A DNA stretch of 64,000 nt from an uncultured Acidobacteriia bacterium (lineage in GTDB: Bacteria > Acidobacteriota > Terriglobia > Bryobacterales > Bryobacteraceae): positions 1 through 64,000 of the forward strand of contig CAIQWJ010000059.1 of assembly GCA_903875575.1 (NCBI GenBank), in the 5' to 3' direction. Below the pieces are notes generated by a model. That model had not been told where the DNA came from. It ran no database searches and saw nothing but the letters and a program-made list of their open reading frames with translations. Of this stretch, positions 1-64,000 are shown in pieces (position 1 is the stretch's first letter; every line of letters begins with the position of its first letter). The position numbers were made by a program, and so were the translations under genes.

Positions 1-249
1 CGGCGTGTCTGTCGTCGCCCGAAAAACGGCCCACGAAGGGTTGGCTCTGTCGTAATGTACGCGGGACCGCTTCATATGCCTCTCCGGCACATAAAACTAC
101 TTCTGTCAAGCCCCATTAGCGGGAGTTCTGCAAGTGGGTCCTGTCGATTTTCAAACTATATTTCCCCTGTTTTCATAGCCTTACCAAAATCCACCCCAAA
201 ACACCCCACCCCCCACATGCTATTTCTCGTTCGAAAGGAACCACACAAA

Positions 250-951
250 ATGCCCACCGAAACTGAAAGCGACCTCTTCCCCAACGTCGGCGACATCCGC
301 CCCGGCGAAGAGCCCATCTACAAAAACCTCAACGAGTCGCTCCATACCGACCTCACCCCCGCCAACACTCTCGAAGTCATCCTCGTCGAGGAAATCTGTC
401 GCACCTCCTGGCGTCTCCGCCGCTGCGTTATCCAGGAAGCCGCCCTCGCTGCGTCAAATGACGCAGATGACGCAGCCAAACGCGACCTCATCGACCGCAC
501 CCGCTCCCTCTACGAGCGACTCCTCCACAAATGCAACGCCGAACTCCGCAAACTCCAGACCGAGCGCCAGTTCCGCAACGAGTACTTCAAAAAGGGGTTT
601 GACGTCTCCACCTTTGGCCTGGCCAGCTTCCAAAGCATCACGAATGACCTCGTAAGACAGGAACTCCAGGATACCCGCCGCCGTCTCAACGAGATCGACA
701 TCATCGCCACGGCCCCAAATCCCTGTCCAACACCGGTACCTGCCCCCACCAAACCAGAATTGGCTTCGTTTTGCAAAAAGCCGGTTCAACCTGAATTGGC
801 TTCGTTTTGCGAAAAACCGCAGCAACCTGAATCGGCTTCGAATTGTAAAACGCCCCAAACTCCCAGAAACGCCCTCTGCCACTGCAATTCCGGCCTGAAG
901 TTCAAGCGTTGCTGCGGCAAAAACGCCCCGCCGGTCCTCCACGCAGCCTGA
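250..951 (+). CDS. SEC-C motif protein with Cys-bearing 12-residue repeats
   Basis: Encodes 233 residues. The frame is open from base 55, but the ATG at 250 is preceded by AAGGA at 235-239, so that start is preferred. The body is charged and helical, with no signal peptide or membrane segment. Residues about 170-205 are three 12-residue repeats of the form ELASFCxKPxQP, each carrying one Cys, encoded by a 36-bp tandem repeat. The C-terminus ends in a SEC-C type zinc motif (CHCNSGLKFKRCCGK), a small Cys-rich module seen at the ends of SecA and many unrelated proteins. The function is unknown. It stands alone ahead of the ccm operon, separated by about 190 bases. Confidence 0.7.
   Translation: MPTETESDLFPNVGDIRPGEEPIYKNLNESLHTDLTPANTLEVILVEEICRTSWRLRRCVIQEAALAASNDADDAAKRDLIDRTRSLYERLLHKCNAELRKLQTERQFRNEYFKKGFDVSTFGLASFQSITNDLVRQELQDTRRRLNEIDIIATAPNPCPTPVPAPTKPELASFCKKPVQPELASFCEKPQQPESASNCKTPQTPRNALCHCNSGLKFKRCCGKNAPPVLHAA
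757..864 (+). repeat. Three tandem 36-bp repeats inside the SEC-C gene
   Basis: Three consecutive 36-base units begin at 757, 793 and 829, each opening with GAAT(T/C)GGCTTCG. Units 1 and 2 are close copies and unit 3 is more diverged. The period is a multiple of three, so the reading frame is kept. Confidence 0.85.
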
Positions 952-1143
952 CCCTGCCTTTCCTGGCCCTATTCGTGCATCTACACTCACGTACCTGCCA
1001 ATACTGCGCCATCTCGCGCAATATAAAGGTAAGGAAGGATGCGCCACATCGCGCGTCTAAACAGATTGACTCGTGTGCGCCCCTCGCACCAGGGACTAAC
1101 CTCCCCTATGAACGGGCGTATACTGAATATGGAAGAGGAAACT

Positions 1144-1593
1144 ATGCGCAAGTACTGGAAGTTTGGTGCCTTGATGGCGGTTATCGTTGGCTCTCTTGTC
1201 TGGCTCGGCACCGCCGGTGTCGCCGATTCGCAGACCTATTACAAGACGATCTCCGAATTGTTTCAGATGGGCGGAGCCGCGCAGTCCCGTCACGTCCGCG
1301 TCGGCGGCGACGTCAAAGCCGATTCGATCGTTCGTGCCAACGGCATCGTGAAGTTCACTCTCACGCAGGACAAACTCACCCTCAACGTCGCCTACGAAGG
1401 CCGCGACCCGCTGCCCGACACCTTTAAAGATGGTGCCCAGGCTCTGGCCGATGGCCGCCTCGGCCCGGACGGCGTCTTCCACGCTTCCGAAATCCAGGCC
1501 AAGTGCGCGTCTAAATACGCCTCCAAGCCCGGCGAAGCACCCGCCAGCATCCAGAAACAGGCCGCCGAAAAGACCCCGGCCTACGGTTCTTAG
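1144..1593 (+). CDS. ccmE: Cytochrome c maturation heme chaperone CcmE, CXXXY type
   Basis: 149 residues. One N-terminal membrane anchor (residues 8-26) is followed by a periplasmic OB-fold domain with the CcmE-type VRVGGDV stretch near residue 51. CcmE takes heme from CcmABCD and passes it to the CcmF lyase. The covalent heme site, normally HxxxY, reads C121-A-S-K-Y125 here. This is the CXXXY variant known from archaea and Desulfovibrio. The ATG at 1144 has GAGG five bases upstream; an in-frame ATG at 1129 is less well placed. It is the first gene of a nine-gene ccm operon, 37 bases before ccmF. Confidence 0.92.
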   Translation: MRKYWKFGALMAVIVGSLVWLGTAGVADSQTYYKTISELFQMGGAAQSRHVRVGGDVKADSIVRANGIVKFTLTQDKLTLNVAYEGRDPLPDTFKDGAQALADGRLGPDGVFHASEIQAKCASKYASKPGEAPASIQKQAAEKTPAYGS

Positions 1594-1630
1594 TCCAAAC
1601 TAAAGTCACTCCGGAAAGTCATTAACGATT

Positions 1631-3655
1631 ATGGAAAACATAGGCGCCCTCGCCCTCCTGCTGGCGTTTTGCATCTCGCTCTACGCCATCGTTTCCAGTG
1701 TTGTCGGACGCTTGAAAAACAAGCCGTTCCTCACACTGAGCGCTGAGCGCGCCGTCCTCGCTGTCTGGGTCCTCGTGACCACGGCCTCGGGGATCCTTGT
1801 TTACTCTCTGATGACCGGTGATTACCGGATGGCCTACGTCGCGTCACATTCCAACCGCGACATGTCGGCTTTCTATAAGTTCGCCGCCTGGTGGGGCGGG
1901 CAGGAAGGGTCGCTGCTCTTCTGGGGCTTCCTTCTTTCCACCTATGCCGCCATCGCGGTCCTCACCACGCGAAAGAATCACCGCAATCTGCTCCCCTGGG
2001 TGATTGCGATTCTCTCCACCATCCAGACCTTCTTCCTGCTGCTCAACAACTTCGTCGTCAGCCCGTTCCAGGTGCTCGCCCAGGACAAGATCGTTTTTGC
2101 GGCCACCGATGGCAATGGCCTCAACCCCCTGCTGCAGTACTGGGCGATGGTCATCCACCCGCCGTTCCTTTATCTCGGCTACGTCGGCTTCGCCGTGCCA
2201 TTTGCCTTCGCCATGTCAGCCCTGATCGGTCGCGCGCCCGGCGAAAGCTGGATCTACCTCACCCGCCGCTGGACCCTCATCACCTGGCTCTTCCAGAGCA
2301 CCGGCGTCATGCTCGGCTCCGCCTGGGCCTATCATGTCCTCGGTTGGGGCGGCTACTGGATGTGGGATCCGGTTGAGAACGCTTCCCTGCTCCCGTGGCT
2401 CGGCGGCACCGCGTTTCTCCACTCAGTAATGATGCAGGAAAAGAAGGGCATGATGAAGGTCTGGAACATGGTCCTCATCTCCGCCACGTTCTTCCTGTGT
2501 ATCTTCGGCACGTTCCTCACCCGCTCCGGCATTGTGAGCTCGGTACACGCCTTTGCGGAATCCCCCATCGGCAAATACTTCGTGGCGTTCCTCGCCCTCG
2601 GCATCGCCTCGGTCATCTGGCTGATTCTCGACCGCCTGCCGTTCCTCAAGAGCGAAGCAGAACTCGAAAGCGTCGTCTCCCGCGAATCCAGTTTTCTGTT
2701 TAACAACCTGGTCCTGCTGGCCAGCTGTTTCGCTGTTCTCTGGGGCACCCTGTTCCCTATCATTTCCGAAAAGTTCTCCGCCGAAAAGATCAGTCTGGAC
2801 GCGGTCTGGTTCAATCGTCTGATGGTCCCCATCGGCCTGTTCCTGCTGCTGCTCACGGGCGTCGGCCCGCTTTTTGCCTGGCGTCGTACTTCCATCGCCA
2901 GCCTGCGCAAGAACTTCCAGTGGCCCGGCATCGGCAGCCTCGTCGTGGCCGTCGCCCTGCTCGCCGGCGGCATGCGCTATCCGTACTCCATCATTTCTCT
3001 GAGCCTCTGCTTCTTTGTCGCCGCCACCATCATTCTGGAGTTCTTCCGCGGTGCGAATGCGATTAACGAAAAGTCGCAGCACGGTTTCATCCCGGCCGTC
3101 ATCGAACTGACGCATCGCAACACGCGCCGCTACGGCGGTTATCTGGTTCACATGGGCATCGTGCTCATGTTCATCGGTTACTCCGGCCACCCGTTCAACG
3201 CCTCAGCCGTAGGCGACGTGGATAAGGGCGACGTCATGAAGGTTGGCAACTATACCCTGAAGGTCGCCGACCTCACCGAAGGCGATACCGCGAACTACCA
3301 GTGGGAAACCGCCAAACTCGAAGTTTCCAAAAACGGCGAAATGATCGGCACTCTGGAGCCGACCCGTCGCTTCTACAAAGCGACCCAGCAGGCCACCGCC
3401 GAAATCGCCCTGCGCACTCGCCTCAATGAGGATCTCTACATCAATTACGCGGCCCGCGACGGCAACAAGGCGACCTTGCAGGCATACGTTTTCCCACTGG
3501 TCACCTGGATCTGGGTGGGCTCAGTCGTCCTGATTTTCGGAACTCTGGTAGCCCTCGTCCCCGCCAAAGTTTCACGGTCGTATACAAGGACCGAAATCGT
3601 CAGCACGACGAAGAAGGAAGCAGCCGCAGTGACTGCAGAAGCCGATGCCAGATAA
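1631..3655 (+). CDS. ccmF: Heme lyase CcmF/NrfE family
   Basis: 674-residue polytopic membrane protein that ligates heme to apocytochrome c in the periplasm. The tryptophan-rich heme-handling motif WGGYWMWDPVENAS lies at about residues 240-253. More than a dozen hydrophobic segments are followed by a large periplasmic region near residues 520-610 and a final membrane helix. The length matches the family. It overlaps the next gene by 11 bases, consistent with translational coupling. The C-terminal tail after the last helix is short and rich in Lys, Ala and Glu. Confidence 0.96.
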   Translation: MENIGALALLLAFCISLYAIVSSVVGRLKNKPFLTLSAERAVLAVWVLVTTASGILVYSLMTGDYRMAYVASHSNRDMSAFYKFAAWWGGQEGSLLFWGFLLSTYAAIAVLTTRKNHRNLLPWVIAILSTIQTFFLLLNNFVVSPFQVLAQDKIVFAATDGNGLNPLLQYWAMVIHPPFLYLGYVGFAVPFAFAMSALIGRAPGESWIYLTRRWTLITWLFQSTGVMLGSAWAYHVLGWGGYWMWDPVENASLLPWLGGTAFLHSVMMQEKKGMMKVWNMVLISATFFLCIFGTFLTRSGIVSSVHAFAESPIGKYFVAFLALGIASVIWLILDRLPFLKSEAELESVVSRESSFLFNNLVLLASCFAVLWGTLFPIISEKFSAEKISLDAVWFNRLMVPIGLFLLLLTGVGPLFAWRRTSIASLRKNFQWPGIGSLVVAVALLAGGMRYPYSIISLSLCFFVAATIILEFFRGANAINEKSQHGFIPAVIELTHRNTRRYGGYLVHMGIVLMFIGYSGHPFNASAVGDVDKGDVMKVGNYTLKVADLTEGDTANYQWETAKLEVSKNGEMIGTLEPTRRFYKATQQATAEIALRTRLNEDLYINYAARDGNKATLQAYVFPLVTWIWVGSVVLIFGTLVALVPAKVSRSYTRTEIVSTTKKEAAAVTAEADAR

Positions 3656-4403
3656 CACACCCAAATCGGCCAATCCCGAGCCGGGCACCGTCAGCCCGCT
3701 ATCCGCGCACGCGCCCGAAACCGTGAACCCGCTACACCGCGCCCAAACGCCAACCTCCATTCTGGGCCGTGACCGTAAGGGAGCAGCGGTACGCAACAGC
3801 ACAGGCGTCGCCGATATCCTCATGCGGAACCTATTCCTTCGCAACCTGGCACCAACCAGCGCCCCCGTCACCAACCCCATAGAGAGCCGCGACCGCAAGG
3901 GAGCGATTCGCAACGCCCCCGCCTCTGCCCGCATCCTCAAGCGCACCCTCCTCGTCCTCGCCCTCGCCGTTGCCGCCATAGCCCAAACTTCTTCCCAAAT
4001 CGAAAGCGACGACGTCAAACGCGTCGGCGTGCACCTGAAATGCACCTGCGGCTGCAGCGAAAACCTCAACTGCAGCATGTCGAGCGGCCAATGCCACATC
4101 TGCAAACCCGCCCGCGCCAAAATCTTCAAAATGCAGCAATCGGGCATGAATGACGATTCCATCATCGCCTCCTTCGTGAAAAGCGGTGAATTCACGCTGC
4201 TGAGCGATCCAAGTTCTTATTTCTGGGTAGTGCCTTATTTCTCTCTCGCCCTCGGCGGAGTTGTAGTCTGGTTCGTCCTGCGCCGTCTGCGCGGCGGCAA
4301 CAAACTGACGCCCGCCACTGCCGCCGGACCGGCCATCGACAATGACCCAGACTACGCCCGCTACCGCGACGCCATTGAGAAAGATACGGAGAAGCTGGAT
4401 TAA
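3645..4403 (+). CDS. ccmH: CcmH/CycL-like thiol protein with repeat-containing N-terminal extension
   Basis: 252 residues. The conserved part begins with a signal-like hydrophobic stretch at residues 97-115. A Cys-rich motif follows (KCTCGC at 132-137, further Cys at 143, 150 and 153) in place of the classical LRCxxCQ. Then come a helical CcmH core with the phrase MNDDSIIASFVKSGE and a C-terminal membrane helix at about 196-214. CcmH-type proteins reduce apocytochrome cysteines before heme ligation. Residues 1-96 are not CcmH-like: low-complexity Pro/Asn/Thr sequence containing two DRKGA units about 40 residues apart, so the signal sequence sits unusually far from the annotated ATG. The true start may be elsewhere, though no good ATG lies next to the signal segment. 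Confidence 0.8.
   Translation: MPDNTPKSANPEPGTVSPLSAHAPETVNPLHRAQTPTSILGRDRKGAAVRNSTGVADILMRNLFLRNLAPTSAPVTNPIESRDRKGAIRNAPASARILKRTLLVLALAVAAIAQTSSQIESDDVKRVGVHLKCTCGCSENLNCSMSSGQCHICKPARAKIFKMQQSGMNDDSIIASFVKSGEFTLLSDPSSYFWVVPYFSLALGGVVVWFVLRRLRGGNKLTPATAAGPAIDNDPDYARYRDAIEKDTEKLD
3771..3920 (+). repeat. Two DRKGA-coding repeat units 120 bases apart
   Basis: GACCG(T/C)AAGGGAGC occurs at 3771 and 3891, followed in both copies by sequence giving RN and an A-x-x-IL(M/K)R pattern. The two units look like an imperfect in-frame duplication of about 120 bases in the 5' part of the ccmH-like gene. Confidence 0.7.
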
Positions 4404-4406
4404 TTC

Positions 4407-4871
4407 GTGGACCCAAGCCTCATAGTTGGAGCAGTACTCGGAGCCGGAATGATCGGATTCCTGCTCTTCATTCGATTTCAGGACCTCCCCGCTCCGGAAC
4501 CCGTCTCGCCGTTTAAGCATCTCGACGAACGCAAAGCGTCCATCTACGAGAGCCTCCGCGATCTTCAGTTCGAATATCGCGTCAACAAGCTCTCGGATGA
4601 CGACTACCACACCACCAAAGTAGAGCTTCAAAAAGAACTGGCCCGCGTGCTCGCCGAAGTGGATCGCATCAAGGCGGAACTGGGCGTGGCGACTGTTGCG
4701 ACAGCGAAGCCTGCGGCCTCAGCCGTAAAGCCGGCCGCAGCCAAACCCGCCATCGAGCCGGCCCCCGCAGCCACTGCTCCCAATTACACCTGCCCCGCCT
4801 GCGGCGCGAAGTTCGAAAAGGCCCTGAAGTTCTGTGGCGAATGCGGCAAGCCTATGGGAGAGGCGTCATGA
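4407..4871 (+). CDS. CcmI-like membrane protein with C-terminal zinc ribbon
   Basis: 154 residues from a GTG start three bases after the ccmH-like stop. An N-terminal membrane helix (residues 4-23) is followed by a helical stretch (about 38-92) resembling the N-terminal CcmI region that handles apocytochrome with CcmH. After an Ala/Pro linker comes a double CxxC zinc ribbon (CPAC at about 129 and CGEC near 145). Position in the operon supports a role in cytochrome c maturation. Assignment to CcmI is by position and topology, not by clear sequence identity. Confidence 0.7.
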   Translation: MDPSLIVGAVLGAGMIGFLLFIRFQDLPAPEPVSPFKHLDERKASIYESLRDLQFEYRVNKLSDDDYHTTKVELQKELARVLAEVDRIKAELGVATVATAKPAASAVKPAAAKPAIEPAPAATAPNYTCPACGAKFEKALKFCGECGKPMGEAS

Positions 4872-5932
4872 GAATCCTCACCGGTTGTGCCCTCTTCACC
4901 CTCACACTGGCTGTGAACCTGGCCAGCGCCGCCGTGGACGGGATCGTCACCAACGGAACCTCCGGCAAGCCGCAACCCGGTGCCACCGTAACGCTCTTTC
5001 AGCCCACGTCACAGGGCCCCCAGTTCATCGACAGCGTCAAGACCGACGCCTCCGGCAAGTTCGCCATCACCAAAGAAGTCCCCAACGCCGGCGGCGGCCC
5101 TCTGCTCCTTCAGGCCGTCTACGCGGGCGTCCAGTACAACAAGACCCTGACCCCAGGCATGCAGACCACGGGCGTCGAGATCCCTGTATTTGAATCGAGC
5201 AAGCTGCCGGGCGAAGCGAAGATCAGCCAGCACGTCATGCTAATTGAGCCAACCGGCGGCACCATGAACGTCGCCGAAAGCTACATCTTCCTCAACACCG
5301 GTAAGACCACGTTCAACAACCCGGAATCCGGCACGCTCCAGTTCACTCTGCCGGCTGCCGCGGCGGGCAAAGTGGAGATCAACGTCCTCGCTCCGGGTGG
5401 CATGCCCATCCGTCGAGCGGCTGATGCAGCCGGCAAGCCCAACACCTTCAAGGTCGACTTCCCCATCAAGCCGGGCCAGTCCGAAATCCGTATGGAATGG
5501 TCGATGCCTTTCACCAGCCCCGGCGTCCTCGAAGGCACCGTACTCGCGAAAGGCGCTCCGGATCTGAAAGTCCTGGCACCCGGTGGCGTCACCCTCAAAG
5601 GCGACGGCGTCACATCTCTGGGCAATGAGCCCGACCTGCCAGGCTCCACGATTTACGGCATCACCGGACCGAAATACAAAATTGACGTGGAAGGCCAGGG
5701 CACGCTGAAAAGCGCGGCGCCCGCCGCCGGTGGAGCCGATGGTGCCGACGATGGCAGCCCCAAAGTCTCCATGAACATGCCAAAGCTCTTCGGCCTCCCT
5801 GTGGTGACCGGCGAATTCATGGGCACCTTCCTGGCCGTGAAGTGGATTCTCGCCTCCGTTATTGGCATGCTCGCGATCGGTTTCGCCCTCCTGTACCGCA
5901 AGGGTAACCCCAGGACAGACGGCAAGAAATGA
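4868..5932 (+). CDS. Exported carboxypeptidase-regulatory-like protein of the ccm operon
   Basis: 354 residues from the ATG at 4868, overlapping the previous stop as ATGA. It has a signal peptide (cleavage probably near residue 22). An N-terminal beta-sandwich of the carboxypeptidase regulatory-like type (GIVTNGTSGKPQPGATVTL) and further beta-rich sequence follow. A single C-terminal membrane helix (about 318-340) ends in a short basic cytoplasmic tail. The topology suggests a periplasmic domain anchored in the inner membrane. It is not one of the classical Ccm proteins. Its position between the ccmI-like gene and ccmA, with overlapping stops and starts on both sides, suggests an accessory role in this lineage. 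Confidence 0.8.
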   Translation: MRILTGCALFTLTLAVNLASAAVDGIVTNGTSGKPQPGATVTLFQPTSQGPQFIDSVKTDASGKFAITKEVPNAGGGPLLLQAVYAGVQYNKTLTPGMQTTGVEIPVFESSKLPGEAKISQHVMLIEPTGGTMNVAESYIFLNTGKTTFNNPESGTLQFTLPAAAAGKVEINVLAPGGMPIRRAADAAGKPNTFKVDFPIKPGQSEIRMEWSMPFTSPGVLEGTVLAKGAPDLKVLAPGGVTLKGDGVTSLGNEPDLPGSTIYGITGPKYKIDVEGQGTLKSAAPAAGGADGADDGSPKVSMNMPKLFGLPVVTGEFMGTFLAVKWILASVIGMLAIGFALLYRKGNPRTDGKK

Positions 5933-6633
5933 GCGCGATCGCAGCCGACGGCGTCTGGAAATACTTCGGCGATTACCCAGCGCTTCGCGGTGCCACGCTC
6001 GAAGCACCTCCTGGCGCCTGCGTTGCTCTGCTGGGCCGTAACGGCGCGGGCAAAACCACGCTGCTGCGTATCCTCGCCAACCTTTCCCGCCCTTCCAAGG
6101 GCGAAGTCACGGTCTTCGGCGAATCCGCCCGCGATGAGAAAGTGCGCGCGAAAATCGGCTACCTCGGCCACGGCATCGGAGTCTATGACGATCTCTCTGC
6201 CTACGAGAATCTGATCCTCTTCGGCCAGTTGATGAACGTGCCGGACACGAAGGCCGCCGCCGAAGCCGCCCTCGAACGGGTCGGCCTGACCCGCGTGCGC
6301 GACGGCTTCGCCCGTGAGTTTTCCCGCGGCATGAGGCAGCGCCTCGCCGTAGCGCGCGCCTTCCTGCACAACCCGGAAATCCTGCTGCTGGACGAGCCTT
6401 TCACCTCGCTAGACGACCGCGCCATCGCGGTGCTGCATGAACTCCTCCGCGACGCGCTCTCCAAGGGCGCGACCATCGTGATGTCCACCCATCAGATCCG
6501 CGAGGCCATGGAACTGGCCACGCAGGTGGCCTTGCTCGAACGCGGCAAGATCGTGCACTCCGGCCCGCGTACCGATGAAATGCTGGGCGATCCCGGCTGG
6601 CTCTACCGCAAATATGAGGAGAAGCCCAAGTGA
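5929..6633 (+). CDS. ccmA: Heme exporter ATP-binding protein CcmA
   Basis: 234 residues. ABC ATPase with Walker A GRNGAGKTT at 36-44, ABC signature FSRGMRQRLAVARAF near 127 and Walker B ILLLDEPFTSLD near 150. With CcmB, CcmC and CcmD it drives release of heme-loaded CcmE. It overlaps the upstream gene (ATGA) and the downstream gene (GTGA), so the block is translationally coupled. Confidence 0.95.
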   Translation: MSAIAADGVWKYFGDYPALRGATLEAPPGACVALLGRNGAGKTTLLRILANLSRPSKGEVTVFGESARDEKVRAKIGYLGHGIGVYDDLSAYENLILFGQLMNVPDTKAAAEAALERVGLTRVRDGFAREFSRGMRQRLAVARAFLHNPEILLLDEPFTSLDDRAIAVLHELLRDALSKGATIVMSTHQIREAMELATQVALLERGKIVHSGPRTDEMLGDPGWLYRKYEEKPK

Positions 6634-7307
6634 AGCAGGGCCTCCTCTCCGCGCTCTTCATAGCGCGCAAAGATCTCCGTACCGAGTTCCGCACCAAGGA
6701 AGCGCTCAACGCCAGCGTGTCGTTCGCGCTGGTTGTCCTCGTGCTCTTCAGCTTCGCCTTCGATCTGGGACGCGACGAGTTCTACGATATCTCCGGCGGT
6801 CTGCTCTGGCTGGTCTACGTCTTCGCAGGCGCGCTGATCGTCAACCGCAGCTTCATCCGCGAAGTTCCCAACGATTGTCTGGACGTTCTCATCGCGTCGC
6901 CCATGCCGGCGTGGTCACTCTTCCTGGGTAAGGTGATCGCGAGCTTCGTGCTGCTGATGATTGTGGAACTCGTGTCGCTGCCGGTCTATGGCCTGCTCAA
7001 TAACATCCACTGGGTGGATTCCTTCTGGCCGCACCTCGGCCTGATGATTCTGGCCACCTGGGGGATCACGATCACCGGCGTCGCTTTCAGCGCGGTAACG
7101 GTCAACGTACGTCTGCGGGAACTGATGCTGCCGGTGCTGCACTACCCAATGCTGATTCCGCTCCTGATCGGAGCCATGCAGATTTCGACGGCGCTGCTCA
7201 AGGGCGATGGCGGCGATCTCAGCGCGGATCTAAGGCTCGTCGTTGTGTTTGACGCCATGTTTTCGGCATTATCGCTTTACCTGATAGAGTTTATATTGGT
7301 TGGATAG
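6630..7307 (+). CDS. ccmB: Heme exporter membrane protein CcmB
   Basis: 225 residues from a GTG start overlapping the ccmA stop. It has a basic N-terminus (ARKDLRTEFRTKEALNAS) typical of CcmB, then six hydrophobic segments. It is the permease partner of CcmA in the CcmABCD complex. Confidence 0.94.
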   Translation: MKQGLLSALFIARKDLRTEFRTKEALNASVSFALVVLVLFSFAFDLGRDEFYDISGGLLWLVYVFAGALIVNRSFIREVPNDCLDVLIASPMPAWSLFLGKVIASFVLLMIVELVSLPVYGLLNNIHWVDSFWPHLGLMILATWGITITGVAFSAVTVNVRLRELMLPVLHYPMLIPLLIGAMQISTALLKGDGGDLSADLRLVVVFDAMFSALSLYLIEFILVG

Positions 7308-7317
7308 GAAAGGCCCA

Positions 7318-7998
7318 ATGCGGGATAAGACTATATACACACTCGGGATTTCCGGCACGCTGCTGCTGCTCTATAACCTGCACACCATCCTGATGGTGCT
7401 GCCGGACGAGGCCGCGCAGGGCACCATCGGCAAGATGCTGCTGATCCACGCCCCGGCGGCGATCGCCGGCATGACGCTCTACTTCGTCGCCGTGGCGTAC
7501 AGCATCATGTTTCTCAAGACGAAGAATTTCGCCTACGACTCGGCGGCAGTCGCCGTCATCGAAGTCGCGCAGGTCTTCACCCTGATCAACCTGGTGACCG
7601 GCAGCATCTGGGGCCATATCATCTGGGGCATCTGGTGGACGTGGGACGCCCGCCTCACCCGCCAGTTCATGTGCTTCATGCTGTACCTCGGCTACCTTCT
7701 GATGCGTCCGGCACTCAACGAGGCAACGCAGCGGGCGACCATCTCGGCCTTCGTGGCCATCTTCGCCGCCGCGGATATCCCGCTCGTATGGCTCGCCATT
7801 CGCGTGCACGATGCGAGGACGCAGCATCCCGGCCCGGTTCTCGAGACCGGCACTCTCGATCCCGCCTGGAGGATACCGTTCCTGATCAGTTGGATCGCGT
7901 TCATGCTGATCGGCTCGGCGTTAGCGATGGTGCGGGTACGGCAGGAAAACGCGCGGCGGGAGATCGACTCCCTGCGCCGCGAATTGCACGCAATCTAA
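7318..7998 (+). CDS. ccmC: Heme handling protein CcmC
   Basis: 226 residues, six membrane segments and the tryptophan-rich WGHIIWGIWWTWDARLT motif at about residues 99-115, which binds heme for transfer to CcmE. The ATG at 7318 is chosen because AGGAAAGG lies at 7306-7312; the frame also opens at a TTG six codons upstream. It begins 10 bases after ccmB. Confidence 0.95.
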   Translation: MRDKTIYTLGISGTLLLLYNLHTILMVLPDEAAQGTIGKMLLIHAPAAIAGMTLYFVAVAYSIMFLKTKNFAYDSAAVAVIEVAQVFTLINLVTGSIWGHIIWGIWWTWDARLTRQFMCFMLYLGYLLMRPALNEATQRATISAFVAIFAAADIPLVWLAIRVHDARTQHPGPVLETGTLDPAWRIPFLISWIAFMLIGSALAMVRVRQENARREIDSLRRELHAI

Positions 7999-8011
7999 AG
8001 AGGCTAAGACC

Positions 8012-8161
8012 ATGGATCTCAATCAGACATATTTCTTCTACGGTTATTCGGCGGCCTGGCTTATCGTGCTCGGCTTCATCCTGATCCTGATCAGGCGCGG
8101 ACAGCAGATCAACAGTGAACTCCAGCGCCTGAAGGCTCTGGTGGAAGACAAGGACAAGTAG
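8012..8161 (+). CDS. ccmD: CcmD-like small membrane protein
   Basis: 49 residues starting 13 bases after ccmC. It has a short N-terminus, one membrane helix (about residues 13-28) ending in RR, and a charged amphipathic tail rich in Lys, Glu and Gln. This is the standard CcmD topology and position. CcmD stabilises CcmABC and is needed for release of holo-CcmE. Confidence 0.85.
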   Translation: MDLNQTYFFYGYSAAWLIVLGFILILIRRGQQINSELQRLKALVEDKDK

Positions 8162-8167
8162 GACCAC

Positions 8168-8189
8168 GAGCCCACGAGGCAGGTGGCTC
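8168..8189 (+). terminator. Possible weak hairpin after the ccm operon
   Basis: GAGCC(C)AC pairs with GTGGCTC across a seven-base loop with one bulged C, just after the ccmD stop. The following sequence is TTGTTGG rather than a clean T-run, so intrinsic termination is uncertain. Confidence 0.35.
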
Positions 8190-8194
8190 TTGTT

Positions 8195-8230
8195 GGCGGC
8201 CTTTGCGTCCCTTGGCGATCTTTGCGTGGA
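8195..8230. repeat. CTTTGCGT-type dispersed repeat motif
   Basis: Two copies of CTTTGCGT separated by CCCTTGGCGAT in the noncoding gap 8162-8382. Antisense translation gives an AKIAKGRKG phrase. Similar strings recur as noncoding repeats in several bacterial phyla. This is a recollection of the motif type, not a search result. Confidence 0.45.
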
Positions 8231-8382
8231 AATCCGCCTGCGCCAATTCTGAATGCATTTCCGTTATCCGCCGCCCGCGGTTCGCGCAGCATTCCAGGCC
8301 GCCCAAACTGTGCGGGCCCGCACGCGAAGCAACGGCTTGCACCTCACCCCGCGATTCGGCTCGTCGCGGTAGAATTCAATCG

Positions 8383-9045
8383 ATGCGATCCGTTTCTTTC
8401 GCCCTTGCGCTGAGCCTTGCGATAAGCGCTGCCTGCTTTGCGCAGGATGCTACTCCCGCTCCTGTACCCGCCCCCGCCGCAGAACCGGCACCAGCCCCGC
8501 AACCCGACCCGCTGGCCTCCGGGCCCGGCCTCTACGCCACCTTCGATACCTCATTGGGCCAGATCGTGGTCCGGCTCCTGGAAGACAAGACCCCGAAGAC
8601 GGTGCAGAACTTCGTCGCGCTTGTGAACGGCACGAAGGCCTCAGCCGATGCCGAAGCGAAACACATGGTGAAGAAGCGGTTCTACGACAACATGATCTTC
8701 CACCGCGTCGTAAAAGGTTTCATGATCCAGACCGGCGACGTGAAAGGCACGGGCAGCAGCAACTGTGGGGTAGACCCTATCCCGGACGAGTTCGACCCAA
8801 CACTGAAGTTCGACGTACCAGGCCGTCTCGCCATGGCGAACCTCGGACGCCCGACCACAGCCGCCTGCCAGGTCTTTATTACCGTCGGCGCCGCCCCCTG
8901 GCTCAACGGAACTTTCACCATCTTCGGCGTCGTTGCCTCCGGGCAGGATATCGCCGATAAGATCGCCAATGTGCCAGCCGAGGGTCAGCGGCCCGTGACC
9001 CCCATCGCACTCAACAAAGTCACCATTGAAAGACGAGACCATTGA
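8383..9045 (+). CDS. Exported cyclophilin-type peptidyl-prolyl isomerase
   Basis: 220 residues. A signal peptide (residues 1-20, ending CFAQ) and an Ala/Pro-rich linker precede a cyclophilin domain from about residue 50, with the family phrases FHRVVKGFMIQTGD and GRLAMA. The frame is open to 8203, but the ATG at 8383 begins a clean signal peptide. The domain is short compared with eukaryotic cyclophilins, as in bacterial PpiA. It likely catalyses proline isomerisation during periplasmic folding. Its stop overlaps the start of a paralogous gene by one base (TGATG). Confidence 0.9.
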   Translation: MRSVSFALALSLAISAACFAQDATPAPVPAPAAEPAPAPQPDPLASGPGLYATFDTSLGQIVVRLLEDKTPKTVQNFVALVNGTKASADAEAKHMVKKRFYDNMIFHRVVKGFMIQTGDVKGTGSSNCGVDPIPDEFDPTLKFDVPGRLAMANLGRPTTAACQVFITVGAAPWLNGTFTIFGVVASGQDIADKIANVPAEGQRPVTPIALNKVTIERRDH

Positions 9046-9644
9046 TGCTTCGGGCCGTACTCTTGTCGCTTTGTGCGGCAGTTCTGCTGGTCGCGCAGGA
9101 TATCCCCGCCCCGCCGCCACCTGCAAACCACTTCGATCTTTTCGCCCATTTCGACACCTCCATGGGCGAAATCGTAGCGCAGTTGTTCCCGGAGCGCACG
9201 CCGGTCACGGTCGAGAACTTCATCGCCCTCGCCGAAGGCACCAAGCCCACTCTCACGAAGGACAACAAGATCGCGTACAAGCACTTCTATGACGGCCTGG
9301 AGTTTCATCGCGTCATCCGCTATTTCATGATCCAGACCGGAGAGGTAGCCGAAGGCAAAGCCTGCGGAATCGCCAGTATTCACGATGAGATCGACTCGGC
9401 GCGCAGCTTTGCGCAGCCCTTCGCGCTGGCGATGGCCAACGCCGGGCGGCCCAACTCGGCGAGTTGCCAGATCTTCTTCACCGTGACATCGCAGAAGTCG
9501 CTCGATAGCACCTTCACGCTGTTCGGGCAGATCGTTTCCGGGCAGGACGTCGCGACACGCATCTCGGAGGTCCCGCTCCGGGGCGAGAAGCCGATTAAGC
9601 CCGTGATCGTCAAGACGGTGACAATCGAGCGGCGCCCGCGATAG
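9045..9644 (+). CDS. Second exported cyclophilin-type peptidyl-prolyl isomerase
   Basis: 199 residues; signal peptide ends near VAQ (about residue 18). The cyclophilin domain carries FHRVIRYFMIQTGE and LAMANAGRPNSASCQIFFTV. It is a tandem paralogue of the preceding gene with the same layout, translationally coupled. The active-site Arg of the FHR motif is present; the usual MANxGPNTNGSQFF stretch is altered to a Cys-containing form in both copies. Confidence 0.9.
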   Translation: MLRAVLLSLCAAVLLVAQDIPAPPPPANHFDLFAHFDTSMGEIVAQLFPERTPVTVENFIALAEGTKPTLTKDNKIAYKHFYDGLEFHRVIRYFMIQTGEVAEGKACGIASIHDEIDSARSFAQPFALAMANAGRPNSASCQIFFTVTSQKSLDSTFTLFGQIVSGQDVATRISEVPLRGEKPIKPVIVKTVTIERRPR

Positions 9645-9674
9645 TTGCCGCCGGGTTCGTCGTACACTCGTTTC

Positions 9675-10697
9675 ATGAGGATTGCTGCCGTAATACCTTG
9701 TCTGGCCGTGGCTTGGGCCGGAGTTGCCTTCGCCGCATCGGATCCTTCGCTCACCCGCCTGGAACAGCAGATTGAATTGCTGGCCCACACTACGGATGCC
9801 GTCGTTGGCGTGGCCGCGCTGCACATTGAAAGCGGGCGCTACGTTTCCGTGCGAGGCACGGAGCCCTTTCCCCAGGCAAGCGCGGTCAAAGTTCCCATTG
9901 CCGTGCAGGTCATGGCGCTGGCGGATGCGGGCAAGCTGCAACTCGATGAAATGGTCACCCTGAAGCCTTCGGATCTGCATCCAGGCAGCGGGCGGATCAC
10001 CGAGTTGCTCTTCCATCCGGGAGTCGCGCTTTCCCTTGAGAACATCATGGAACTGACGATGGTGGTCAGCGACAATTCTGCCGCAGATCTGCTGCTGCGC
10101 GCGGCGGGCGGACCGGCTGCCGTCACAGCTCGCATGAGGACGCTGGGACTGGACGGCATTCGCGTGGATCGTTCCATCGCCCTGCTGCTGGCCGATTGGG
10201 GTGGTGTGAAGACCGTGCCACCGGAATCGACATGGACCAAAGATATGTGGGACAAGATTCTGGACGCAGTACCGGAAGCCGAGCATATGGCGGCCCGACG
10301 CGCGCAAACGCACGATATCCGCGATACCGCAACTCCAGCCGATATGACGAAGCTGATGGCGCGGATTTGGCGCAAGGATCTGTTCTCACCCGTCTACTCG
10401 ACTAAGCTGCTGGAAGTGATGGAACGGTGCCAAACCGGCAAAGCACGCATCAAGGGAATGTTACCGGCGGGCACCGACGTGGCGCATAAGACGGGCACTG
10501 TGGGCGGAGTTGTGGACGACGTCGGCATCATTACGTTGCCGGGGCGTGGCGGGCACGTGGCAATATCGATCTTCACGAAGGGTTCCAGCCGACCCGAAGA
10601 GGTTTCGGAGAAAGCGGTGGCAGAGATTTCACGCACGATTTACGACTACTTTGATCTGTTTCCGGCAACCACAGGACCGACGGCGGCAGCACAATGA
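9675..10697 (+). CDS. Class A beta-lactamase-like serine hydrolase, exported
   Basis: 340 residues with a signal peptide (cleavage near AFA-A, residue 20). The penicillin-recognising motifs are present: S69-A-V-K72, SDN in VVSDNSAADLL near 146, and KTG in AHKTGTVGG near 275. The omega-loop region lacks a clear ExxLN (Glu166) motif and carries a longer insert rich in Asp, Glu and Met before RDTATP. It could be a true beta-lactamase with a divergent deacylation site, or a related peptidase. A paralogue, frameshifted, lies at 40143-41136. The ATGA overlap at the end couples it to a methyltransferase. Confidence 0.85.
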   Translation: MRIAAVIPCLAVAWAGVAFAASDPSLTRLEQQIELLAHTTDAVVGVAALHIESGRYVSVRGTEPFPQASAVKVPIAVQVMALADAGKLQLDEMVTLKPSDLHPGSGRITELLFHPGVALSLENIMELTMVVSDNSAADLLLRAAGGPAAVTARMRTLGLDGIRVDRSIALLLADWGGVKTVPPESTWTKDMWDKILDAVPEAEHMAARRAQTHDIRDTATPADMTKLMARIWRKDLFSPVYSTKLLEVMERCQTGKARIKGMLPAGTDVAHKTGTVGGVVDDVGIITLPGRGGHVAISIFTKGSSRPEEVSEKAVAEISRTIYDYFDLFPATTGPTAAAQ

Positions 10698-11464
10698 CGC
10701 CGACGCGGAGTGCAGACCGGTGGGATAGTTCGCTTTACGATGACAGGCATTCCTTCGTCTGGCGCGCGGGCTCAGGCCTGATGGATTTGCTCGCCCCGCA
10801 GGCGGGCGAAAAGATACTGGATCTGGGCTGCGGTACTGGCCATCTGGCGGCCAAACTGGCGGACATGGGCGCGATAGTCACAGGTATCGACTCGTCGCCT
10901 TCCATGATTGCCCAGGGACGGCAGAATTTCCCGGGGCTGAAGTTCGTGCTGGGAGACGTGCGGGACTTCCACTTCGACGAGACCTTCGACGCCGTATTTT
11001 CCAACGCTGTGCTGCACTGGGTGCATGAGGCGGAAGCCGCGGCACGTTGTGTGGCCGGGGCGTTGCGTCCAGGCGGGCGTTTCGTGCTGGAGATGGGCGT
11101 CAAGGGCAACGTGGCACGGATTCGCGGTGCCATCGAGGCCGTCATGACGGAGTTGAGCCGGACACCGAAGTGCCCGTGGTTCTACCCGAGCACGGGAGAG
11201 TACTCTGTGCTGCTCGAAAAGTGCGGCTTTGAGATCCGCATGGCGCAGACCTTCGATCGCTTTACGGAGCTCGAGCACCCCGAGCGGGGAATGCGGGAGT
11301 GGATAGAGATGTTCGCCGGTTCCTATTTCGAGGGCATCCCGGCGGGCGACCGCGAGCCACTGCTGCGCGAAATCGAGCAGCGACTGCGACCGGAACTCTA
11401 CCGCGACGGCTCGTGGTGGGCGGACTACCGTCGGCTGCGGATTGAAGCGGTCAAACTCGGCTGA
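10694..11464 (+). CDS. Class I SAM-dependent methyltransferase
   Basis: 256 residues. SAM-binding motif I LDLGCGTGHLAAKL lies near residue 41, an acidic GID loop follows, and motif IV-like FSNAVLHWV and post-I LRPGGRFVLEMG are present. The layout resembles trans-aconitate methyltransferase relatives, but the substrate cannot be read from sequence. Its start overlaps the stop of the beta-lactamase-like gene. Confidence 0.85.
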   Translation: MTPTRSADRWDSSLYDDRHSFVWRAGSGLMDLLAPQAGEKILDLGCGTGHLAAKLADMGAIVTGIDSSPSMIAQGRQNFPGLKFVLGDVRDFHFDETFDAVFSNAVLHWVHEAEAAARCVAGALRPGGRFVLEMGVKGNVARIRGAIEAVMTELSRTPKCPWFYPSTGEYSVLLEKCGFEIRMAQTFDRFTELEHPERGMREWIEMFAGSYFEGIPAGDREPLLREIEQRLRPELYRDGSWWADYRRLRIEAVKLG

Positions 11465-11534
11465 GGAGGCGACCATCCCGGCAGGACGGAAGCCCGGCCG
11501 CAGGGGTTGAAGCGCTGGCCCCAGACTGGCCACC

Positions 11535-12497
11535 TCACGCGGCAATCCTGCCCTTGCGCAAGATTGCCGAGAAGCTGGAAGAGACACTGTTCATCCGGCT
11601 CGAGATCTCTTTGGTGGCCTTCACCTGATCCTCGACGGCAATCGCAATGGAGGCCACGTGCTGATTCACCTTTTCAACCGAGTCACTGATCAGCCCGATG
11701 GCGGTTTCCACATTGCCCGAGGCGGTGGCCATGACCTGTACCTGATCCGCGATGGTGCCGGTGGCGGTAGCGGTATTGCGGGACAACGCCTTTACTTCAT
11801 GGGCGACGACAGCGAAGCCCTTGCCCTGCTCGCCCGCGCGGGCGGCTTCAATGGTGGCGTTGAGCGCCAGCAGATTCGTCTGGCCAGCGATTTCATTGAT
11901 CAGCTTCACAACGTCCTTGATGCGGCCGGCGTTCCCGGACAGCGAGGACGCGGCCTCCCTTGCCTTCGCTGAATTCGTAACCGCGTGGTCCGTCAGGCCG
12001 GCGGACTTGTTTAGCTGAATGGAGATCTCATTGCTGCTGGCAGTGAGTTGTTCACAGGCGGCGGCGACAGTCTGCGCGGACAGGCTGACTTCCTGCACCA
12101 GTGCCTCGCGCTGCTTCTCCATCTCGTCGCGCTGGGCTTCTATCTCCTGGCGCCTGCGCTCGGCCTCTGCCAGACTTTCGGCACTTTGCTGCATCTCGCT
12201 CGCCGCCCGATTGATGACGACGGCCGCTTTGCGATAGGCGCCGCGCAACCCACGAACCAGGATGGGGCGGTGAAATTCGTGGCGGCCGCAACATTCGAGA
12301 ACGGCCTGAGACTCGCGGACGTAGCAATCCACCATATCGAGCAGACCATTGATCGAGCCGCAAAGATTCCTCCAGCTCTCCGGGGGTACATCGTCCGAAT
12401 CTCTGGTGATTCTGGCTTCAAGATCGCCATTCGCCGCGCGCTCACACACCGACGAGATCCGCTTCATCAACCTGAATTCCGTATCGGTCATTTCCAT
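11535..12497 (-). CDS. Soluble methyl-accepting chemotaxis signalling protein
   Basis: 320 residues without membrane segments. A helical coiled-coil N-terminal half (Glu/Arg/Gln-rich near 105-140) is followed by the MCP signalling hairpin with [20 protein letters not shown] and [19 protein letters not shown] near 210-240. It should form trimers that recruit CheW/CheA, although no che genes are in the window. Its ATG overlaps the stop of the upstream PAS protein (TAATG), so the two are coexpressed and probably act together, like Aer split into two chains. Confidence 0.9.
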
Positions 12498-13060
12498 TAC
12501 GCTGCAACTCCCATTCCTTCATAACCTAATGCGGTGCACTTCGAGAGGCCGAATACAAACTCCCCATAAGTCTTCCCCTGTTGGCGCAGGAGGTCCTGCA
12601 CCATCCGTGTGGAGGCCTGTATTGCCTGCTTCCTGTTGGAGTGCTTTCGCTCCTCCTCGCAGAGCTGCGCGTAAAGACCCTTGACGGCTGGCAGAGCGTC
12701 CGGATACGGGCAGCGCCGGTTGGAGTGGTATCCAATGTGATTCCCGGCAAGATCGTAACTGGGTGTCACATGAGCGAAGACCCAGTAGTGATCGCCGTTG
12801 CGCGCCATATTCACGACGTAGGCGAAGATCTCCTGGCGTTGACCGACGGTGTCCCAGAGCAACTGGAAGACACAGGCAGGCATGTCGGGATGCCGGATCA
12901 GATTGTGGGGTTTGCCGATCAACTCGGCTTCCGAGTAACCGGCAACCTGCCGGAATATATGATTCGCGTATGTAATGCGGCCCTTTAGGTCCGTCTTGCT
13001 GACAATGATGTCTTCTTTACCGAAGTGGATTTCGCGTCCGGAGGGGACGATATTCGTCAT
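12497..13060 (-). CDS. Aer-like PAS domain protein
   Basis: 187 residues. One PAS domain (about residues 10-125) shows close Aer-type phrases: [23 protein letters not shown] and NGDHYWV. In Aer this domain binds FAD and reports redox state. A helical tail of about 60 residues may contact the downstream MCP. No transmembrane segment is present. It is the first gene of a two-gene operon with the soluble MCP. Confidence 0.88.
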
Positions 13061-13105
13061 AGAACCAGCTTCTGGGTTCTCTATCGGACATGTAGGACAA
13101 AAGCC

Positions 13106-13690
13106 TTAGGGTTGACCTGCGGCCGCAGCGTGCCTTTGAGCGCGGGTTTGCCAGAGACCTGCGCTGGACCAGGTCCAGTCTGCTTTGGATCGTGCCAGAT
13201 TCGCGCGCACGGGATTGTGTTCCACATATTGCACTACGCGGTGGAATTCATCAGCCGTATGAATGCAGCGCTCGTAGGTTTCACGCTGCCAGAACGGGTT
13301 TCCCGACCGGCCGAGTAACCGATTGGCGGGGCCTTCCGTAGCATCCGCGATGTACTTCATGACAACGGGCATCGGACGATGCGGCCGCATGACAACATGC
13401 ACGTGGTTGGGCATTACCACCCAGGCGAAGCGGTCATATAACTGGTGCCGCTCACCCAGTTCGAGGGCGATGGCGACGAGGGAGGCAATGCGTTGATCGC
13501 GCAGCCAAAGCGGGCCGCGATTTGCCATGTCGAGCAGACGATCGGTTTGGGCGAAGGCGTGACCGGAATCAGGCAGAGCCCTGGCGCGGTCACACCAACC
13601 GCGGGGAAGCGCGCCGTACAGGCGCCACGTCAGAAAGACCGTGGCGCCTGGCGGACAGCAACGCGGGAGAGCTGTTGCATTGAGTGCCAT
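13106..13690 (-). CDS. REP-associated tyrosine transposase (RAYT, Y1_Tnp family)
   Basis: 194 residues of single-domain Y1 transposase. It shows the metal-binding HUH motif in MPNHVHVVM (His96 and His98) and the downstream FWQRETYERCI segment with a candidate catalytic Tyr, then VEHNPVRANL, which is typical of RAYTs. These enzymes act on REP/BIME palindromes. No clear REP flanks were found beside the gene; a CTGCGGCCGCAG palindrome lies inside its 3' end. A tandem-hairpin repeat at 27248-27327 is one possible substrate type. Confidence 0.88.
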   Translation of the reverse strand: MALNATALPRCCPPGATVFLTWRLYGALPRGWCDRARALPDSGHAFAQTDRLLDMANRGPLWLRDQRIASLVAIALELGERHQLYDRFAWVVMPNHVHVVMRPHRPMPVVMKYIADATEGPANRLLGRSGNPFWQRETYERCIHTADEFHRVVQYVEHNPVRANLARSKADWTWSSAGLWQTRAQRHAAAAGQP

Positions 13691-13761
13691 GATGAATGAA
13701 GAGTCATCCAGATAGTGCCGATCCGTGGAAATTTTCTCAGGTGTTTTTCAGGGGAACCAGA

Positions 13762-14351
13762 ATGATGCGACAAGGCGACACAAGAGCACTGGCGGTGATA
13801 ATAATGCTCTCCCTGACCGGAAGTATTCCGGCGCAGGAACCGAAGGTTCGTTCGGGTCTGGCGCCTGCACTACCCTACATCGCAAAGAACAAGTGCCCAT
13901 TCGAAGGGTGCGTGTACCGCGAGTGGACGGCACTCAAAGATACCCCGACCTACACCACATGGCGCGGGACCCGAAAGCGGGCGGGCACCGTCCGCAAGGG
14001 CGAAAAGGTGACTGCTGTTGGGGTGTTGTGGTCACTTTCCGCCCCGGCGTCATCCATGTGGATCGAGACATTCCCGAATCGGGACTGAAGCGCGGGGACA
14101 CTGTCCTGACATATACCTACCTGGGCGAAGGGTTTTCGCAAGCGTGGGTGAATGGTCAGTTCTATGACGATTTCAACATCTCTTTCGCAAAGTGGCCCGA
14201 TGGCAGCGGATGCGGCGGCGCACGCTGTGGGGCGACCTATGTGGACCTGGGGAAGAAAGCCTGGTGGGCGGAAGTAAAGCTGAAATCCGGGGCGATGAGG
14301 TGGGTCAATATGGAAGGTGCCTCCTTCGACGGGGTGGACCTGTTGGCGTGA
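13762..14351 (+). pseudogene. Frameshifted secreted hypothetical protein
   Basis: From the ATG at 13762 (second ATG at 13765, with AGGGGA about ten bases upstream) the frame gives a signal peptide ending SIPAQ, then KNKCPFEGCVYREW and KGEKVTAVG. Reading then continues sensibly only in another frame as VVVTFRPGVIHVDRD through to the TGA at 14349. The shift falls at GGGG, 14020-14023; one extra G would join the halves. The joined protein, about 195 residues, has an SH3-like beta character and several Cys. It may be a real frameshift or a base-calling error. Function unknown. Confidence 0.65.
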
Positions 14352-14510
14352 CCCAGGATTGGCCCGGTGGGTGCGTGTCCGCATGCCTGCTTCTTATGAT
14401 GCCAATGACCTCAGCGAGATACGCGACTCTGCTTGTCACCGCGGGATACAGCCTGTTGCTGTTTTTCACAACGGGGATGGCTCTGGCCGGCGACGATTCG
14501 TTCGGCGGCA

Positions 14511-14744
14511 ATGGACCAGGCGGGGTCGTTCGCGGTAAGGGAGGCGGTCAGGCCTGGTGAGTATACCCTATACGCGTTTGACGGGGTCCCGGAAGGGGCA
14601 TGGACGGATGCGGAATTCCTGAAGGGGGTGGAAGGGAAGGGCGTTCGTATCAAGGTTAGCGAGTGGGATGTAAAGGCTGTAGAGGTACCGCTGATTCCGC
14701 GATCCGAATTCAGGGCGCTGCTGAGCCGGCTGGGGATGGATTAG
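14511..14744 (+). pseudogene. 3' remnant of a carboxypeptidase-regulatory-like domain protein
   Basis: The frame ending at 14744 contains FAVREAVRPGEYTLYAFD and GAWTDAEFLKGVEGKG. This is the usual C-terminal end of large acidobacterial proteins with carboxypeptidase regulatory-like domains. The sequence upstream (14352-14510) has no matching continuation, so only the 3' end survives. It sits in a stretch with the transposase and a frameshifted gene, consistent with decay. Confidence 0.55.
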
Positions 14745-14782
14745 GTTGAGATCCCGGAATCCACGGACAGCAACAAGCGGGG

Positions 14783-16249
14783 TTATTCCGTTCCGGTCAT
14801 GCCGTTATCGAAGGCGTGCTTCGCTTCCTTCGTGAAGCGCGAGAGGAAGACATTCGGGATGGTGAGTTCAGCGTGGAAATGGGTGAGAGGTTCCGTTGTT
14901 GTGATCGCCACTTCTGACGCGGCGTAGGGGACTGAGAACGAGTGCTGCTCGATGGAGCCGAAGCCCAGTTCTGCGGGAAACGGCGAGTAGGAAATGGTCT
15001 TCACGGACGAGCCACCGCTAAGGGATTTCATCGCGGCGTAGACTCGCCTTCCAGGCCAGCGGAAGATCGACCGGCAGTTGAACTGAATGAACACACCCTC
15101 TGCGCACTGCAAGCCGTCGATGAGGTTCAGCGGTTCCTGGCGGATGGGGATCTTCACGGTGCTGGGCTTGCCAAACAGCGTGAGATAGAGCGTGGCGTGC
15201 GCGGTCACCGGGTGCGTGCTTTCATCGCGGAAAAACTGTGGGTCGACCGCGATACTCATGTTGACGAGGGCTGCGCCGGGTTCGCCGGGCCGGACAAACA
15301 CGGTGGCGAAGTCATAGCTTGATGTTCGTCCGTCAGGTGCCGAAAGAGTCACAACGAGCGCGTCGGCTTCGGCTTCCATGCCGGACGGGATGCCGTGCAC
15401 TGAGATGGGCAGATCGACTTCGCTCAGGCTGGTCTCGCCGTGTCCCCGGATGGGGAAGACCGTCTGTTTGATGGTTTCGAGGGAAGCAGTGAGCGCGGCA
15501 CCATCGAAGGACTGCTTCGAGAGTTGGCTCTGTACGGCAAGGGCGAGGGACCACGGCATGACCAGGAAAGCAATCGCGGCGGCCGCGAGCCCTGCGGCGC
15601 CGCAGATACGGTTCGCGTTTGTCTGCCGGTTGCTGTATTGACGGAAAAGCACGAGGGACGCGAAGGCGACGATCACGGTGGCAGCCAGCGAATCGCGAAC
15701 CCACGCCATCGCGTCCGCTCCGGGTTGCATGGCGGGAAGAGAGAAGGGTGCGACCCGCAGCAGTTCTGCTCCAATGAAGCCGATGGCCACCAGAATCAGT
15801 TCGGAAAAGAGAAAGGGCACCATGCCGGCTGTCAGGGACGCGAGGCACGCGGCGGGCAGCACGATGCATAACAGCACCAGAATCTGCGAACAAAGCAGGC
15901 CCGGCAGGCTTGCCGCGAGCGGGAATTGCCCCGCGAGAATCATGAGAATCTGCGCGCACAGCATCGGCAACTGCACACACAGCAGGATGAAGATGACTTT
16001 GGCCGCGAGCAGACTCTTCCAGCGGTATGGGCGCGTGATCCAGAACTGGTTATCGCCGGGAATGGCCTCCAGGTGGATCACGCGCGCGACGGCGTAATTC
16101 GCCACCAGCGCGCCGATTAGTTCCACCCATGTGGAATCTGACAGGCGGGTCTCCGCCCAGCCAATGACGGCTGCCACGGTGGCGAGCAGCGCGACTTCGG
16201 CACGCAAAGCGCGGAGATCCTTTTTGAAGATGTGCCAAGCCTGCCGCAT
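14783..16249 (-). CDS. ABC transporter permease (ABC-2-like)
   Basis: 488 residues. About six hydrophobic segments lie in residues 15-245, starting with the ABC-2-like phrase FKKDLRALRAE. They are followed by a roughly 240-residue non-membrane beta-rich part, presumably extracytoplasmic. Its ATG overlaps the ATPase stop by one base (TAATG), so it is that ATPase's partner. The substrate is unknown. It is the last gene of the TIGR03435-BlaI-M56-ABC module. Confidence 0.82.
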   Translation of the reverse strand: MRQAWHIFKKDLRALRAEVALLATVAAVIGWAETRLSDSTWVELIGALVANYAVARVIHLEAIPGDNQFWITRPYRWKSLLAAKVIFILLCVQLPMLCAQILMILAGQFPLAASLPGLLCSQILVLLCIVLPAACLASLTAGMVPFLFSELILVAIGFIGAELLRVAPFSLPAMQPGADAMAWVRDSLAATVIVAFASLVLFRQYSNRQTNANRICGAAGLAAAAIAFLVMPWSLALAVQSQLSKQSFDGAALTASLETIKQTVFPIRGHGETSLSEVDLPISVHGIPSGMEAEADALVVTLSAPDGRTSSYDFATVFVRPGEPGAALVNMSIAVDPQFFRDESTHPVTAHATLYLTLFGKPSTVKIPIRQEPLNLIDGLQCAEGVFIQFNCRSIFRWPGRRVYAAMKSLSGGSSVKTISYSPFPAELGFGSIEQHSFSVPYAASEVAITTTEPLTHFHAELTIPNVFLSRFTKEAKHAFDNGMTGTE

Positions 16250-17157
16250 TACGATGATTTCCTCGGATCGTTTTGACGCGACAGAGTCACGAAGATCGTG
16301 CGCAGCGGCATGGTCTGGATGCTGACGGTCTTCACTGCGGCCCCGAATATGTGGGCGATTTCACTCGGCGTGCGTTCGGGATGGAACTGCGAATCAACGA
16401 AGCGTACAAGCGATGGCGTCGCTTCCCGCCGTAGCCATGTCGCGGGCCAGCGACCGCCTGCGTCGAACGGTGTGTCAACGGTGACCTCGATCTGCCGGAA
16501 CCGCGCCGTCAACGACGCCATCTCCTCGGTGATCTGAAGCGACCCGCGATCCAGATAGCCGATGTGAGTGGCGAAGCTCTCCACTTCGCCGAGATCATGC
16601 GATGAGACGAAGAGGGTTGTTTCGCCCGCGCTGGCGGCGAGGCCTTCGATGAGTTCCTCGCGCACCATCGGGTCCAGGCCGCTGAACGGTTCGTCCATTA
16701 CGAGCAAACGCGGGCGGTAGGCGAGCGACGCGGCCAGGGCGGTCTTCATCATCATGCCGCGCGAAAGATGGCGCAGTTTACGATCCGGCGGCAGTTCGAA
16801 GCGATCTATTAGTTGCTTCGCGCGCGCGTCGTCCCACGTCGGGTAGAAGGGCTTGAGATAGCCCATCAGGTATTCGACGGTCATCCAGCCGGGCATCTCC
16901 TGGTTTTCGGAAACATAGCCGATACGTTCGAGAGCCTCCGGGCCGAGTTCGCGGGAATCCATGCCGAGGACTTCGGCGTGGCCGGACGTCGGTTGCAGGA
17001 TGTTCATCAGGATTTTGATGGTGGTCGTCTTGCCCGCGCCATTGGGACCGATCAGACCGAAGATGCTGCCTTCGGGTACTTCGAAGTCGAGACCATCCAG
17101 CACGCGCACTTTGCCGAAACTTTTAGAGAGACCGGTGGCGCGGAAGATTGGGTTCAT
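16249..17157 (-). CDS. ABC transporter ATP-binding protein
   Basis: 302 residues from the ATG at 17157. Walker A GPNGAGKTT lies near residue 36, signature LSRGMMMKTALAASLA near 133, and Walker B LLVMDEPFSGLD near 155. A C-terminal domain of about 80 residues follows, as in drug- and antibiotic-export ATPases. It lies 10 bases after the M56 gene and overlaps the permease gene. Its place behind blaI and the M56 sensor suggests induced export, as in peptide-antibiotic resistance modules. Confidence 0.92.
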   Translation of the reverse strand: MNPIFRATGLSKSFGKVRVLDGLDFEVPEGSIFGLIGPNGAGKTTTIKILMNILQPTSGHAEVLGMDSRELGPEALERIGYVSENQEMPGWMTVEYLMGYLKPFYPTWDDARAKQLIDRFELPPDRKLRHLSRGMMMKTALAASLAYRPRLLVMDEPFSGLDPMVREELIEGLAASAGETTLFVSSHDLGEVESFATHIGYLDRGSLQITEEMASLTARFRQIEVTVDTPFDAGGRWPATWLRREATPSLVRFVDSQFHPERTPSEIAHIFGAAVKTVSIQTMPLRTIFVTLSRQNDPRKSS

Positions 17158-17167
17158 GGGTTGACGC

Positions 17168-19003
17168 TTAGTTGCCGGTCGGCTTTTCCACGTGATCGAC
17201 AACGAGGAATTCGCGAGGCCCGGTGGTGCGCTCCAGGCTCAGACCGAGTTCCTGTATAGCTTCCGGCAGCGGCCGGTATAGCGCCCCGAGCGCACCGGTT
17301 GGTTGATTCCCTGCAAACATCAGGTGGATATCGAACTTTCCGCTGATTCCCGTTTTGTCGATGACTTGCCCACCCATGGGGCCAGAGAGAAGGCGGCAGA
17401 ATTCGGCAAGGGTGGATGCCTCTGCTGCCAGCGTCATCGATTGGCCCATGGGACTCACGAAGGATGCGCAGTTGGTTCCCTTCTTGCCCGGTGGAGGAGG
17501 TGGTGCCTGGAGAACGCCCCGTGGCAGGGCCTTCCCGCAACCGGCTTCGTCGGCGGGCTTCAATTTGGATCCGCCTTTCGCCACGGTCAGGGCAAACATC
17601 GGGACAGTTCTTGTTTCCCCGTGGATTTTTAAGCCGAAGCGGTCTGCGAGGAGCGACTGGAGCATGGGGCCTGCCATCGATTCCACGGTCGCTTTCGTAT
17701 CGGCGTGCGCTTCGATGTTGAAACGCTGCGCCTTCAGATTGCCCCAGAGTGCGGGGCTTGCGGTAATTGGCGTTTCCGGCGTACTCGGGCCTTGTAGGTT
17801 TAGATTCTGCTCCGCTCTGGTGATTGCGCCAGTGACGTATGCCAGCCGGATCAGTTCGTCCACGTTCTCACATGCGAGCACCAGGCGACCGTCCGAGGCA
17901 TTTCTGATGCCCGACAGCCCGGAATAGTTTGGGCAGGGCGTAATCTCTGCGCTGCGGAACCGAACGTTGGGCGCGGGTAGAGCGTGGACGGTAACCTGTG
18001 ACTCGGCCCGCGCGAGCGACGCGTTCCACACTCCGATCAGGAAGGGTGCAAGTAGACAAGCTGTCCCCAAGACCGCCAAACCGGCCTGCCGTATTGGCCC
18101 AAGATCACGCGCTGTGGTGCCGGAGAGAATCGCGCGAATGCGTTGCTTCAGATCGCCCCCGGCTACGCCGGAGATGCATGGCACCGGAGATTCCCTGAAA
18201 AGCCGGCAGACGTTGAGAATGCCTTCCGCATAGACCCGCGGCTGATTTCCCAACCGCAGCACCTCTTCGTCACAGGCGCGTTCCCGCTCCGCGACCATGC
18301 GTTTGCCGATCCACCAGACCAGGGGATGAAACCAGAACACCGTTTCCACGAACATTTGGAAGGCTGCGGCGAGATTGTCGCGATGCCGCACGTGGCACAG
18401 TTCGTGTGCGATCACGGCCTTGAATTGCGCGGGCGATAAGTGGATTTCCATGCCTTCGGGCAACAGCAACGTGGGCCGGATGATCCCGAAAACACCTGGC
18501 TCAGGCAGACTGGAGGATGACATCGCGGGAATCGGAATATCCAGTTCGACCGACGATCCCGCGCGCACTGCCGCGCGTATCCGTCGCCAGCGCACAAACC
18601 AGGCGCAGGCGATGCCGAGGAAACCACAGCTCCATAGTATGAGGAGGGCCGTGGGAAGCAGATCAGTCAGATCATTTGAAGCAGGTAAAGCGGGCTGCGG
18701 AATTATCGGCAAGACTGCAGCCGATGCGGCGAAGGGCCGGCTCACTTCGTTTGCCACCACAAGGACCCGGGGATGCGCGACCGGCGAGGCCCGAGGCACT
18801 GGCATCAGCTTCGCGAATTGCCCGCCGAGAGCTATCAGAACTGACATCGGGATCAGAAACTTAGCGGAGGCCGCCAGCCACACGCCGTGACGTACGCGAG
18901 CACGGTTCTTCCGCAGAGCCAGCACGGGCAGAGCCGCGAACGCTGCAAACCAGGTGGATTGCCACAAGTGATCGGCCAGGGTTCGCAGTGTTTCCAGGTT
19001 CAT
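17168..19003 (-). CDS. M56 (BlaR1-type) membrane peptidase fused to a TIGR03435 domain
   Basis: 611 residues from the ATG at 19003. The N-terminal half has membrane helices and the M56 zinc peptidase site HELCH (VIAHELCHVRHRDN near 206), followed by the ERERACDEEVL segment. After a further membrane helix comes a C-terminal extracytoplasmic domain ending in VVDHVEKPTGN with the DKTGISGKFD motif, which is the TIGR03435 domain. In BlaR1 and MecR1 the outer domain binds beta-lactams and the peptidase triggers BlaI loss; here TIGR03435 replaces the penicillin-binding domain. blaI lies 14 bases upstream. Confidence 0.9.
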   Translation of the reverse strand: MNLETLRTLADHLWQSTWFAAFAALPVLALRKNRARVRHGVWLAASAKFLIPMSVLIALGGQFAKLMPVPRASPVAHPRVLVVANEVSRPFAASAAVLPIIPQPALPASNDLTDLLPTALLILWSCGFLGIACAWFVRWRRIRAAVRAGSSVELDIPIPAMSSSSLPEPGVFGIIRPTLLLPEGMEIHLSPAQFKAVIAHELCHVRHRDNLAAAFQMFVETVFWFHPLVWWIGKRMVAERERACDEEVLRLGNQPRVYAEGILNVCRLFRESPVPCISGVAGGDLKQRIRAILSGTTARDLGPIRQAGLAVLGTACLLAPFLIGVWNASLARAESQVTVHALPAPNVRFRSAEITPCPNYSGLSGIRNASDGRLVLACENVDELIRLAYVTGAITRAEQNLNLQGPSTPETPITASPALWGNLKAQRFNIEAHADTKATVESMAGPMLQSLLADRFGLKIHGETRTVPMFALTVAKGGSKLKPADEAGCGKALPRGVLQAPPPPPGKKGTNCASFVSPMGQSMTLAAEASTLAEFCRLLSGPMGGQVIDKTGISGKFDIHLMFAGNQPTGALGALYRPLPEAIQELGLSLERTTGPREFLVVDHVEKPTGN

Positions 19004-19017
19004 GTTGGGGCCCTTCT

Positions 19018-19395
19018 TTAATCCACCCACTCCCGCTGCAAAAGAAGTTTCTCGGCTTCGCGGATGTCATCGAGCGTCATGTCGCCGGATTCGATCAGGT
19101 GCGCCACGATGGGCCGGCTGTGTCCGCCGAACAGACTGAGCAGTTCGTCGATCAGCCTGCGTTGCGCGGCCTCGCGCGACATGGCGGCCTCAAAGATTAG
19201 CGCGGTGCTGATTTTCCGGACGCGACGCAGGGCTTTTTTGACTTCCAGGCGATAGACGGTGGTCTGGACTGTTGTGTAGGCGGGCCGCTTTTTCTCGGGG
19301 AAGGATTCCTGGATTTCGCGGACGGAGCATTGGCCGCGGGTCCACAGGGCTTCCATGATCTGCAACTCAAGTTTTGTTAGTTTGGGCAGTGGCAT
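19018..19395 (-). CDS. blaI: BlaI/MecI/CopY family transcriptional repressor
   Basis: 125 residues. A winged-helix domain opens with LTKLELQIMEALWTRGQCSVREI and has AYTTVQTTVYRLEVKKALRR, which contains the family's usual TTVxT(T/L)xxRL segment. A C-terminal helical dimerisation part follows. It is expected to repress its own operon until cleaved or released through the adjacent M56 peptidase. The 55-base gap upstream holds a 39-bp element also found before the TIGR03435 gene at 19451-20374. Confidence 0.93.
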   Translation of the reverse strand: MPLPKLTKLELQIMEALWTRGQCSVREIQESFPEKKRPAYTTVQTTVYRLEVKKALRRVRKISTALIFEAAMSREAAQRRLIDELLSLFGGHSRPIVAHLIESGDMTLDDIREAEKLLLQREWVD

Positions 19396-19408
19396 TTGTA
19401 ACTATTCA

Positions 19409-19447
19409 CGTTAGTCAATTTACTATGTACGTGGTTCTTTATGCAAG
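19409..19447 (-). promoter_or_regulatory. 39-bp conserved element upstream of blaI (copy 1)
   Basis: Lies 14-52 bases upstream of the blaI ATG. It matches the copy at 20442-20480 at 34 of 39 positions without gaps and contains the dyad TAGT-N6-ACTA. On the minus strand it begins CTTGCATAAAGAACCACG, which could include a -35-like TTGCAT. It is a likely promoter/operator for the blaI-M56-ABC genes. Confidence 0.65.
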
Positions 19448-19450
19448 GAC

Positions 19451-20374
19451 TTAATTGTCCGTTGGCTGTTTCTCGATGTGATCGACTACGATGTGCTCGA
19501 CGTAGTCTTTCCGCGACTCCAGTTTCAGCCCCAGTTTTTCCACCGCTGAGATGATGGACGCCACGGGATCGGCGGCGACGGCCGGGGCGATGCGATTATC
19601 GCCATCGGCAGATGCAGGGGGAACGCCACCCAAGTCCCTGTCCAGCACTACGTGGTACGCGCCGGGAAGACCCGTCTGGTCTGTTACGGGACGCCCCGCG
19701 GTGCCCAGGAGATAGGTAGTGAGTTGTGGCATGGTGATGCCGGCGAATTCGACATGAATGACACCGTTTCCCACGAGACCCACCATCGGGCCGTACGGGC
19801 CGCCGCGGCTTGGCTGTCCACCCATCATGCCGCTGCCGCGCCCCGGTTGTGGGCGATTTGCTGCGGCTTTGATGAATTCGTCTTCGGGAATTGGCGGCTC
19901 GAGTTTGGGACCTTTCTGAGCCACAAGGAGGGCATAGACGGGGTCAAGCCTGTTTTCGCGATGTGCTGTGAGTTTGAACCTTTCTTCCAGGAGGGCGCGG
20001 AGCATCTCCCGCACCTGCTTCTCTGTCGTTCCCGCAGGAAATTTGGCGAGGACATCGAAGAATTGCAGGTCCCCTGTTAGCCAGGACGGTCCAGACACCT
20101 GGTCGGGGCGGACCGAGTAGGCATAGGCGACCATTCCGAAGAGAGTGCCCGAGCCGATATCCAGGGTATCGGCAGTGATCTTCATGCCCAGGTGAGGCAC
20201 CTTGCCGGCCGCCATTGCTGCAAATGCGACATCGCGGTCCGGAGCGGGGCGGATGGAAGCGACCTCGAAGCGGACAGGTGCGGACGGTGTGGCGACCTGG
20301 GCGTTGCTTCGTGAAAGAAACGCCGATGCGGCGAAGAGCCCTGCGGCCAGAAACAGTTTCACGGAAGATTTCAT
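19451..20374 (-). CDS. TIGR03435 family secreted protein
   Basis: 307 residues from the ATG at 20374, beginning a signal peptide with KLFLAAGLFAASAFL. The TIGR03435 core has VRFEVASIRPA near the N-terminus and the conserved end DQTGLPGAYHVVLD ... VVDHIEKQPTDN. The role of the family is not established; it is abundant in Acidobacteria. Its C-terminal motif matches the end of the M56 fusion two genes downstream. Its promoter region shares a 39-bp element with blaI, so it probably belongs to the same regulon. Confidence 0.85.
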   Translation of the reverse strand: MKSSVKLFLAAGLFAASAFLSRSNAQVATPSAPVRFEVASIRPAPDRDVAFAAMAAGKVPHLGMKITADTLDIGSGTLFGMVAYAYSVRPDQVSGPSWLTGDLQFFDVLAKFPAGTTEKQVREMLRALLEERFKLTAHRENRLDPVYALLVAQKGPKLEPPIPEDEFIKAAANRPQPGRGSGMMGGQPSRGGPYGPMVGLVGNGVIHVEFAGITMPQLTTYLLGTAGRPVTDQTGLPGAYHVVLDRDLGGVPPASADGDNRIAPAVAADPVASIISAVEKLGLKLESRKDYVEHIVVDHIEKQPTDN

Positions 20375-20441
20375 AAGATGGACTATCCCTTTCGCCACGT
20401 GTGGATCGAATTCTGCCCGTAGCGCCGCTAAAGACTACCTG

Positions 20442-20480
20442 CGTTAGTTACTCTACTATGCTCGTGGTTCTTTATGCAAG
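20442..20480 (-). promoter_or_regulatory. 39-bp conserved element upstream of the TIGR03435 gene (copy 2)
   Basis: Second copy of the element, about 70-105 bases upstream of the ATG at 20374. The dyad reads TAGT-AGAGTA-ACTA, so the arms are kept while the spacer differs from copy 1, as expected for a protein-binding site. Confidence 0.62.
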
Positions 20481-20569
20481 ATGTTTCTTGTCACCGAGAG
20501 AATCAGCGGGTTATCGCGAGTTGCCTTGCGCTGCGATTCGCATTGGATTGCATCTGATACCTTCAAACA

Positions 20570-21280
20570 ATGAGCAACCGAAGGCTCGGAACGGTACAGG
20601 CACTGTACCGTTATCCTGTGAAATCTATGGGTGCGGAACCGGTACATTCCGCTGCGGTCTCCTGGCATGGCCTGGCCGGAGACAGGAGATGGGCTTTTAT
20701 TCGCCCGAACATGGAACGCAGCGGTTTTCCGTGGCTCACGATTCGGGAAAAGCCTGATTTATGGCGATACGAGGCGAGGTTTGTCAGCCCAAACGACGTC
20801 GAAAGCTCAAGGGTCGCGGTCAAAGCGCCGGAGGGCGAAGAGATGGATGTGGCAGCCCCTGAACTCGCCAGCCACCTTGGCCAAGGAGTCCGAGTCATCA
20901 AGCAGTATGGCGGCGTTTTTGACACGTTCCCGCTGTCCGTGCTGACGATTCAAAGCGTGGCCGGGCTGTCTGACCTTGTGGGGCAATCGCTCGCGCCGCT
21001 GCGTTTTCGCCCCAATATTCTCATCGACGCCGGCGAAACGGAGCCCTTTCCCGAGGATCGATGGGCAGGCGCAATTCTTCGCGCCGGCTCGCTGCGATGC
21101 CGGCTGGACAAACGCGACAAACGGTGCGTGATGGTCAATGTGGATCCGGCGACAACAGGGGCCAACCCCGGGGTTCTTCGGGCGATTGCGAAAGAACGCG
21201 AGGCTCATTTCGGCATGTACGGGACTACCGTGGAGCCGGGGCAAGTCTCTGTTGGGGATGCTGTATTTCTGGAGGACTAG
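20570..21280 (+). CDS. MOSC domain protein
   Basis: 236 residues. The N-terminal MOSC beta-barrel phrase ALYRYPVKSMGAEPV and LAGDRRWAF are followed by the C-terminal MOSC domain with LRFRPNILID and KRCVMVNVDPATT. MOSC proteins carry sulfur or molybdenum-cofactor-linked chemistry (YiiM, YcbX, MOSC of Moco sulfurases); the conserved Cys sits in DKRDKRCVMVN. A divergent paralogue is at 60845-61516. Confidence 0.88.
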   Translation: MSNRRLGTVQALYRYPVKSMGAEPVHSAAVSWHGLAGDRRWAFIRPNMERSGFPWLTIREKPDLWRYEARFVSPNDVESSRVAVKAPEGEEMDVAAPELASHLGQGVRVIKQYGGVFDTFPLSVLTIQSVAGLSDLVGQSLAPLRFRPNILIDAGETEPFPEDRWAGAILRAGSLRCRLDKRDKRCVMVNVDPATTGANPGVLRAIAKEREAHFGMYGTTVEPGQVSVGDAVFLED

Positions 21281-21446
21281 ATTCCGGCAATCAGGCTGGT
21301 TGAGCCGGGCCGATGCGGCCCGGCATTCGCGCGACGTTAGTGTTTCCTCGACTCCAGCTAAAGGCCCAGTTTTCGACCGCTGAAATGGCGGACGCCACGG
21401 GCCGACCGCGGCGGTATTTGGTATCCTATTGCAGTAGGATACTTTC

Positions 21447-21719
21447 ATGCCGCGTGGAAACCCGTCACCGAAACTTGCGATTACGATAGATCCCGACGTT
21501 CACCAGGACGTCCTGGCTGCCGCAGCACATGACCGATTGAGCGTCTCGGCGTGGATGACTATGGCGGCGCGCGAGACGCTGAAACGGAAGGCTGGGTTGG
21601 CGGCTATCGCGGTGTGGGAGGATCAGCACGGTCGCTTCACTGAGGAAGAAATGGATGAAGCACGCCGTCGCGTCCATGCACAGCTCGGAACGAAGCGGGT
21701 AGTCCGGCGGCCGGAGTGA
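21447..21719 (+). CDS. Putative antitoxin of a PIN-domain toxin-antitoxin pair
   Basis: 90 residues. The N-terminal half is ribbon-helix-helix-like (KLAITIDPDVHQDVLAAA ... SVSAWMTMAARETL), the second half charged and probably disordered toxin-binding sequence. It is called an antitoxin because it overlaps the PIN gene by four bases (GTGA) and has the usual size. Confidence 0.75.
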   Translation: MPRGNPSPKLAITIDPDVHQDVLAAAAHDRLSVSAWMTMAARETLKRKAGLAAIAVWEDQHGRFTEEEMDEARRRVHAQLGTKRVVRRPE

Positions 21720-22096
21720 GGAGCTTTGTCTACGACGCTGCCGTTCTGGTAGCCGCAGACAGAAGCGAGCGGCGGGCATGGGCTGACCATAGGGCCCGAC
21801 TGGAACTTGGCGTTATTCCAATGGTTCCCGCGCCGGTAGTCGCCCAAGTCAGCAGGTCGCCAAGACAGGCGCAGTTACGGCGTTTCCTGACAGGCTGCCA
21901 GATCGTATCTCTGGGAGAGAGCGAGGCGCACGAAGCGGGGCGGTTGCTGGGCGTGGCAAGGATGACGGATGTGGTTGACGCGGCTGTGGTGACGGTGGCG
22001 GTGCGTAATCAAGCGGTGATCCTCACCGGTGACTCGGACGACATGGAAAGGCTGGTGGCGGCGTCCGGTGGCGATGTCGAGGTTGTCGCTTTCTGA
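21716..22096 (+). CDS. PIN domain toxin (VapC-like)
   Basis: 126 residues from a GTG start. PIN-domain acidic residues are visible: Asp near residue 7 (FVYDAAVLVAADRS), DVVDAAVVTVA near 86-96, and LTGDSDDME near 105. PIN toxins cut tRNA, rRNA or mRNA. The first strand lacks the usual DTN and reads YDAAV, so activity is likely but not certain. Confidence 0.75.
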   Translation: MRSFVYDAAVLVAADRSERRAWADHRARLELGVIPMVPAPVVAQVSRSPRQAQLRRFLTGCQIVSLGESEAHEAGRLLGVARMTDVVDAAVVTVAVRNQAVILTGDSDDMERLVAASGGDVEVVAF

Positions 22097-22103
22097 AAGA
22101 TGG

Positions 22104-23414
22104 CTAGGCTGGGCCGATGCGTTCGACGGCCTTTTGTGCGCTGCGGACGCAATCCGGAATGCCGATACCGTAGAACGCATTGCCGATCAGCGAGAGGTTC
22201 GGGATGCCGGCGGCGCGGGCGTCGATCTCCGCCACTCGTGCCGTGTGACCCACAGCGTATTGCGGCATCGAGTTCGGCCAGCGGTGATTCAGGGCGAAGA
22301 TGGGCTCGGCGGTCAGGCCCATGAGGCGATTGAGATCGGCTAGTGCGGCTTCGCGTGTAACGTCAGGATCAGTCGAAAAGCAGCGGAAGACGGCCTTGTC
22401 GTCCGGTACGCGGCCGAGCCATTTCGTACCCAGCCAGGTGCAGGCCATGATGGCGTTGCGTTCCGGCCGGGGGACGAGGAAACCGAAAGCGTCCAGTGGG
22501 TGCGGCACGTCGGAGCGGTTGTAGCCGAAGGTCCAGATGGAACTGCTCGTATAAGGTATGGCGGCGAGGAGTTCGCTGAGACGCGGGTCGATGGATGCCA
22601 TGAGCGGCGCGGCGTGATTGGCTCCGCAGGCTAGCACGAGATGATCGAACTGCTGCCAGTCGTTATTTACTAAGACCTGCCAGCCGGTTTCGCCGGGGGC
22701 TGGAGCGATGGCCGCAACGCGTGACCGCACAAGCTGAACGTGGGTGAGCAGGGTCTCGATCAGCATACCCATGCCGTGCTTCATTGACTTGAAAATGGAC
22801 TGGCCGGAGGGCTTGCGCTTGTCGCGCATGGTGCCGACGACGACGCTGCCGTAGCGCTGCTCGTATTCGACGAACTTGGGGAGCACGCTGGCGGCGCTGA
22901 GATCGTCCGGGGAGCCGCCGTAGACGCCGGCCAGAAGGGGTTCGGCGAGGTAGGAGACGGCTTCTTCGCCGAAGTGGTCTGCCACGAATTCGGAGACGGA
23001 GCGATCCGGCATGGCCTTGGGGCTGCGGAACATCTCGATACCCATGAGGAACTTGGTCTTCCAGGTGAAGAGCTTCGATTCAACGACGGGCCAGATCTTC
23101 GTGGGCACCACCATTTGCAGGCCTTCGGGCAGGGTGACGAACTGGCCGTGGCGCAGAACGTAAGTGCGGCGGCCCGCGTCATTGGAACCTGTGAGTTCAT
23201 CGCCGAGGCCGAGTTCGCGGATCAACTGCTCGGCCCAGGGCTTCATGGCGAGCCAGCTTTCCGGACCGGTTTCGAGGATGCAACCTTCCACGTTGACGCT
23301 GCCGATGGCACCGCCGGGGGCGGGATCAAAGACGACGGCGTTGTGGCCGGCTTTGCCGAGGTAGTAAGCGCAGGAGAGGCCGGAGATGCCTCCGCCGACG
23401 ACCGCGATTTTCAT
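22104..23414 (-). CDS. hemY: Protoporphyrinogen/coproporphyrinogen III oxidase HemY
   Basis: 436 residues. N-terminal FAD-binding Rossmann motif IAVVGGGISGLSCAYYLGKAG, then PPO-family phrases LETGPESWLAMKP, PSVSEF-like DRSVSEFVADHFGEEAVSYLAEPLLAGVYGG, and C-terminal GNAFYGIGIPDCVRSAQKAVE. It oxidises porphyrinogen to porphyrin with O2 in heme synthesis. The ATG at 23414 starts the FAD motif directly; an in-frame ATG four codons upstream is possible. hemE lies 21 bases upstream on the same strand. The heme genes sit in the same window as a heme-consuming ccm operon. Confidence 0.92.
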   Translation of the reverse strand: MKIAVVGGGISGLSCAYYLGKAGHNAVVFDPAPGGAIGSVNVEGCILETGPESWLAMKPWAEQLIRELGLGDELTGSNDAGRRTYVLRHGQFVTLPEGLQMVVPTKIWPVVESKLFTWKTKFLMGIEMFRSPKAMPDRSVSEFVADHFGEEAVSYLAEPLLAGVYGGSPDDLSAASVLPKFVEYEQRYGSVVVGTMRDKRKPSGQSIFKSMKHGMGMLIETLLTHVQLVRSRVAAIAPAPGETGWQVLVNNDWQQFDHLVLACGANHAAPLMASIDPRLSELLAAIPYTSSSIWTFGYNRSDVPHPLDAFGFLVPRPERNAIMACTWLGTKWLGRVPDDKAVFRCFSTDPDVTREAALADLNRLMGLTAEPIFALNHRWPNSMPQYAVGHTARVAEIDARAAGIPNLSLIGNAFYGIGIPDCVRSAQKAVERIGPA

Positions 23415-23435
23415 GGCACCTGCCATTCTTGACCG

Positions 23436-24473
23436 CTACGGGCGGAATTCGCGGACCATCTGGACAACCGCTTTCACGTTTTCCACCGGGGTTTCCGGGA
23501 GAATGCCGTGGCCGAGGTTGAAGATATGGCCGGGACGTGTACCTGTGCGCCGGAGCAGATCGTGAACCTTGGTTTTCAGTTCGGGCAGAGGGGCGAAGAG
23601 CGCCACGGGATCCAGATTGCCCTGAATCGCGGAGCGGTAGGAGATATCCATCCAAGCCTGATCGATATTGATGCGCCAGTCGCAGCCCATCACGTCGCCA
23701 CCCGCCGCGTGGAGTTCGCGGAAGTAGCCGGAAGCACCGGTGCCGAAGTGAATCACAGGCACGCCGGTAGACTTGATGCGTTCGATGAGAGCGCGGGAGT
23801 AGGGCTGCGCGCAACGCACGTAATCGTCAGCGGCGAGGGCACCCACCCAGCTATCGAAAACCTGAATGGCGCGGGCACCGGAGGCGACCTGCATGATGGC
23901 GAAGGGCGCGAGGACGTCCACAATCTTGCCCATCAGGCGACGCCACAGCGTTTCATCGCCGTACATCATGCGCTTGGTGCGGAGGAAGTTGCGGGAGGCC
24001 CCGCCTTCGATCATGTAGCTGGCGAGCGTGAACGGCGCGGCGCAGAAGCCGATGAGCGGCACGCGGCCGGCGAGGGCACGCACGGTTTGCTGGATGGCTT
24101 CACCGACGTAGCCGAGATCGTCCGTATTCGAGGTGGAAAGCGCGTCGATATCTTCGGAGGTCAGGATCGGATTGCTGATGTGCGGACCTTCGTTATTGAC
24201 GTACTTGAGCTTGAGACCCATGGGTTCCACAGGCAGCAGGAGGTCGGCAAAAATGATGGCGGCGTCCACGTCGAGAGCTTCGACGGGCTGGAGAGTCACT
24301 GTGGCCGCGAGATCGGGCCGTTTGCAGATCTCGAGCAGGGTATTCTTGGCGCGGATGTCGCGGTAGGACTTCATATAGCGTCCGGCCTGACGCATAAACC
24401 ATACTGGACGCACGTCGGTGGGGCGCCGTCGGCAGGCGTCAAGGAACCGACTCGTCATGGGAGCCACGCGCAT
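23436..24473 (-). CDS. hemE: Uroporphyrinogen decarboxylase
   Basis: 345 residues. The family opening [13 protein letters not shown] near residue 22 carries the substrate-binding Arg residues, with [12 protein letters not shown] and [19 protein letters not shown] following. HemE removes the four acetate carboxyls of uroporphyrinogen III. The ATG at 24473 has AGGAGAG upstream but about 13 bases away; ATG at 24458 is an alternative. It forms a two-gene operon with hemY. Confidence 0.95.
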
Positions 24474-24549
24474 GTTAATGTTAAAACTCTCCTGTGGAAA
24501 AGGGCGTGGTCGCTTGTAAAGCGGACGCACCTCAACAAAAACAAAACTA

Positions 24550-24571
24550 ACACAATCTGTTGGGGTTGTGT
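24550..24571. promoter_or_regulatory. Inverted repeat between hemE and the beta-propeller gene
   Basis: ACACAA-N10-TTGTGT lies in the 245-base divergent gap 24474-24718. It could be an operator for either gene. No protein can be assigned to it. Confidence 0.3.
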
Positions 24572-24718
24572 GCGATTTTCTGTAAGGCTCCTGTTTTCAG
24601 TGGCTTGTGCCGGGCTGAATTGTGTAGTGTTTGGCACGTTTGGGGTTATTTTGCCCGCCACTGGTAATCTCCTCCACCGGTCTTCATCCACCCTTCTTTG
24701 ACGAAGGGGGTCCCCAAA

Positions 24719-26434
24719 ATGAAGACAGCTCTGGCAGTAGTATTGGCGCTCTGCGGTTCCATCGCAGCCAACGCCCAACTTTGGAAACACGAAGCGGCGG
24801 ATGACGTGAAATGGATGCACGTCAGTTTCGCCGGCAACTTCCTGTATGGCACCGACGCGGGGATTTACTCGCTCGATCCGGCAACCGGCAATCCGGTGTG
24901 GAAACGCGACGATCTGAAGAAGATCCCCGAAACGAACGTCGAGGAGATTGAGGGCACGCCGGTCATGCTGGTTTCGGTGACCACGGGCGTGGTGCAGGTG
25001 CAGGCGAAGGTGGTGGCGATTGATCTGCTCTCCGGCGAGACGCTTTGGGAGACAGAGAAGGTTAAGGGCCAGATGGCTGCGGTGGTGCCTGTCTACAAGA
25101 AAGACATGGTAGTGATTGTGACGGCGGGGGCCGGAGGTAAAGGCGCGCTGGAACTGGTGGCGGTCAACCTGGCGAGCGGCAAGGTGCTGTGGGAATCGGC
25201 GATTGAAGATAAGGCCGATCTTTACATGGCGGAGAAGACTTCGAAGTTCTTCCCAAAGTTCGACCTGCACGGACACGCGCCACCAGCAGTGGACGACGAC
25301 GCGATCTACTTCGCTTATGCGGGCATTCACAAAGTAGATCTGGCAACCGGCAAGGTGGTCTGGAAGTTGGCCTACGATGTGACGGAAAAGGCCTTCGCGC
25401 GGACAAATGCGCAGCCGATCATATCGGACTCGTTGGTGATCACGTCGGCCAAGGGCGTGCTGCGGGCGTTCGATAAACAGACGGGGACGCTGAAGTGGAC
25501 ATCGGCGGACTATGGCACCGGAGTGCCGCAAATGGAACTGGTGGATGGAGTGATTTACGGTCGCATGGGCGGCGTATTCCAGCAACCGGGCGGACCGTTT
25601 GTCAGCCGCAAGCCAATTGGCGTGGTGGCGCTCGATGCGACATCGGGCCAGTTGAAGTGGCGGTTTGACGGTGCCCAGGAATCCGTGACAAACATGCTGG
25701 TGTTGCCGGAGAGCAAGACGCTGCTGGTGGCGGATGCGAAGAATCTGATCGGGCTGGCGCTGGATGCGAACGGGAATAAGGTGAAAGAGGCGTTCAAACT
25801 TCCGCTGGAGTTTAAGGCGAAACAGAGCGGTGCGGCGAAGGTGGCGAAGATCGGATTTGGGGCATTGCGCGGGGGCGCGATTGGGGCGATCCGGGCGTCG
25901 GGCGGTCCTCCGGCAGAACCGCCGCTGGCGCTGGTTCGTCGCGAGAATGGCACGGTGGTGATTCGCGGCACGCAGAATCTGCTGGCGTTCGATCCGGCGG
26001 GGAAAGAGATTGCCTGGGCGGCGCGAATTGACCCGCCAGGGCTTTCCACCTTCAACAAGATTGCAACGATTGCGACTTACGCGATGGTCTACGCGTCGTA
26101 CACGGCGCAGGCCGCGAGCACTTACTACGGGACTTCGGAGAACGACTGGGCGAACGCGAATCGTCGGCAGACGGCGGAGGCATGGGATAAGGCGATGTCA
26201 AAGCGTTATCACAAGACGACGAACACGGCAGATTACGTTTACATGCTCTCGGATGTGAAGACGGATGCGGGCAAGGGGCCGGGGATTGTGGGGATTGATC
26301 TGAGTTCGGGCGAGCAGGAGCGGATGGTGTATTTCGGGGATCGGGAGCCGGAGTATGTGGCGGACGATATCGATGGGCTGGTCTTCCGGACGCATAAGAA
26401 CGGGAAGACGATTATTGCGGATCAGGTGAAGTAG
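24719..26434 (+). CDS. Exported PQQ-binding-like beta-propeller protein
   Basis: 571 residues from the ATG at 24719, which follows AAGGGGG. The signal peptide ends near ANAQ (residue 20). WD/PQQ-type repeats such as DPATGNPVWKRD, DLLSGETLWETE, DLATGKVVWKL, DKQTGTLKWTS and DATSGQLKWRFD give a beta-propeller. The residues that bind PQQ in dehydrogenases are not evident, so a scaffold or BamB-like role is as likely as an enzyme. It is transcribed alone and ends at a clear terminator. Confidence 0.82.
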   Translation: MKTALAVVLALCGSIAANAQLWKHEAADDVKWMHVSFAGNFLYGTDAGIYSLDPATGNPVWKRDDLKKIPETNVEEIEGTPVMLVSVTTGVVQVQAKVVAIDLLSGETLWETEKVKGQMAAVVPVYKKDMVVIVTAGAGGKGALELVAVNLASGKVLWESAIEDKADLYMAEKTSKFFPKFDLHGHAPPAVDDDAIYFAYAGIHKVDLATGKVVWKLAYDVTEKAFARTNAQPIISDSLVITSAKGVLRAFDKQTGTLKWTSADYGTGVPQMELVDGVIYGRMGGVFQQPGGPFVSRKPIGVVALDATSGQLKWRFDGAQESVTNMLVLPESKTLLVADAKNLIGLALDANGNKVKEAFKLPLEFKAKQSGAAKVAKIGFGALRGGAIGAIRASGGPPAEPPLALVRRENGTVVIRGTQNLLAFDPAGKEIAWAARIDPPGLSTFNKIATIATYAMVYASYTAQAASTYYGTSENDWANANRRQTAEAWDKAMSKRYHKTTNTADYVYMLSDVKTDAGKGPGIVGIDLSSGEQERMVYFGDREPEYVADDIDGLVFRTHKNGKTIIADQVK

Positions 26435-26451
26435 CGGAGGCCTTTACCTGC

Positions 26452-26486
26452 GGATAGGCTTCGGGAAGCCCCGGGCCTATCCTTTT
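26452..26486 (+). terminator. Rho-independent terminator
   Basis: GGATAGGC (26452-26459) pairs perfectly with GCCTATCC (26475-26482), with a GC-rich loop and then TTTT. It ends the beta-propeller transcript and overlaps the 3' end of the convergent rbfA gene. Confidence 0.8.
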
Positions 26487-26827
26487 GCCACGTTGCGCTT
26501 CGCCCGCCGCAGGAGGAACTCGACGCGGCTATCGGCGTTGGGGTGGGCATCGACTACGAAGTGGAGGTCCGGGGTGCGGCGCAGGCTCAGACGGGTGGCC
26601 AGTTCGTGTTTCAGGAAGGATTTGGCGTGGTCGAGGCTGGCCAGGACTTTCTTTTCGGCGTCGGAATCGATGGCGACTTTGACGTGGGCGTGGCGCATGT
26701 CGGGGGAGACGTCCACGGCGGTCACCGAGACGTCGGCGAGGCGGGGGTCGTCCATTTCAAAGCCGATGAGTTCAGAGAGTTCCTCTCGAACGGCTTCGGA
26801 TACGCGTTTTGTGCGGTTTTCGTCCAT
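26477..26827 (-). CDS. rbfA: 30S ribosome-binding factor A
   Basis: 116 residues. KH-like RbfA with the N-terminal phrase RTKRVSEAVREELSELI and C-terminal RRTPDLHFVVD. It acts in late 16S maturation and cold adaptation. It is the last gene of the rimP-nusA-infB-DUF503-rbfA cluster, with a 30-base gap from DUF503. Confidence 0.95.
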   Translation of the reverse strand: MDENRTKRVSEAVREELSELIGFEMDDPRLADVSVTAVDVSPDMRHAHVKVAIDSDAEKKVLASLDHAKSFLKHELATRLSLRRTPDLHFVVDAHPNADSRVEFLLRRAKRNVAKG

Positions 26828-26857
26828 GGGGAATAGCTTTCAGCGATCAGTCTTACT

Positions 26858-27142
26858 TTACATCCATTCGAGATTTGCGCGGATCAGCATGGGGCCTAAC
26901 TGGCTCGCTGCTTCGTCTTCGACTGATCGCAATATTTGTGATGCGAAATCGCGGCTGGCGGATACAATCGCCACCGCGATGACTGCACTGTTGTGCAGGT
27001 CCTGATCTTCGATTTCGGCTACCGAGACGTTGAACTTGCCTCGGAGGCGGTCCTTCAGGGACTTTACGACGTGGCGCTTTTCCTTGAGGGAATGCGCCTG
27101 GTCGATGAGAAGTTCGAGGGTAAGAACGCCGATTGTTGCCAT
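26858..27142 (-). CDS. DUF503 family protein (YlxP-like)
   Basis: 94 residues with the family start IGVLTLELLIDQAHSLKEKRHVVKSLKDRLR. The protein commonly lies between infB and rbfA. Its role is unknown but presumably ribosome- or translation-linked. It is separated from infB by 217 bases carrying tandem hairpins, so it may have its own promoter. Confidence 0.93.
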   Translation of the reverse strand: MATIGVLTLELLIDQAHSLKEKRHVVKSLKDRLRGKFNVSVAEIEDQDLHNSAVIAVAIVSASRDFASQILRSVEDEAASQLGPMLIRANLEWM

Positions 27143-27247
27143 TTTTTCAGGTTTCAGCCATCAGCTTCGGCCACCGCGAGATTTAACAAACAGATCCTGC
27201 CACCGCTCCTTTGCAGTCGCGGCTCAGTAACAGGATTTGCCTGGCGA

Positions 27248-27327
27248 CAGGCGCTTGCCTGCAACAGGTCGTCGAGCTTCGCTCGACCCCACAGGCTAAA
27301 GCCTACGCCAACCCCGGAGACCCGGGG
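27248..27327. repeat. Four tandem hairpins between infB and DUF503
   Basis: Four consecutive stem-loops occur in 80 bases: CAGGC/GCCTG (27248-27261), GTCGAGC/GCTCGAC (27271-27287), AGGCT/AGCCT (27293-27304) and CCCCGG/CCGGGG (27312-27327), the last three with two- to four-base loops. They occupy the noncoding gap 27143-27359. Such tight clustering suggests a dispersed palindromic element or a structured RNA. Confidence 0.6.
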
Positions 27328-27359
27328 CTGACTGCCGACAGTTGACCGCTGATAGCTTC

Positions 27360-30300
27360 TTACGCTACTTCTACGGCTACGCGCTGCAGGACGTAGGCTT
27401 CGATGATGTCGCCTGCCTGAACGTCGTTGAAGCTTTCGAGCGTAATACCGCACTCCATGCCGCTGCGTACTTCGCTGACGTCGTCTTTGAAACGACGCAA
27501 CGAGGCCACTTTGCCGGTGTGGACCGCGACACCGTCGCGGAGGACGCGGCAGTTGGCGTCGCGAGTGAAGCTGCCATCGAGCACCAGGCTGCCCGCCACG
27601 GTGCCGATTCTCGACACCTTGAAGGTTTCCCGGACTTCGGCCTTGCCCTTGTAGACTTCCTTGTAAACCGGGGCGAGGAGGCCCGCCATCGCCTTCTTGA
27701 TCTGGTCCACAACCTCATAAATGATGGTGTGGAGTTCGATATCGACCTTTTCCTGCTCGGCCGCAGCTGCGGCGTTGCGTTCGGGCTTGACGTTGAAGCC
27801 GAGGACGACGGCGTTGGACGCAGCCGCGAGCAGCACGTCCGATTCGTTGATGGCACCGACGCCGGCGCGCAGCACGCGCACGGTGACCTTCTCGGTAGAG
27901 AGGCGTTCGAGGGTATCGCGCAGAACTTCGGCGGAACCGCTGACGTCGGCCTTGAGGATGAGAGGCAGTTCGTGTACTTCGCCCGCCGCCATCTTGCGAT
28001 GGAGTTGTTCGAGAGTGAGACGACCGGTCTTGGCCAACTGCGCGGCGCGCTCTTTTTCGGCGCGATAGAGAACGATCTGTTTGGCCTTGGCGGTATCGGT
28101 GACCACCTGGAAGTTGTCGCCGGCCTCTGGCAACCGCTCGAGACCGAGGACTTCCACGGGCATGGACGGACCGGCTTCCTTCACAGGCAGGCCGTTATCG
28201 CCAATCATGGCGCGGACGCGGCCGAAGACGGTGCCGCAGATAAAGTCGTCGCCGACACGAACGGTGCCGTTGCGGACGAGGATGGTGGCGACCGGACCGC
28301 GACCGCGATCCAGCTTGGCTTCGAGGACGCTGGCCATGGCGGGCCGGGCCGGATTCGCGCGAAGATCGGCGATTTCCGACACGAGCATGATCATTTCGAG
28401 AAGCAGATCGAGATTGATCCTCTTCTTGGCAGAGACGGGCACCATGACGGTGTCGCCGCCCCATTCTTCGGGGTTGAGGCCGCGATCAGCCAACTGCTGC
28501 TTGATGCGATCCGGCTGAGCTTCGGGTTTATCGATCTTGTTGATGGCAACAATGATCGGGACCTTGGCGGCGCGGGCGTGATCGATCGCTTCGAGGGTCT
28601 GCGGCATGACGCCATCGTCAGCCGCCACCACGAGGATGACGATGTCGGTGACCTTGGCACCGCGGGAACGCATGCGGGTAAACGCTTCGTGACCCGGAGT
28701 GTCGATAAAGACGATGGTCTGGCCGTTGTGATCGACGTGATAAGCGCCGATGTGCTGGGTGATGCCGCCGGCTTCGCGGCCCGCGACGTTGGCCGTACGG
28801 ATGGCGTCCAGGAGAGACGTTTTACCGTGATCGACGTGGCCCATGATGGTGACAACGGGCGGACGGCGGAAGCGGTCTGTGGTCTCTTCGTTGAGGTCGA
28901 CTTCCTGCATCGCCTCTTCTTCGTAGGTGACGGCGGAAGTGGAGGCACCGAATTCGCGCGAGAGCTCGGTGGCGAGCTTGCTATCAAGAGTCTGGTTGAT
29001 GGTCGCGAAAATGCCGCGATCCACCAGCTTCTTGATGACGAGATTTGCCCGGACGTCGAGTTTCTCCGAAAGTTCCTTGACCGTGATGCCTTCCGAGATG
29101 GTGATGTCGCGGTTGATGGGCGGCGGCGCGGCGGTATCGCGGCGAATCTGCGGCCGAAGAATCTTTTCTTCGGCGTCGCGGCGGCGGTCACGCGAGGTGC
29201 GCGGACGCTTGTTGGGCTGGGGCCGACGGGCGGCATTGTGATCTGGTGGCGGCGGAGCGCCGGGGCCAAGGAGCGGAGCACCGCCACGGGAAGTGGGGTG
29301 CATGGGGCGCGGACCGCCGGGACGCTGGCCGGGGCCAGGCATACCGGGACGCATGGTGCGGCCGGGCATGGCGGAAGGCTGACCAGGGCGCGGCGGGCCC
29401 TGATAAAGAGGCTGACCGGGGCGCGGCGTGGTGGGGCGCATGGGAGCGCCGGGACGCGGAGAAGGGGCACCTGGCATCGCCGAAGGGGGCGGCGCCTGGC
29501 TGGGGAAAGTACGCGGCTGGCTGGGAGCCGGGCCGGCCTGACCGGGAAATGGAGAACGAGCCTGCTGGCCGATACGGGCGGCGAGATCGGCACGCGGCGG
29601 CACGGTTGGCCGTGCGGTCGGCTGACCGACAATGCTGCCCGGAGCCTGACTGCCGGGATGTTGCGGCTGCTGACCAGGGAACTGGCGACCGATGGGCTGA
29701 CCGGCGGTTGGACGCGGCGCTGCGGGGCGCGGCTGGCCGGGACCTGCCTGCGGGGCGCGCGGCGCGGGGGCGATCGGAACACCTGGGCGGACGCCCGGGG
29801 CGGCTGGCGACGGAGCGCCTGGCTGTGCAGGACCTGCCGAGGGCGTTTGCCGTGGCGGTGTCATACTGGCCGGAACTGCTGTTGAACCGCTTCCTGGTGC
29901 GCCCGCAGGCAGCGGCTGACGGGGACCGGAGAGAATCTGACCGGGCCGGGGACCAGCCGAAGGAATGGGCCGGGCAGCCGACGGAACCGGACGTAACGGC
30001 AGAGATGGAGCGGACGACGGGCTACCGGCCGCAGAGGCGGGCGGGGTGGTGCGCGGCCCTACGGGTGGATGAATGGGTGCGCCCCGGCCCAGCATGGGCG
30101 GGCGCAGCGGAAGGGCGCGAGGCTTGTTGGCGTCGTCAGCCGGAGTTTCTTCTTTCGAAGCCGGGGCATCGGCAGCCGGGGTAGCTGGAGCCGCCGGAGC
30201 AACGGGAGGCGCCACGGAAGCAGGCGGCGGTATCCGGCGAGCAGGCGTGGGAATGATCTGGCCGGGGACGAACTGGCTCGGAGGATTGACGGCAAGAGGC

Positions 30301-30677
30301 GGAGCGACGGGCTTCCGTGGTTCGGGAGCGGCTTCGCGGGCAGGTTCCGTTACCGGCGCGGGCTTCGCGATCGGAGCAGCCTTGGCTGCTTCTTTGTCTC
30401 GCTCAGGGCTGGCTTTGTCTCGCTCAGGGCTGGCCTTCTCTGGCTCAGGGCCGGAGGGTTCGGACGCAGGGGGAGCTTCGGCTCGTCTCCGGGGCAGGGC
30501 CGGGATGGCAGAAGCGTCGCCGCCAAAAAAGCGGCGGAGCTTCTCGGCCATATCGTCTTCGATCGAGCTGGAGTGGGTCAGCGGCTCGGTAATGCCGAGA
30601 TCGTGCAGTTTATCGATGACCTCACGCGACTTGACTTCGAGCTGCCGCGCCAGCTCATTGATTCGAATCTTACTCAT
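27360..30677 (-). CDS. infB: Translation initiation factor IF-2
   Basis: 1105 residues. The IF2_N domain (residues 1-50, [22 protein letters not shown]) is followed by a long Pro/Ala/Gly-rich linker (about 60-480), then a second N-type domain and the GTPase domain with [15 protein letters not shown] near 612, DTPGHEAF and NKIDKPEA. C-terminal domains for fMet-tRNA binding follow. The linker makes it longer than E. coli IF-2 (890). It lies 83 bases downstream of nusA; no ylxR gene intervenes. Confidence 0.97.
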
Positions 30678-30760
30678 GTTTAAGGCGTTTCACGTTGTCG
30701 AACTACAACTACTACCAGGCCCCGCATAACCAGGACCTTCACAAACCGCTCACCGCAGGG

Positions 30761-32227
30761 TTAAGACACAACTTTACCGTCTTCGCCCGGCTCAGTACCT
30801 GCTTCGACCGATTCACTCATCGTACCAGAGTCATCCGGTGAAACCGCTTCCGGCTCAGCGACAGCTGCGGAATCCGCGGTTTCGTGAGTGGCTTCCGGAG
30901 CGGCTTCCTGCGTTCCTTCGGCTGACTCAGCCGCTGGAGCTTCGGCCGCTGCCGGCTCCTCGGCGTATTCCTGACCATAATAGTTATTGATGGCCTGCTG
31001 GATGAGACTAACAGCGTTCTCGTCGATGCCCTCAATGGCTTCCAGAAGTTCCGGAGTCATACCGCCCAGCTTTTCGATGGTGCCGACATCGCCCTTGACG
31101 AGTGCATCCACGATTGGCTCGGCCAAACCATATTCGATCAGAATGGAGACCGGGGCACCGATGGACAGCAACTCGATGGCGCCCTGCACTTCCTGCCGCT
31201 TTTCTTCTTCGCTCTTGATATCAACTTTCCAACCAAGCAATTTAGCGGCCAGACGAACATTCTGGCCTTTCTTGCCGATGGCGAGCGAGAGCTGCGAATC
31301 GTCCACAATGACTTCCATGTGGCGCTCTTCGGGGTTGATGATGGTCACGCGCGTAATTTTGGCGGGGCTCAGCGCATGCGTGGCGAACTGCACGGGTTCG
31401 TCGGAATACTCAATGATGTCGATCTTTTCGCCGCGTAGTTCGCGGATGATCGACTGGACGCGCATGCCCTTCATGCCGACGCAGGCACCGACGCAATCGA
31501 CATCGCGGTCACGGCTGGAAACGGCGATCTTGGTGCGTTCGCCGGCTTCGCGGGCGCAGCCGCGAATGGTGACGGTGCCATCGTAGATTTCCGGAACTTC
31601 CTGCTCGAAAAGACGCTTTACGAGTTCAGAATCTGCGCGGGAGACCACAACCCCAGGACCTTTAGACGATTTATCCACCAGCTTGATGACGCAGCGGATG
31701 CGATCGCCCACGCTGAAGCTTTCGAGGCGCGACTGCTCGCGCTTGGGGAGCCGGGCTTCGGTTTTGCCGAGATCGACGACCAGATCCAGGCCTTCGATGC
31801 GCTTGATGGTGGTGTTGATCAGTTCGCCGACACGATCGGCATATTCGCGATAAATGGTATCGCGTTCGGCTTCGCGGACCTTCTGAAAAATGACCTGCTT
31901 GGCGGTCTGGGCGGAGATGCGACCGAGCGCCTCGCCCGGCTTGGCAAAGCGGACGGTGGAACCGATTTCAGCCTTGGCGTCTACTTTGCGAGCTTCGGCC
32001 AGCGTTGCTTCGAGCGCGGGATCGGTGACGGCTTCGACGACGGTTTTGACAGCATACAGCTTGAGGCCGCCCGAGCGGTCGTCAAAATCCACTTCGTAGT
32101 TCTCATTGGTGCGGAAATGCTTGCGCGCCGCGAGCAGCATGGCGTCCTTGACGGCGTCCAGAACGATCTGGGTGTCGATGCCTTTTTCTTTGCTGAGCAG
32201 TTCAATTGATTGATAGATGCTGTCCAC
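30761..32227 (-). CDS. nusA: Transcription termination/antitermination factor NusA
   Basis: 488 residues. N-terminal RNAP-binding domain (DSIYQSIELLSKEKGID), an S1 domain near 130-200, two KH domains with GACVGMKGMRVQSIIRELRGEKIDIIEYS and AIGKKGQNVRLAAKLLGWK, then an acidic Ala/Glu-rich tail. The frame runs to a TTG ten codons earlier, but the GTG at 32227 has GAGGA six bases upstream and starts at the conserved residues. It begins 58 bases after rimP. Confidence 0.96.
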   Translation of the reverse strand: MDSIYQSIELLSKEKGIDTQIVLDAVKDAMLLAARKHFRTNENYEVDFDDRSGGLKLYAVKTVVEAVTDPALEATLAEARKVDAKAEIGSTVRFAKPGEALGRISAQTAKQVIFQKVREAERDTIYREYADRVGELINTTIKRIEGLDLVVDLGKTEARLPKREQSRLESFSVGDRIRCVIKLVDKSSKGPGVVVSRADSELVKRLFEQEVPEIYDGTVTIRGCAREAGERTKIAVSSRDRDVDCVGACVGMKGMRVQSIIRELRGEKIDIIEYSDEPVQFATHALSPAKITRVTIINPEERHMEVIVDDSQLSLAIGKKGQNVRLAAKLLGWKVDIKSEEEKRQEVQGAIELLSIGAPVSILIEYGLAEPIVDALVKGDVGTIEKLGGMTPELLEAIEGIDENAVSLIQQAINNYYGQEYAEEPAAAEAPAAESAEGTQEAAPEATHETADSAAVAEPEAVSPDDSGTMSESVEAGTEPGEDGKVVS

Positions 32228-32285
32228 AGTGATTCCTCGATCCTGATTCAAATTCAATATAAGAGCAAACGATTTCGGTGCCGGT

Positions 32286-32783
32286 TTACCACTCGAACTT
32301 CAGATTGGCGCGGTCGACCTCAGAGAAGGGGAAGGTAACTTCCACGCCTTCGGAAAGAGTGACCGCGATGGACTGAGTGGCAGCGTCGGCGCGGGCAAGC
32401 ATGCCGTCAAAGTGCTTCGCGGTGGCCGGGGCCACAATCTCGCGCAGAACGACTTTGACTTTTTCGCCGACGAAACGCTCCCAATCCTTCCATTTGAGCA
32501 ACTTACGCTCGACGCCAGGGGAGCTGACCTCGAGGCTGTAGGTGCCGGGAATGAAGTCTTCCACATCCAGAATGTCGCCGACCTGGCGGGTAATGAACTC
32601 GCAATCGCCGTGGGTGACGCCCGCGGGCTTGTCGCCGAACGCAACGGGGCGATCGATCACGATCAGCAGCACCTGATGGCGACCGGTACCTTTGAGTTCG
32701 ACCTCAACGATTTCGATGCCTTCCGGCTGCGCGACGCGCTCGGCGATTTCTACGATCTTCGCGACGATTGCAGTACGATTCAT
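32286..32783 (-). CDS. rimP: Ribosome maturation factor RimP
   Basis: 165 residues. RimP N-terminal domain with VAQPEGIEIVEVELKG, then LDVEDFIPGTYSLEVSSPGVERKL, which is diagnostic. It assists 30S assembly. The ATG at 32783 is the first good start; the frame extends four codons to a TTG. It is the first gene of the nusA operon, directly behind a leader hairpin with a T-run. Confidence 0.95.
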   Translation of the reverse strand: MNRTAIVAKIVEIAERVAQPEGIEIVEVELKGTGRHQVLLIVIDRPVAFGDKPAGVTHGDCEFITRQVGDILDVEDFIPGTYSLEVSSPGVERKLLKWKDWERFVGEKVKVVLREIVAPATAKHFDGMLARADAATQSIAVTLSEGVEVTFPFSEVDRANLKFEW

Positions 32784-32796
32784 GCCCGATTCCAAT

Positions 32797-32819
32797 AAAA
32801 AAGTGGGCTTTCGCCCACT
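32797..32819 (-). terminator. Terminator hairpin in the leader of rimP-nusA-infB
   Basis: On the minus strand AGTGGGC-GAAA-GCCCACT is followed by TTTTTATT, ending about 13 bases before the rimP ATG. It lies downstream of a good minus-strand promoter (32845-32872), and no other minus-strand gene lies immediately upstream, so it can act only on the leader of this operon. Confidence 0.8.
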
Positions 32820-32844
32820 GCCTGAGTCCGACCACTAAAATTCG

Positions 32845-32872
32845 AGTATAGCAGAGGTGGGGAAGTTGGCAA
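32845..32872 (-). promoter_or_regulatory. Promoter of the rimP-nusA-infB operon
   Basis: Minus-strand -35 TTGCCA (32872-32867), a 16-base spacer, and extended -10 TGC-TATACT (-10 at 32850-32845). The predicted start is near 32838, giving a leader of about 55 bases to rimP. Confidence 0.75.
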
Positions 32873-32943
32873 GAGGTTAATAGGGTGACGGCGGCGGGGC
32901 TGGATGTGGCGGACGCGTGGTATCCTGGCCGTGAATTGACTTG

Positions 32944-34215
32944 ATGCGCCCCAGGCTCCATTTCGCGCTTGTATTTTTGGTGGCGGCCATTGCGTGCCCG
33001 GCTACGGCGCAGACGGCGGCGAAAGAACAGGCTGTGTGGAGAGATTCGTTCGAAGTGGTGTGGACGACCGTCCGCGATCACAATCCCGACGCAAAGCTCA
33101 ATGGACTCGACTGGCAGGCAATTCATGAGGCGTTTCAACCCCGGATTCAGAAAGCGCGGTCATTAGTTGAGGTGCGCGACATTCTCCGGGAGATGATTGG
33201 CAAGCTCGGAGTTTCCCACTATTCGATCATCCCGGGGGATTTGTATGGTGCGGTGGCGTCGACGGCGTCTGCGGCCTCCGGCGCCGGAATCGAGACGGTG
33301 ATTCTGGATGGCAAGGCTGTGGTGAAGGCCGTGAAGGCGGATTCGGCGGCGGCTCGCGCGGGAGTACAGGCGGGGATGGTGCTCGACAGCATCGATGGCA
33401 GCGCCGTGAAGCCTTTGCTGGACACCGCGGGCGCGCTGGAGGACAGCGAAGCGCGGCGTCTGGTGACTCGTTCGGTGACACAGAAGCTGACGGGACCAGG
33501 GGAGAGTCCGCTGCAACTGGATTTGGTGGACAGCGCCGGGAAGGCGAAACACGTAGAAGTGAAGGGTGGGGATTCGGCCACGACGGTGGAGTTCGGGAAT
33601 CTGCCGAAAACGCGGCTGGAGTTCGAGTCGCGCGCGCTGCCGGGCGGGGCGGGGTATATCCGTTTCAACGAGTTTTTGGATCCGGTCACGTTGATGCCGC
33701 GCTTTGAGAGCGCGATGCGCGGGTTTGCTGATGCGCCGGGCGTCGTTCTGGATCTGCGCGGGAATCCGGGCGGGATCGGGATTATGGCGATGGGGATCGC
33801 GGGCTTTTTTGTTGGCGAATCCGGACGGCAACTGGGTGAAATGAAGATGCGGGATACGGTGCTGAAGTTCACCGTGTTTCCACGGGCGGAGACTTACAAG
33901 GGCCGTGTGGCGATATTGCTGGACGAGGGGTCGGCTTCCACGACAGAGATGCTGGCGCAGGGGCTGCGGGATCTGAAGCGGGTGCGGATCTTTGGGACGC
34001 GGAGCGCCGGGGCGGCGCTGCCTTCGGACATCGTGCGACTGCCGGATGGCGATGGGTTTCAGTATCCGACAGCGAGTTATACGTCGGTGAGTGGGTTGGT
34101 GCTGGAAGGCAACGGAGTGACGCCGGACGTGGAAGTGCGACAAACGCGGGAGGCGCTGGCGGCGGGGCGGGATTTGGTGATTGAGGCCGCCGCGGCGTGG
34201 ATCGCTGGGCGGTAG
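32944..34215 (+). CDS. Exported S41 family (tail-specific/CtpA-type) peptidase
   Basis: 423 residues; signal peptide ends near ATAQ (residue 23). A helical cap, a degenerate PDZ-like region (VKADSAAARAGVQAGMVLDSIDG near 120), then the S41 core with VVLDLRGNPGG near 263 and DEGSASTTEML near 325, which contains the nucleophile Ser region. The catalytic Lys is not obvious in my reading. It is transcribed divergently from rimP. Confidence 0.88.
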   Translation: MRPRLHFALVFLVAAIACPATAQTAAKEQAVWRDSFEVVWTTVRDHNPDAKLNGLDWQAIHEAFQPRIQKARSLVEVRDILREMIGKLGVSHYSIIPGDLYGAVASTASAASGAGIETVILDGKAVVKAVKADSAAARAGVQAGMVLDSIDGSAVKPLLDTAGALEDSEARRLVTRSVTQKLTGPGESPLQLDLVDSAGKAKHVEVKGGDSATTVEFGNLPKTRLEFESRALPGGAGYIRFNEFLDPVTLMPRFESAMRGFADAPGVVLDLRGNPGGIGIMAMGIAGFFVGESGRQLGEMKMRDTVLKFTVFPRAETYKGRVAILLDEGSASTTEMLAQGLRDLKRVRIFGTRSAGAALPSDIVRLPDGDGFQYPTASYTSVSGLVLEGNGVTPDVEVRQTREALAAGRDLVIEAAAAWIAGR

Positions 34216-34239
34216 ACCCCTAAAGCCATAATGAAATGA

Positions 34240-35085
34240 ATGTCCTATCCATTCCGCTTCGCCATGTGCAACGAAGCTTTCGAGAAGCGCCCGCTGGCGG
34301 AACAGTGCCGCGTATTGCGCGCCGCCGGGTATTCCGGCATCGAACTGGCCCCTTTTACGTTGGGTGACGACCCGCTGGCGCTGAGCGCCGCGCAACGCCG
34401 CGAACTGCGCGACACGATGATCGGCGAGGGCCTGGAGTTCGTCGGCCTGCACTGGCTGCTGGTGGTGCCGTTCCCGATTCACGTGACCACGCCGGACAAG
34501 ACGCTGCGCGAGAAGAGCTGGCGGTATGTGAGCGGACTGGTGGATCTTTGCGCCGACCTTGCGCCCGCGGACGCAGCGTCGAACGGAATTATGGTCTTCG
34601 GCTCGCCCAAACAGCGTGGCCCGGTAGACGGGCTGACAGCGGGCGAGGCAGTGAAGAACTACACCGAAGGGCTGGCGGGGATCGCAGGCCATGCCGAAGC
34701 GCGGGGCGTCACGATTCTGGTGGAGGCGCTGCCACATTCGCAATGCAACATGATCCACACGCTGGACGAAGCGGTTGCGGTGGTGCGGGAGATTGGCAGC
34801 CCGGCGGTTTCGACGATGTTCGATGTGCACAATGCCGAGGATGAGACGGAGCCGCATGACCGGTTGATTGAGCGGCATTATGCGGATGTTCGGCACGTGC
34901 ATGTCAACGAAATGAACGGCGGCCATCCGGGGGCCGGGAATTACGACTTTGAGCGCGTTTTTGCTATCCTGGAGAAACTGGCCTATAAAGGCTGGGTTTC
35001 GGTGGAAGCCTTCGATTTCAGCGTCGGAGCCGAGGCGATCGCACAGGGTTCGATGGAACGAATGTTAAAGGCGGCGGGGGCATAA
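34240..35085 (+). CDS. Sugar phosphate isomerase/epimerase (AP endonuclease 2 TIM barrel)
   Basis: 281 residues. TIM-barrel family with opening RFAMCNEAFEKRPL, AGYSGIELAPF, and metal-site phrases VEALPHSQCNM, FDVHNAEDE and HVHVNEMNGGHPGAGNYDF. The substrate is not predictable. An NDP-sugar epimerase follows two bases later, so carbohydrate metabolism is likely. Confidence 0.85.
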   Translation: MSYPFRFAMCNEAFEKRPLAEQCRVLRAAGYSGIELAPFTLGDDPLALSAAQRRELRDTMIGEGLEFVGLHWLLVVPFPIHVTTPDKTLREKSWRYVSGLVDLCADLAPADAASNGIMVFGSPKQRGPVDGLTAGEAVKNYTEGLAGIAGHAEARGVTILVEALPHSQCNMIHTLDEAVAVVREIGSPAVSTMFDVHNAEDETEPHDRLIERHYADVRHVHVNEMNGGHPGAGNYDFERVFAILEKLAYKGWVSVEAFDFSVGAEAIAQGSMERMLKAAGA

Positions 35086-35087
35086 AC

Positions 35088-36035
35088 GTGGACAATTTCT
35101 TAGTGACCGGCGGGGCCGGATTTATTGGGTCCGGGCTGGTTCGCGGGCTGTTAGCGAAGGGTGCCAGCCGCGTCGCGGTGGTGGATTCGCTGCTGACTGG
35201 TTACGAACGGAACCTGGACGAAGTGCGCGGTTCGGTGGACTTCCACAAAGTGGATATTCGCGATTACGACACCGTGCGCAAGGCCATGGAAGGCATTGAC
35301 GTAGTGTTTCACGAGGCGGCGATTCCTTCTGTGCCGCGTTCGATCAATGAGCCGCTGCCATCGCACGATGTCAACATCAATGGCACTTTCAACGTGCTGC
35401 GGGCGGCGAAAGATGCTGGAGTGCGGCGCGTGATCTATGCGGCATCGTCATCGGCTTATGGCGATACGCTGATCCTGCCGAAGGTGGAGACGATGCTGGC
35501 TGCACCGAAATCTCCTTACGCGGCACAGAAGCTGATGGGCGAATATTACATGTCTGTCTGGGCATCGTGCTTCGGGCTTGAGACGGTGAGCCTGCGTTAT
35601 TTCAACGTGTTTGGCCCGCGGCAGGATCCGGGGAGCCAGTATTCCGGGGTGTTGTCATTGTTTATTTCGGCGATTCTGGATCGGAAGACGCCGACGATCT
35701 TCGGCGATGGCGGAACTTCGCGGGATTTCACTTATGTGGAAGATGTGGTGGGCCTGAATATCAAGGCGGCGGAAGCGCCTTCCAGCGTTTCGGGTAAGGT
35801 CTTCAACGGCGGTAACGGCGGGCGCATCACGCTGAACGAGGCGTGGAATCTGTTACAGAAGTTCGAAGGCGTTTCAATCCCCGCGAACTATGGACCGGAG
35901 CGACCGGGCGACGTACGGGATTCGCAGGCGGATACAACTGCGGCGGTGCGGGAGTTGGGCCATGCGCCGCAGGTCAGTTTCGAAGACGGCCTGCGGAAGA
36001 CGCTGGAGTGGTATCGCAGCGCACGTCAGGCTTAG
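35088..36035 (+). CDS. NAD-dependent sugar nucleotide epimerase (extended SDR)
   Basis: 315 residues from a GTG start two bases after the previous stop. NAD-binding GGAGFIGSG near residue 9, active-site YAAQK near 147 with the upstream AASSSAYGD, then LRYFNVFGPRQDPGSQYSGV. This resembles WbpP/UDP-GlcNAc or UDP-glucose 4-epimerases used for surface polysaccharides. Confidence 0.92.
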   Translation: MDNFLVTGGAGFIGSGLVRGLLAKGASRVAVVDSLLTGYERNLDEVRGSVDFHKVDIRDYDTVRKAMEGIDVVFHEAAIPSVPRSINEPLPSHDVNINGTFNVLRAAKDAGVRRVIYAASSSAYGDTLILPKVETMLAAPKSPYAAQKLMGEYYMSVWASCFGLETVSLRYFNVFGPRQDPGSQYSGVLSLFISAILDRKTPTIFGDGGTSRDFTYVEDVVGLNIKAAEAPSSVSGKVFNGGNGGRITLNEAWNLLQKFEGVSIPANYGPERPGDVRDSQADTTAAVRELGHAPQVSFEDGLRKTLEWYRSARQA

Positions 36036-36068
36036 CCGCCTGGAGGCTCGGCCCTCTAGACTGGTTAT

Positions 36069-37811
36069 ATGTTCGCTCGATTGACTGCCGTTTTTGGATT
36101 TGTCTGCGCAGTTGCGACCGCACAGACGGTTTGCGCGCCTACGCCGGTTTACGGAATCTGCGACCTGGTGTTCGATATTCCCTCGGCCCCGACTTCGAAG
36201 CCGCTGGATCTGCACGCGGAGTTTCGATCACCAAAGGCTACGACTTATCTGGCGCACGCTTTCTGGGACGGCGGCAGTAAGTGGGTGATTCGCTACTCGC
36301 CGGCCGAGCCGGGTACTCATGCGTTTCGCTTTACGGGAAGTGTCGCGGGGATTTCCGGCACGCAGGGGCAGATGACGGCGACGACGGAGGCTCCGGCACA
36401 TCCTGGCGCGCTGCGTTCCGCGAATCTGCACCATTTCGCCTGGGTGGATGGAATTAGCTTCACGCCCGCGCTCTATATGGGTGCGGTGGTGGAAAATTTC
36501 GGGCAACTGGATCTGGCGCGCTGGAAGTCGCTGGTGGATGCGCGGGCGGCACAGCATTTCAATCATCTGGCAGTGACGCTGGTAGATGCGGCCGGCACAC
36601 AAACGTTCCGCTCGCCGGGTTTTTTTCGCGCGGCGGAAGAGAAGTTCGCCTATGCAAACCAGCGGGGGATTCTGATTGACCTCGCGTTCTTCGCGCCGGA
36701 ACTGATGACGCGGTTGCTGCCGGGTGAAGCGGACCGGCGCACCTGGTTTGCCTATGCGCTTTCGAGGCTGGCGGCTTTCGACATCATTTGGCAAGGCACC
36801 GAGGCGTGGGAGAACTATGAGGACGGTCGCGCGCTGACTAAAGAGATTGCGGACTACCTGAAGACCTACGATCCCTACAAGCGCCTTGAGACCACGCGAA
36901 CGATGACGACTTCGGCACCGCTGATTGACGACGGCTGGATGCATATCCGCGCGTATCAGAGTTCGGACGACGCGATTGGCAGCATTGAACAGCAGTTGTA
37001 TCAGGATCCGGCGATTAACAATTTCGGCGCCGCGGATACAACGGCAGACGCATTTCGGCATCATCTGTGGAACGCCACAATGAACGGCCAGTACCCGCTC
37101 GGGGCGGTTCGCGACGAAGTGTCGGCTGGCGCAATGAAGGTTTGGTATGAGTTCATGCAAGCGACCCGGCATTGGGAACTGGAACCGTTTTTCGATGTGG
37201 ATGGCGGGCGCGGGCTGCAACTGGAAGGCATTGAATATGTCATCTATGTGGAGAACTCCGGACCTGTGACGGTGACCGTGGAGAAGCATGGTTACGACGC
37301 GGAGTGGATCGATCCGGCGACGGGCGCGCACACAAAGATCAAAGATCCGTGTAAGGGCGAGACCTGCGTGGCAACGCCGCCCGGTGCGGGGCATGACTGG
37401 ATCCTGCATATCTCGCGCGAGGGCACGAAGGCGGGGATGCTGAAGAGTGTGCGCTTCGTTTCACGCGAGGAAGAACTCAAACTCCAGGAGATTGTGGCGG
37501 ACCCTGAGAAGGTGCCGTTTGAAATTACCGGACCGGACGGCGACACTCTCTCGCTTGCGAAACCGGCGGCCTTCAGCGTGAAGCTGAAGCGACAATCCAA
37601 AGCGCTGCAACATATGGTGTGGGAGTGGACCGGGGAAGTGACAGCGTCCGGCCACGGGTATCGCGTGATTGCGACGGGCGCGGATGGAACGTTCCGGATT
37701 CCGGCGAACATTGCGGCGGAGTATCCTGCAGCGCTGCACGTTCGGCTCTATGGAATGAATGGCCTTGGCAAGGTATACTCACTCGACCGGAACTATACGC
37801 TCACAAAATAA
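36069..37811 (+). CDS. Exported DUF5060 / glycoside-hydrolase-like protein
   Basis: 580 residues; signal peptide ends near ATAQ (residue 19). An Ig-like N-terminal domain of DUF5060 type (about 25-110, with FWDGGSKWVIRYSPAEPGTHAFRFTG) precedes a probable TIM-barrel region (about 120-380) and C-terminal beta domains. DUF5060 proteins are usually putative glycoside hydrolases; no catalytic acid pair can be assigned with confidence. Its stop overlaps the tsaB start (TAATG). Confidence 0.75.
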   Translation: MFARLTAVFGFVCAVATAQTVCAPTPVYGICDLVFDIPSAPTSKPLDLHAEFRSPKATTYLAHAFWDGGSKWVIRYSPAEPGTHAFRFTGSVAGISGTQGQMTATTEAPAHPGALRSANLHHFAWVDGISFTPALYMGAVVENFGQLDLARWKSLVDARAAQHFNHLAVTLVDAAGTQTFRSPGFFRAAEEKFAYANQRGILIDLAFFAPELMTRLLPGEADRRTWFAYALSRLAAFDIIWQGTEAWENYEDGRALTKEIADYLKTYDPYKRLETTRTMTTSAPLIDDGWMHIRAYQSSDDAIGSIEQQLYQDPAINNFGAADTTADAFRHHLWNATMNGQYPLGAVRDEVSAGAMKVWYEFMQATRHWELEPFFDVDGGRGLQLEGIEYVIYVENSGPVTVTVEKHGYDAEWIDPATGAHTKIKDPCKGETCVATPPGAGHDWILHISREGTKAGMLKSVRFVSREEELKLQEIVADPEKVPFEITGPDGDTLSLAKPAAFSVKLKRQSKALQHMVWEWTGEVTASGHGYRVIATGADGTFRIPANIAAEYPAALHVRLYGMNGLGKVYSLDRNYTLTK

Positions 37812-38443
37812 TGCTCACACTAGCGGTGGATACGGCGGCGGAGACTGGCAGCATTGCGCTGGCCGATGGGGATCGCGTGCTGGAAATGTTTCGACTGGAG
37901 GCACCGGGTGGTTTCGGGCAGGCACTTTTCGGCGAACTGGAGGCGCTGCTCACGCGGTGCGGCGTACGGCTGGCAGATGTGGAGTTGTATGCGGCGGCGA
38001 GCGGGCCGGGGTCGTTTACGGGAGTGCGGATCGGACTGGCGGCCGTGAAGGGCCTGGCGGAAGTGGCGGGGAAACCTGCCGTTGGGATTTCGAATCTGGA
38101 GGCGCTGGCGCAGTTCGGCACGGGGGAGTTACGGGCTCCCGTGATGGATGCGCGGCGGGGTGAAGTTTTCGCGGCGCTGTATGACGCGGCGGGCGCGGAG
38201 ATCATTCCGGCGTCGGTGTTGAAACTGGCAGCTTTCGTGGAGATGGTGGGAGATCGTGCCGTGGAGTACATCACGACGGGATTCGATTTGCAGCGTCCGG
38301 CTACCGTTGCGACGCCCGAGTTAGCGGGGATGATTGCACGGCTGGCGATGGCGCGCAGGTTGGCGGGAGCGGTGTGCGATCCGGCGTCGATGGAAGCGAA
38401 TTATGTGCGGCGGTCAGACGCGGAGATTTTTCTGAAGGAGTAA
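37811..38443 (+). CDS. tsaB: tRNA threonylcarbamoyladenosine biosynthesis protein TsaB
   Basis: 210 residues. LAVDTAAETGSIAL at the N-terminus and AASGPGSFTGVRIGLAAVKGLAE near 57 are the standard TsaB signatures, with the C-terminal YVRRSDAEI tail. It works with TsaD and TsaE to make the t6A modification of tRNAs. The frame extends far upstream inside the previous gene; the ATG at 37811 matches family starts. Confidence 0.94.
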   Translation: MLTLAVDTAAETGSIALADGDRVLEMFRLEAPGGFGQALFGELEALLTRCGVRLADVELYAAASGPGSFTGVRIGLAAVKGLAEVAGKPAVGISNLEALAQFGTGELRAPVMDARRGEVFAALYDAAGAEIIPASVLKLAAFVEMVGDRAVEYITTGFDLQRPATVATPELAGMIARLAMARRLAGAVCDPASMEANYVRRSDAEIFLKE

Positions 38444-38447
38444 GCGA

Positions 38448-38903
38448 ATGGAGATGACAAGCGCGTTGACGTGCGTTGGGCAGTGGTCGGGGAAGTCTAC
38501 GCTTTATTTGCCGGCGAAACCGCCGGATGTATCGGAATCGAAGCTGACGGTGACACCTCTGCTGGGCGGCAGATTCGTGCGTTTTGACTACACGTGGACG
38601 TACCACAAAGACGGCGCGGAGAAGCCTCAGCAAGCGTCATTACTGCTGGGCGCGGAGCAGGCGTGCTGGGTGGATACGTGGCACATGAGCGAGAGGATGT
38701 TGATCTGCACGGTGGCTGGAGGCGCTGACGGGGCATGGTGGTGCCTTGGCAGCTTCGCCGCGCCGCCGGGTCCCGATTGGGGGTGGCGGATCGAGTGCAC
38801 GCCGCATGGCAGTGGCGGACTGCGGATCGTCATGTACTGCATCGAACCGGGGCAGGAACGTGGTGACCTGGCGGTTGAGGCAGAGTACTCTCGCCTGAGC
38901 TGA
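38448..38903 (+). CDS. DUF1579 family protein
   Basis: 151 residues preceded by AAGGAG four bases after tsaB. A lipocalin-like beta-barrel family member: GQWSGKSTLYLP, LGGRFVRFDYTW and a WxxDTWHMS strand. The role is unknown. Confidence 0.75.
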   Translation: MEMTSALTCVGQWSGKSTLYLPAKPPDVSESKLTVTPLLGGRFVRFDYTWTYHKDGAEKPQQASLLLGAEQACWVDTWHMSERMLICTVAGGADGAWWCLGSFAAPPGPDWGWRIECTPHGSGGLRIVMYCIEPGQERGDLAVEAEYSRLS

Positions 38904-39368
38904 TTAGTTCGCCGTGCCGCCACGTGGCATCTTGATGGTCATCAGGACCAGAGTGGTATCGATGGCGCTGAACTGGTGCGCGGTATTTTCGGGAACGACC
39001 ATGAAGTCACCTTTCGAGACCGTGCGGGAGTCGCCGCCTTCGATGGCGGTGCCGGCAATTTTGCCGCCCGTGACGAAAGTGGCCTTGCCGTCGATCACGT
39101 ACATCATCTCGGCGTCTTTTGGGTGAATGGCCGGAGCACCGGCTGACGCACGGTATTCGAGCGTGGCGGTGTAAGGCGCGAACTGAAGGATTTTTTCCGT
39201 AACGATGGCCTGACCGTCCTTGTGCTCGCTTTTGGCTTTGGCGATCAGGGCGGCGACATCGGCGGACGAAGCGAAGGTTGACAAAACCGGCGGGGCGGGG
39301 GCGGCGGGTTGCTGGGCGAGAGCGACTGAGATGGCACAAAGAATGAGACTGGCGGGGACAAGTTTCAT
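38904..39368 (-). CDS. Exported cupin domain protein
   Basis: 154 residues with a signal peptide ending near ALAQ (residue 19). A single cupin fold near 70-145 with EMMYVIDGKATFVTGG, GDFMVVPENTAHQF and LMTIKMP. The usual metal-binding His of motif 1 is largely missing; one His remains in motif 2. It may bind a small ligand rather than catalyse. Confidence 0.82.
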   Translation of the reverse strand: MKLVPASLILCAISVALAQQPAAPAPPVLSTFASSADVAALIAKAKSEHKDGQAIVTEKILQFAPYTATLEYRASAGAPAIHPKDAEMMYVIDGKATFVTGGKIAGTAIEGGDSRTVSKGDFMVVPENTAHQFSAIDTTLVLMTIKMPRGGTAN

Positions 39369-39418
39369 GATGGATTCAGGATACCGTTGGGGTTCTACCG
39401 GATTCCGGACGGAAAGCG

Positions 39419-39865
39419 CTATTTCGCGCCGGGAACCGCAAACGGGTGGGTAGTCTTTAGTCCGGGGAAGCGAGAAAAATCACGGTCCATTGTGTAGAGC
39501 TCTGAGACTCCGTGTTCAAGGCAAATTGCCGCGATATGCGCGTCATGAATGAGATTCCCGCGGGCTGCTGATTCCCGAACGGTCTTCAACATGTGTCGCA
39601 AGTGCGCCGGCCCGTCGCCCAACATGACCAGAGATGGCGATTCACGCAGCAACTCGAGGCTGCCGAGCGCCTCCTCCAGGGTACTGGGCGGCGAAAAAAT
39701 TCGCGCGTTCGTGACCACTCTGAGGAATTCATATGCACATGGCCACGGTATGGCCCAAGTGTCGTTTTGCTCCGCAAGGGAGGCGATGAGCTTTACGGCT
39801 GAGGCGTGGAAGGGAGATTCCGCCCGCGCGGCATAGATCAAAATGTTGGTGTCGACAGCCTTCAT
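39419..39865 (-). CDS. PIN domain toxin (VapC-like)
   Basis: 148 residues. All PIN acidic positions are visible: VDTNILIYAA (Asp5), YEFLRVV, IHDAHIAAICLEHG and YTMDRDFSRF. It overlaps the antitoxin start region by four bases. It is probably an RNase toxin. Confidence 0.88.
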   Translation of the reverse strand: MKAVDTNILIYAARAESPFHASAVKLIASLAEQNDTWAIPWPCAYEFLRVVTNARIFSPPSTLEEALGSLELLRESPSLVMLGDGPAHLRHMLKTVRESAARGNLIHDAHIAAICLEHGVSELYTMDRDFSRFPGLKTTHPFAVPGAK

Positions 39866-40101
39866 CGACGGCCTTCCATGATGTCGAATAACGAATCCCT
39901 GTCTTCCAGGACAACTCCCGGCAAGAGCTTGCCTGTTGCGTGAGCCTTCCAGCGAAGCTTGAAGTTCTTTGCAGGTTGAGGACCCGCCAGATATTGACGA
40001 AGAGCCCGATCAAAGATCTCACGGAGAGTGGCGTTTTCATCAGCGGCCCGCTTCTTCACCGTGCGCATTAGTTCATCGGGAACTTCGATTGTGGTCCTCA
40101 T
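39862..40101 (-). CDS. Ribbon-helix-helix antitoxin (VapB-like)
   Basis: 79 residues from the ATG at 40101. RHH N-terminus TTIEVPDELMRTVKKRA with ATLREIFDRALRQYL, then a basic toxin-binding tail. It is upstream of, and overlaps, the PIN gene. Confidence 0.85.
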   Translation of the reverse strand: MRTTIEVPDELMRTVKKRAADENATLREIFDRALRQYLAGPQPAKNFKLRWKAHATGKLLPGVVLEDRDSLFDIMEGRR

Positions 40102-40142
40102 ACATAAAAGCATATCACTGAATGTGCGAATATGACACAAAC

Positions 40143-41136
40143 TCAAACGAAGTGATCGAACGCAGCGCGGGCGATCTGCGCGATGACGGCATCGCGGACT
40201 TCATCATTCTTCGTGCTGGCCTTGACGTAGACCGAGAGCGCGAGCAGGCGGCCACCGGGAAGGTAGATCACGCCGCTGTCATTGGTTCCCGCTGTCAGTG
40301 TCCCCGTGGTGCCGGTAGAACCTGTCTTGTGCGCGACCACCGTCCCCGGCGGCAGCAAGCCTTTGATGCGGGTGGGGAATGAGGTAGTTAACTTGAGGAT
40401 TTCGATCAGGCGGTTCGTCGATGATTTCGAAAGCGCTTCACCGTTGAAGAGGCGCGCGAGCAGGGTAACGGTGCCGTTCGGCGTTGCGGTATCGCGGGGG
40501 TCTTTCAGGAAGCGTTGCGTCGCGCGGTATTTCGTGGCCTGCGCGGTAGTGGCGATGAGACGGACGATCTCGGCGTCGGTCCACTGGTCAGGTGGGGGGG
40601 TAGTGTTCGACGCCGTTTCGGTCGAGTCCGCATTGGCGTTCGCTGCGATCAAGACGAATGCCTGCGACTTTCCACTGGCGGAACCGCGCCGCCATGCCGG
40701 GGCCTTCGCCGCCGATGCGGAAGAAAGTCTCAACGGCCGTGTTGTCGCTGTGGGCGACCATTTCTTCCACCATTTCGCCGAGCGGAAACTTTCGCTGCGC
40801 AGGCCAACGGGCTGCCAGCGGGCTGACGCTCGACACGACATCGCGAGGCAGAACTTCGATTGGCTGGTCCGGCGTTAATTTGTCTTCGTCCACCATGGCG
40901 AAGATGTTCATAGCGATGGGAAGTTTGCAGACGCTGGCAAGGGGAAACCTGGCATCACCGTTCAGGCTGATGGTTTGGCCGGCATCGGGGCCGGTACCGA
41001 GCAACAGCGCGGCGGCTCCGACTACGCCGTCAGTTGCAGCGGCGATCTCGCGCCACTTCGCGGCCAGGGGAGCGGCTGCTAAGGAATCAGCGGCTGTACC
41101 GAGCATCAGGAGACACTGTCTTCGTGTGAGGCTCAT
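40143..41136 (-). pseudogene. Class A beta-lactamase-like gene split by a C7-tract frameshift
   Basis: The first frame (41136-40588) gives a signal peptide, a SxxK site (ASVCKLP) and an SDN site (VAHSDNTAV), then stops after VEHYPPT. The second frame (ending 40143) continues QWTDAEIVRLIATTAQ, RDTATP and the KTG site AHKTGSTGT. The join falls at a run of seven C on the minus strand (40594-40600); with six C the two halves read through as VEHYPPPDQW. Like the paralogue at 9675-10697 it lacks a clear ExxLN omega loop. It may be a pseudogene, a phase-variable tract or an assembly error. Confidence 0.75.
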
Positions 41137-41200
41137 AGGCTACTCCGATTATTTCGTTGGAACAGCAGGAATGCAACAGGTGATAGCCTTACCATGAGTT

Positions 41201-42103
41201 ATGGGCCGCGCCGCGCGACAAATCCGTCTTTCCGGCATTTTCCCGGCCGCGATCACCCCACAGCATCCGAAAACCCGGGAGGCCGACTACGCGGGTGCTC
41301 TGGAACTGGTCGACTTCCTGGCCGCGGCCGGTGTCGACGGCATCTGTCTTTTCGGTTCCACGGGCGAATTCATCAACTATTCCTTCGCCGAACGCCATCG
41401 GTTGCTTTCGCTGGCCGCGAAACGCAGCCGCGTCCCGATCATTGCGGGAGTCTCCCATTCCACGCTCTCCGGGGCGCTGCAACTGGCTGACGACGCTATC
41501 ACCGCAGGGGCCGACGCGCTCATGCTCATGCCGCCCTACTTCTATCGCTACGCGCAGCCGGAAGTCGAACAGTTCTATCGCGACTTCGCGCGCGAGGCCA
41601 GCGACGCGGTGCCCATCCTGCTCTATAACATCCCGGCGTTCACCACGGGCATCGAAATTCAGACAGCGCGGCGGTTGTTTGAAACCGGACGCTTCGCAGG
41701 CATGAAGGATTCGAGCGGCGACTGGGCTTACTTCGAGCAGTTATTGGAACTACGTAAGGAACAACCCTTCGCGTTGTTCGGCGGTCCGGAACTGTTGGTG
41801 GGTCGTGCGATTCGCGCCGGGGCGGACGGTGTCATGTCGGGCTGCGCCTGCGCGGTGCCGGAACTTGTCGTAGGGCTGGCAAAGGCACTTGCCGCGGGGG
41901 ACATGGCGCTGGCGGACACGCTGGATGCCCGGCTCATCGATTTCGCCACGCGGGCCGCGCAGTTTCCATGGCCGGTAGCGGTTCGGCGGGCGGTGGAACT
42001 GCGGGGGCAGAAGTCGGGACCACTAGCAGTGCCTCTGTCGCCGGGGACCCGGGCTGCGTTGGAGGAGTTTTCCGCGTGGTTTCGGGAGTGGGAAGGGCTT
42101 TGA
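41201..42103 (+). CDS. Dihydrodipicolinate synthase/N-acetylneuraminate lyase family aldolase
   Basis: 300 residues. TIM-barrel class I aldolase: GSTGEFINYSFAERHRLL near 53, catalytic Tyr in LLYNIPAFTTG near 142, and Schiff-base Lys in GMKDSSGDW near 167. The usual DapA GTTGE is GSTGE. The exact substrate (dihydrodipicolinate or another 2-keto acid) is not decided by sequence alone. Confidence 0.88.
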   Translation: MGRAARQIRLSGIFPAAITPQHPKTREADYAGALELVDFLAAAGVDGICLFGSTGEFINYSFAERHRLLSLAAKRSRVPIIAGVSHSTLSGALQLADDAITAGADALMLMPPYFYRYAQPEVEQFYRDFAREASDAVPILLYNIPAFTTGIEIQTARRLFETGRFAGMKDSSGDWAYFEQLLELRKEQPFALFGGPELLVGRAIRAGADGVMSGCACAVPELVVGLAKALAAGDMALADTLDARLIDFATRAAQFPWPVAVRRAVELRGQKSGPLAVPLSPGTRAALEEFSAWFREWEGL

Positions 42104-42118
42104 GGCCAAGACCTAATG

Positions 42119-42147
42119 TTTCCGCCATGCGGAAATGTGAGTCACAT
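42119..42147. promoter_or_regulatory. Two adjacent palindromes before the groES promoter
   Basis: TTTCCGC-CAT-GCGGAAA (42119-42135) is followed immediately by ATGTGA-G-TCACAT (42135-42147). They lie between the aldolase stop and the groES promoter. The first could be a weak terminator, but it has no T-run; the second could be an operator. Confidence 0.45.
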
Positions 42148-42148
42148 G

Positions 42149-42176
42149 TTGTCAATATTTAATTTTCCTTTGTAAT
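42149..42176 (+). promoter_or_regulatory. Promoter of groES-groEL
   Basis: TTGTCA (42149-42154), a 16-base AT-rich spacer, and TGTAAT (42171-42176). The predicted start is near 42183, just upstream of the CIRCE element. Confidence 0.65.
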
Positions 42177-42196
42177 CAAACAGTTGCAGGAAATTC

Positions 42197-42223
42197 TTAG
42201 CACTCGCCGAGTTCATGTGCTAA
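42197..42223 (+). promoter_or_regulatory. CIRCE operator (HrcA site)
   Basis: TTAGCACTC-N9-ATGTGCTAA matches the consensus TTAGCACTC-N9-GAGTGCTAA at all but two positions, both at the inner edge of the right arm. It lies in the 5' untranslated region of groES, the usual place for HrcA control of chaperonins. Confidence 0.9.
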
Positions 42224-42312
42224 TAATGTGTCTTGGAAGGTGCTCCGATTTACGTCCGTGCGCTTCCACGTTTGAAGTCTGTTATCAATCTACATTTTTG
42301 GAGGTTTTTGTA

Positions 42313-42606
42313 ATGAACATTCGTCCGCTTTATGACCGCATCGTTGTCAAACGGATTGAGGGAGACGTCGAGAAAACCAGCGGCGGCCTCTTCATCCCTG
42401 AGAGCGCAAAAGAAAAACCACAGGAAGGCGAAGTCTTTGCCGTTGGCAAGGGCAAACGTCTCGAAGACGGCAAAGTTGTTGCCCTTGACGTGCAGAAGGG
42501 TGACCGCATCCTCTTCGGCAAGTACTCCGGCAGCGAGATCAAGCTCGACGGCGTCGAGTATCTGATCATGCGTGAGGATGAAATCCTCGGCATCCTCGAG
42601 AAATAG
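42313..42606 (+). CDS. groES: Co-chaperonin GroES
   Basis: 97 residues from the ATG at 42313 after GGAGG. GroES motifs: [51 protein letters not shown] and a C-terminal LGILE. It caps GroEL. The frame extends upstream to 42184, across the CIRCE element, which is not coding. Confidence 0.97.
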
Positions 42607-44277
<1,671 letters not shown>

Positions 44278-44307
44278 GTCCGGACCTGAATTAGTTGAGT
44301 AGTGAAG

Positions 44308-44345
44308 ACAGCCGCGATTCCCGGAAGGGGGTCGCGGCTGTTTTT
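44308..44345 (+). terminator. Rho-independent terminator of groESL
   Basis: ACAGCCGCGA (44308-44317) pairs perfectly with TCGCGGCTGT (44332-44341), followed by TTTTT. Confidence 0.9.
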
Positions 44346-44465
44346 GCGTTTTGGCTCAAAATTCGCAACATTTAGTGATATCTTTGAAACCTTGGGCGTC
44401 CTGACCAGGCGCGTAGTGTGAGCAGAGCGGCGACCATGACGCAGCCAAGTCATACCGAAGGGGTT

Positions 44466-45344
44466 ATGAACAGTTTTTTTCGAGCTAAACATCCAGCCGC
44501 ACCGATTGCTATTGTTCTCGCAATCTGCCCGGCACTCATGGGCCAAGGCCGGGTGCCTGTCAAGACAAGCCCAAAGTTTGAAGTTGTCTCCGTCAGAATG
44601 GCGAGCCCGGATGACAGGCAGGGAGCTATGGCTCCCCGGGTCTGGGGAGAGGACGGCTCAGGGCGTATCAGCCTTCGCCACATTCCACTGAAATACGTAT
44701 TCATGCGGGCGTTCCAACTGGACGAAGGTCAGCTGGTGGGACCCGCCTGGCTGGAAACCGACTTTTTCGACATTCTTGCCACTGTTCCGAAGATGTCGAA
44801 AACCCCCGACGTTCTGGCGATGCTTCGCAACATGCTCGCGGAGCGTTTCAACGCTACGTGGCACATGGACTCCCAAGTATCGTCCGTGAATGTATTGACG
44901 GTTTCACCCAAGGGGCACCACATGAAGGAGGTTCAGTAGATCGCCCCTCCCGACGAACCTTCTCAGAGCGGTATCAAGACGACGGGGTCCGGCGACAAGC
45001 AGACGCTGTCATCTCACGGTGACTCACCTTTCGGGCCAGTTACATGGGTGGCGACGAGAGATGGCGACGATCTGGACGAAACGACTACCTACAGCAGCAT
45101 GACGATGCCTGGCTTATCTAAGTACCTCAGCCAGTTCTTCGAACGTCCTGTTGTAGACAAGACGGGGCTTACCGGTCACTATGAAGTCAAAATCCGACGG
45201 ACGAGTTCAGTGGCCAGGACAATTGAGATCGGCAGTGGCGATGCACCATCGGTCGAGGATCTTGGCTTGAAGATCACCCGCCAGGATCTCAAGATCGACA
45301 AACTACTCATCGATCACATCGAACGGAGACCAACCGATAATTAG
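44466..45344 (+). pseudogene. TIGR03435 protein interrupted by one in-frame amber codon
   Basis: From the ATG at 44466 (GAAGGGG upstream) a TIGR03435 protein starts with a signal peptide and KFEVVSVRMASPDD. A TAG at 44937-44939 follows VQ. The same frame then continues without another stop through KTGLTGHYEVKI to LIDHIERRPTDN at 45344, the standard C-terminal motif. One substitution therefore breaks an otherwise intact gene of about 292 residues. The TAG lies in the variable linker between the two conserved halves. Confidence 0.85.
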
Positions 45345-45505
45345 CCGTCGGGCGAGCGGACTGCGAGACATCTATCCTTTCCAGGAAGATCGCGACTACA
45401 AGTGCAAGATCATGAGCTTGTGAGGTTTTACTTAATTGGTGATGTCGCCAACTGACGATGCATTTTCTGCTTCGCTCAATCGAATGCCTTCAGTCGCGAC
45501 TGTTC

Positions 45506-45886
45506 TTATGAGCGGCGTTCCAGTGTCGCCTTCTGTCCAATTCCTTCCGCGATCAAGGCAGTAACGAGCGAGTTCAGACTCACACCTTCACGTTCCGCCC
45601 TTGAGATGAGCCGTGCATGCAGGCCCTTCGGCACATGCTGCCGCCAATATCCGCCATCGCCTTTAGATGCCGGTGCCGGAACCTTGTGGCCGGTTTCGAC
45701 GAGCGTTGCCAGACAGGCTTCGAGCGCTTGCCGCCCGTGGTGAATTGCGGCTTCCGTTGTTTTGCCGTCCGCGATGCAATAGGGAACGTCAAGGTACTCT
45801 ACGAGAAAACCGTCGCCTTCGTCGTCGGCCATCCTGCGGACGACGAACGGGTATGCGTCCAAATCGAAATTGCGCTTTTTCGCCAT
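45506..45886 (-). CDS. HicB family antitoxin
   Basis: 126 residues from the ATG at 45886. HicB fold YPFVVRRMADDEGDGFLVEYLDVPYCIADG with GRQALEACLATLVETG, then a C-terminal RHH-like helix RAEREGVSLNSLVTALIAEGI. No intact hicA lies beside it; a 39-residue frame overlaps its start (45886-46005). Confidence 0.85.
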   Translation of the reverse strand: MAKKRNFDLDAYPFVVRRMADDEGDGFLVEYLDVPYCIADGKTTEAAIHHGRQALEACLATLVETGHKVPAPASKGDGGYWRQHVPKGLHARLISRAEREGVSLNSLVTALIAEGIGQKATLERRS

Positions 45887-46005
45887 TAGTCCCCCAACAA
45901 CTTCAGAAAATTCTTCGCATACACCGGCAAAACCGGTTTGGCAGCAGGCACCGGAAGCACCTTGCCTGCTCCGTTGATCCGCCAGTCGCGCGGATCGTTC
46001 TTCAT
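45886..46005 (-). CDS. Possible 39-residue protein upstream of hicB
   Basis: A frame of 39 residues from the ATG at 46005 ends in LPVYAKNFLKLLGD and shares its stop with the hicB start (TAATG), implying coupling. An in-frame stop lies just upstream. The sequence does not show the HicA double-stranded-RNA-binding fold, so it is a very short partner, a remnant, or chance. Confidence 0.4.
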   Translation of the reverse strand: MKNDPRDWRINGAGKVLPVPAAKPVLPVYAKNFLKLLGD

Positions 46006-46093
46006 GCGCGAGGATCTTCAGGGCCTGAGACACTGCTACATTTTACCGTGATCACGTACGTATGGCGGCGGCGGTCGCTGGTCTTGTTCCACG

Positions 46094-47047
46094 TTGGAGG
46101 AACTCGCCATTCGGGCCACTGCCGTAGATGTCCGCATCGTCGCCGTGGTTTGTTATCTTCAAAATATTGTGAGTCCACCGATCAGCCAATCCGGGGCAAA
46201 AGTATCTTCACGACGCCAACTGATTGTTTTCTTCACCCTCGCGTACGCGATTGCATGGATGTTCTATGGTTCTTTGGCTGCGTCGAAGGCCGGACTCGGC
46301 TGGATTCCCCTGGATCTTCCGGTGCCAGTGATGACAGTGCTCGGAAGTTGCGCTCCATCCATTGCGGCATTGGTCACGCTGCGCATGACCGAGGGAAGGT
46401 GGCCCAGGGTCGGATTACTGACCATGAGGGCGATCGTGGTGGGCTTCGTTATCGCACCGATTCTGATCGCTGGAACCTTTGCCGCGATCCCCGCGGCCAT
46501 CTTAACCACGGGCTCTTTGTCGTCGCTCCGGTGGAGCGCGCTCCTGTCCGGCTCGGTTTACGGCCTCTCGACTGTGATCGGGGGGCCGCTCGGTGAGGAA
46601 CCCGGGTGGCGAGGCTTTGCGCTGCCGCGATTGCAGGAGTTGTTTGGTCCCGTGAAAGCATCAGTTTTGCTGGGCTTCCTGTGGGCGTCCTGGCACCTGC
46701 CGCTCTTTCTCTGCAAGGCATGGAGTTCCACGCACTTTTCGACTTATCTACTTATTGTGACGGGACTCTCCTTTTCAATGACTTTCCTGTTCAACCTGTC
46801 GGGAGGAAGTGTTGTCACAGCTATCGCGGTGCACGCTTTCTTTAACACCGTGTCCCGATGGCTGGGTGGTATCCTGGACGGTTCCACGATTCGCGAAACG
46901 CCATCGCCGGAGCTGATCATGGGGTTGTCGGGGTGGGCAATCGGGCTTATTCTTGTTGCCCTGACGAGGGGTCAATTGGGTACCCGACATGCCGGACAGG
47001 ATGGCGGCCACAACGAGAGCTTGTTTGGGAGTTTCGGGCCTCAGTAG
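46094..47047 (+). CDS. CPBP family intramembrane metalloprotease
   Basis: Up to 317 residues with about eight hydrophobic segments. The CPBP/Abi motifs are GEEPGWRGFALP (EExxxR), FLWASWHLPLF and IAVHAFFN. These glutamic-type/metal proteases process prenylated proteins or bacteriocin-related substrates. The start is uncertain: the frame begins at a TTG, and a GTG at 46169 is nearer the first helix; no strong ribosome-binding site favours either. Confidence 0.82.
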   Translation: MEELAIRATAVDVRIVAVVCYLQNIVSPPISQSGAKVSSRRQLIVFFTLAYAIAWMFYGSLAASKAGLGWIPLDLPVPVMTVLGSCAPSIAALVTLRMTEGRWPRVGLLTMRAIVVGFVIAPILIAGTFAAIPAAILTTGSLSSLRWSALLSGSVYGLSTVIGGPLGEEPGWRGFALPRLQELFGPVKASVLLGFLWASWHLPLFLCKAWSSTHFSTYLLIVTGLSFSMTFLFNLSGGSVVTAIAVHAFFNTVSRWLGGILDGSTIRETPSPELIMGLSGWAIGLILVALTRGQLGTRHAGQDGGHNESLFGSFGPQ

Positions 47048-47083
47048 AGGCTGGCGCGTTCGGGGTTGTAGATTGAAGGCAAT

Positions 47084-47278
47084 ATGGCGATAGCGGAATT
47101 GTCAGTCGTCCTCGATGCGATGGCCGCGCAGAGGGAGCACGCCGCCTTGAACCCGGCCGTGGAGAGATATTATTCCGAGTTTTCGGACGAGGACGCGCTG
47201 GCACATCGTCTGTGGGGCGAATTCGCAGTTGTCCAATTCTCGGCGACCAGTGGCACAAGTTTGGTTAATTGGTCGTGA
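47084..47278 (+). CDS. Small hypothetical protein
   Basis: 64 residues, helical and acidic, with the phrase NPAVERYYSEFSDEDALAHRLWGEFA. I do not recognise a family. It lies between the CPBP gene and a convergent gene. The composition is protein-like, but support is limited to the open frame. Confidence 0.35.
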   Translation: MAIAELSVVLDAMAAQREHAALNPAVERYYSEFSDEDALAHRLWGEFAVVQFSATSGTSLVNWS

Positions 47279-47301
47279 TTCGGATCCGGGGAACGGCAAG
47301 A

Positions 47302-47337
47302 ACGGGCGGAGCGTTTTCAGCGAAACGCCCCGCCCGT
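47302..47337 (-). terminator. Long imperfect hairpin after the InlB-repeat gene
   Basis: Arms ACGGGCG/CGCCCGT (47302-47308 with 47331-47337) and GCGTTT/AAACGC (47311-47316 with 47323-47328) nest around a six-base loop. On the minus strand it follows the stop of the 47364-48857 gene; the T-run after it is weak (TTCTTG). Confidence 0.5.
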
Positions 47338-47363
47338 GAAACGCGATCTTCGCCGCGTTGCCT

Positions 47364-48857
47364 TTATTTGAAATTCGCCTGAACCGCCGTATCCTTGCCG
47401 ATCACCAGCGTGCAGGTGGGGACGGTCGCAACACAACCGTTGGTCCAACTCACGAAGTTCACCCCGGCAGCCGGCGTTGCCGTCAACGTGATGGAGGTCC
47501 CTTCCTTAAACTTCGCGGAGCAGTTGCCGCCTCCGCCGCAGTTGATCGAGCGATCCGTACCGGAAGGCGTCGCCGTCACTGTGCCCGAACCGCTGCGACC
47601 CACCGACAGGTTGTAAATGGTCGCGAAGTTGGCGGTCACCGCTACCTGATCGTTCACGAATACGTTGCAGGTGGGGTCGAGATTCGTGCAGGCTCCGGTC
47701 CAGCCGGTGAAGACGCCGTTGGAAGGTGCCGAGGCTGTCAGTGTCACGACAGCACCCACGGCCGTGGTGGCGGAGCAGACGTTGCCGCAACTGATCTTTG
47801 CGCCGGTGCCGCTGACGTTGCCGTTACCGACTTTCGAAACCGTGAGGGTGGGGACTCCCACGTTGGCCGCGGCGTTCTGGTCGCCGATGAAGTCGCCAAC
47901 CTCCGAGGGGTCAGCCACAGAACAGGTCGGGTCAAGGCAGAGGGCAGTATGGTCTATCGGATCGTATTTGCCCGAGTACTTGAAGAATTCATAGCGGCGA
48001 AGCACGGAACGCGAACCACTGTTGAGGCCGCCGGAATTGCGCAGAATGCCGCTGTTGCCATGGCTGTTCGGGTTGTACTGGAGCAGCTTCCAGCCTGTTT
48101 CGAGCTGACCGGCATTTTGCGGCACGGCTGCGTTGTCGGCAATCAGTTCGTCGAGATTCACTTCACGCTGAAGTTCCGTTTTGTAGACGCGGACCCACTT
48201 CGCGTCGCCCATCTGGGGAACCGGTTTCGGAATGGGAGGAGGGGGCGGCGGCTCCACCTGAATCTGGAAGACAACCTGCGGCGGCAGGCCGATTTGCGCG
48301 GGTGGGATCACGGTGACGGTCGGCTGCGGGATCTGCACTTTGGGTCCGGCGAAGCGCACGAGTTGACCGGGATTGTTGGGGTCGGCCACCAGCCAGTAAT
48401 AGGAAGTTGCAGTGGGTGCGGTGGAGTAGTAGACCAGGCCGACGCCGTAGTGATCGCAGCCAACAATATTTGTCATGACACAGGAGTGACCGAAGGTGGG
48501 CGAGAAGGTGCTCGGCGTGGTGGTTGAAACGGTAAAGACATTCGCGGCGGAATCATACGGGCTCTGCCAGCGGATGAGGACGCCGCCGGGGATGGGCACC
48601 GTCTTCGAGGCGCCGTAGCGGGTGGCGTTGAAGGTGTACGAGATCTGCGCGGGGGTGACGCCGTCGACCTCGATTTCAAAACCGTGCGTATCCTGCCCGG
48701 TGTCGTTGAGGACGTCGAAGTTCGAAAGAGCGCCGAAGAGCGTCACTGTCGTCTGCGCGTCGAGCGCCATGGGTGCGGCGAGCAGCGCCAGTGAGAGCAG
48801 CTTGCTGCCGAGGTTCCTCCGGAGATTCCCCCGCGTATTGTCTGAGAGTCTTTTCAT
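47364..48857 (-). CDS. Secreted protein with two InlB-type beta repeats
   Basis: 497 residues; an N-terminal signal sequence ends near MALDAQ (residue 35). The middle carries a Pro-rich stretch (PPPPPP near 208) and a WVRVYKTELQREVNLDELI module. The last 160 residues hold two repeats of the bacterial/InlB-B type: YNLSVGRSGSGTVTATPSGTD with NCGGGGNCSAKFKEGTSITLTA, and an earlier one at TLTVSKVGNGNVSG. The same repeat type occurs in the 57389-60754 protein. A cell-surface or adhesion role is plausible. AAAAGGAA precedes the ATG. Confidence 0.82.
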   Translation of the reverse strand: MKRLSDNTRGNLRRNLGSKLLSLALLAAPMALDAQTTVTLFGALSNFDVLNDTGQDTHGFEIEVDGVTPAQISYTFNATRYGASKTVPIPGGVLIRWQSPYDSAANVFTVSTTTPSTFSPTFGHSCVMTNIVGCDHYGVGLVYYSTAPTATSYYWLVADPNNPGQLVRFAGPKVQIPQPTVTVIPPAQIGLPPQVVFQIQVEPPPPPPIPKPVPQMGDAKWVRVYKTELQREVNLDELIADNAAVPQNAGQLETGWKLLQYNPNSHGNSGILRNSGGLNSGSRSVLRRYEFFKYSGKYDPIDHTALCLDPTCSVADPSEVGDFIGDQNAAANVGVPTLTVSKVGNGNVSGTGAKISCGNVCSATTAVGAVVTLTASAPSNGVFTGWTGACTNLDPTCNVFVNDQVAVTANFATIYNLSVGRSGSGTVTATPSGTDRSINCGGGGNCSAKFKEGTSITLTATPAAGVNFVSWTNGCVATVPTCTLVIGKDTAVQANFK

Positions 48858-49075
48858 TTGCCGTTTCCTTTTGGTGGAGCGTTGCGATGGAGCGACGCTG
48901 ACGGTGGCCGGGCACTAGTACTATCGGCTCACCCCTCCATCTTTGACCAAGCGGCAATGTTTTATGTCGGGGAGGTGTAAAGAATTTGTGAACGTATTAT
49001 TTGGGGGCTTGAACAGACTGGAAGTCCGGAATCCCGGGTGGGAATGCCGCATCGCTTGTGCTAGATTCGGGAACT

Positions 49076-50698
49076 ATGGGTCTTCGCATCAGTCCGAATA
49101 CGCACTCGACCGAGGTCATCGGGCTGCTTCGCAGGATTTGCCCGGACCCTACGCTTACTATCAGCCCCTCTGGGGAGGTCACCTACTCACCGCCCGCCGG
49201 TGCCAGCACGACCTGCGTGAATGTTGGCAAGCTGGCGAACGGGCCGGACACGGTCACGATTGAAATGCTGGAAGGTGATCGTGTGGTCGACAGCAGCCAG
49301 GGTCCAATGAATACGTGCGCCGGCTGCACACAGCAGACTATGTTGCATTTTCGGGGAGGTGTGACAACAGGCGCGATTGAGATTTACCTCGACGCGTCGA
49401 ACGCCGATGGTGGAGGCTACTGGTGCTTCGGGGACAGGGATACGGAACAGCCGACGAAAATTGATCTTCCGATGGATTGCGTCCTGGCGCATGAGATCGC
49501 GCACGCAACCGGATACCAGGAGATAGTGGTCTCGGAACCGGACGAAGAACGAGCCACCGAGTTTGAGAACGCATACCGGGCCGAGGCGCACCTCCCGAAG
49601 CGGGACACGACCCAACACGCAGCGGGAGGCCATGCTCGGGGCGGGCGAAAGGTGCCGGTAACCGCCCCGCCAGCCGGGAGAACGGGCACGTATTTCGGTC
49701 CGTTCAGCTGCTTTATTGCAACCGCGGCATACGGGTCTCCGTCCGCTCCGGAAGTGGAACGTCTGCGGGAGATTCGCGACACGGTCGTCCGCAAGGTTCG
49801 CAGCGGCGAGGAGTTCTACCAATGGGTATATGAGCGCTACTGCCGGTTCAGTCCGACGGTGGCGGCCATGATGGAGAACGATCCGGAAGTACGGCAGCTC
49901 ATTCGCTGGTTATTTGTGACGCCGCTGGTTCAACATCTGGATCTGTTTCTCTCATTCCCCGTGGATGAGATTCCGGCTGAAGGCAGTGCCGGGCTGACGG
50001 AGCCATGGCGTAGCTACCTTCTGAAGCTCCGGGGCGGTTTCGAACAACTCAGCTCGCTGGTGCCACTGCCGCAGGAGTTTGTCAATCGCCCGTCGGCAGA
50101 ATGTGCTGCGGAGCTGGCGATTGTGCTGCGTTACCTTCTCTGGACGCCGGAAGCGAGATCGGCCTACTTGCGAGGGCTCAGGGAGGCCGGCGGGCTGCCG
50201 CTGGCCGCGCGTGACGCGACTGAATACGCTGAGTTGAAGACGTTGCTGGAATCGTACGGATTTGATCCGGACCCGGAACGTCTAGTGCTCGGGCCAGAGC
50301 CGAGGGCCGTGCCGGCGATGGCTGGCGGCATGGCCGGTGCTATCAGCAACGATGGTAACGACGCCTATTCGGGAGCTGCGGCATTTCTTTATCTGGGACT
50401 TGCCAATAACAGTTCGGATACGTTGACCAATGTGAGCGTGACCTATACAAGGTCTGACGTAAGCGATGCTTTCTTACTCACGGGAAGGGATCTGAGGCCA
50501 GGCGAATCGCAGATCTTCTGCGCAGGCGACGCGATGGCGGTGACCAGCGTTGGCGTGAACGCCACGGGACACGATAATTACGGCAACCTGGTGCAGGTCA
50601 TCTGGGTCAACGGCCCGCCTTCCGGCTATCAGTCGAATACCACGAATACGAACACGATCGAGTTGATCTACAACGGTTACTCGTTGCCCATCAGCTAG
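49076..50698 (+). CDS. Putative M91-like zinc metallopeptidase with a CFI box
   Basis: 540 residues from the ATG at 49076; the frame opens at a GTG six codons earlier. HEIAH at 139-143 with DEERATEFENAYRAE following resembles Peptidase_M91-type (NleD-like) zinc sites, the downstream Glu being the third ligand. CFIATAAYGS at 212-221 starts a CFI-box domain (about 212-290). The C-terminal third is an Ig-like beta domain (about 415-540). No signal peptide is visible, yet the layout looks like an exported protein. The next gene starts 17 bases later. Confidence 0.7.
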   Translation: MGLRISPNTHSTEVIGLLRRICPDPTLTISPSGEVTYSPPAGASTTCVNVGKLANGPDTVTIEMLEGDRVVDSSQGPMNTCAGCTQQTMLHFRGGVTTGAIEIYLDASNADGGGYWCFGDRDTEQPTKIDLPMDCVLAHEIAHATGYQEIVVSEPDEERATEFENAYRAEAHLPKRDTTQHAAGGHARGGRKVPVTAPPAGRTGTYFGPFSCFIATAAYGSPSAPEVERLREIRDTVVRKVRSGEEFYQWVYERYCRFSPTVAAMMENDPEVRQLIRWLFVTPLVQHLDLFLSFPVDEIPAEGSAGLTEPWRSYLLKLRGGFEQLSSLVPLPQEFVNRPSAECAAELAIVLRYLLWTPEARSAYLRGLREAGGLPLAARDATEYAELKTLLESYGFDPDPERLVLGPEPRAVPAMAGGMAGAISNDGNDAYSGAAAFLYLGLANNSSDTLTNVSVTYTRSDVSDAFLLTGRDLRPGESQIFCAGDAMAVTSVGVNATGHDNYGNLVQVIWVNGPPSGYQSNTTNTNTIELIYNGYSLPIS

Positions 50699-50715
50699 AG
50701 AGAGAAGAGCACATA

Positions 50716-52944
50716 ATGCCATCCCCCATCGGCGATTTCGACGTGGTGCTGCAGGTTACAACGGCAGCCATCCAGAAGCTACTCAATGCCGGGCACGCTT
50801 CCGGACTCTACCGTCATTTGGTGACGGCGGGCGACCGGGACCGGTTTTCCACCATTCTGCTTGGTCCGCAAGCGCTCGCCCTCGATCCGCAAACGGGTTC
50901 TGGCGGGCAATCCCACGCATCCGTATCGGGACGGGTCATCTATTATTCGCGACCATCCGCGGATGCAAAGGACCATGGCTATTCAGCTGTGGCCGATGTG
51001 ACGGCACGAGTGACGGTCGGGCTGACCACTGGGGGCGATCCCGCGCCGCTGACTGGAGCCGCGCTTGCGGTGGACTGGACCAGAACCACAGCGTCGGATA
51101 TTACGGTTCATACCGGTGCGGGAGGGAACAACGCGCCGGCTTCCGAGGTGGTCAATACACTGTTGGACGCGATTGCGAAAAACACCAGCTGGACCTACCC
51201 GCTGCCGCCTCTTGTGTACGGCGCTGACATGCTTGGCTCGGCCTCGATAGGTTTTACGCAGGCGGGCAATTCCTACGCCGTGACGGTCGGGCTGAATGCG
51301 GGAAATGTAATTAAGGGTTCCCGCAGTCAGCTCCAGACGATTTTTGCTGCCCAGGAATGGGCGGCGGCTGTTGGCTCCGGCTATCTGGGCAATCTTTTTG
51401 TATCCGAGTTCGCGGCGCAACTCGGCGAGTTGCCGGCACCACACGGGAAGGCGAAGCCAAAGATCGCCGACGGTTCCGTCTGCCTGATTCCGAACCCAGC
51501 GCCGCTGGGGCCGAAATGCCTTCTGAGCGCGCGGCAGCAGGTACTGCTGGATTCGCTGGACTGGTCGTTTCAGGAAGGGAGTATTCTGCTGACCGGGCAG
51601 TTCGAGCAGCATCTCGACGGCGTTTTTGCGGGCAGTGCGGCTTTCCAGCTGAGTCTGTTTGCCTCGCTTGATGCAGCCGGAAGTGTAGCGCTGACATTTT
51701 CGCAACCGCAGATTCAGTTGCAGCAGTGGTACGCGCAGGCGCTGAATTTTCTCAGCAGCGGTGCCATTACGCGAGCAATCACGAAGGCGATGACCGGGGC
51801 ATTGCGGGCGATCTCCGATGCAACAGGGGGCGGGCTGTTTTCGGCGGCCAGCATCAACAGCCTGGCCTCTCTCGGTTACGCCGTGCAAATGCCTCTCGCA
51901 GTGACACCCCAATCGATTGCCATACATAGCTATGGCGTCGTGCTGCAGGGGTCGCTGAGCGCGGGGCCGGAGACAAGTGCGCCGGTTGCCATGTTTCAGG
52001 TGTTACCCTCATCCGACGGTCCGGCGACGCTGATTCTCAACGCACAGAATTCGTGGAGCCCGGGACAGTTCCCGGCCGCGTGGAGCTGGGATTTTGGAGA
52101 CGGGACAAGCGACATCTCAACCGGCATCGCGGAACATTTCGTCACCAGCCACAGGTGGTCACCGGGCACTTACCGTGTGTGCCTCACACTGACAGACCCG
52201 CTGGGGAATTCGACGCAAACCTGTCAAACGGTCAGCCCTGGTCTTTTGACAGTGAATCGCGTCAACGTCAAACCGAAGTACGAAGGCACGTGGGTGGTGT
52301 GCCAGGCCGCCGGGCCTCAGACGCTGACGTTCTCAATTCTCTCCAACGGGATGCCTGTCTCCGGTGCTGCAATGAGCCTTTCGGCTGGTGCCTGGCAGGT
52401 CACTCAGGTATCGGGGCCCGATGGCATAGTCACATTCGCCGGAGTCGATCAGGCTCACTTCACGGTTCCAAACAGCACCACAGACGGGTTCATCGTGGGC
52501 GGCGTAAACGCTGGGGTATCGATGAATGGGTTCCCGACGGTAACTTCGGTGCTTTGGCTCTATAACTGCGCCGGAGCATCGCTGGCGAGCAGTTCTCTAC
52601 AGAATATTCTCAATTCGGCTCGGCAATTGCCGCAGGAGATTCTCAATCCGTTGGGGCCCGTCATGGGAATCGGAACTGGTGAGTGGAGCGGATTGCCTAT
52701 CGATGGAGGAGATCCGTGGAGTTCGCTGGCCCGCGACACGGTGCTGGCCTCGAACACGTTGCTACATATGACGGAGATGGCGATGCGCTCCTCCGATACG
52801 CGCCATGTTGCAACCATGCTGGGAATTGCGGGACATGGACAGGAACTCCACGCACAGATTCGGATGAGACTGGAGTCATTGCTGCGGACAACGAAGGCGG
52901 AATTATCGGAGCGGGCTACTGCACTGGGGGGGAAATCGCGATAG
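50716..52944 (+). CDS. Large PKD-domain protein, partner of the CFI-box peptidase
   Basis: 742 residues without signal peptide. Residues 1-420 are beta-rich with two similar halves (GDFDVVLQVTTAAIQKLL and LDWSFQEGSILLTGQFEQ), vaguely like lipid-binding TULIP modules; this is a weak inference. A PKD domain with WSWDFGDGTSD lies at about 435-505. A beta domain (about 515-600) and a helical C-terminal tail follow. It is probably cotranscribed with the CFI-box peptidase. Function unknown. Confidence 0.72.
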   Translation: MPSPIGDFDVVLQVTTAAIQKLLNAGHASGLYRHLVTAGDRDRFSTILLGPQALALDPQTGSGGQSHASVSGRVIYYSRPSADAKDHGYSAVADVTARVTVGLTTGGDPAPLTGAALAVDWTRTTASDITVHTGAGGNNAPASEVVNTLLDAIAKNTSWTYPLPPLVYGADMLGSASIGFTQAGNSYAVTVGLNAGNVIKGSRSQLQTIFAAQEWAAAVGSGYLGNLFVSEFAAQLGELPAPHGKAKPKIADGSVCLIPNPAPLGPKCLLSARQQVLLDSLDWSFQEGSILLTGQFEQHLDGVFAGSAAFQLSLFASLDAAGSVALTFSQPQIQLQQWYAQALNFLSSGAITRAITKAMTGALRAISDATGGGLFSAASINSLASLGYAVQMPLAVTPQSIAIHSYGVVLQGSLSAGPETSAPVAMFQVLPSSDGPATLILNAQNSWSPGQFPAAWSWDFGDGTSDISTGIAEHFVTSHRWSPGTYRVCLTLTDPLGNSTQTCQTVSPGLLTVNRVNVKPKYEGTWVVCQAAGPQTLTFSILSNGMPVSGAAMSLSAGAWQVTQVSGPDGIVTFAGVDQAHFTVPNSTTDGFIVGGVNAGVSMNGFPTVTSVLWLYNCAGASLASSSLQNILNSARQLPQEILNPLGPVMGIGTGEWSGLPIDGGDPWSSLARDTVLASNTLLHMTEMAMRSSDTRHVATMLGIAGHGQELHAQIRMRLESLLRTTKAELSERATALGGKSR

Positions 52945-52954
52945 AGCATCCCGC

Positions 52955-53818
52955 TCAAATGCGCGGCAGGACTTCTGCCACCACTTTGGCGCGTAAGTTC
53001 GCAACGCCGGCGGTGTAGCGTTCGTCCGCCACAGCAAAGGCGACGGCGTCTTCCAGCCAGTCGTGCCAGACACCGTCGGGATCGTGCGAGGCGGCGGTGA
53101 CAGTGTAGTCTCCGCCGCAGAGTTCCGCGCGGAAACGGAAGGTGACGCGCACGGTGTCGCCATCGCGCATAGGGCCGAAATGGATGTTTTCGAGCTCGGT
53201 GTTCGTGCCATAGACGTTGAGGCCGATGCGGGTCCGAATGAGGATGCCGATGACGGGGTCAGCAACGTCGCCCGTGAAACGGACCGTGACCCGGATCGCC
53301 ACAGCTTCGCCGCTGCGCCAGACGACGGTGGCTGAGCCATCCGTGCCGAGGAGCTCAATGCCCGTCAACACGGCGCGGCCATCGCCATCGCGCAGAGCCG
53401 GCGCAAGGGAGACACCCTGTTTACGTCCCACTTCGCGCAGTACCAATGCGACATGTCGCCGGTAGTGAGCGAGAACTTCGAGGGGGTCGCCGCGGCCGAC
53501 AAGTTTGCCATCACGGAGCCACCAGACTTCATCCGCACAGGATTCGAGGAGTTGTTCGTCGTGAGTCAGGAGGACGAAAGTGGCACCGGCGCGCCGGAGT
53601 TGTACCAGACGCGAGATGGTGCGGGCTTTCGTGACGGCGTCGAGGCCAGCCAGCAGGAAAGCGGGGACTATGGCTGCGTTACCTGCGGGATTCGGCATCT
53701 CGGGGCCGAGGCTGACGGTGCCGCCGGTGGCGGCGAGACCGCTGGGGCCGCCTTCTTCAATGACGCCGATGATGCTGCCATCGGGAGCGGTGAGACCGAG
53801 TGGGGCGAATTCAATCAT
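52955..53818 (-). CDS. Degenerate ABC ATPase remnant fused to a Wzt C-terminal-like domain
   Basis: 287 residues. The start (DGSIIGVIEEGGPSGL) aligns with an ABC Walker A but has no Lys-Thr. The next segment jumps directly to a Walker B/D-loop-like AIVPAFLLAGLDAVTKARTI and the H-loop FVLLTHDEQLLESCADEVWWLRDGK, so the helical domain with the LSGGQ signature is absent. Residues about 160-280 match the Wzt carbohydrate-binding domain (IGILIRTRIGLNVYGTNTE). It is intact but probably cannot hydrolyse ATP. An ATP-independent sugar-recognition role is possible. Confidence 0.72.
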   Translation of the reverse strand: MIEFAPLGLTAPDGSIIGVIEEGGPSGLAATGGTVSLGPEMPNPAGNAAIVPAFLLAGLDAVTKARTISRLVQLRRAGATFVLLTHDEQLLESCADEVWWLRDGKLVGRGDPLEVLAHYRRHVALVLREVGRKQGVSLAPALRDGDGRAVLTGIELLGTDGSATVVWRSGEAVAIRVTVRFTGDVADPVIGILIRTRIGLNVYGTNTELENIHFGPMRDGDTVRVTFRFRAELCGGDYTVTAASHDPDGVWHDWLEDAVAFAVADERYTAGVANLRAKVVAEVLPRI

Positions 53819-53934
53819 GTTTCAGCCTCGAACCATATCAGACGTGGTGTGGTGTTGCTCCATCCATTCCACGGTACTCCAGTGGGTGGTGGCGTCGGGG
53901 GCGGGGCATCTGGGAAGCAGACTGCAGGAAGTGT

Positions 53935-54969
53935 TCATCGACAAAGCTGTTCCAATCCCCATTTTCCATGGTCGGCCACGAGGGGGTCAGGGGAGGCGGC
54001 CAGGCTTTCAAGGGCAGGCCGGAATTTGGCGTCACCGGAGTTGCCCATCGCGACCGCCACATTGCGCAGGAAGGCGGAATGTTTCGCGCGGCTGACGGCG
54101 GTCTGGCGAAAACGGGCGCGGAATTCGGCTTCTGACAGGCTGGCCAGTTCTTCCAGCGTGGTAGCCGCGTCTGGATCTACCGAAGCCGGGACGTCGCGGT
54201 TCCACGGACAGACATCCTGGCAGATATCACAGCCAAATACGTTATCTCCAATGGCTTCAAGGTGTTCCGCCGGTGCCGGACCGCGGAGTTCGATGGTGAA
54301 GTACGAGATGCAGCGGCGGGCATCGAGTTCGAAACCGCCATCGGGCGAGGGGACCAGCGCCTGTGTGGGGCAAGCGTCCAGACAGCGGGTGCAGGTGCCG
54401 CAGCGATCCGGCGGGGGGGCGTCCAGCCCTGGGTCCGGGGTGATTTCGAGCGTGGTAAGGAGTTCGCCCAAAAGACAAAACGAACCCGATTCCTGGTTGA
54501 TCAGGCAGGTATTCTTGCCAATCCAGCCGAGACCGGCGTCGCGGGCGACGGATCTTTCCAGCAAGGGGGCGGTGTCGACACAGGCGCGCCATTCGAAGGC
54601 CGCGTGCTCCTGCAAACCGGCGGCGAGGGCTTCGAGGCCGCGTCGGATCACCACGTGGTAGTCCGGCCCCTGGGCATAGCGGGCGATGCCGGCTGTGCGC
54701 TGGGAATCGGCGTAGGACAGCCCAACTGAGATAACGGATTTCACGCCGGGCAGCAGATTCTCGAACTGGGCGCGGACCTGGGCGCGGTGGTCGGTCAAAT
54801 AAGCCATCTCGCCAGCCAAGCCACGGTCCACCCAACTCATGTAACGGGCAAAATCAGGGGCTGAACGGGCCGCATTTGGCACGGCCACCACTCCAGCCAG
54901 GTGGAACCCGACTTTAGCCGCTAACTCGCGGACGAGATGACTACTTACGCGCTGTGTTACAATTTCCAC
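53935..54969 (-). CDS. queG: Epoxyqueuosine reductase QueG
   Basis: 344 residues. Cobalamin/iron-sulfur enzyme with LERSVARDAGLGWIGKNTCLI near 145 and two 4Fe-4S motifs, CGTCTRCLDACPTQAL near 195 and CDICQDVCPWN near 248. It reduces epoxyqueuosine to queuosine in tRNA. The C-terminal helical repeats follow as in the family. Confidence 0.94.
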   Translation of the reverse strand: MEIVTQRVSSHLVRELAAKVGFHLAGVVAVPNAARSAPDFARYMSWVDRGLAGEMAYLTDHRAQVRAQFENLLPGVKSVISVGLSYADSQRTAGIARYAQGPDYHVVIRRGLEALAAGLQEHAAFEWRACVDTAPLLERSVARDAGLGWIGKNTCLINQESGSFCLLGELLTTLEITPDPGLDAPPPDRCGTCTRCLDACPTQALVPSPDGGFELDARRCISYFTIELRGPAPAEHLEAIGDNVFGCDICQDVCPWNRDVPASVDPDAATTLEELASLSEAEFRARFRQTAVSRAKHSAFLRNVAVAMGNSGDAKFRPALESLAASPDPLVADHGKWGLEQLCR

Positions 54970-55113
54970 AAGGTCCGATATACCACCTTTTTCGGCTGGG
55001 GGAAGAGTGGGTGAGGACTGGTTAATCTCGTTACGCCCCGCCGAGCGGCATTTTGGCGCAGTTCGATGTTTTTTGATCGAAAAAAGCCCGCCGATGCCTT
55101 ACCTTTGAAGGAT

Positions 55114-55127
55114 ACCTGATATCAGGT
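55114..55127 (+). promoter_or_regulatory. 14-bp perfect palindrome before the radical SAM gene
   Basis: ACCTGATATCAGGT, 42 bases upstream of the ATG at 55170. Its position fits an operator. An A/T inverted repeat (TTTTTT-GATCG-AAAAAA) lies about 40 bases further upstream. Confidence 0.5.
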
Positions 55128-55169
55128 GTAGTGCGGACGTCCTCAAGCACTTCAGGAGAGCAAGAAACT

Positions 55170-57290
55170 ATGTCAAAAGCGATCAAAGCAGCGGAAAAAG
55201 CAGTCACGGTTGCGGCCGGTGTGGCATGGAACGCGTTTAACGCGCTGAATTCCATCAAGCAGAACCCGTCGTTTACGCCGAAATGGTCTGAGAAGCCGCT
55301 GTTGAAATCGTGGGAAAAGCAGAAGCCGCCACTGGGCTGGCCCCGCACCACGGATTCGCTCTGCCCGGTTTGCGTCCCGGAGATGCGCAAGAAGATTCTG
55401 GACGGCGAACTGCCGGTGGACGTACTCCGCACGGAGAAGATGGGCGAAATCAAGGCCCAGATCATCGAGCGCGACGGCAAGATCCTGATGGTGAAGGATT
55501 GTCCGATTCACGGCCACTTTGAAGACGTGATGGCGATGGATCCGGCGTTCCTGCAGAAAGTGGAACGCGTATTCCCGGGCCGCGACATTCGCGCCCACAA
55601 CGATAAAGATCTCCACAACCACGGCTCCTCCACAGTGACCCACGGTCGCGGTTCGGTACTCACCATCGATCTGACGAACCGCTGCAACATGATGTGCGAT
55701 CCCTGCTTCATGGATGCCAACCAGGTCGGCTTTGTGCACGAACTGAGCTGGGAAGACATCCAGACGATGCTGGACAACGCGATTTCGATCAAGCCGCGTC
55801 GCCAGATGTCGGTACAGTTCTCCGGCGGCGAGCCGACGCTTTCGCCGTACTTCCTGGACGCTGTTCGTTACGCCCGGAAGGTGGGCTACAACAGCGTGCA
55901 GGCCGCGACCAACGGGATTGAGTTCGCGAAGAGCCCCGAATTCTGCCGCAAGGCGCAGGAAGCTGGTCTGCGTTACGCTTATCTCCAGTTCGATGGCATC
56001 GGCAACGCGGCGAATTCCCACCGCGCCATCGGCAACCTGTTTGACGTGAAACTGCGTGCGATTGAGAACCTGCACTCGAACGGCGTGGACATTGTTCCTG
56101 TCATCACGATCATCAACGGCGTGAACAACGAGCAGGTGGGCCGCGTGATTCAGTTCGCGCTGGACAATCCGAAGAAAATTTCGTTCCTCTCGTTCCAGCC
56201 TGTATCGTTCACGGGCCGCGACGAAGAGATCACGCCGGAACGCCGGGAAGCACAGCGCTACACGCTTTCGCACCTGGCGCACGACGTGAAGAACCAGATC
56301 GGCATGGGCGAGCCCACGCGCGACTGGTATCCGATTTCGTTTATCAGCACGTTCTCCGACTGGTCGGATCTGGTGCACGGACCGAATGCCGATTGGGGCC
56401 AGTTGAGCTGCGGCTGCCACCCGAATTGCGGTACGGGTATGGCCGTGATGATCGACAAGGAAACGAAGGAATTCAGCCCGGTGACGGCGTTCCTGAATGC
56501 GGAACAACTGGCGAAGGACATCGCGGCGGTCAACGACGCGGCGCGCGGCAAGTTCCTGACGGTGCTGGGCGGTACGCTGGCACTGCTTCGCAACTACGAT
56601 CCGGCGCAGGCTCCGAGCAGCTTCCGGCTGACCGATTTGCTCCAGAAGTTCGACAAGGGCCTGGGCGCGACGGGCAAGAACTACGGTAAAGTGACGGGCG
56701 ACCGCACCTTTGAAGACATCGAAAAGCGCCGCAAGGATCGCTGGAACTTCCTGTTCATCGCGGGTATGTGGTTCCAGGATCTCTTCAACTACGATTTCCG
56801 CCGCACCGAGCAGTGCATCATTCCGTACTCGACGCAGGAAGGCGAAATCAGCTTCTGCGCTTACAACACGGGCGTGGGCTGGCGCAACATCGTTGAGAAG
56901 ATGCACATGACGGCGACCCTGACCAAGTGGTATGAGGAAAAGGGCCGGCACGAAATCATTGCGGGCGGCAAGGCCGTGAATCTGCCTTCGAAGGATCACT
57001 CGCTGATTCTGGATCCGGTTGCCGTGGCGGCCGGCATTCAGCATGACCTGGACGATAAAGGCATTGCGAAGACGGCCCGCGAAGAGAAGACACGCGCGCG
57101 GAATGAGTCGATGGTGAAGAAGGCCGCTGAGGATGCGAAGATGGCCAAGCTTTACCGCGAAGTAGTGCTCAAGGAAAAGCCGATTGAAGCGGGCTTTGTG
57201 CCGGTGAGCATGCTGGGCGGGATCGCACCGGCTCCGAAGGCGGCAGCCAAGACCGAAGTGAAGGAAGAAGTAGGCAGCTTCGGCGATTAA
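55170..57290 (+). CDS. Radical SAM enzyme of the tetraether/membrane-spanning lipid synthase type
   Basis: 706 residues from the ATG at 55170 after AGGAG. An N-terminal Cys pair in SLCPVCVPEM and CPIHGHFED lies before the radical SAM domain with CNMMCDPC (CxxxCxxC) near 180, SGGEPT near 220 and ATNGIE near 246. C-terminal Cys follow in CGCHPNCG near 420 and QCIIPYS. Layout and motifs match archaeal Tes/MJ0619-like proteins that join lipid tails. In Acidobacteria such enzymes are linked to iso-diabolic acid, the membrane-spanning lipid. The substrate is inferred. A terminator follows 31 bases later. Confidence 0.82.
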   Translation: MSKAIKAAEKAVTVAAGVAWNAFNALNSIKQNPSFTPKWSEKPLLKSWEKQKPPLGWPRTTDSLCPVCVPEMRKKILDGELPVDVLRTEKMGEIKAQIIERDGKILMVKDCPIHGHFEDVMAMDPAFLQKVERVFPGRDIRAHNDKDLHNHGSSTVTHGRGSVLTIDLTNRCNMMCDPCFMDANQVGFVHELSWEDIQTMLDNAISIKPRRQMSVQFSGGEPTLSPYFLDAVRYARKVGYNSVQAATNGIEFAKSPEFCRKAQEAGLRYAYLQFDGIGNAANSHRAIGNLFDVKLRAIENLHSNGVDIVPVITIINGVNNEQVGRVIQFALDNPKKISFLSFQPVSFTGRDEEITPERREAQRYTLSHLAHDVKNQIGMGEPTRDWYPISFISTFSDWSDLVHGPNADWGQLSCGCHPNCGTGMAVMIDKETKEFSPVTAFLNAEQLAKDIAAVNDAARGKFLTVLGGTLALLRNYDPAQAPSSFRLTDLLQKFDKGLGATGKNYGKVTGDRTFEDIEKRRKDRWNFLFIAGMWFQDLFNYDFRRTEQCIIPYSTQEGEISFCAYNTGVGWRNIVEKMHMTATLTKWYEEKGRHEIIAGGKAVNLPSKDHSLILDPVAVAAGIQHDLDDKGIAKTAREEKTRARNESMVKKAAEDAKMAKLYREVVLKEKPIEAGFVPVSMLGGIAPAPKAAAKTEVKEEVGSFGD

Positions 57291-57321
57291 TTCTCGCTTC
57301 GAGCGAAGTCAGTATCAAAAG

Positions 57322-57350
57322 GGCCGTCGGGGCAACCCGGCGGCCTTTTT
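57322..57350 (+). terminator. Rho-independent terminator of the radical SAM gene
   Basis: GGCCGTCGGG-GCAA-CCCGGCGGCC, one U-G wobble, followed by TTTTT. The GCAA tetraloop is a stable GNRA loop. Confidence 0.88.
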
Positions 57351-57388
57351 GCGCACCGTATACTGAATTACATTCCAGAGGAGCCCAG

Positions 57389-60300
57389 GTGAAAGTCCCG
57401 GTTACTGCGAAAGCTCTTTTCACGACTCTGTTTTTCGTCGGCCTTTCGGCGGGGCAAAACACTCCAATTACTATCTCCGGCCTGACTGTTTCCGGAACGA
57501 TCAACGGCGTGGGACTGGTATCGGGGTCGGGCACTGCGACGGTTACCGGCATCGCAAGCGGAACGTTCACGTTGAGTGAGTCTGGCATGGCGCAGGTCCC
57601 CTGCGGTGGCACAACATCCCTCAACCAGGTCATCACATTCAACAGCAGCGATAGTGTGACGCTGACTGAAAACTTCCCGGCGAACTGCACCGGCGGCAGT
57701 TCGACCACCACAATCAGCTTCAACGTGGCCGGCGGCACGGGGGCGTTCAGTGGCCGAAGCGGGTCCGGCACACTCACGCTCACGACGCAGCCGAGCCAGA
57801 TCGATACGCCATTTTCCTACACGCGAACGGGCAGTGGCACGGGGACGCTGACGCCGCAGATACCCACCATCGCCACGTCGGGGATTGTTCCGATTTACAG
57901 CGCGGTCCCCACCATTCAGGCCGGCGAATGGGTGTCCATCTTCGGAACCGGATTCTCGGGCTCGGCGACGGTATGGAAGGGGGATTTCCCCACTTCTCTG
58001 GGCGGAGCCAGCGTGACAATCGACGGCAAGCCCGCGTACCTTTGGTATGTCAGCCCCACGCAGATCAATCTGCAGGTGCCGGACGATTCCCAGACAGGAA
58101 CTGTTTCCGTGGCGGTGAAGACGGCAAACGGAACATTCACTTCGACAGTCACGCTGGCCGCTGCTGCGCCATCGTTCAGCCTGCTGGACAGCAGGCATGT
58201 CACAGGGATCATCCTTCGCGGCGATGGCTCGGGATCTTATGGCGGCGGCACGTACGATATCCTGGGACCGACCGGGAGTTCTCTGGGCTACGCGACGGTA
58301 GCGGCGAAGCCGGGAGACGTCGTTGAGCTCTTCGCGGTCGGGCTTGGGACAACGAATCCGACCGTGCCACCCGGACAGGCGTTCACAGGTTCCGCACCCA
58401 CAGTCGGCGCGATTCAGATTCTCATCAACAATGTCAGTGTGACGCCGTCGTTCGCGGGACTGTCCGGTGCGGGTCTTTATCAAATCAATCTTGTCATTCC
58501 GCCCGGGCTGGGCACCGGAGACGTCTCACTTCTCGCCGTTACCACCAGTGGCGCACAGACCCAGCCCGGTGTCGTAATCGCACTTCAGAAGGGCCCCGTT
58601 GCCAATCAGAATCTCACGATAACGACGTCTGGAACCGGCAGCGGAACCGTCAGCACGTCGCCGGCGGGGACCTCATGCGGGGCAGGGTGTGTGACCTTCC
58701 CCGGCGGAACGGTAGTGACGCTGACACCGGCAGCGGCTGCGGGATCTGCTTTCGCCGGATGGTCTGGTGGTTGCTCCGGAACGAACAGCTGTAGCGTGAC
58801 CATGGACAACAGCCAGTCCGTTCATGCCGTCTTCGGCCCTGTGGTGAATCCGGTTCTGACTCTCGTGACAGCGGGCACCGGCACCGTCGCCGCTTCCCCT
58901 GCGGGAACCTCGTGCGGGACCGGTTGCCTGAGCTTCAGTCCGGGAACAGTGGTTACGCTGACGGCAACGCCAGGCACTGGATCCACGTTTGGCGGATGGT
59001 ACGGCGCTTGTACGGCAGGGACCTCTTCAAACATCTGCCAACTGACCATGAATGCCAATCAGACGATCAACGCCACGTTAAATCTGAGCGGATTCGTCAG
59101 CGGCATCGCGGCTTCAGGCTCGGCTGTTGCCGGCGCGAGTGTAACGCTCCGGGACAGCACGGGAATGTCGAGCAGTACGTCCACCGATTCCAAAGGAGCC
59201 TACGTACTGAGCACGGCAGGCATGACGCCTCCTTTTCTGATTCAGGTACAGCCGTCATCCGGCGCGAAACTTTACAGTGTCAGCGCGGATAGTTCCTCGA
59301 CAACCACCATCAATACGCATCCGTATACAGACCTGATCATTCGCGCCTGGTATGCGTCACAGGGGAAAGACATCGATGCCGCATTCCTGAATCCGGTCTC
59401 GCTGCCCGCCCCAAACCCGGCCAGTGTGAAACTGCTGGGCAACGCGACTACCGGCCTCATACAGTTGTGGCTCGCCAACGCCGGCGTCAATGCCTCGCAG
59501 TTCAACCTGATTTCCAGCCCTTTTGCCGCGGACCATACCGGTCTTGATCTGGTTCTGGACGAGAGCGTGGTGAATGCGGCCGCAGGCACTGTGGTCATTG
59601 CGGCGGGCGGGACCACCCAGACTTCAACCATCAGCTACAACTCCGGTAACGGCACCATGACGCTTGGTTCAACAACCACGGGTCCTGGCGGAACCAGCAT
59701 GAATACGAGCACGCTTGTTGTTCCCGCGCAATCCGCCCAGCAGACGGCGGTCAACAGCATGATGGCGACGCTGACCGGGTTTTTCAATGCGGTTACGTCT
59801 GCCGGCGGCGCGCTGACGGCCAGCCAGCTCACACCATTCATGGCAACCGATCTGGTGCATGACGGTCTGAATCAGAGCCAACTTGCGGCAAGCCTGGCCA
59901 CCACCTGGCGCGGCAGCGTCGTTCCGGCCATACAGCTTCAGCGGATCAAAAGCATCGACCTCGCACACGGAATCGCGGATCTTGTCATCACGCAGGGCCA
60001 AAGCGAATTCTGGCTTGAAAACGTGGCCGGCACATGGCTGATCGGTGGAGATAACAGAATTGCCGCGATCAATCTGACGGCGCAGTCGGACACCTATGAG
60101 GGCAGCCAATCGGGAAGCGGTCCGCAGATCAATATTCAGGTGCTGGCCCCACAAGGCAAAGTGACCGGCGTCAAGGTCACGGATGCTTCCGGGATCACTG
60201 GGTATAAAGCCTCCGCACTCCAGCAGGGGTCCACCAGCGTGGAAGTTTTTCAGCCAACTCCCGGCACCCAACTGACGGTGAACGTCGATTCGTTTGTCGC

Positions 60301-60754
60301 ACTCTCGGGTTTTCTCGGCAGCAAGCCGATCCCCGCCGACTCGCTGTTCACATTTGCGGTCGCGCCCCTGTCGGGAACCGTGGCCAACTATAGCGTGCCG
60401 ACCAATACCTTCACAACCGATGCAATCACCATAACATCACCCACAAGCGGCACGCTTTCCAGTTACACCCTCGGTCAGCCGCTGGCTGTGCAGTGGCGCC
60501 TCCCAGGGACGTATGCTCTAGCCAATGTTTCCCTGAATGCGGTAGCGGAAACCGGGCCTGACGGTCCCTCCACGTTTTCGTGCGCGGTCAACGGCAGCTC
60601 TTACAGCACCCCGGGCGCGCTGGCAGGTGCCACCTCCGGAACGATTACGATTCCCGCCACTTGCAATGGTCTGCCGGTACTCAACGTGCACGTGACTGTT
60701 CTTGCAAGGGGAGTCAATGGCGAGCAGGCGTATTCGATTCTCTCGATGCAGTAA
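57389..60754 (+). CDS. Large secreted protein with TIGR03437 domain and InlB-type repeats
   Basis: 1121 residues from a GTG after AGAGGAG. Signal peptide ends near SAGQ (residue 23). A Ser/Gly/Thr-rich N-terminal beta region is followed by a TIGR03437 domain (about 160-395: SIFGTGFSG, INLQVP and FAVGLGTTNPTVPPG). Two bacterial beta repeats (about 405-560) have CGAGCVTFPGGTVVTLTP and CGTGCLSFSPGTVVTLTA. A carboxypeptidase-like module and further extracellular sequence follow. Probably a surface/adhesion protein; its length and repeats match lineage-specific families. Confidence 0.85.
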   Translation: MKVPVTAKALFTTLFFVGLSAGQNTPITISGLTVSGTINGVGLVSGSGTATVTGIASGTFTLSESGMAQVPCGGTTSLNQVITFNSSDSVTLTENFPANCTGGSSTTTISFNVAGGTGAFSGRSGSGTLTLTTQPSQIDTPFSYTRTGSGTGTLTPQIPTIATSGIVPIYSAVPTIQAGEWVSIFGTGFSGSATVWKGDFPTSLGGASVTIDGKPAYLWYVSPTQINLQVPDDSQTGTVSVAVKTANGTFTSTVTLAAAAPSFSLLDSRHVTGIILRGDGSGSYGGGTYDILGPTGSSLGYATVAAKPGDVVELFAVGLGTTNPTVPPGQAFTGSAPTVGAIQILINNVSVTPSFAGLSGAGLYQINLVIPPGLGTGDVSLLAVTTSGAQTQPGVVIALQKGPVANQNLTITTSGTGSGTVSTSPAGTSCGAGCVTFPGGTVVTLTPAAAAGSAFAGWSGGCSGTNSCSVTMDNSQSVHAVFGPVVNPVLTLVTAGTGTVAASPAGTSCGTGCLSFSPGTVVTLTATPGTGSTFGGWYGACTAGTSSNICQLTMNANQTINATLNLSGFVSGIAASGSAVAGASVTLRDSTGMSSSTSTDSKGAYVLSTAGMTPPFLIQVQPSSGAKLYSVSADSSSTTTINTHPYTDLIIRAWYASQGKDIDAAFLNPVSLPAPNPASVKLLGNATTGLIQLWLANAGVNASQFNLISSPFAADHTGLDLVLDESVVNAAAGTVVIAAGGTTQTSTISYNSGNGTMTLGSTTTGPGGTSMNTSTLVVPAQSAQQTAVNSMMATLTGFFNAVTSAGGALTASQLTPFMATDLVHDGLNQSQLAASLATTWRGSVVPAIQLQRIKSIDLAHGIADLVITQGQSEFWLENVAGTWLIGGDNRIAAINLTAQSDTYEGSQSGSGPQINIQVLAPQGKVTGVKVTDASGITGYKASALQQGSTSVEVFQPTPGTQLTVNVDSFVALSGFLGSKPIPADSLFTFAVAPLSGTVANYSVPTNTFTTDAITITSPTSGTLSSYTLGQPLAVQWRLPGTYALANVSLNAVAETGPDGPSTFSCAVNGSSYSTPGALAGATSGTITIPATCNGLPVLNVHVTVLARGVNGEQAYSILSMQ

Positions 60755-60844
60755 GACCAGCATCGGCGGCCTTTTTCTTTGCCGGTGCGGAATCCTGGAG
60801 CTGTGTGGCCGCATCAAACGGCCCTCAGACTGGATTGGGGGCTA

Positions 60845-61516
60845 ATGAACATTCAACAGATTTGGCGCTATCCGGTGAAGTCAATGGCGGGGGAACGGGT
60901 TGACGCGGCCCGCGTGACAGAAGCGGGCATTGAAGGAGATCGGGGCATTCAGGTGCGGAACAAGTCGGGCCGCACGGTGACATCCAGAACTCACCCGCAA
61001 TTGTTTGGCTTTCACGCGACCACGAGTGACAGCGGCGAAGTCTTGATCGACGGACGTCCGTGGGACAGTCCGAAGATTCTGGAGCAGGTACAGCGGACCG
61101 CTGGCCCCGGCGCGCGCCTGGTTCGCGATGAGACGCAGGACCGTTTCGACATACTCCCGTTGCTGGTGGCTACCGATGGCGCGATTGCGGCGTTCGGCCG
61201 GGACGTACGACGGCTGCGGCCAAACATCGTTGTTGGTGGTGTCGCGGGGCTGAAGGAAAGAGGCTGGCAGGGCGGGCAGTTGCTGGTTGGGCACGGAGCC
61301 GAATCCATCGTGATCGGCGTCCATGACCTTCGGGGACGCTGCATCATGACTACCTTCGACCCCGATACACAGTCACATGATCCAGAGGTACTGCGCGACA
61401 TCGTCAAGCGCTTCGGCGGCAAGCTGGCGTTGAACTGCGAGGTGATTCAGGGCGGGGTGATCAAAGTGGATCAGGAGGTGCGCTTTGTCGGTGCGGGAAC
61501 AGGCAGCGAGTACTGA
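60845..61516 (+). CDS. MOSC domain protein (second copy)
   Basis: 223 residues from the ATG at 60845. MOSC N-terminal phrase IQQIWRYPVKSMAGERV and LRPNIVVGG, with a Cys in HDLRGRCIMTTFDPDT. It is shorter and divergent from the copy at 20570-21280, suggesting different partners. Confidence 0.88.
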   Translation: MNIQQIWRYPVKSMAGERVDAARVTEAGIEGDRGIQVRNKSGRTVTSRTHPQLFGFHATTSDSGEVLIDGRPWDSPKILEQVQRTAGPGARLVRDETQDRFDILPLLVATDGAIAAFGRDVRRLRPNIVVGGVAGLKERGWQGGQLLVGHGAESIVIGVHDLRGRCIMTTFDPDTQSHDPEVLRDIVKRFGGKLALNCEVIQGGVIKVDQEVRFVGAGTGSEY

Positions 61517-62027
61517 ACATGCGGCGCGCGAACGATTGCGACGAAGCTTTCGGCCCGCGGCGCTGCGGATTCTATTTGTTGGTGAGTCACCGCCGGCTTC
61601 GGGAAAATTCTTCTATCGGAGAGACTCGGGACTCTACCGTGCGATGCGGGCAGCGTTTCAGGCGGCAGATCCGTCGATCGATGAGGAACATTTTCTGGAG
61701 ACGTTTCGCGCGTGTGGCTGCTACCTCGTCGACCTCTGCCCGGAACCAGTCGACAAGCTGGAGCGCGCAATGCGGGCTGCTATGTGCCGCGAAAGTGAAG
61801 CATTGCTGGCTAATACGATTCGACGGCTGCAGCCGGAGACGATTGCCACCCTGGTGCGTTCCATCGAGGGCAATGTAGCGCGAAGTATTGCGCGAACGGT
61901 TTGGCATGGGCGGGTGATCCAGCTTCCTTACCCCGGAAGATGGGCGCGGCACAGGAGCGCGTTCGCGGGAGAGGTGGCCCCGCTTGTCCGCGAATTGCTG
62001 ACGCACTCTCTGGCTGCGCCCCGGTAG
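61485..62027 (+). CDS. Uracil-DNA glycosylase-like superfamily protein
   Basis: 180 residues from a TTG at 61485 with AGGAGG six bases upstream; a GTG two codons later is also possible. The phrase LRILFVGESPPASGKFFY near 28-45 is the UDG-superfamily nucleotide-binding start. It overlaps the MOSC stop by 32 bases. It may be a nucleotide-binding relative without glycosylase activity; motif C (LHPSP-like) is replaced by LPYPGRWARHR. Confidence 0.7.
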   Translation: MSVREQAASTEHAARERLRRSFRPAALRILFVGESPPASGKFFYRRDSGLYRAMRAAFQAADPSIDEEHFLETFRACGCYLVDLCPEPVDKLERAMRAAMCRESEALLANTIRRLQPETIATLVRSIEGNVARSIARTVWHGRVIQLPYPGRWARHRSAFAGEVAPLVRELLTHSLAAPR

Positions 62028-62053
62028 ACAACACCAGGTTACGATACTTCCGT

Positions 62054-62539
62054 ATGCTCAATCTTCATTCCGTGCCGCTGGCGATTCCGGAAAATGCCAA
62101 CATCATTTTGGGCCAGAGCCATTTCATCAAGACCGTGGACGACCTTTACGAGGCGATGGTGAATTCGTCGCCCGGGATCAAATTCGGCGTCGCCTTCAAT
62201 GAGGCGTCGGGACCGTGCCTCACACGCAGCGATGGGACCGATCCCGAGATGAAGCTGGCGGCGGTCGAGATGGCGACAGCGGTGGGTGCCGGGCATTTCT
62301 TCGCGATCGCGATGCGTGACGCGTTCCCGATCAACGTACTGAAGAGCGTGCAGGCGGCTTACGAGGTTTGCAACATCTTCTGCGCAACGGCGAATCCGGT
62401 GCAGGTGATTGTGGCGGAGACGGAGCAGGGGCGGGGCGTGCTGGGCGTGATCGATGGCTCGTCGCCGAAGGGCGTGGAGACGGATGAGGATGTGGAGAAA
62501 CGGCGCGGATTCCTGCGGATGATCGGTTATAAAAGGTAG
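62054..62539 (+). CDS. Adenosine-specific kinase family protein (PF04008 type)
   Basis: 161 residues from the ATG at 62054; the longer frame from 61901 lies inside the previous gene. Family phrases: NIILGQSHFIKTVDDLYEAM, GIKFGVAFNEASGPCL, and VAETEQGRGVLGVIDGSSPKGVE. The archaeal founding structure has an adenosine-like ligand; the physiological reaction is unsettled. Confidence 0.85.
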   Translation: MLNLHSVPLAIPENANIILGQSHFIKTVDDLYEAMVNSSPGIKFGVAFNEASGPCLTRSDGTDPEMKLAAVEMATAVGAGHFFAIAMRDAFPINVLKSVQAAYEVCNIFCATANPVQVIVAETEQGRGVLGVIDGSSPKGVETDEDVEKRRGFLRMIGYKR

Positions 62540-62554
62540 CGCGGGCGGGATTGC

Positions 62555-63031
62555 TCAAACCCCAAACTGACGGAAGTGATGGTCGGCGTGCAGATAGCCC
62601 CATCGCAGCCATTCCCATTCCGTCAGGTCGCCAAATATGGGATGCCGCCCGAATTTGAAGTCTCTCGGGACTTGCGCAAACCGGCGGATGGCCGCAGCCA
62701 GAGCTTCAGCGTCCCGAGTAAATTCCAAAGGCCGGGTTCCGCCCACCAACTGATCCACCTCCGGGCGGGTGGGAACTCCTTTGGGCCAGGTCAGGGACGT
62801 GTGGAGGGCAACCCATCGGACCAGAGTGCGGTTGAGAACTGTGACGGCCTCGCTGGCGGAGCGCTCGCTCATCGCCAGCGTGAATGCGTCCGTCAGGTGA
62901 CAGATCATCTGGTGGGCGTTCATCTTGCCCCAGATTGCCTGGCTTTCCGGCCGGAGGCTCCCCAAGCGATCCAGTAAGAGTTGGGCTTCCATGGAGTCGA
63001 GTGTTTGCATTGAAGTTGAGGGACCTTTCAT
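62555..63031 (-). CDS. DUF1569 (DinB-like) protein
   Basis: 158 residues. Four-helix DinB-like fold with MNAHQMICHLTDAF and the terminal YLHADHHFRQFGV, giving three His for metal binding. In-frame ATGs at 63031 and 63010 are both possible starts; neither has a strong ribosome-binding site. Function unknown. Confidence 0.78.
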   Translation of the reverse strand: MKGPSTSMQTLDSMEAQLLLDRLGSLRPESQAIWGKMNAHQMICHLTDAFTLAMSERSASEAVTVLNRTLVRWVALHTSLTWPKGVPTRPEVDQLVGGTRPLEFTRDAEALAAAIRRFAQVPRDFKFGRHPIFGDLTEWEWLRWGYLHADHHFRQFGV

Positions 63032-63040
63032 ATTATCCCG

Positions 63041-63544
63041 CTACTTCGCGGGTGGGCATGCCACGCCACGGATACGCGCGTTCATTGAAAAGTCGGGGAG
63101 CCGGATGGTGATGGCGCGTTCCGGGCCGCCATTGCAACCGGAGACCCTGACCCGCAGTGTGTCGGCTGCGCCAAGCGTGAAAGTTGTGGTCGCGGTGACT
63201 CCGGATTTTTCCAGTTCGAAAATCCGGTTCCGATCGCGGGAATAGATCCAGATCGGGTGCGCCCATGACTGGTGGCCGCCGGACGCTTCCGTGCCGGCAA
63301 CGAAGAAGACAGAATCAGCCGTCCATGCGGCCTGAACGACGCCATAGCCGTGCGCACCGTCAGGCGAGGTTTGATCATGGATCAGCAAGACCTGACCCGC
63401 AGGCATTGACTTACTTTCCGTGCGCGATTCGCCGGTGCGGTTCGTCGATATGATGGCGGTGGTTTTGCCGTCGGGAGAGGCGTATTCGCGAACGGTTTGC
63501 GCGAAGCAGGGCGCGCTGAGAAAGATCAGAATGAAATGCCGCAT
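63041..63544 (-). CDS. Small secreted hypothetical protein
   Basis: 167 residues from the ATG at 63544, with a signal peptide ending PCFAQ. Beta-rich, with YASPDGKTTAIIST and QAAWTADSVFFVAG; not recognised. It follows purF by 15 bases on the same strand, probably cotranscribed. Confidence 0.6.
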   Translation of the reverse strand: MRHFILIFLSAPCFAQTVREYASPDGKTTAIISTNRTGESRTESKSMPAGQVLLIHDQTSPDGAHGYGVVQAAWTADSVFFVAGTEASGGHQSWAHPIWIYSRDRNRIFELEKSGVTATTTFTLGAADTLRVRVSGCNGGPERAITIRLPDFSMNARIRGVACPPAK

Positions 63545-63559
63545 CGGCACCCCCGAAGT

Positions 63560-64000
63560 TTATCCGCCGGTCTTTTTGCCGGCTCGGATGAGTTGCTCGA
63601 TGCTCACAAGATCTGTCGGATAGTCGCCGGTGTAGCAGGCGTAGCAGTACTTGCCGTGAGTATCGGCCACGGCATGCTGCAGAGCGCCGTGTGAGAGAAA
63701 TGCGAGCGAATCAGCTTCCACAAATCGCCGGATCTCTTCAATTGAACTGTTCGCGGCGATCAGCTCACTTTTGTTCGGAGTGTCGACGCCGTAAAAACAG
63801 GGCGAGACGGTCGGGGGACAGGATATACGGAGATGGACTTCGCGTGCGCCTGCATTCCGCACCATGCGGACAATCTTGCGGCTGGTGGTGCCGCGCACGA
63901 TGGAATCGTCAATCAGTACGACGCTCTTGCCTTCCAGTAGACTGCGCACCGGATTGAGCTTGAGCTTGACGCCGAAATCCCGGATGGCCTGAGATGGTTC
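63560..64000 (-). CDS. purF: Amidophosphoribosyltransferase, 3' part (runs off the window)
   Basis: The last 146 codons of PurF. The PRPP-binding loop [20 protein letters not shown] and the C-terminal [14 protein letters not shown] are diagnostic. The 5' part lies beyond 64000. It makes phosphoribosylamine in the first step of purine synthesis. Confidence 0.93.

What the first reader, a model, noticed from the sequence alone, without database searches (positions are those of the whole stretch)
55114..57350. Tes/MSS-type radical SAM enzyme: candidate membrane-spanning lipid synthase
The 706-residue protein has the MJ0619/Tes-like layout: Cys-rich N-terminal module, CNMMCDPC cluster, SGGEPT, ATNGIE and extra C-terminal Cys. 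It forms its own transcription unit with a perfect upstream palindrome and a strong terminator. Acidobacteria make iso-diabolic acid, so an unassigned enzyme of this type is a direct candidate.
Basis: partly seen in the sequence, partly recalled or inferred. Interest (0 to 1): 0.8.

Follow-up and report, generated by a model that had tools for sequence, protein, structure and literature searches.

The report
Acidobacterial membrane-spanning lipid enzyme candidate
A soil bacterium carries a distinctive branch of the enzyme family that welds two membrane-lipid tails together, and comparison of many genomes makes it a strong candidate for the enzyme behind an abundant but unexplained membrane-spanning fatty acid of Acidobacteria.

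Summary

Best function: tail-to-tail coupling of iso-C15 acyl chains of ester phospholipids into iso-diabolic acid. Support: it is the only Tes-type gene found in its genome and in Edaphobacter modestus DSM 18101, whose fatty acids are 30.4% iso-diabolic acid (PMC11354219). In 10 of 28 class genomes with both forms it lies within 12 kb of a canonical Tes gene. The window genome lacks the Ger/PlsA domain PF09989, so ester lipids rather than brGDGTs are predicted. Acidobacterial Tes homologues were already proposed for brGDGTs (PMC8941075); the cluster-less subfamily and its linkages appear new. Activity is untested.

The parts
55170..57290 (+). long-form Tes-like radical SAM protein, 706 aa (stop codon included)
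55188..55250 (+). residues 7-27, predicted N-terminal helix of the extension that MJ0619 lacks; only moderately amphipathic (muH 0.26-0.42); membrane contact is a guess
55362..55373 (+). C65-x2-C68, first half of the rubredoxin-type iron site
   Evidence: C in 57 of 58 long rows; the 58th row was cut short by my choice of its start
55500..55511 (+). C111-x2-H114, second half of the rubredoxin-type iron site (MJ0619 C33/H36)
   Evidence: C 58 of 58, H 57 of 58
55602..55631 (+). residues 145-154: place where MJ0619 carries the [4Fe-4S]N cysteines; here D145, H149, H151 invariant (58 of 58), S154 (57 of 58), no cysteine in any row
55683..55706 (+). C172-x3-C176-x2-C179, radical SAM [4Fe-4S] cluster
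   Evidence: 58 of 58
56409..56429 (+). C414-G-C416-H-P-N-C420; C420 aligns with a [4Fe-4S]C ligand, C414 and C416 are further cysteines invariant in the long clade (C416 is also C in 16 of 18 short rows)
56766..56768 (+). M533 = labile Met439 ligand of [4Fe-4S]C
   Evidence: 58 of 58; role from PMC9433317
56814..56858 (+). C549 and C563, aligned with [4Fe-4S]C cysteines, with Y553 = Tyr459 between them
   Evidence: 58 of 58 each
55114..55127 (.). 14-bp perfect palindrome upstream; seen only in the closest species, role unknown
57316..57351 (+). terminator-like hairpin, 16-bp stem with the U run in its 3' arm
   Evidence: not listed on +
53935..54969 (-). queG, divergent neighbour; the same neighbour stands beside the long-short tandem of two relatives

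Best explanation
It is a membrane-spanning lipid synthase of a distinct, acidobacterial branch of the Tes superfamily. By analogy with GDGT-MAS, a 5'-deoxyadenosyl radical made at C172/C176/C179 takes a hydrogen from the terminal carbon of an iso-C15 acyl chain of a phospholipid; the radical is stored as a C-S bond on the C-terminal [4Fe-4S] cluster (C420, C549, C563, M533); a second SAM makes the second radical, and the two tails join into iso-diabolic acid that spans the membrane. The surface N-terminal [4Fe-4S] cluster of archaeal Tes is gone, leaving the rubredoxin-like iron as the only known surface redox site. With no PF09989 (Ger/PlsA) match and no canonical Tes in this genome, the product should be ester-linked iso-diabolic acid. 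Shown here by computation: fold, ligand conservation, distribution, linkage to canonical Tes. Shown in the literature for MJ0619 only: the chemistry. Inferred: substrate, product and redox route of this protein.
Against: No biochemical test of any long-form protein was found. NCBIfam's Tes cut-off is not met, and one of the other rSAM proteins scores as high against the Tes model (L081, 321.7 bits), so the score alone does not place it. Loss of [4Fe-4S]N could mean altered chemistry. Solibacter usitatus, of subdivision 3, has two Tes homologues and makes brGDGTs but no detectable iso-diabolic acid; whether it has the long form could not be seen. Two same-genus genomes given as 96% complete (G010, G016) have no match and a third (G008, 83%) only another rSAM, so the gene is dispensable or was missed there. 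Seven of the 35 class genomes have only the canonical form, and 86 of 197 phylum genomes have neither; their lipids are unknown to me. PMC11354219 notes that an earlier study did report glycerol ethers. A separate T. maritima-type Mss in these genomes could not be excluded.
Confidence: 0.72

Rival explanations
1. A Tes-family enzyme acting on membrane lipid tails but with another product, for example a single tail-to-tail bond within one lipid, a cross-link as in GMGT, thiolation or another C-H modification.
For: Fold and C-cluster are shared, but [4Fe-4S]N is lost and 32 positions kept in at least 57 of 58 long rows differ from the dominant short-form residue or fall in gaps of it. The long clade has a long stem, 1.65 changes per site. 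Many genomes keep both forms (28 of 35).
Against: The long form is the only strong Tes-type match in a strain with 30% iso-diabolic acid, so coupling would need another, unidentified enzyme.
Confidence: 0.15
2. A brGDGT (ether-lipid) synthase equivalent to archaeal Tes, as the first reader's Tes label would suggest.
For: E. aggregans, with a single Tes homologue, makes small amounts of brGDGT according to PMC13274423. In G293 the long form lies 37 bp behind an ORF over a PF09989 match.
Against: PF09989 (Ger/PlsA) has no match in this genome and does not go with the long form in the phylum sample (20 of 94 with it, 29 of 103 without, p 0.32), while it goes with the short form (20 of 26 against 11 of 85 long-only, p 1.7e-9; genomes are not phylogenetically independent).
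Confidence: 0.07
3. A pterin or other small-molecule enzyme (the former class D methylase / HMPTM annotation), or a TrsS-like radical SAM function.
For: The HMPTM zinc-ribbon name and TrsS as second NCBIfam hit, 204.6 bits.
Against: TrsS scores 113 bits below Tes. Lloyd et al. could not corroborate the pterin role and found a lipid-filled pocket in MJ0619. M439/Y459 are kept as in Tes, unlike in the other rSAM rows.
Confidence: 0.05

Closest known systems
GDGT-MAS / tetraether synthase Tes (MJ0619, 7TOL/7TOM; NCBIfam NF045702)
   Same: Full-length fold, radical SAM cluster, rubredoxin-type site, [4Fe-4S]C ligands with the labile Met and the conserved Tyr
   Different: No [4Fe-4S]N cysteines; about 55-residue N-terminal and about 110-residue C-terminal extensions; invariant D/H motif and CxC; 30% identity; 317 of 450 bits
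Short acidobacterial Tes (the kind to which, by their identities, the Koribacter and Solibacter homologues named by Zeng et al. 2022 should belong)
   Same: Superfamily; gene neighbourhood in 10 of 28 genomes that have both
   Different: The five short forms tested pass the Tes cut-off (493-619 bits), 18 of 18 rows keep [4Fe-4S]N, and they co-occur with PF09989
Bacterial Mss (Thermotoga maritima; Sahonero-Canavesi et al. 2022, paper not held)
   Same: Proposed reaction: tail-to-tail coupling of fatty acids; Mss models are said to share the catalytic architecture of Tes (PMC13274423)
   Different: Sequence not available here, relation untested. T. maritima has no match over the Tes cut-off (control genomes)
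TrsS radical SAM (seleno)protein (NF045646)
   Same: Shared N-terminal module and rSAM core
   Different: Second-best score, 204.6 of 490 bits

Membership tests
Tes / GDGT-MAS (NF045702 equivalog) | Score over the curated cut-off (450 bits) | tested here: not met
   317.2 bits; three other long forms 290.8-349.7
Tes / GDGT-MAS (NF045702 equivalog) | Whole GDGT-MAS fold | tested here: met
Tes / GDGT-MAS (NF045702 equivalog) | CX3CX2C radical SAM cluster | tested here: met
   C172/C176/C179, 58 of 58
Tes / GDGT-MAS (NF045702 equivalog) | Rubredoxin-type site CxxC...CxxH | tested here: met
   C65, C68, C111, H114 present; in the clade 57-58 of 58
Tes / GDGT-MAS (NF045702 equivalog) | [4Fe-4S]N with C73, C77, C80 | tested here: not met
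   0 of 58 long rows, against 18 of 18 short rows
Tes / GDGT-MAS (NF045702 equivalog) | [4Fe-4S]C ligands, Met439 and Tyr459 | tested here: met
   C420, C549, C563, M533, Y553 in 58 of 58
Tes / GDGT-MAS (NF045702 equivalog) | Couples two sp3 carbons of lipid tails | not testable with these tools
   needs expression or deletion and lipid analysis
Bacterial Mss | Orthology to T. maritima / T. ethanolicus Mss | not testable with these tools
   paper and sequences not available
Bacterial Mss | Occurs in strains that make (iso-)diabolic acid | tested here: met
   One strain directly: E. modestus DSM 18101 genome and 30.4% iso-diabolic acid
TrsS (NF045646) | Score over the curated cut-off (490 bits) | tested here: not met
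   204.6 bits

The most novel reading that the evidence does not exclude
A second, cluster-reduced class of C(sp3)-C(sp3) lipid coupling enzyme: in soil Acidobacteria an aerobically working branch of tetraether synthases lost the surface [4Fe-4S]N cluster (replaced by an invariant Asp/His motif), works on ester phospholipids, makes iso-diabolic acid, and in some lineages forms a tandem or partnership with a canonical Tes, so that the long form supplies ester membrane-spanning lipids and the short form with Ger/PlsA the ether ones.
Probability: 0.4. Interest if true: 0.75.

Novelty: new variant of a known kind. Interest (0 to 1): 0.6.

Why it matters
Iso-diabolic acid makes up 12-30% of the fatty acids of the six Edaphobacter strains in Table 1 of PMC11354219, and brGDGTs are widely used palaeoclimate proxies, yet PMC11868695 says that the function of bacterial Tes homologues was unconfirmed. 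This work narrows the question to one gene in a culturable strain and predicts a split between ester (long form) and ether (short form plus Ger/PlsA) routes. That split can be tested by one deletion and could help say which soil bacteria can make brGDGTs.

Tried and rejected
Pterin methylase reading: rejected on Lloyd et al. and on the ligand pattern. Operon partner: no neighbour family occurs in more than 19 of the 80 named loci; the two commonest (19 and 18 loci, not in the window) were not followed. That call resolved overlapping frames by length, so an antisense frame displaced the gene itself in some loci. Palindrome as a conserved operator: seen only in the closest species. Plasmid-borne copies: 10 plasmid records match weakly (22-29% identity), none covers 80% of the query. 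In-frame TAG codons reported in several relatives looked like recoding, but in 6 of 8 loci they are ordinary C-terminal stops at about residues 663-702; two genomes have a TAG inside the alignment, at about residues 433 and 640. Solibacter usitatus: not recognisable by size among 195 family genomes nor by title among the 80 named loci, so the sharpest test stayed open. Foldseek search of the PDB could not be queued; the VIA-align second look ran instead. The second AlphaFold job was not used. Negative lineages (86 of 197 genomes with neither form) could not be named, so absence in subdivisions without iso-diabolic acid is not shown.

Full report
What is there. The ORF at 55170-57290 (+) encodes 706 aa. 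Pfam finds Radical_SAM (6.6e-19) and the HMPTM N-terminal zinc ribbon (4.8e-13). NCBIfam's best model is tetraether lipid synthase Tes (317.2 bits, cut-off 450), then TrsS (204.6 of 490). The only close PDB sequence is MJ0619 GDGT-MAS, 7TOL, E 2.4e-63; the next is MoaA at about 1e-5. Upstream lies divergent queG, downstream a protein with a divergent InlB B-repeat (Flg_new_2) match. A hairpin of 16 pairs ending in a U run follows the gene (-30.3 kcal/mol, z -6.0). The upstream 14-bp palindrome is real but is found at this place in only 2 of 12 relatives aligned.

Metal sites. In an alignment of 58 long rows, 18 short acidobacterial rows, 5 other rSAM rows and the MJ0619 core, mapped with the ligand numbers of Lloyd et al. 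2022 (PMC9433317; sections 5 and 7 read, other passages by search): the radical SAM cysteines, C420, C549, C563, M533 (Met439) and Y553 (Tyr459) are present in 58 of 58 long rows. That C420, C549 and C563 are the [4Fe-4S]C cysteines is my reading of the alignment; the passages I saw number only Met439 for that cluster. The rubredoxin-type residues are present in 57 or 58 (one row cut short at C65/C68 by my choice of start, one Gly at H114). The three [4Fe-4S]N cysteines are present in 0 of 58, with no cysteine anywhere in that stretch, but in 18 of 18 short rows. C77 has become His in 58 of 58, C80 Ser in 57 of 58. C414 and C416 are present in 58 of 58. Lloyd et al. report that the M439A and Y459F/L variants of MJ0619 stay active, so conservation of these two marks kinship rather than proving catalysis.

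Phylogeny. In a 61-row tree (61 of the 82 aligned rows, 21 similar long rows left out; quick method, LG+C20) the 37 long rows form one side of a branch with support 100 and a long stem (1.65). MJ0619, short and long together stand apart from the five other rSAM rows (99). Two deep short rows (L062, L063) group with the long clade at 99. The tool warns that long branches meet in this tree. The model score alone would not separate the groups: L081, one of the five, has 321.7 bits against the Tes model.

Distribution. Of 41 genomes (own plus 40 relatives), 38 match P0001 at E 0.001; by my reading of the rows 35 are the long form (two of these, G023 and G017, by fragments only), 3 only another rSAM, and 3 have no match, two of them in the own genus (G010, G016). 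In the phylum sample 114 of 197 genomes match at E 1e-20; I counted 94 with the long form, 26 with a short form, 9 with both. All 23 genomes of the own class in that sample, the own one included, have the long form. In the own family 187 of 195 genomes match at 1e-40; this includes some with a short form or fragments only.

Genomes of strains with known lipids. I chose 13 of the 80 named loci (11 isolates, two Bryobacteraceae MAGs) and searched their genomes with the Tes family: 13 of 13 carry a long-form match (308.8-332.2 bits); one, Acidicapsa dinghuensis, has a second strong match (256 bits); everything else is at or below 70.7 bits. E. modestus DSM 18101 is one of the 12. Its fatty acids contain 30.4% iso-diabolic acid, those of E. 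aggregans DSM 19364 26.4%, and no glycerol ethers were detected in that study, though it notes that an earlier one had described them (PMC11354219 section 11). E. aggregans has one Tes homologue at 32% identity (PMC8941075 section 7), which fits the long form by its identity; I did not see that sequence.

Link to canonical Tes. Five short forms tested score 493-619 bits, over the Tes cut-off. Of 300 class genomes at least 97% complete, 35 have a match over that cut-off at E 1e-130, and 28 of these also have the long form, three of them in fragments (G105 and G147). In 10 of the 28 the two lie on one contig within 12 kb: G321, G333, G467, G563, G449, G520, G585, G147, G105 and G489, in 8 genera, on the same strand in all but G449. 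With 24 kb of a 3-Mb genome as a generous chance level, 10 of 28 has a probability near 1e-14 if the genomes were independent, which they are not. In G321 and G333 the order is queG, divergent long form, then short form. The window shows the same queG-long arrangement without the short gene. G489, a 5,650,368-bp contig that I take from memory to be Koribacter versatilis Ellin345, has both forms about 11 kb apart and no PF09989 match. Koribacter is reported to make iso-diabolic acid tetraesters (PMC13274423, passages).

Ether route. PF09989, which rings in T. maritima, has no match in the own genome. In the phylum sample it occurs in 20 of 26 short-form genomes against 11 of 85 long-only genomes (Fisher p 1.7e-9), is not associated with the long form (20 of 94 with it, 29 of 103 without, p 0.32), and occurs in 18 of 86 genomes with neither. 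In the class sample it is in 31 of 35 short-form genomes and 3 of 20 long-only genomes, the 20 being the nearest kin that happened to list. PF09989 is not specific for Ger/PlsA: open frames of about 1000, 1200 and 1400 aa carry it. In G204 a 1039-aa BadF/DUF2229 ORF follows the short Tes on the same strand; in G293 a 1187-aa ORF over the PF09989 match ends 37 bp before the long ORF.

Interpretation. The simplest account is that the long form is the acidobacterial iso-diabolic acid synthase acting on ester phospholipids, with the chemistry of GDGT-MAS, and that Ger/PlsA with canonical Tes makes the ether lipids. The paper on Solibacter usitatus (PMC10087280 section 4.4) sets an iso-diabolic acid route against a diether condensation route; the two gene sets would fit these two routes. 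Solibacter, with two Tes homologues, PlsAR homologues, brGDGTs and no detectable iso-diabolic acid, is the natural test, not available here.

Literature position. Zeng et al. 2022 proposed acidobacterial Tes homologues for membrane-spanning lipids; Lloyd et al. note homologues in bacteria not known to make biphytanyl chains; PMC11868695 (passages) says that bacterial Tes function was unconfirmed. Sahonero-Canavesi et al. 2022, which defined Mss, is not held and is known to me only through citing papers. In the listings of my eight searches I saw no title or abstract start that describes the [4Fe-4S]N-less subfamily or an experimental test of an acidobacterial Tes; I did not read those papers whole.

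Noticed in passing
L070 184-5204 (G204:C20): A short canonical Tes and a 1039-aa BadF/DUF2229 (Ger/PlsA-like) ORF lie next to each other on the same strand, an apparent tetraether gene pair.
   Followed up: partly
L183 997-6667 (G293:C71): A 1187-aa ORF over a PF09989 match ends 37 bp before a long-form ORF on the same strand.
   Followed up: partly
L048, L049 and other genomes of group f22: Most genomes of one acidobacterial family carry two long-form paralogues (about 66-71% and 51-53% identity to the window protein).
   Followed up: no
L078-L082: A separate group of 478-525-aa HMPTM-type radical SAM proteins lacks Y459 (5 of 5) and mostly M439 (4 of 5) but keeps the [4Fe-4S]N cysteines (5 of 5); function unknown.
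   Followed up: no
L086 1831-2721 and L086 621-1523, and similar places in other named loci: Two families of about 334 and 285 residues recur, mostly upstream of the long form, in 19 and 18 of 80 named loci; not identified.
   Followed up: no
L099, L105: MAG records labelled Rhodanobacteraceae carry long-form genes 86-88% identical to the acidobacterial query; probably mislabelled or mixed bins.
   Followed up: no
L180, L182: Single in-frame TAG codons inside the aligned part of long-form genes (near residues 433 and 640) in two genomes; sequencing error or decay.
   Followed up: partly
window 61901-62539: Adenosine-specific kinase family protein (PF04008, 9.5e-73) whose longest reading frame overlaps a UDG-like ORF at 61485-62027.
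   Followed up: no
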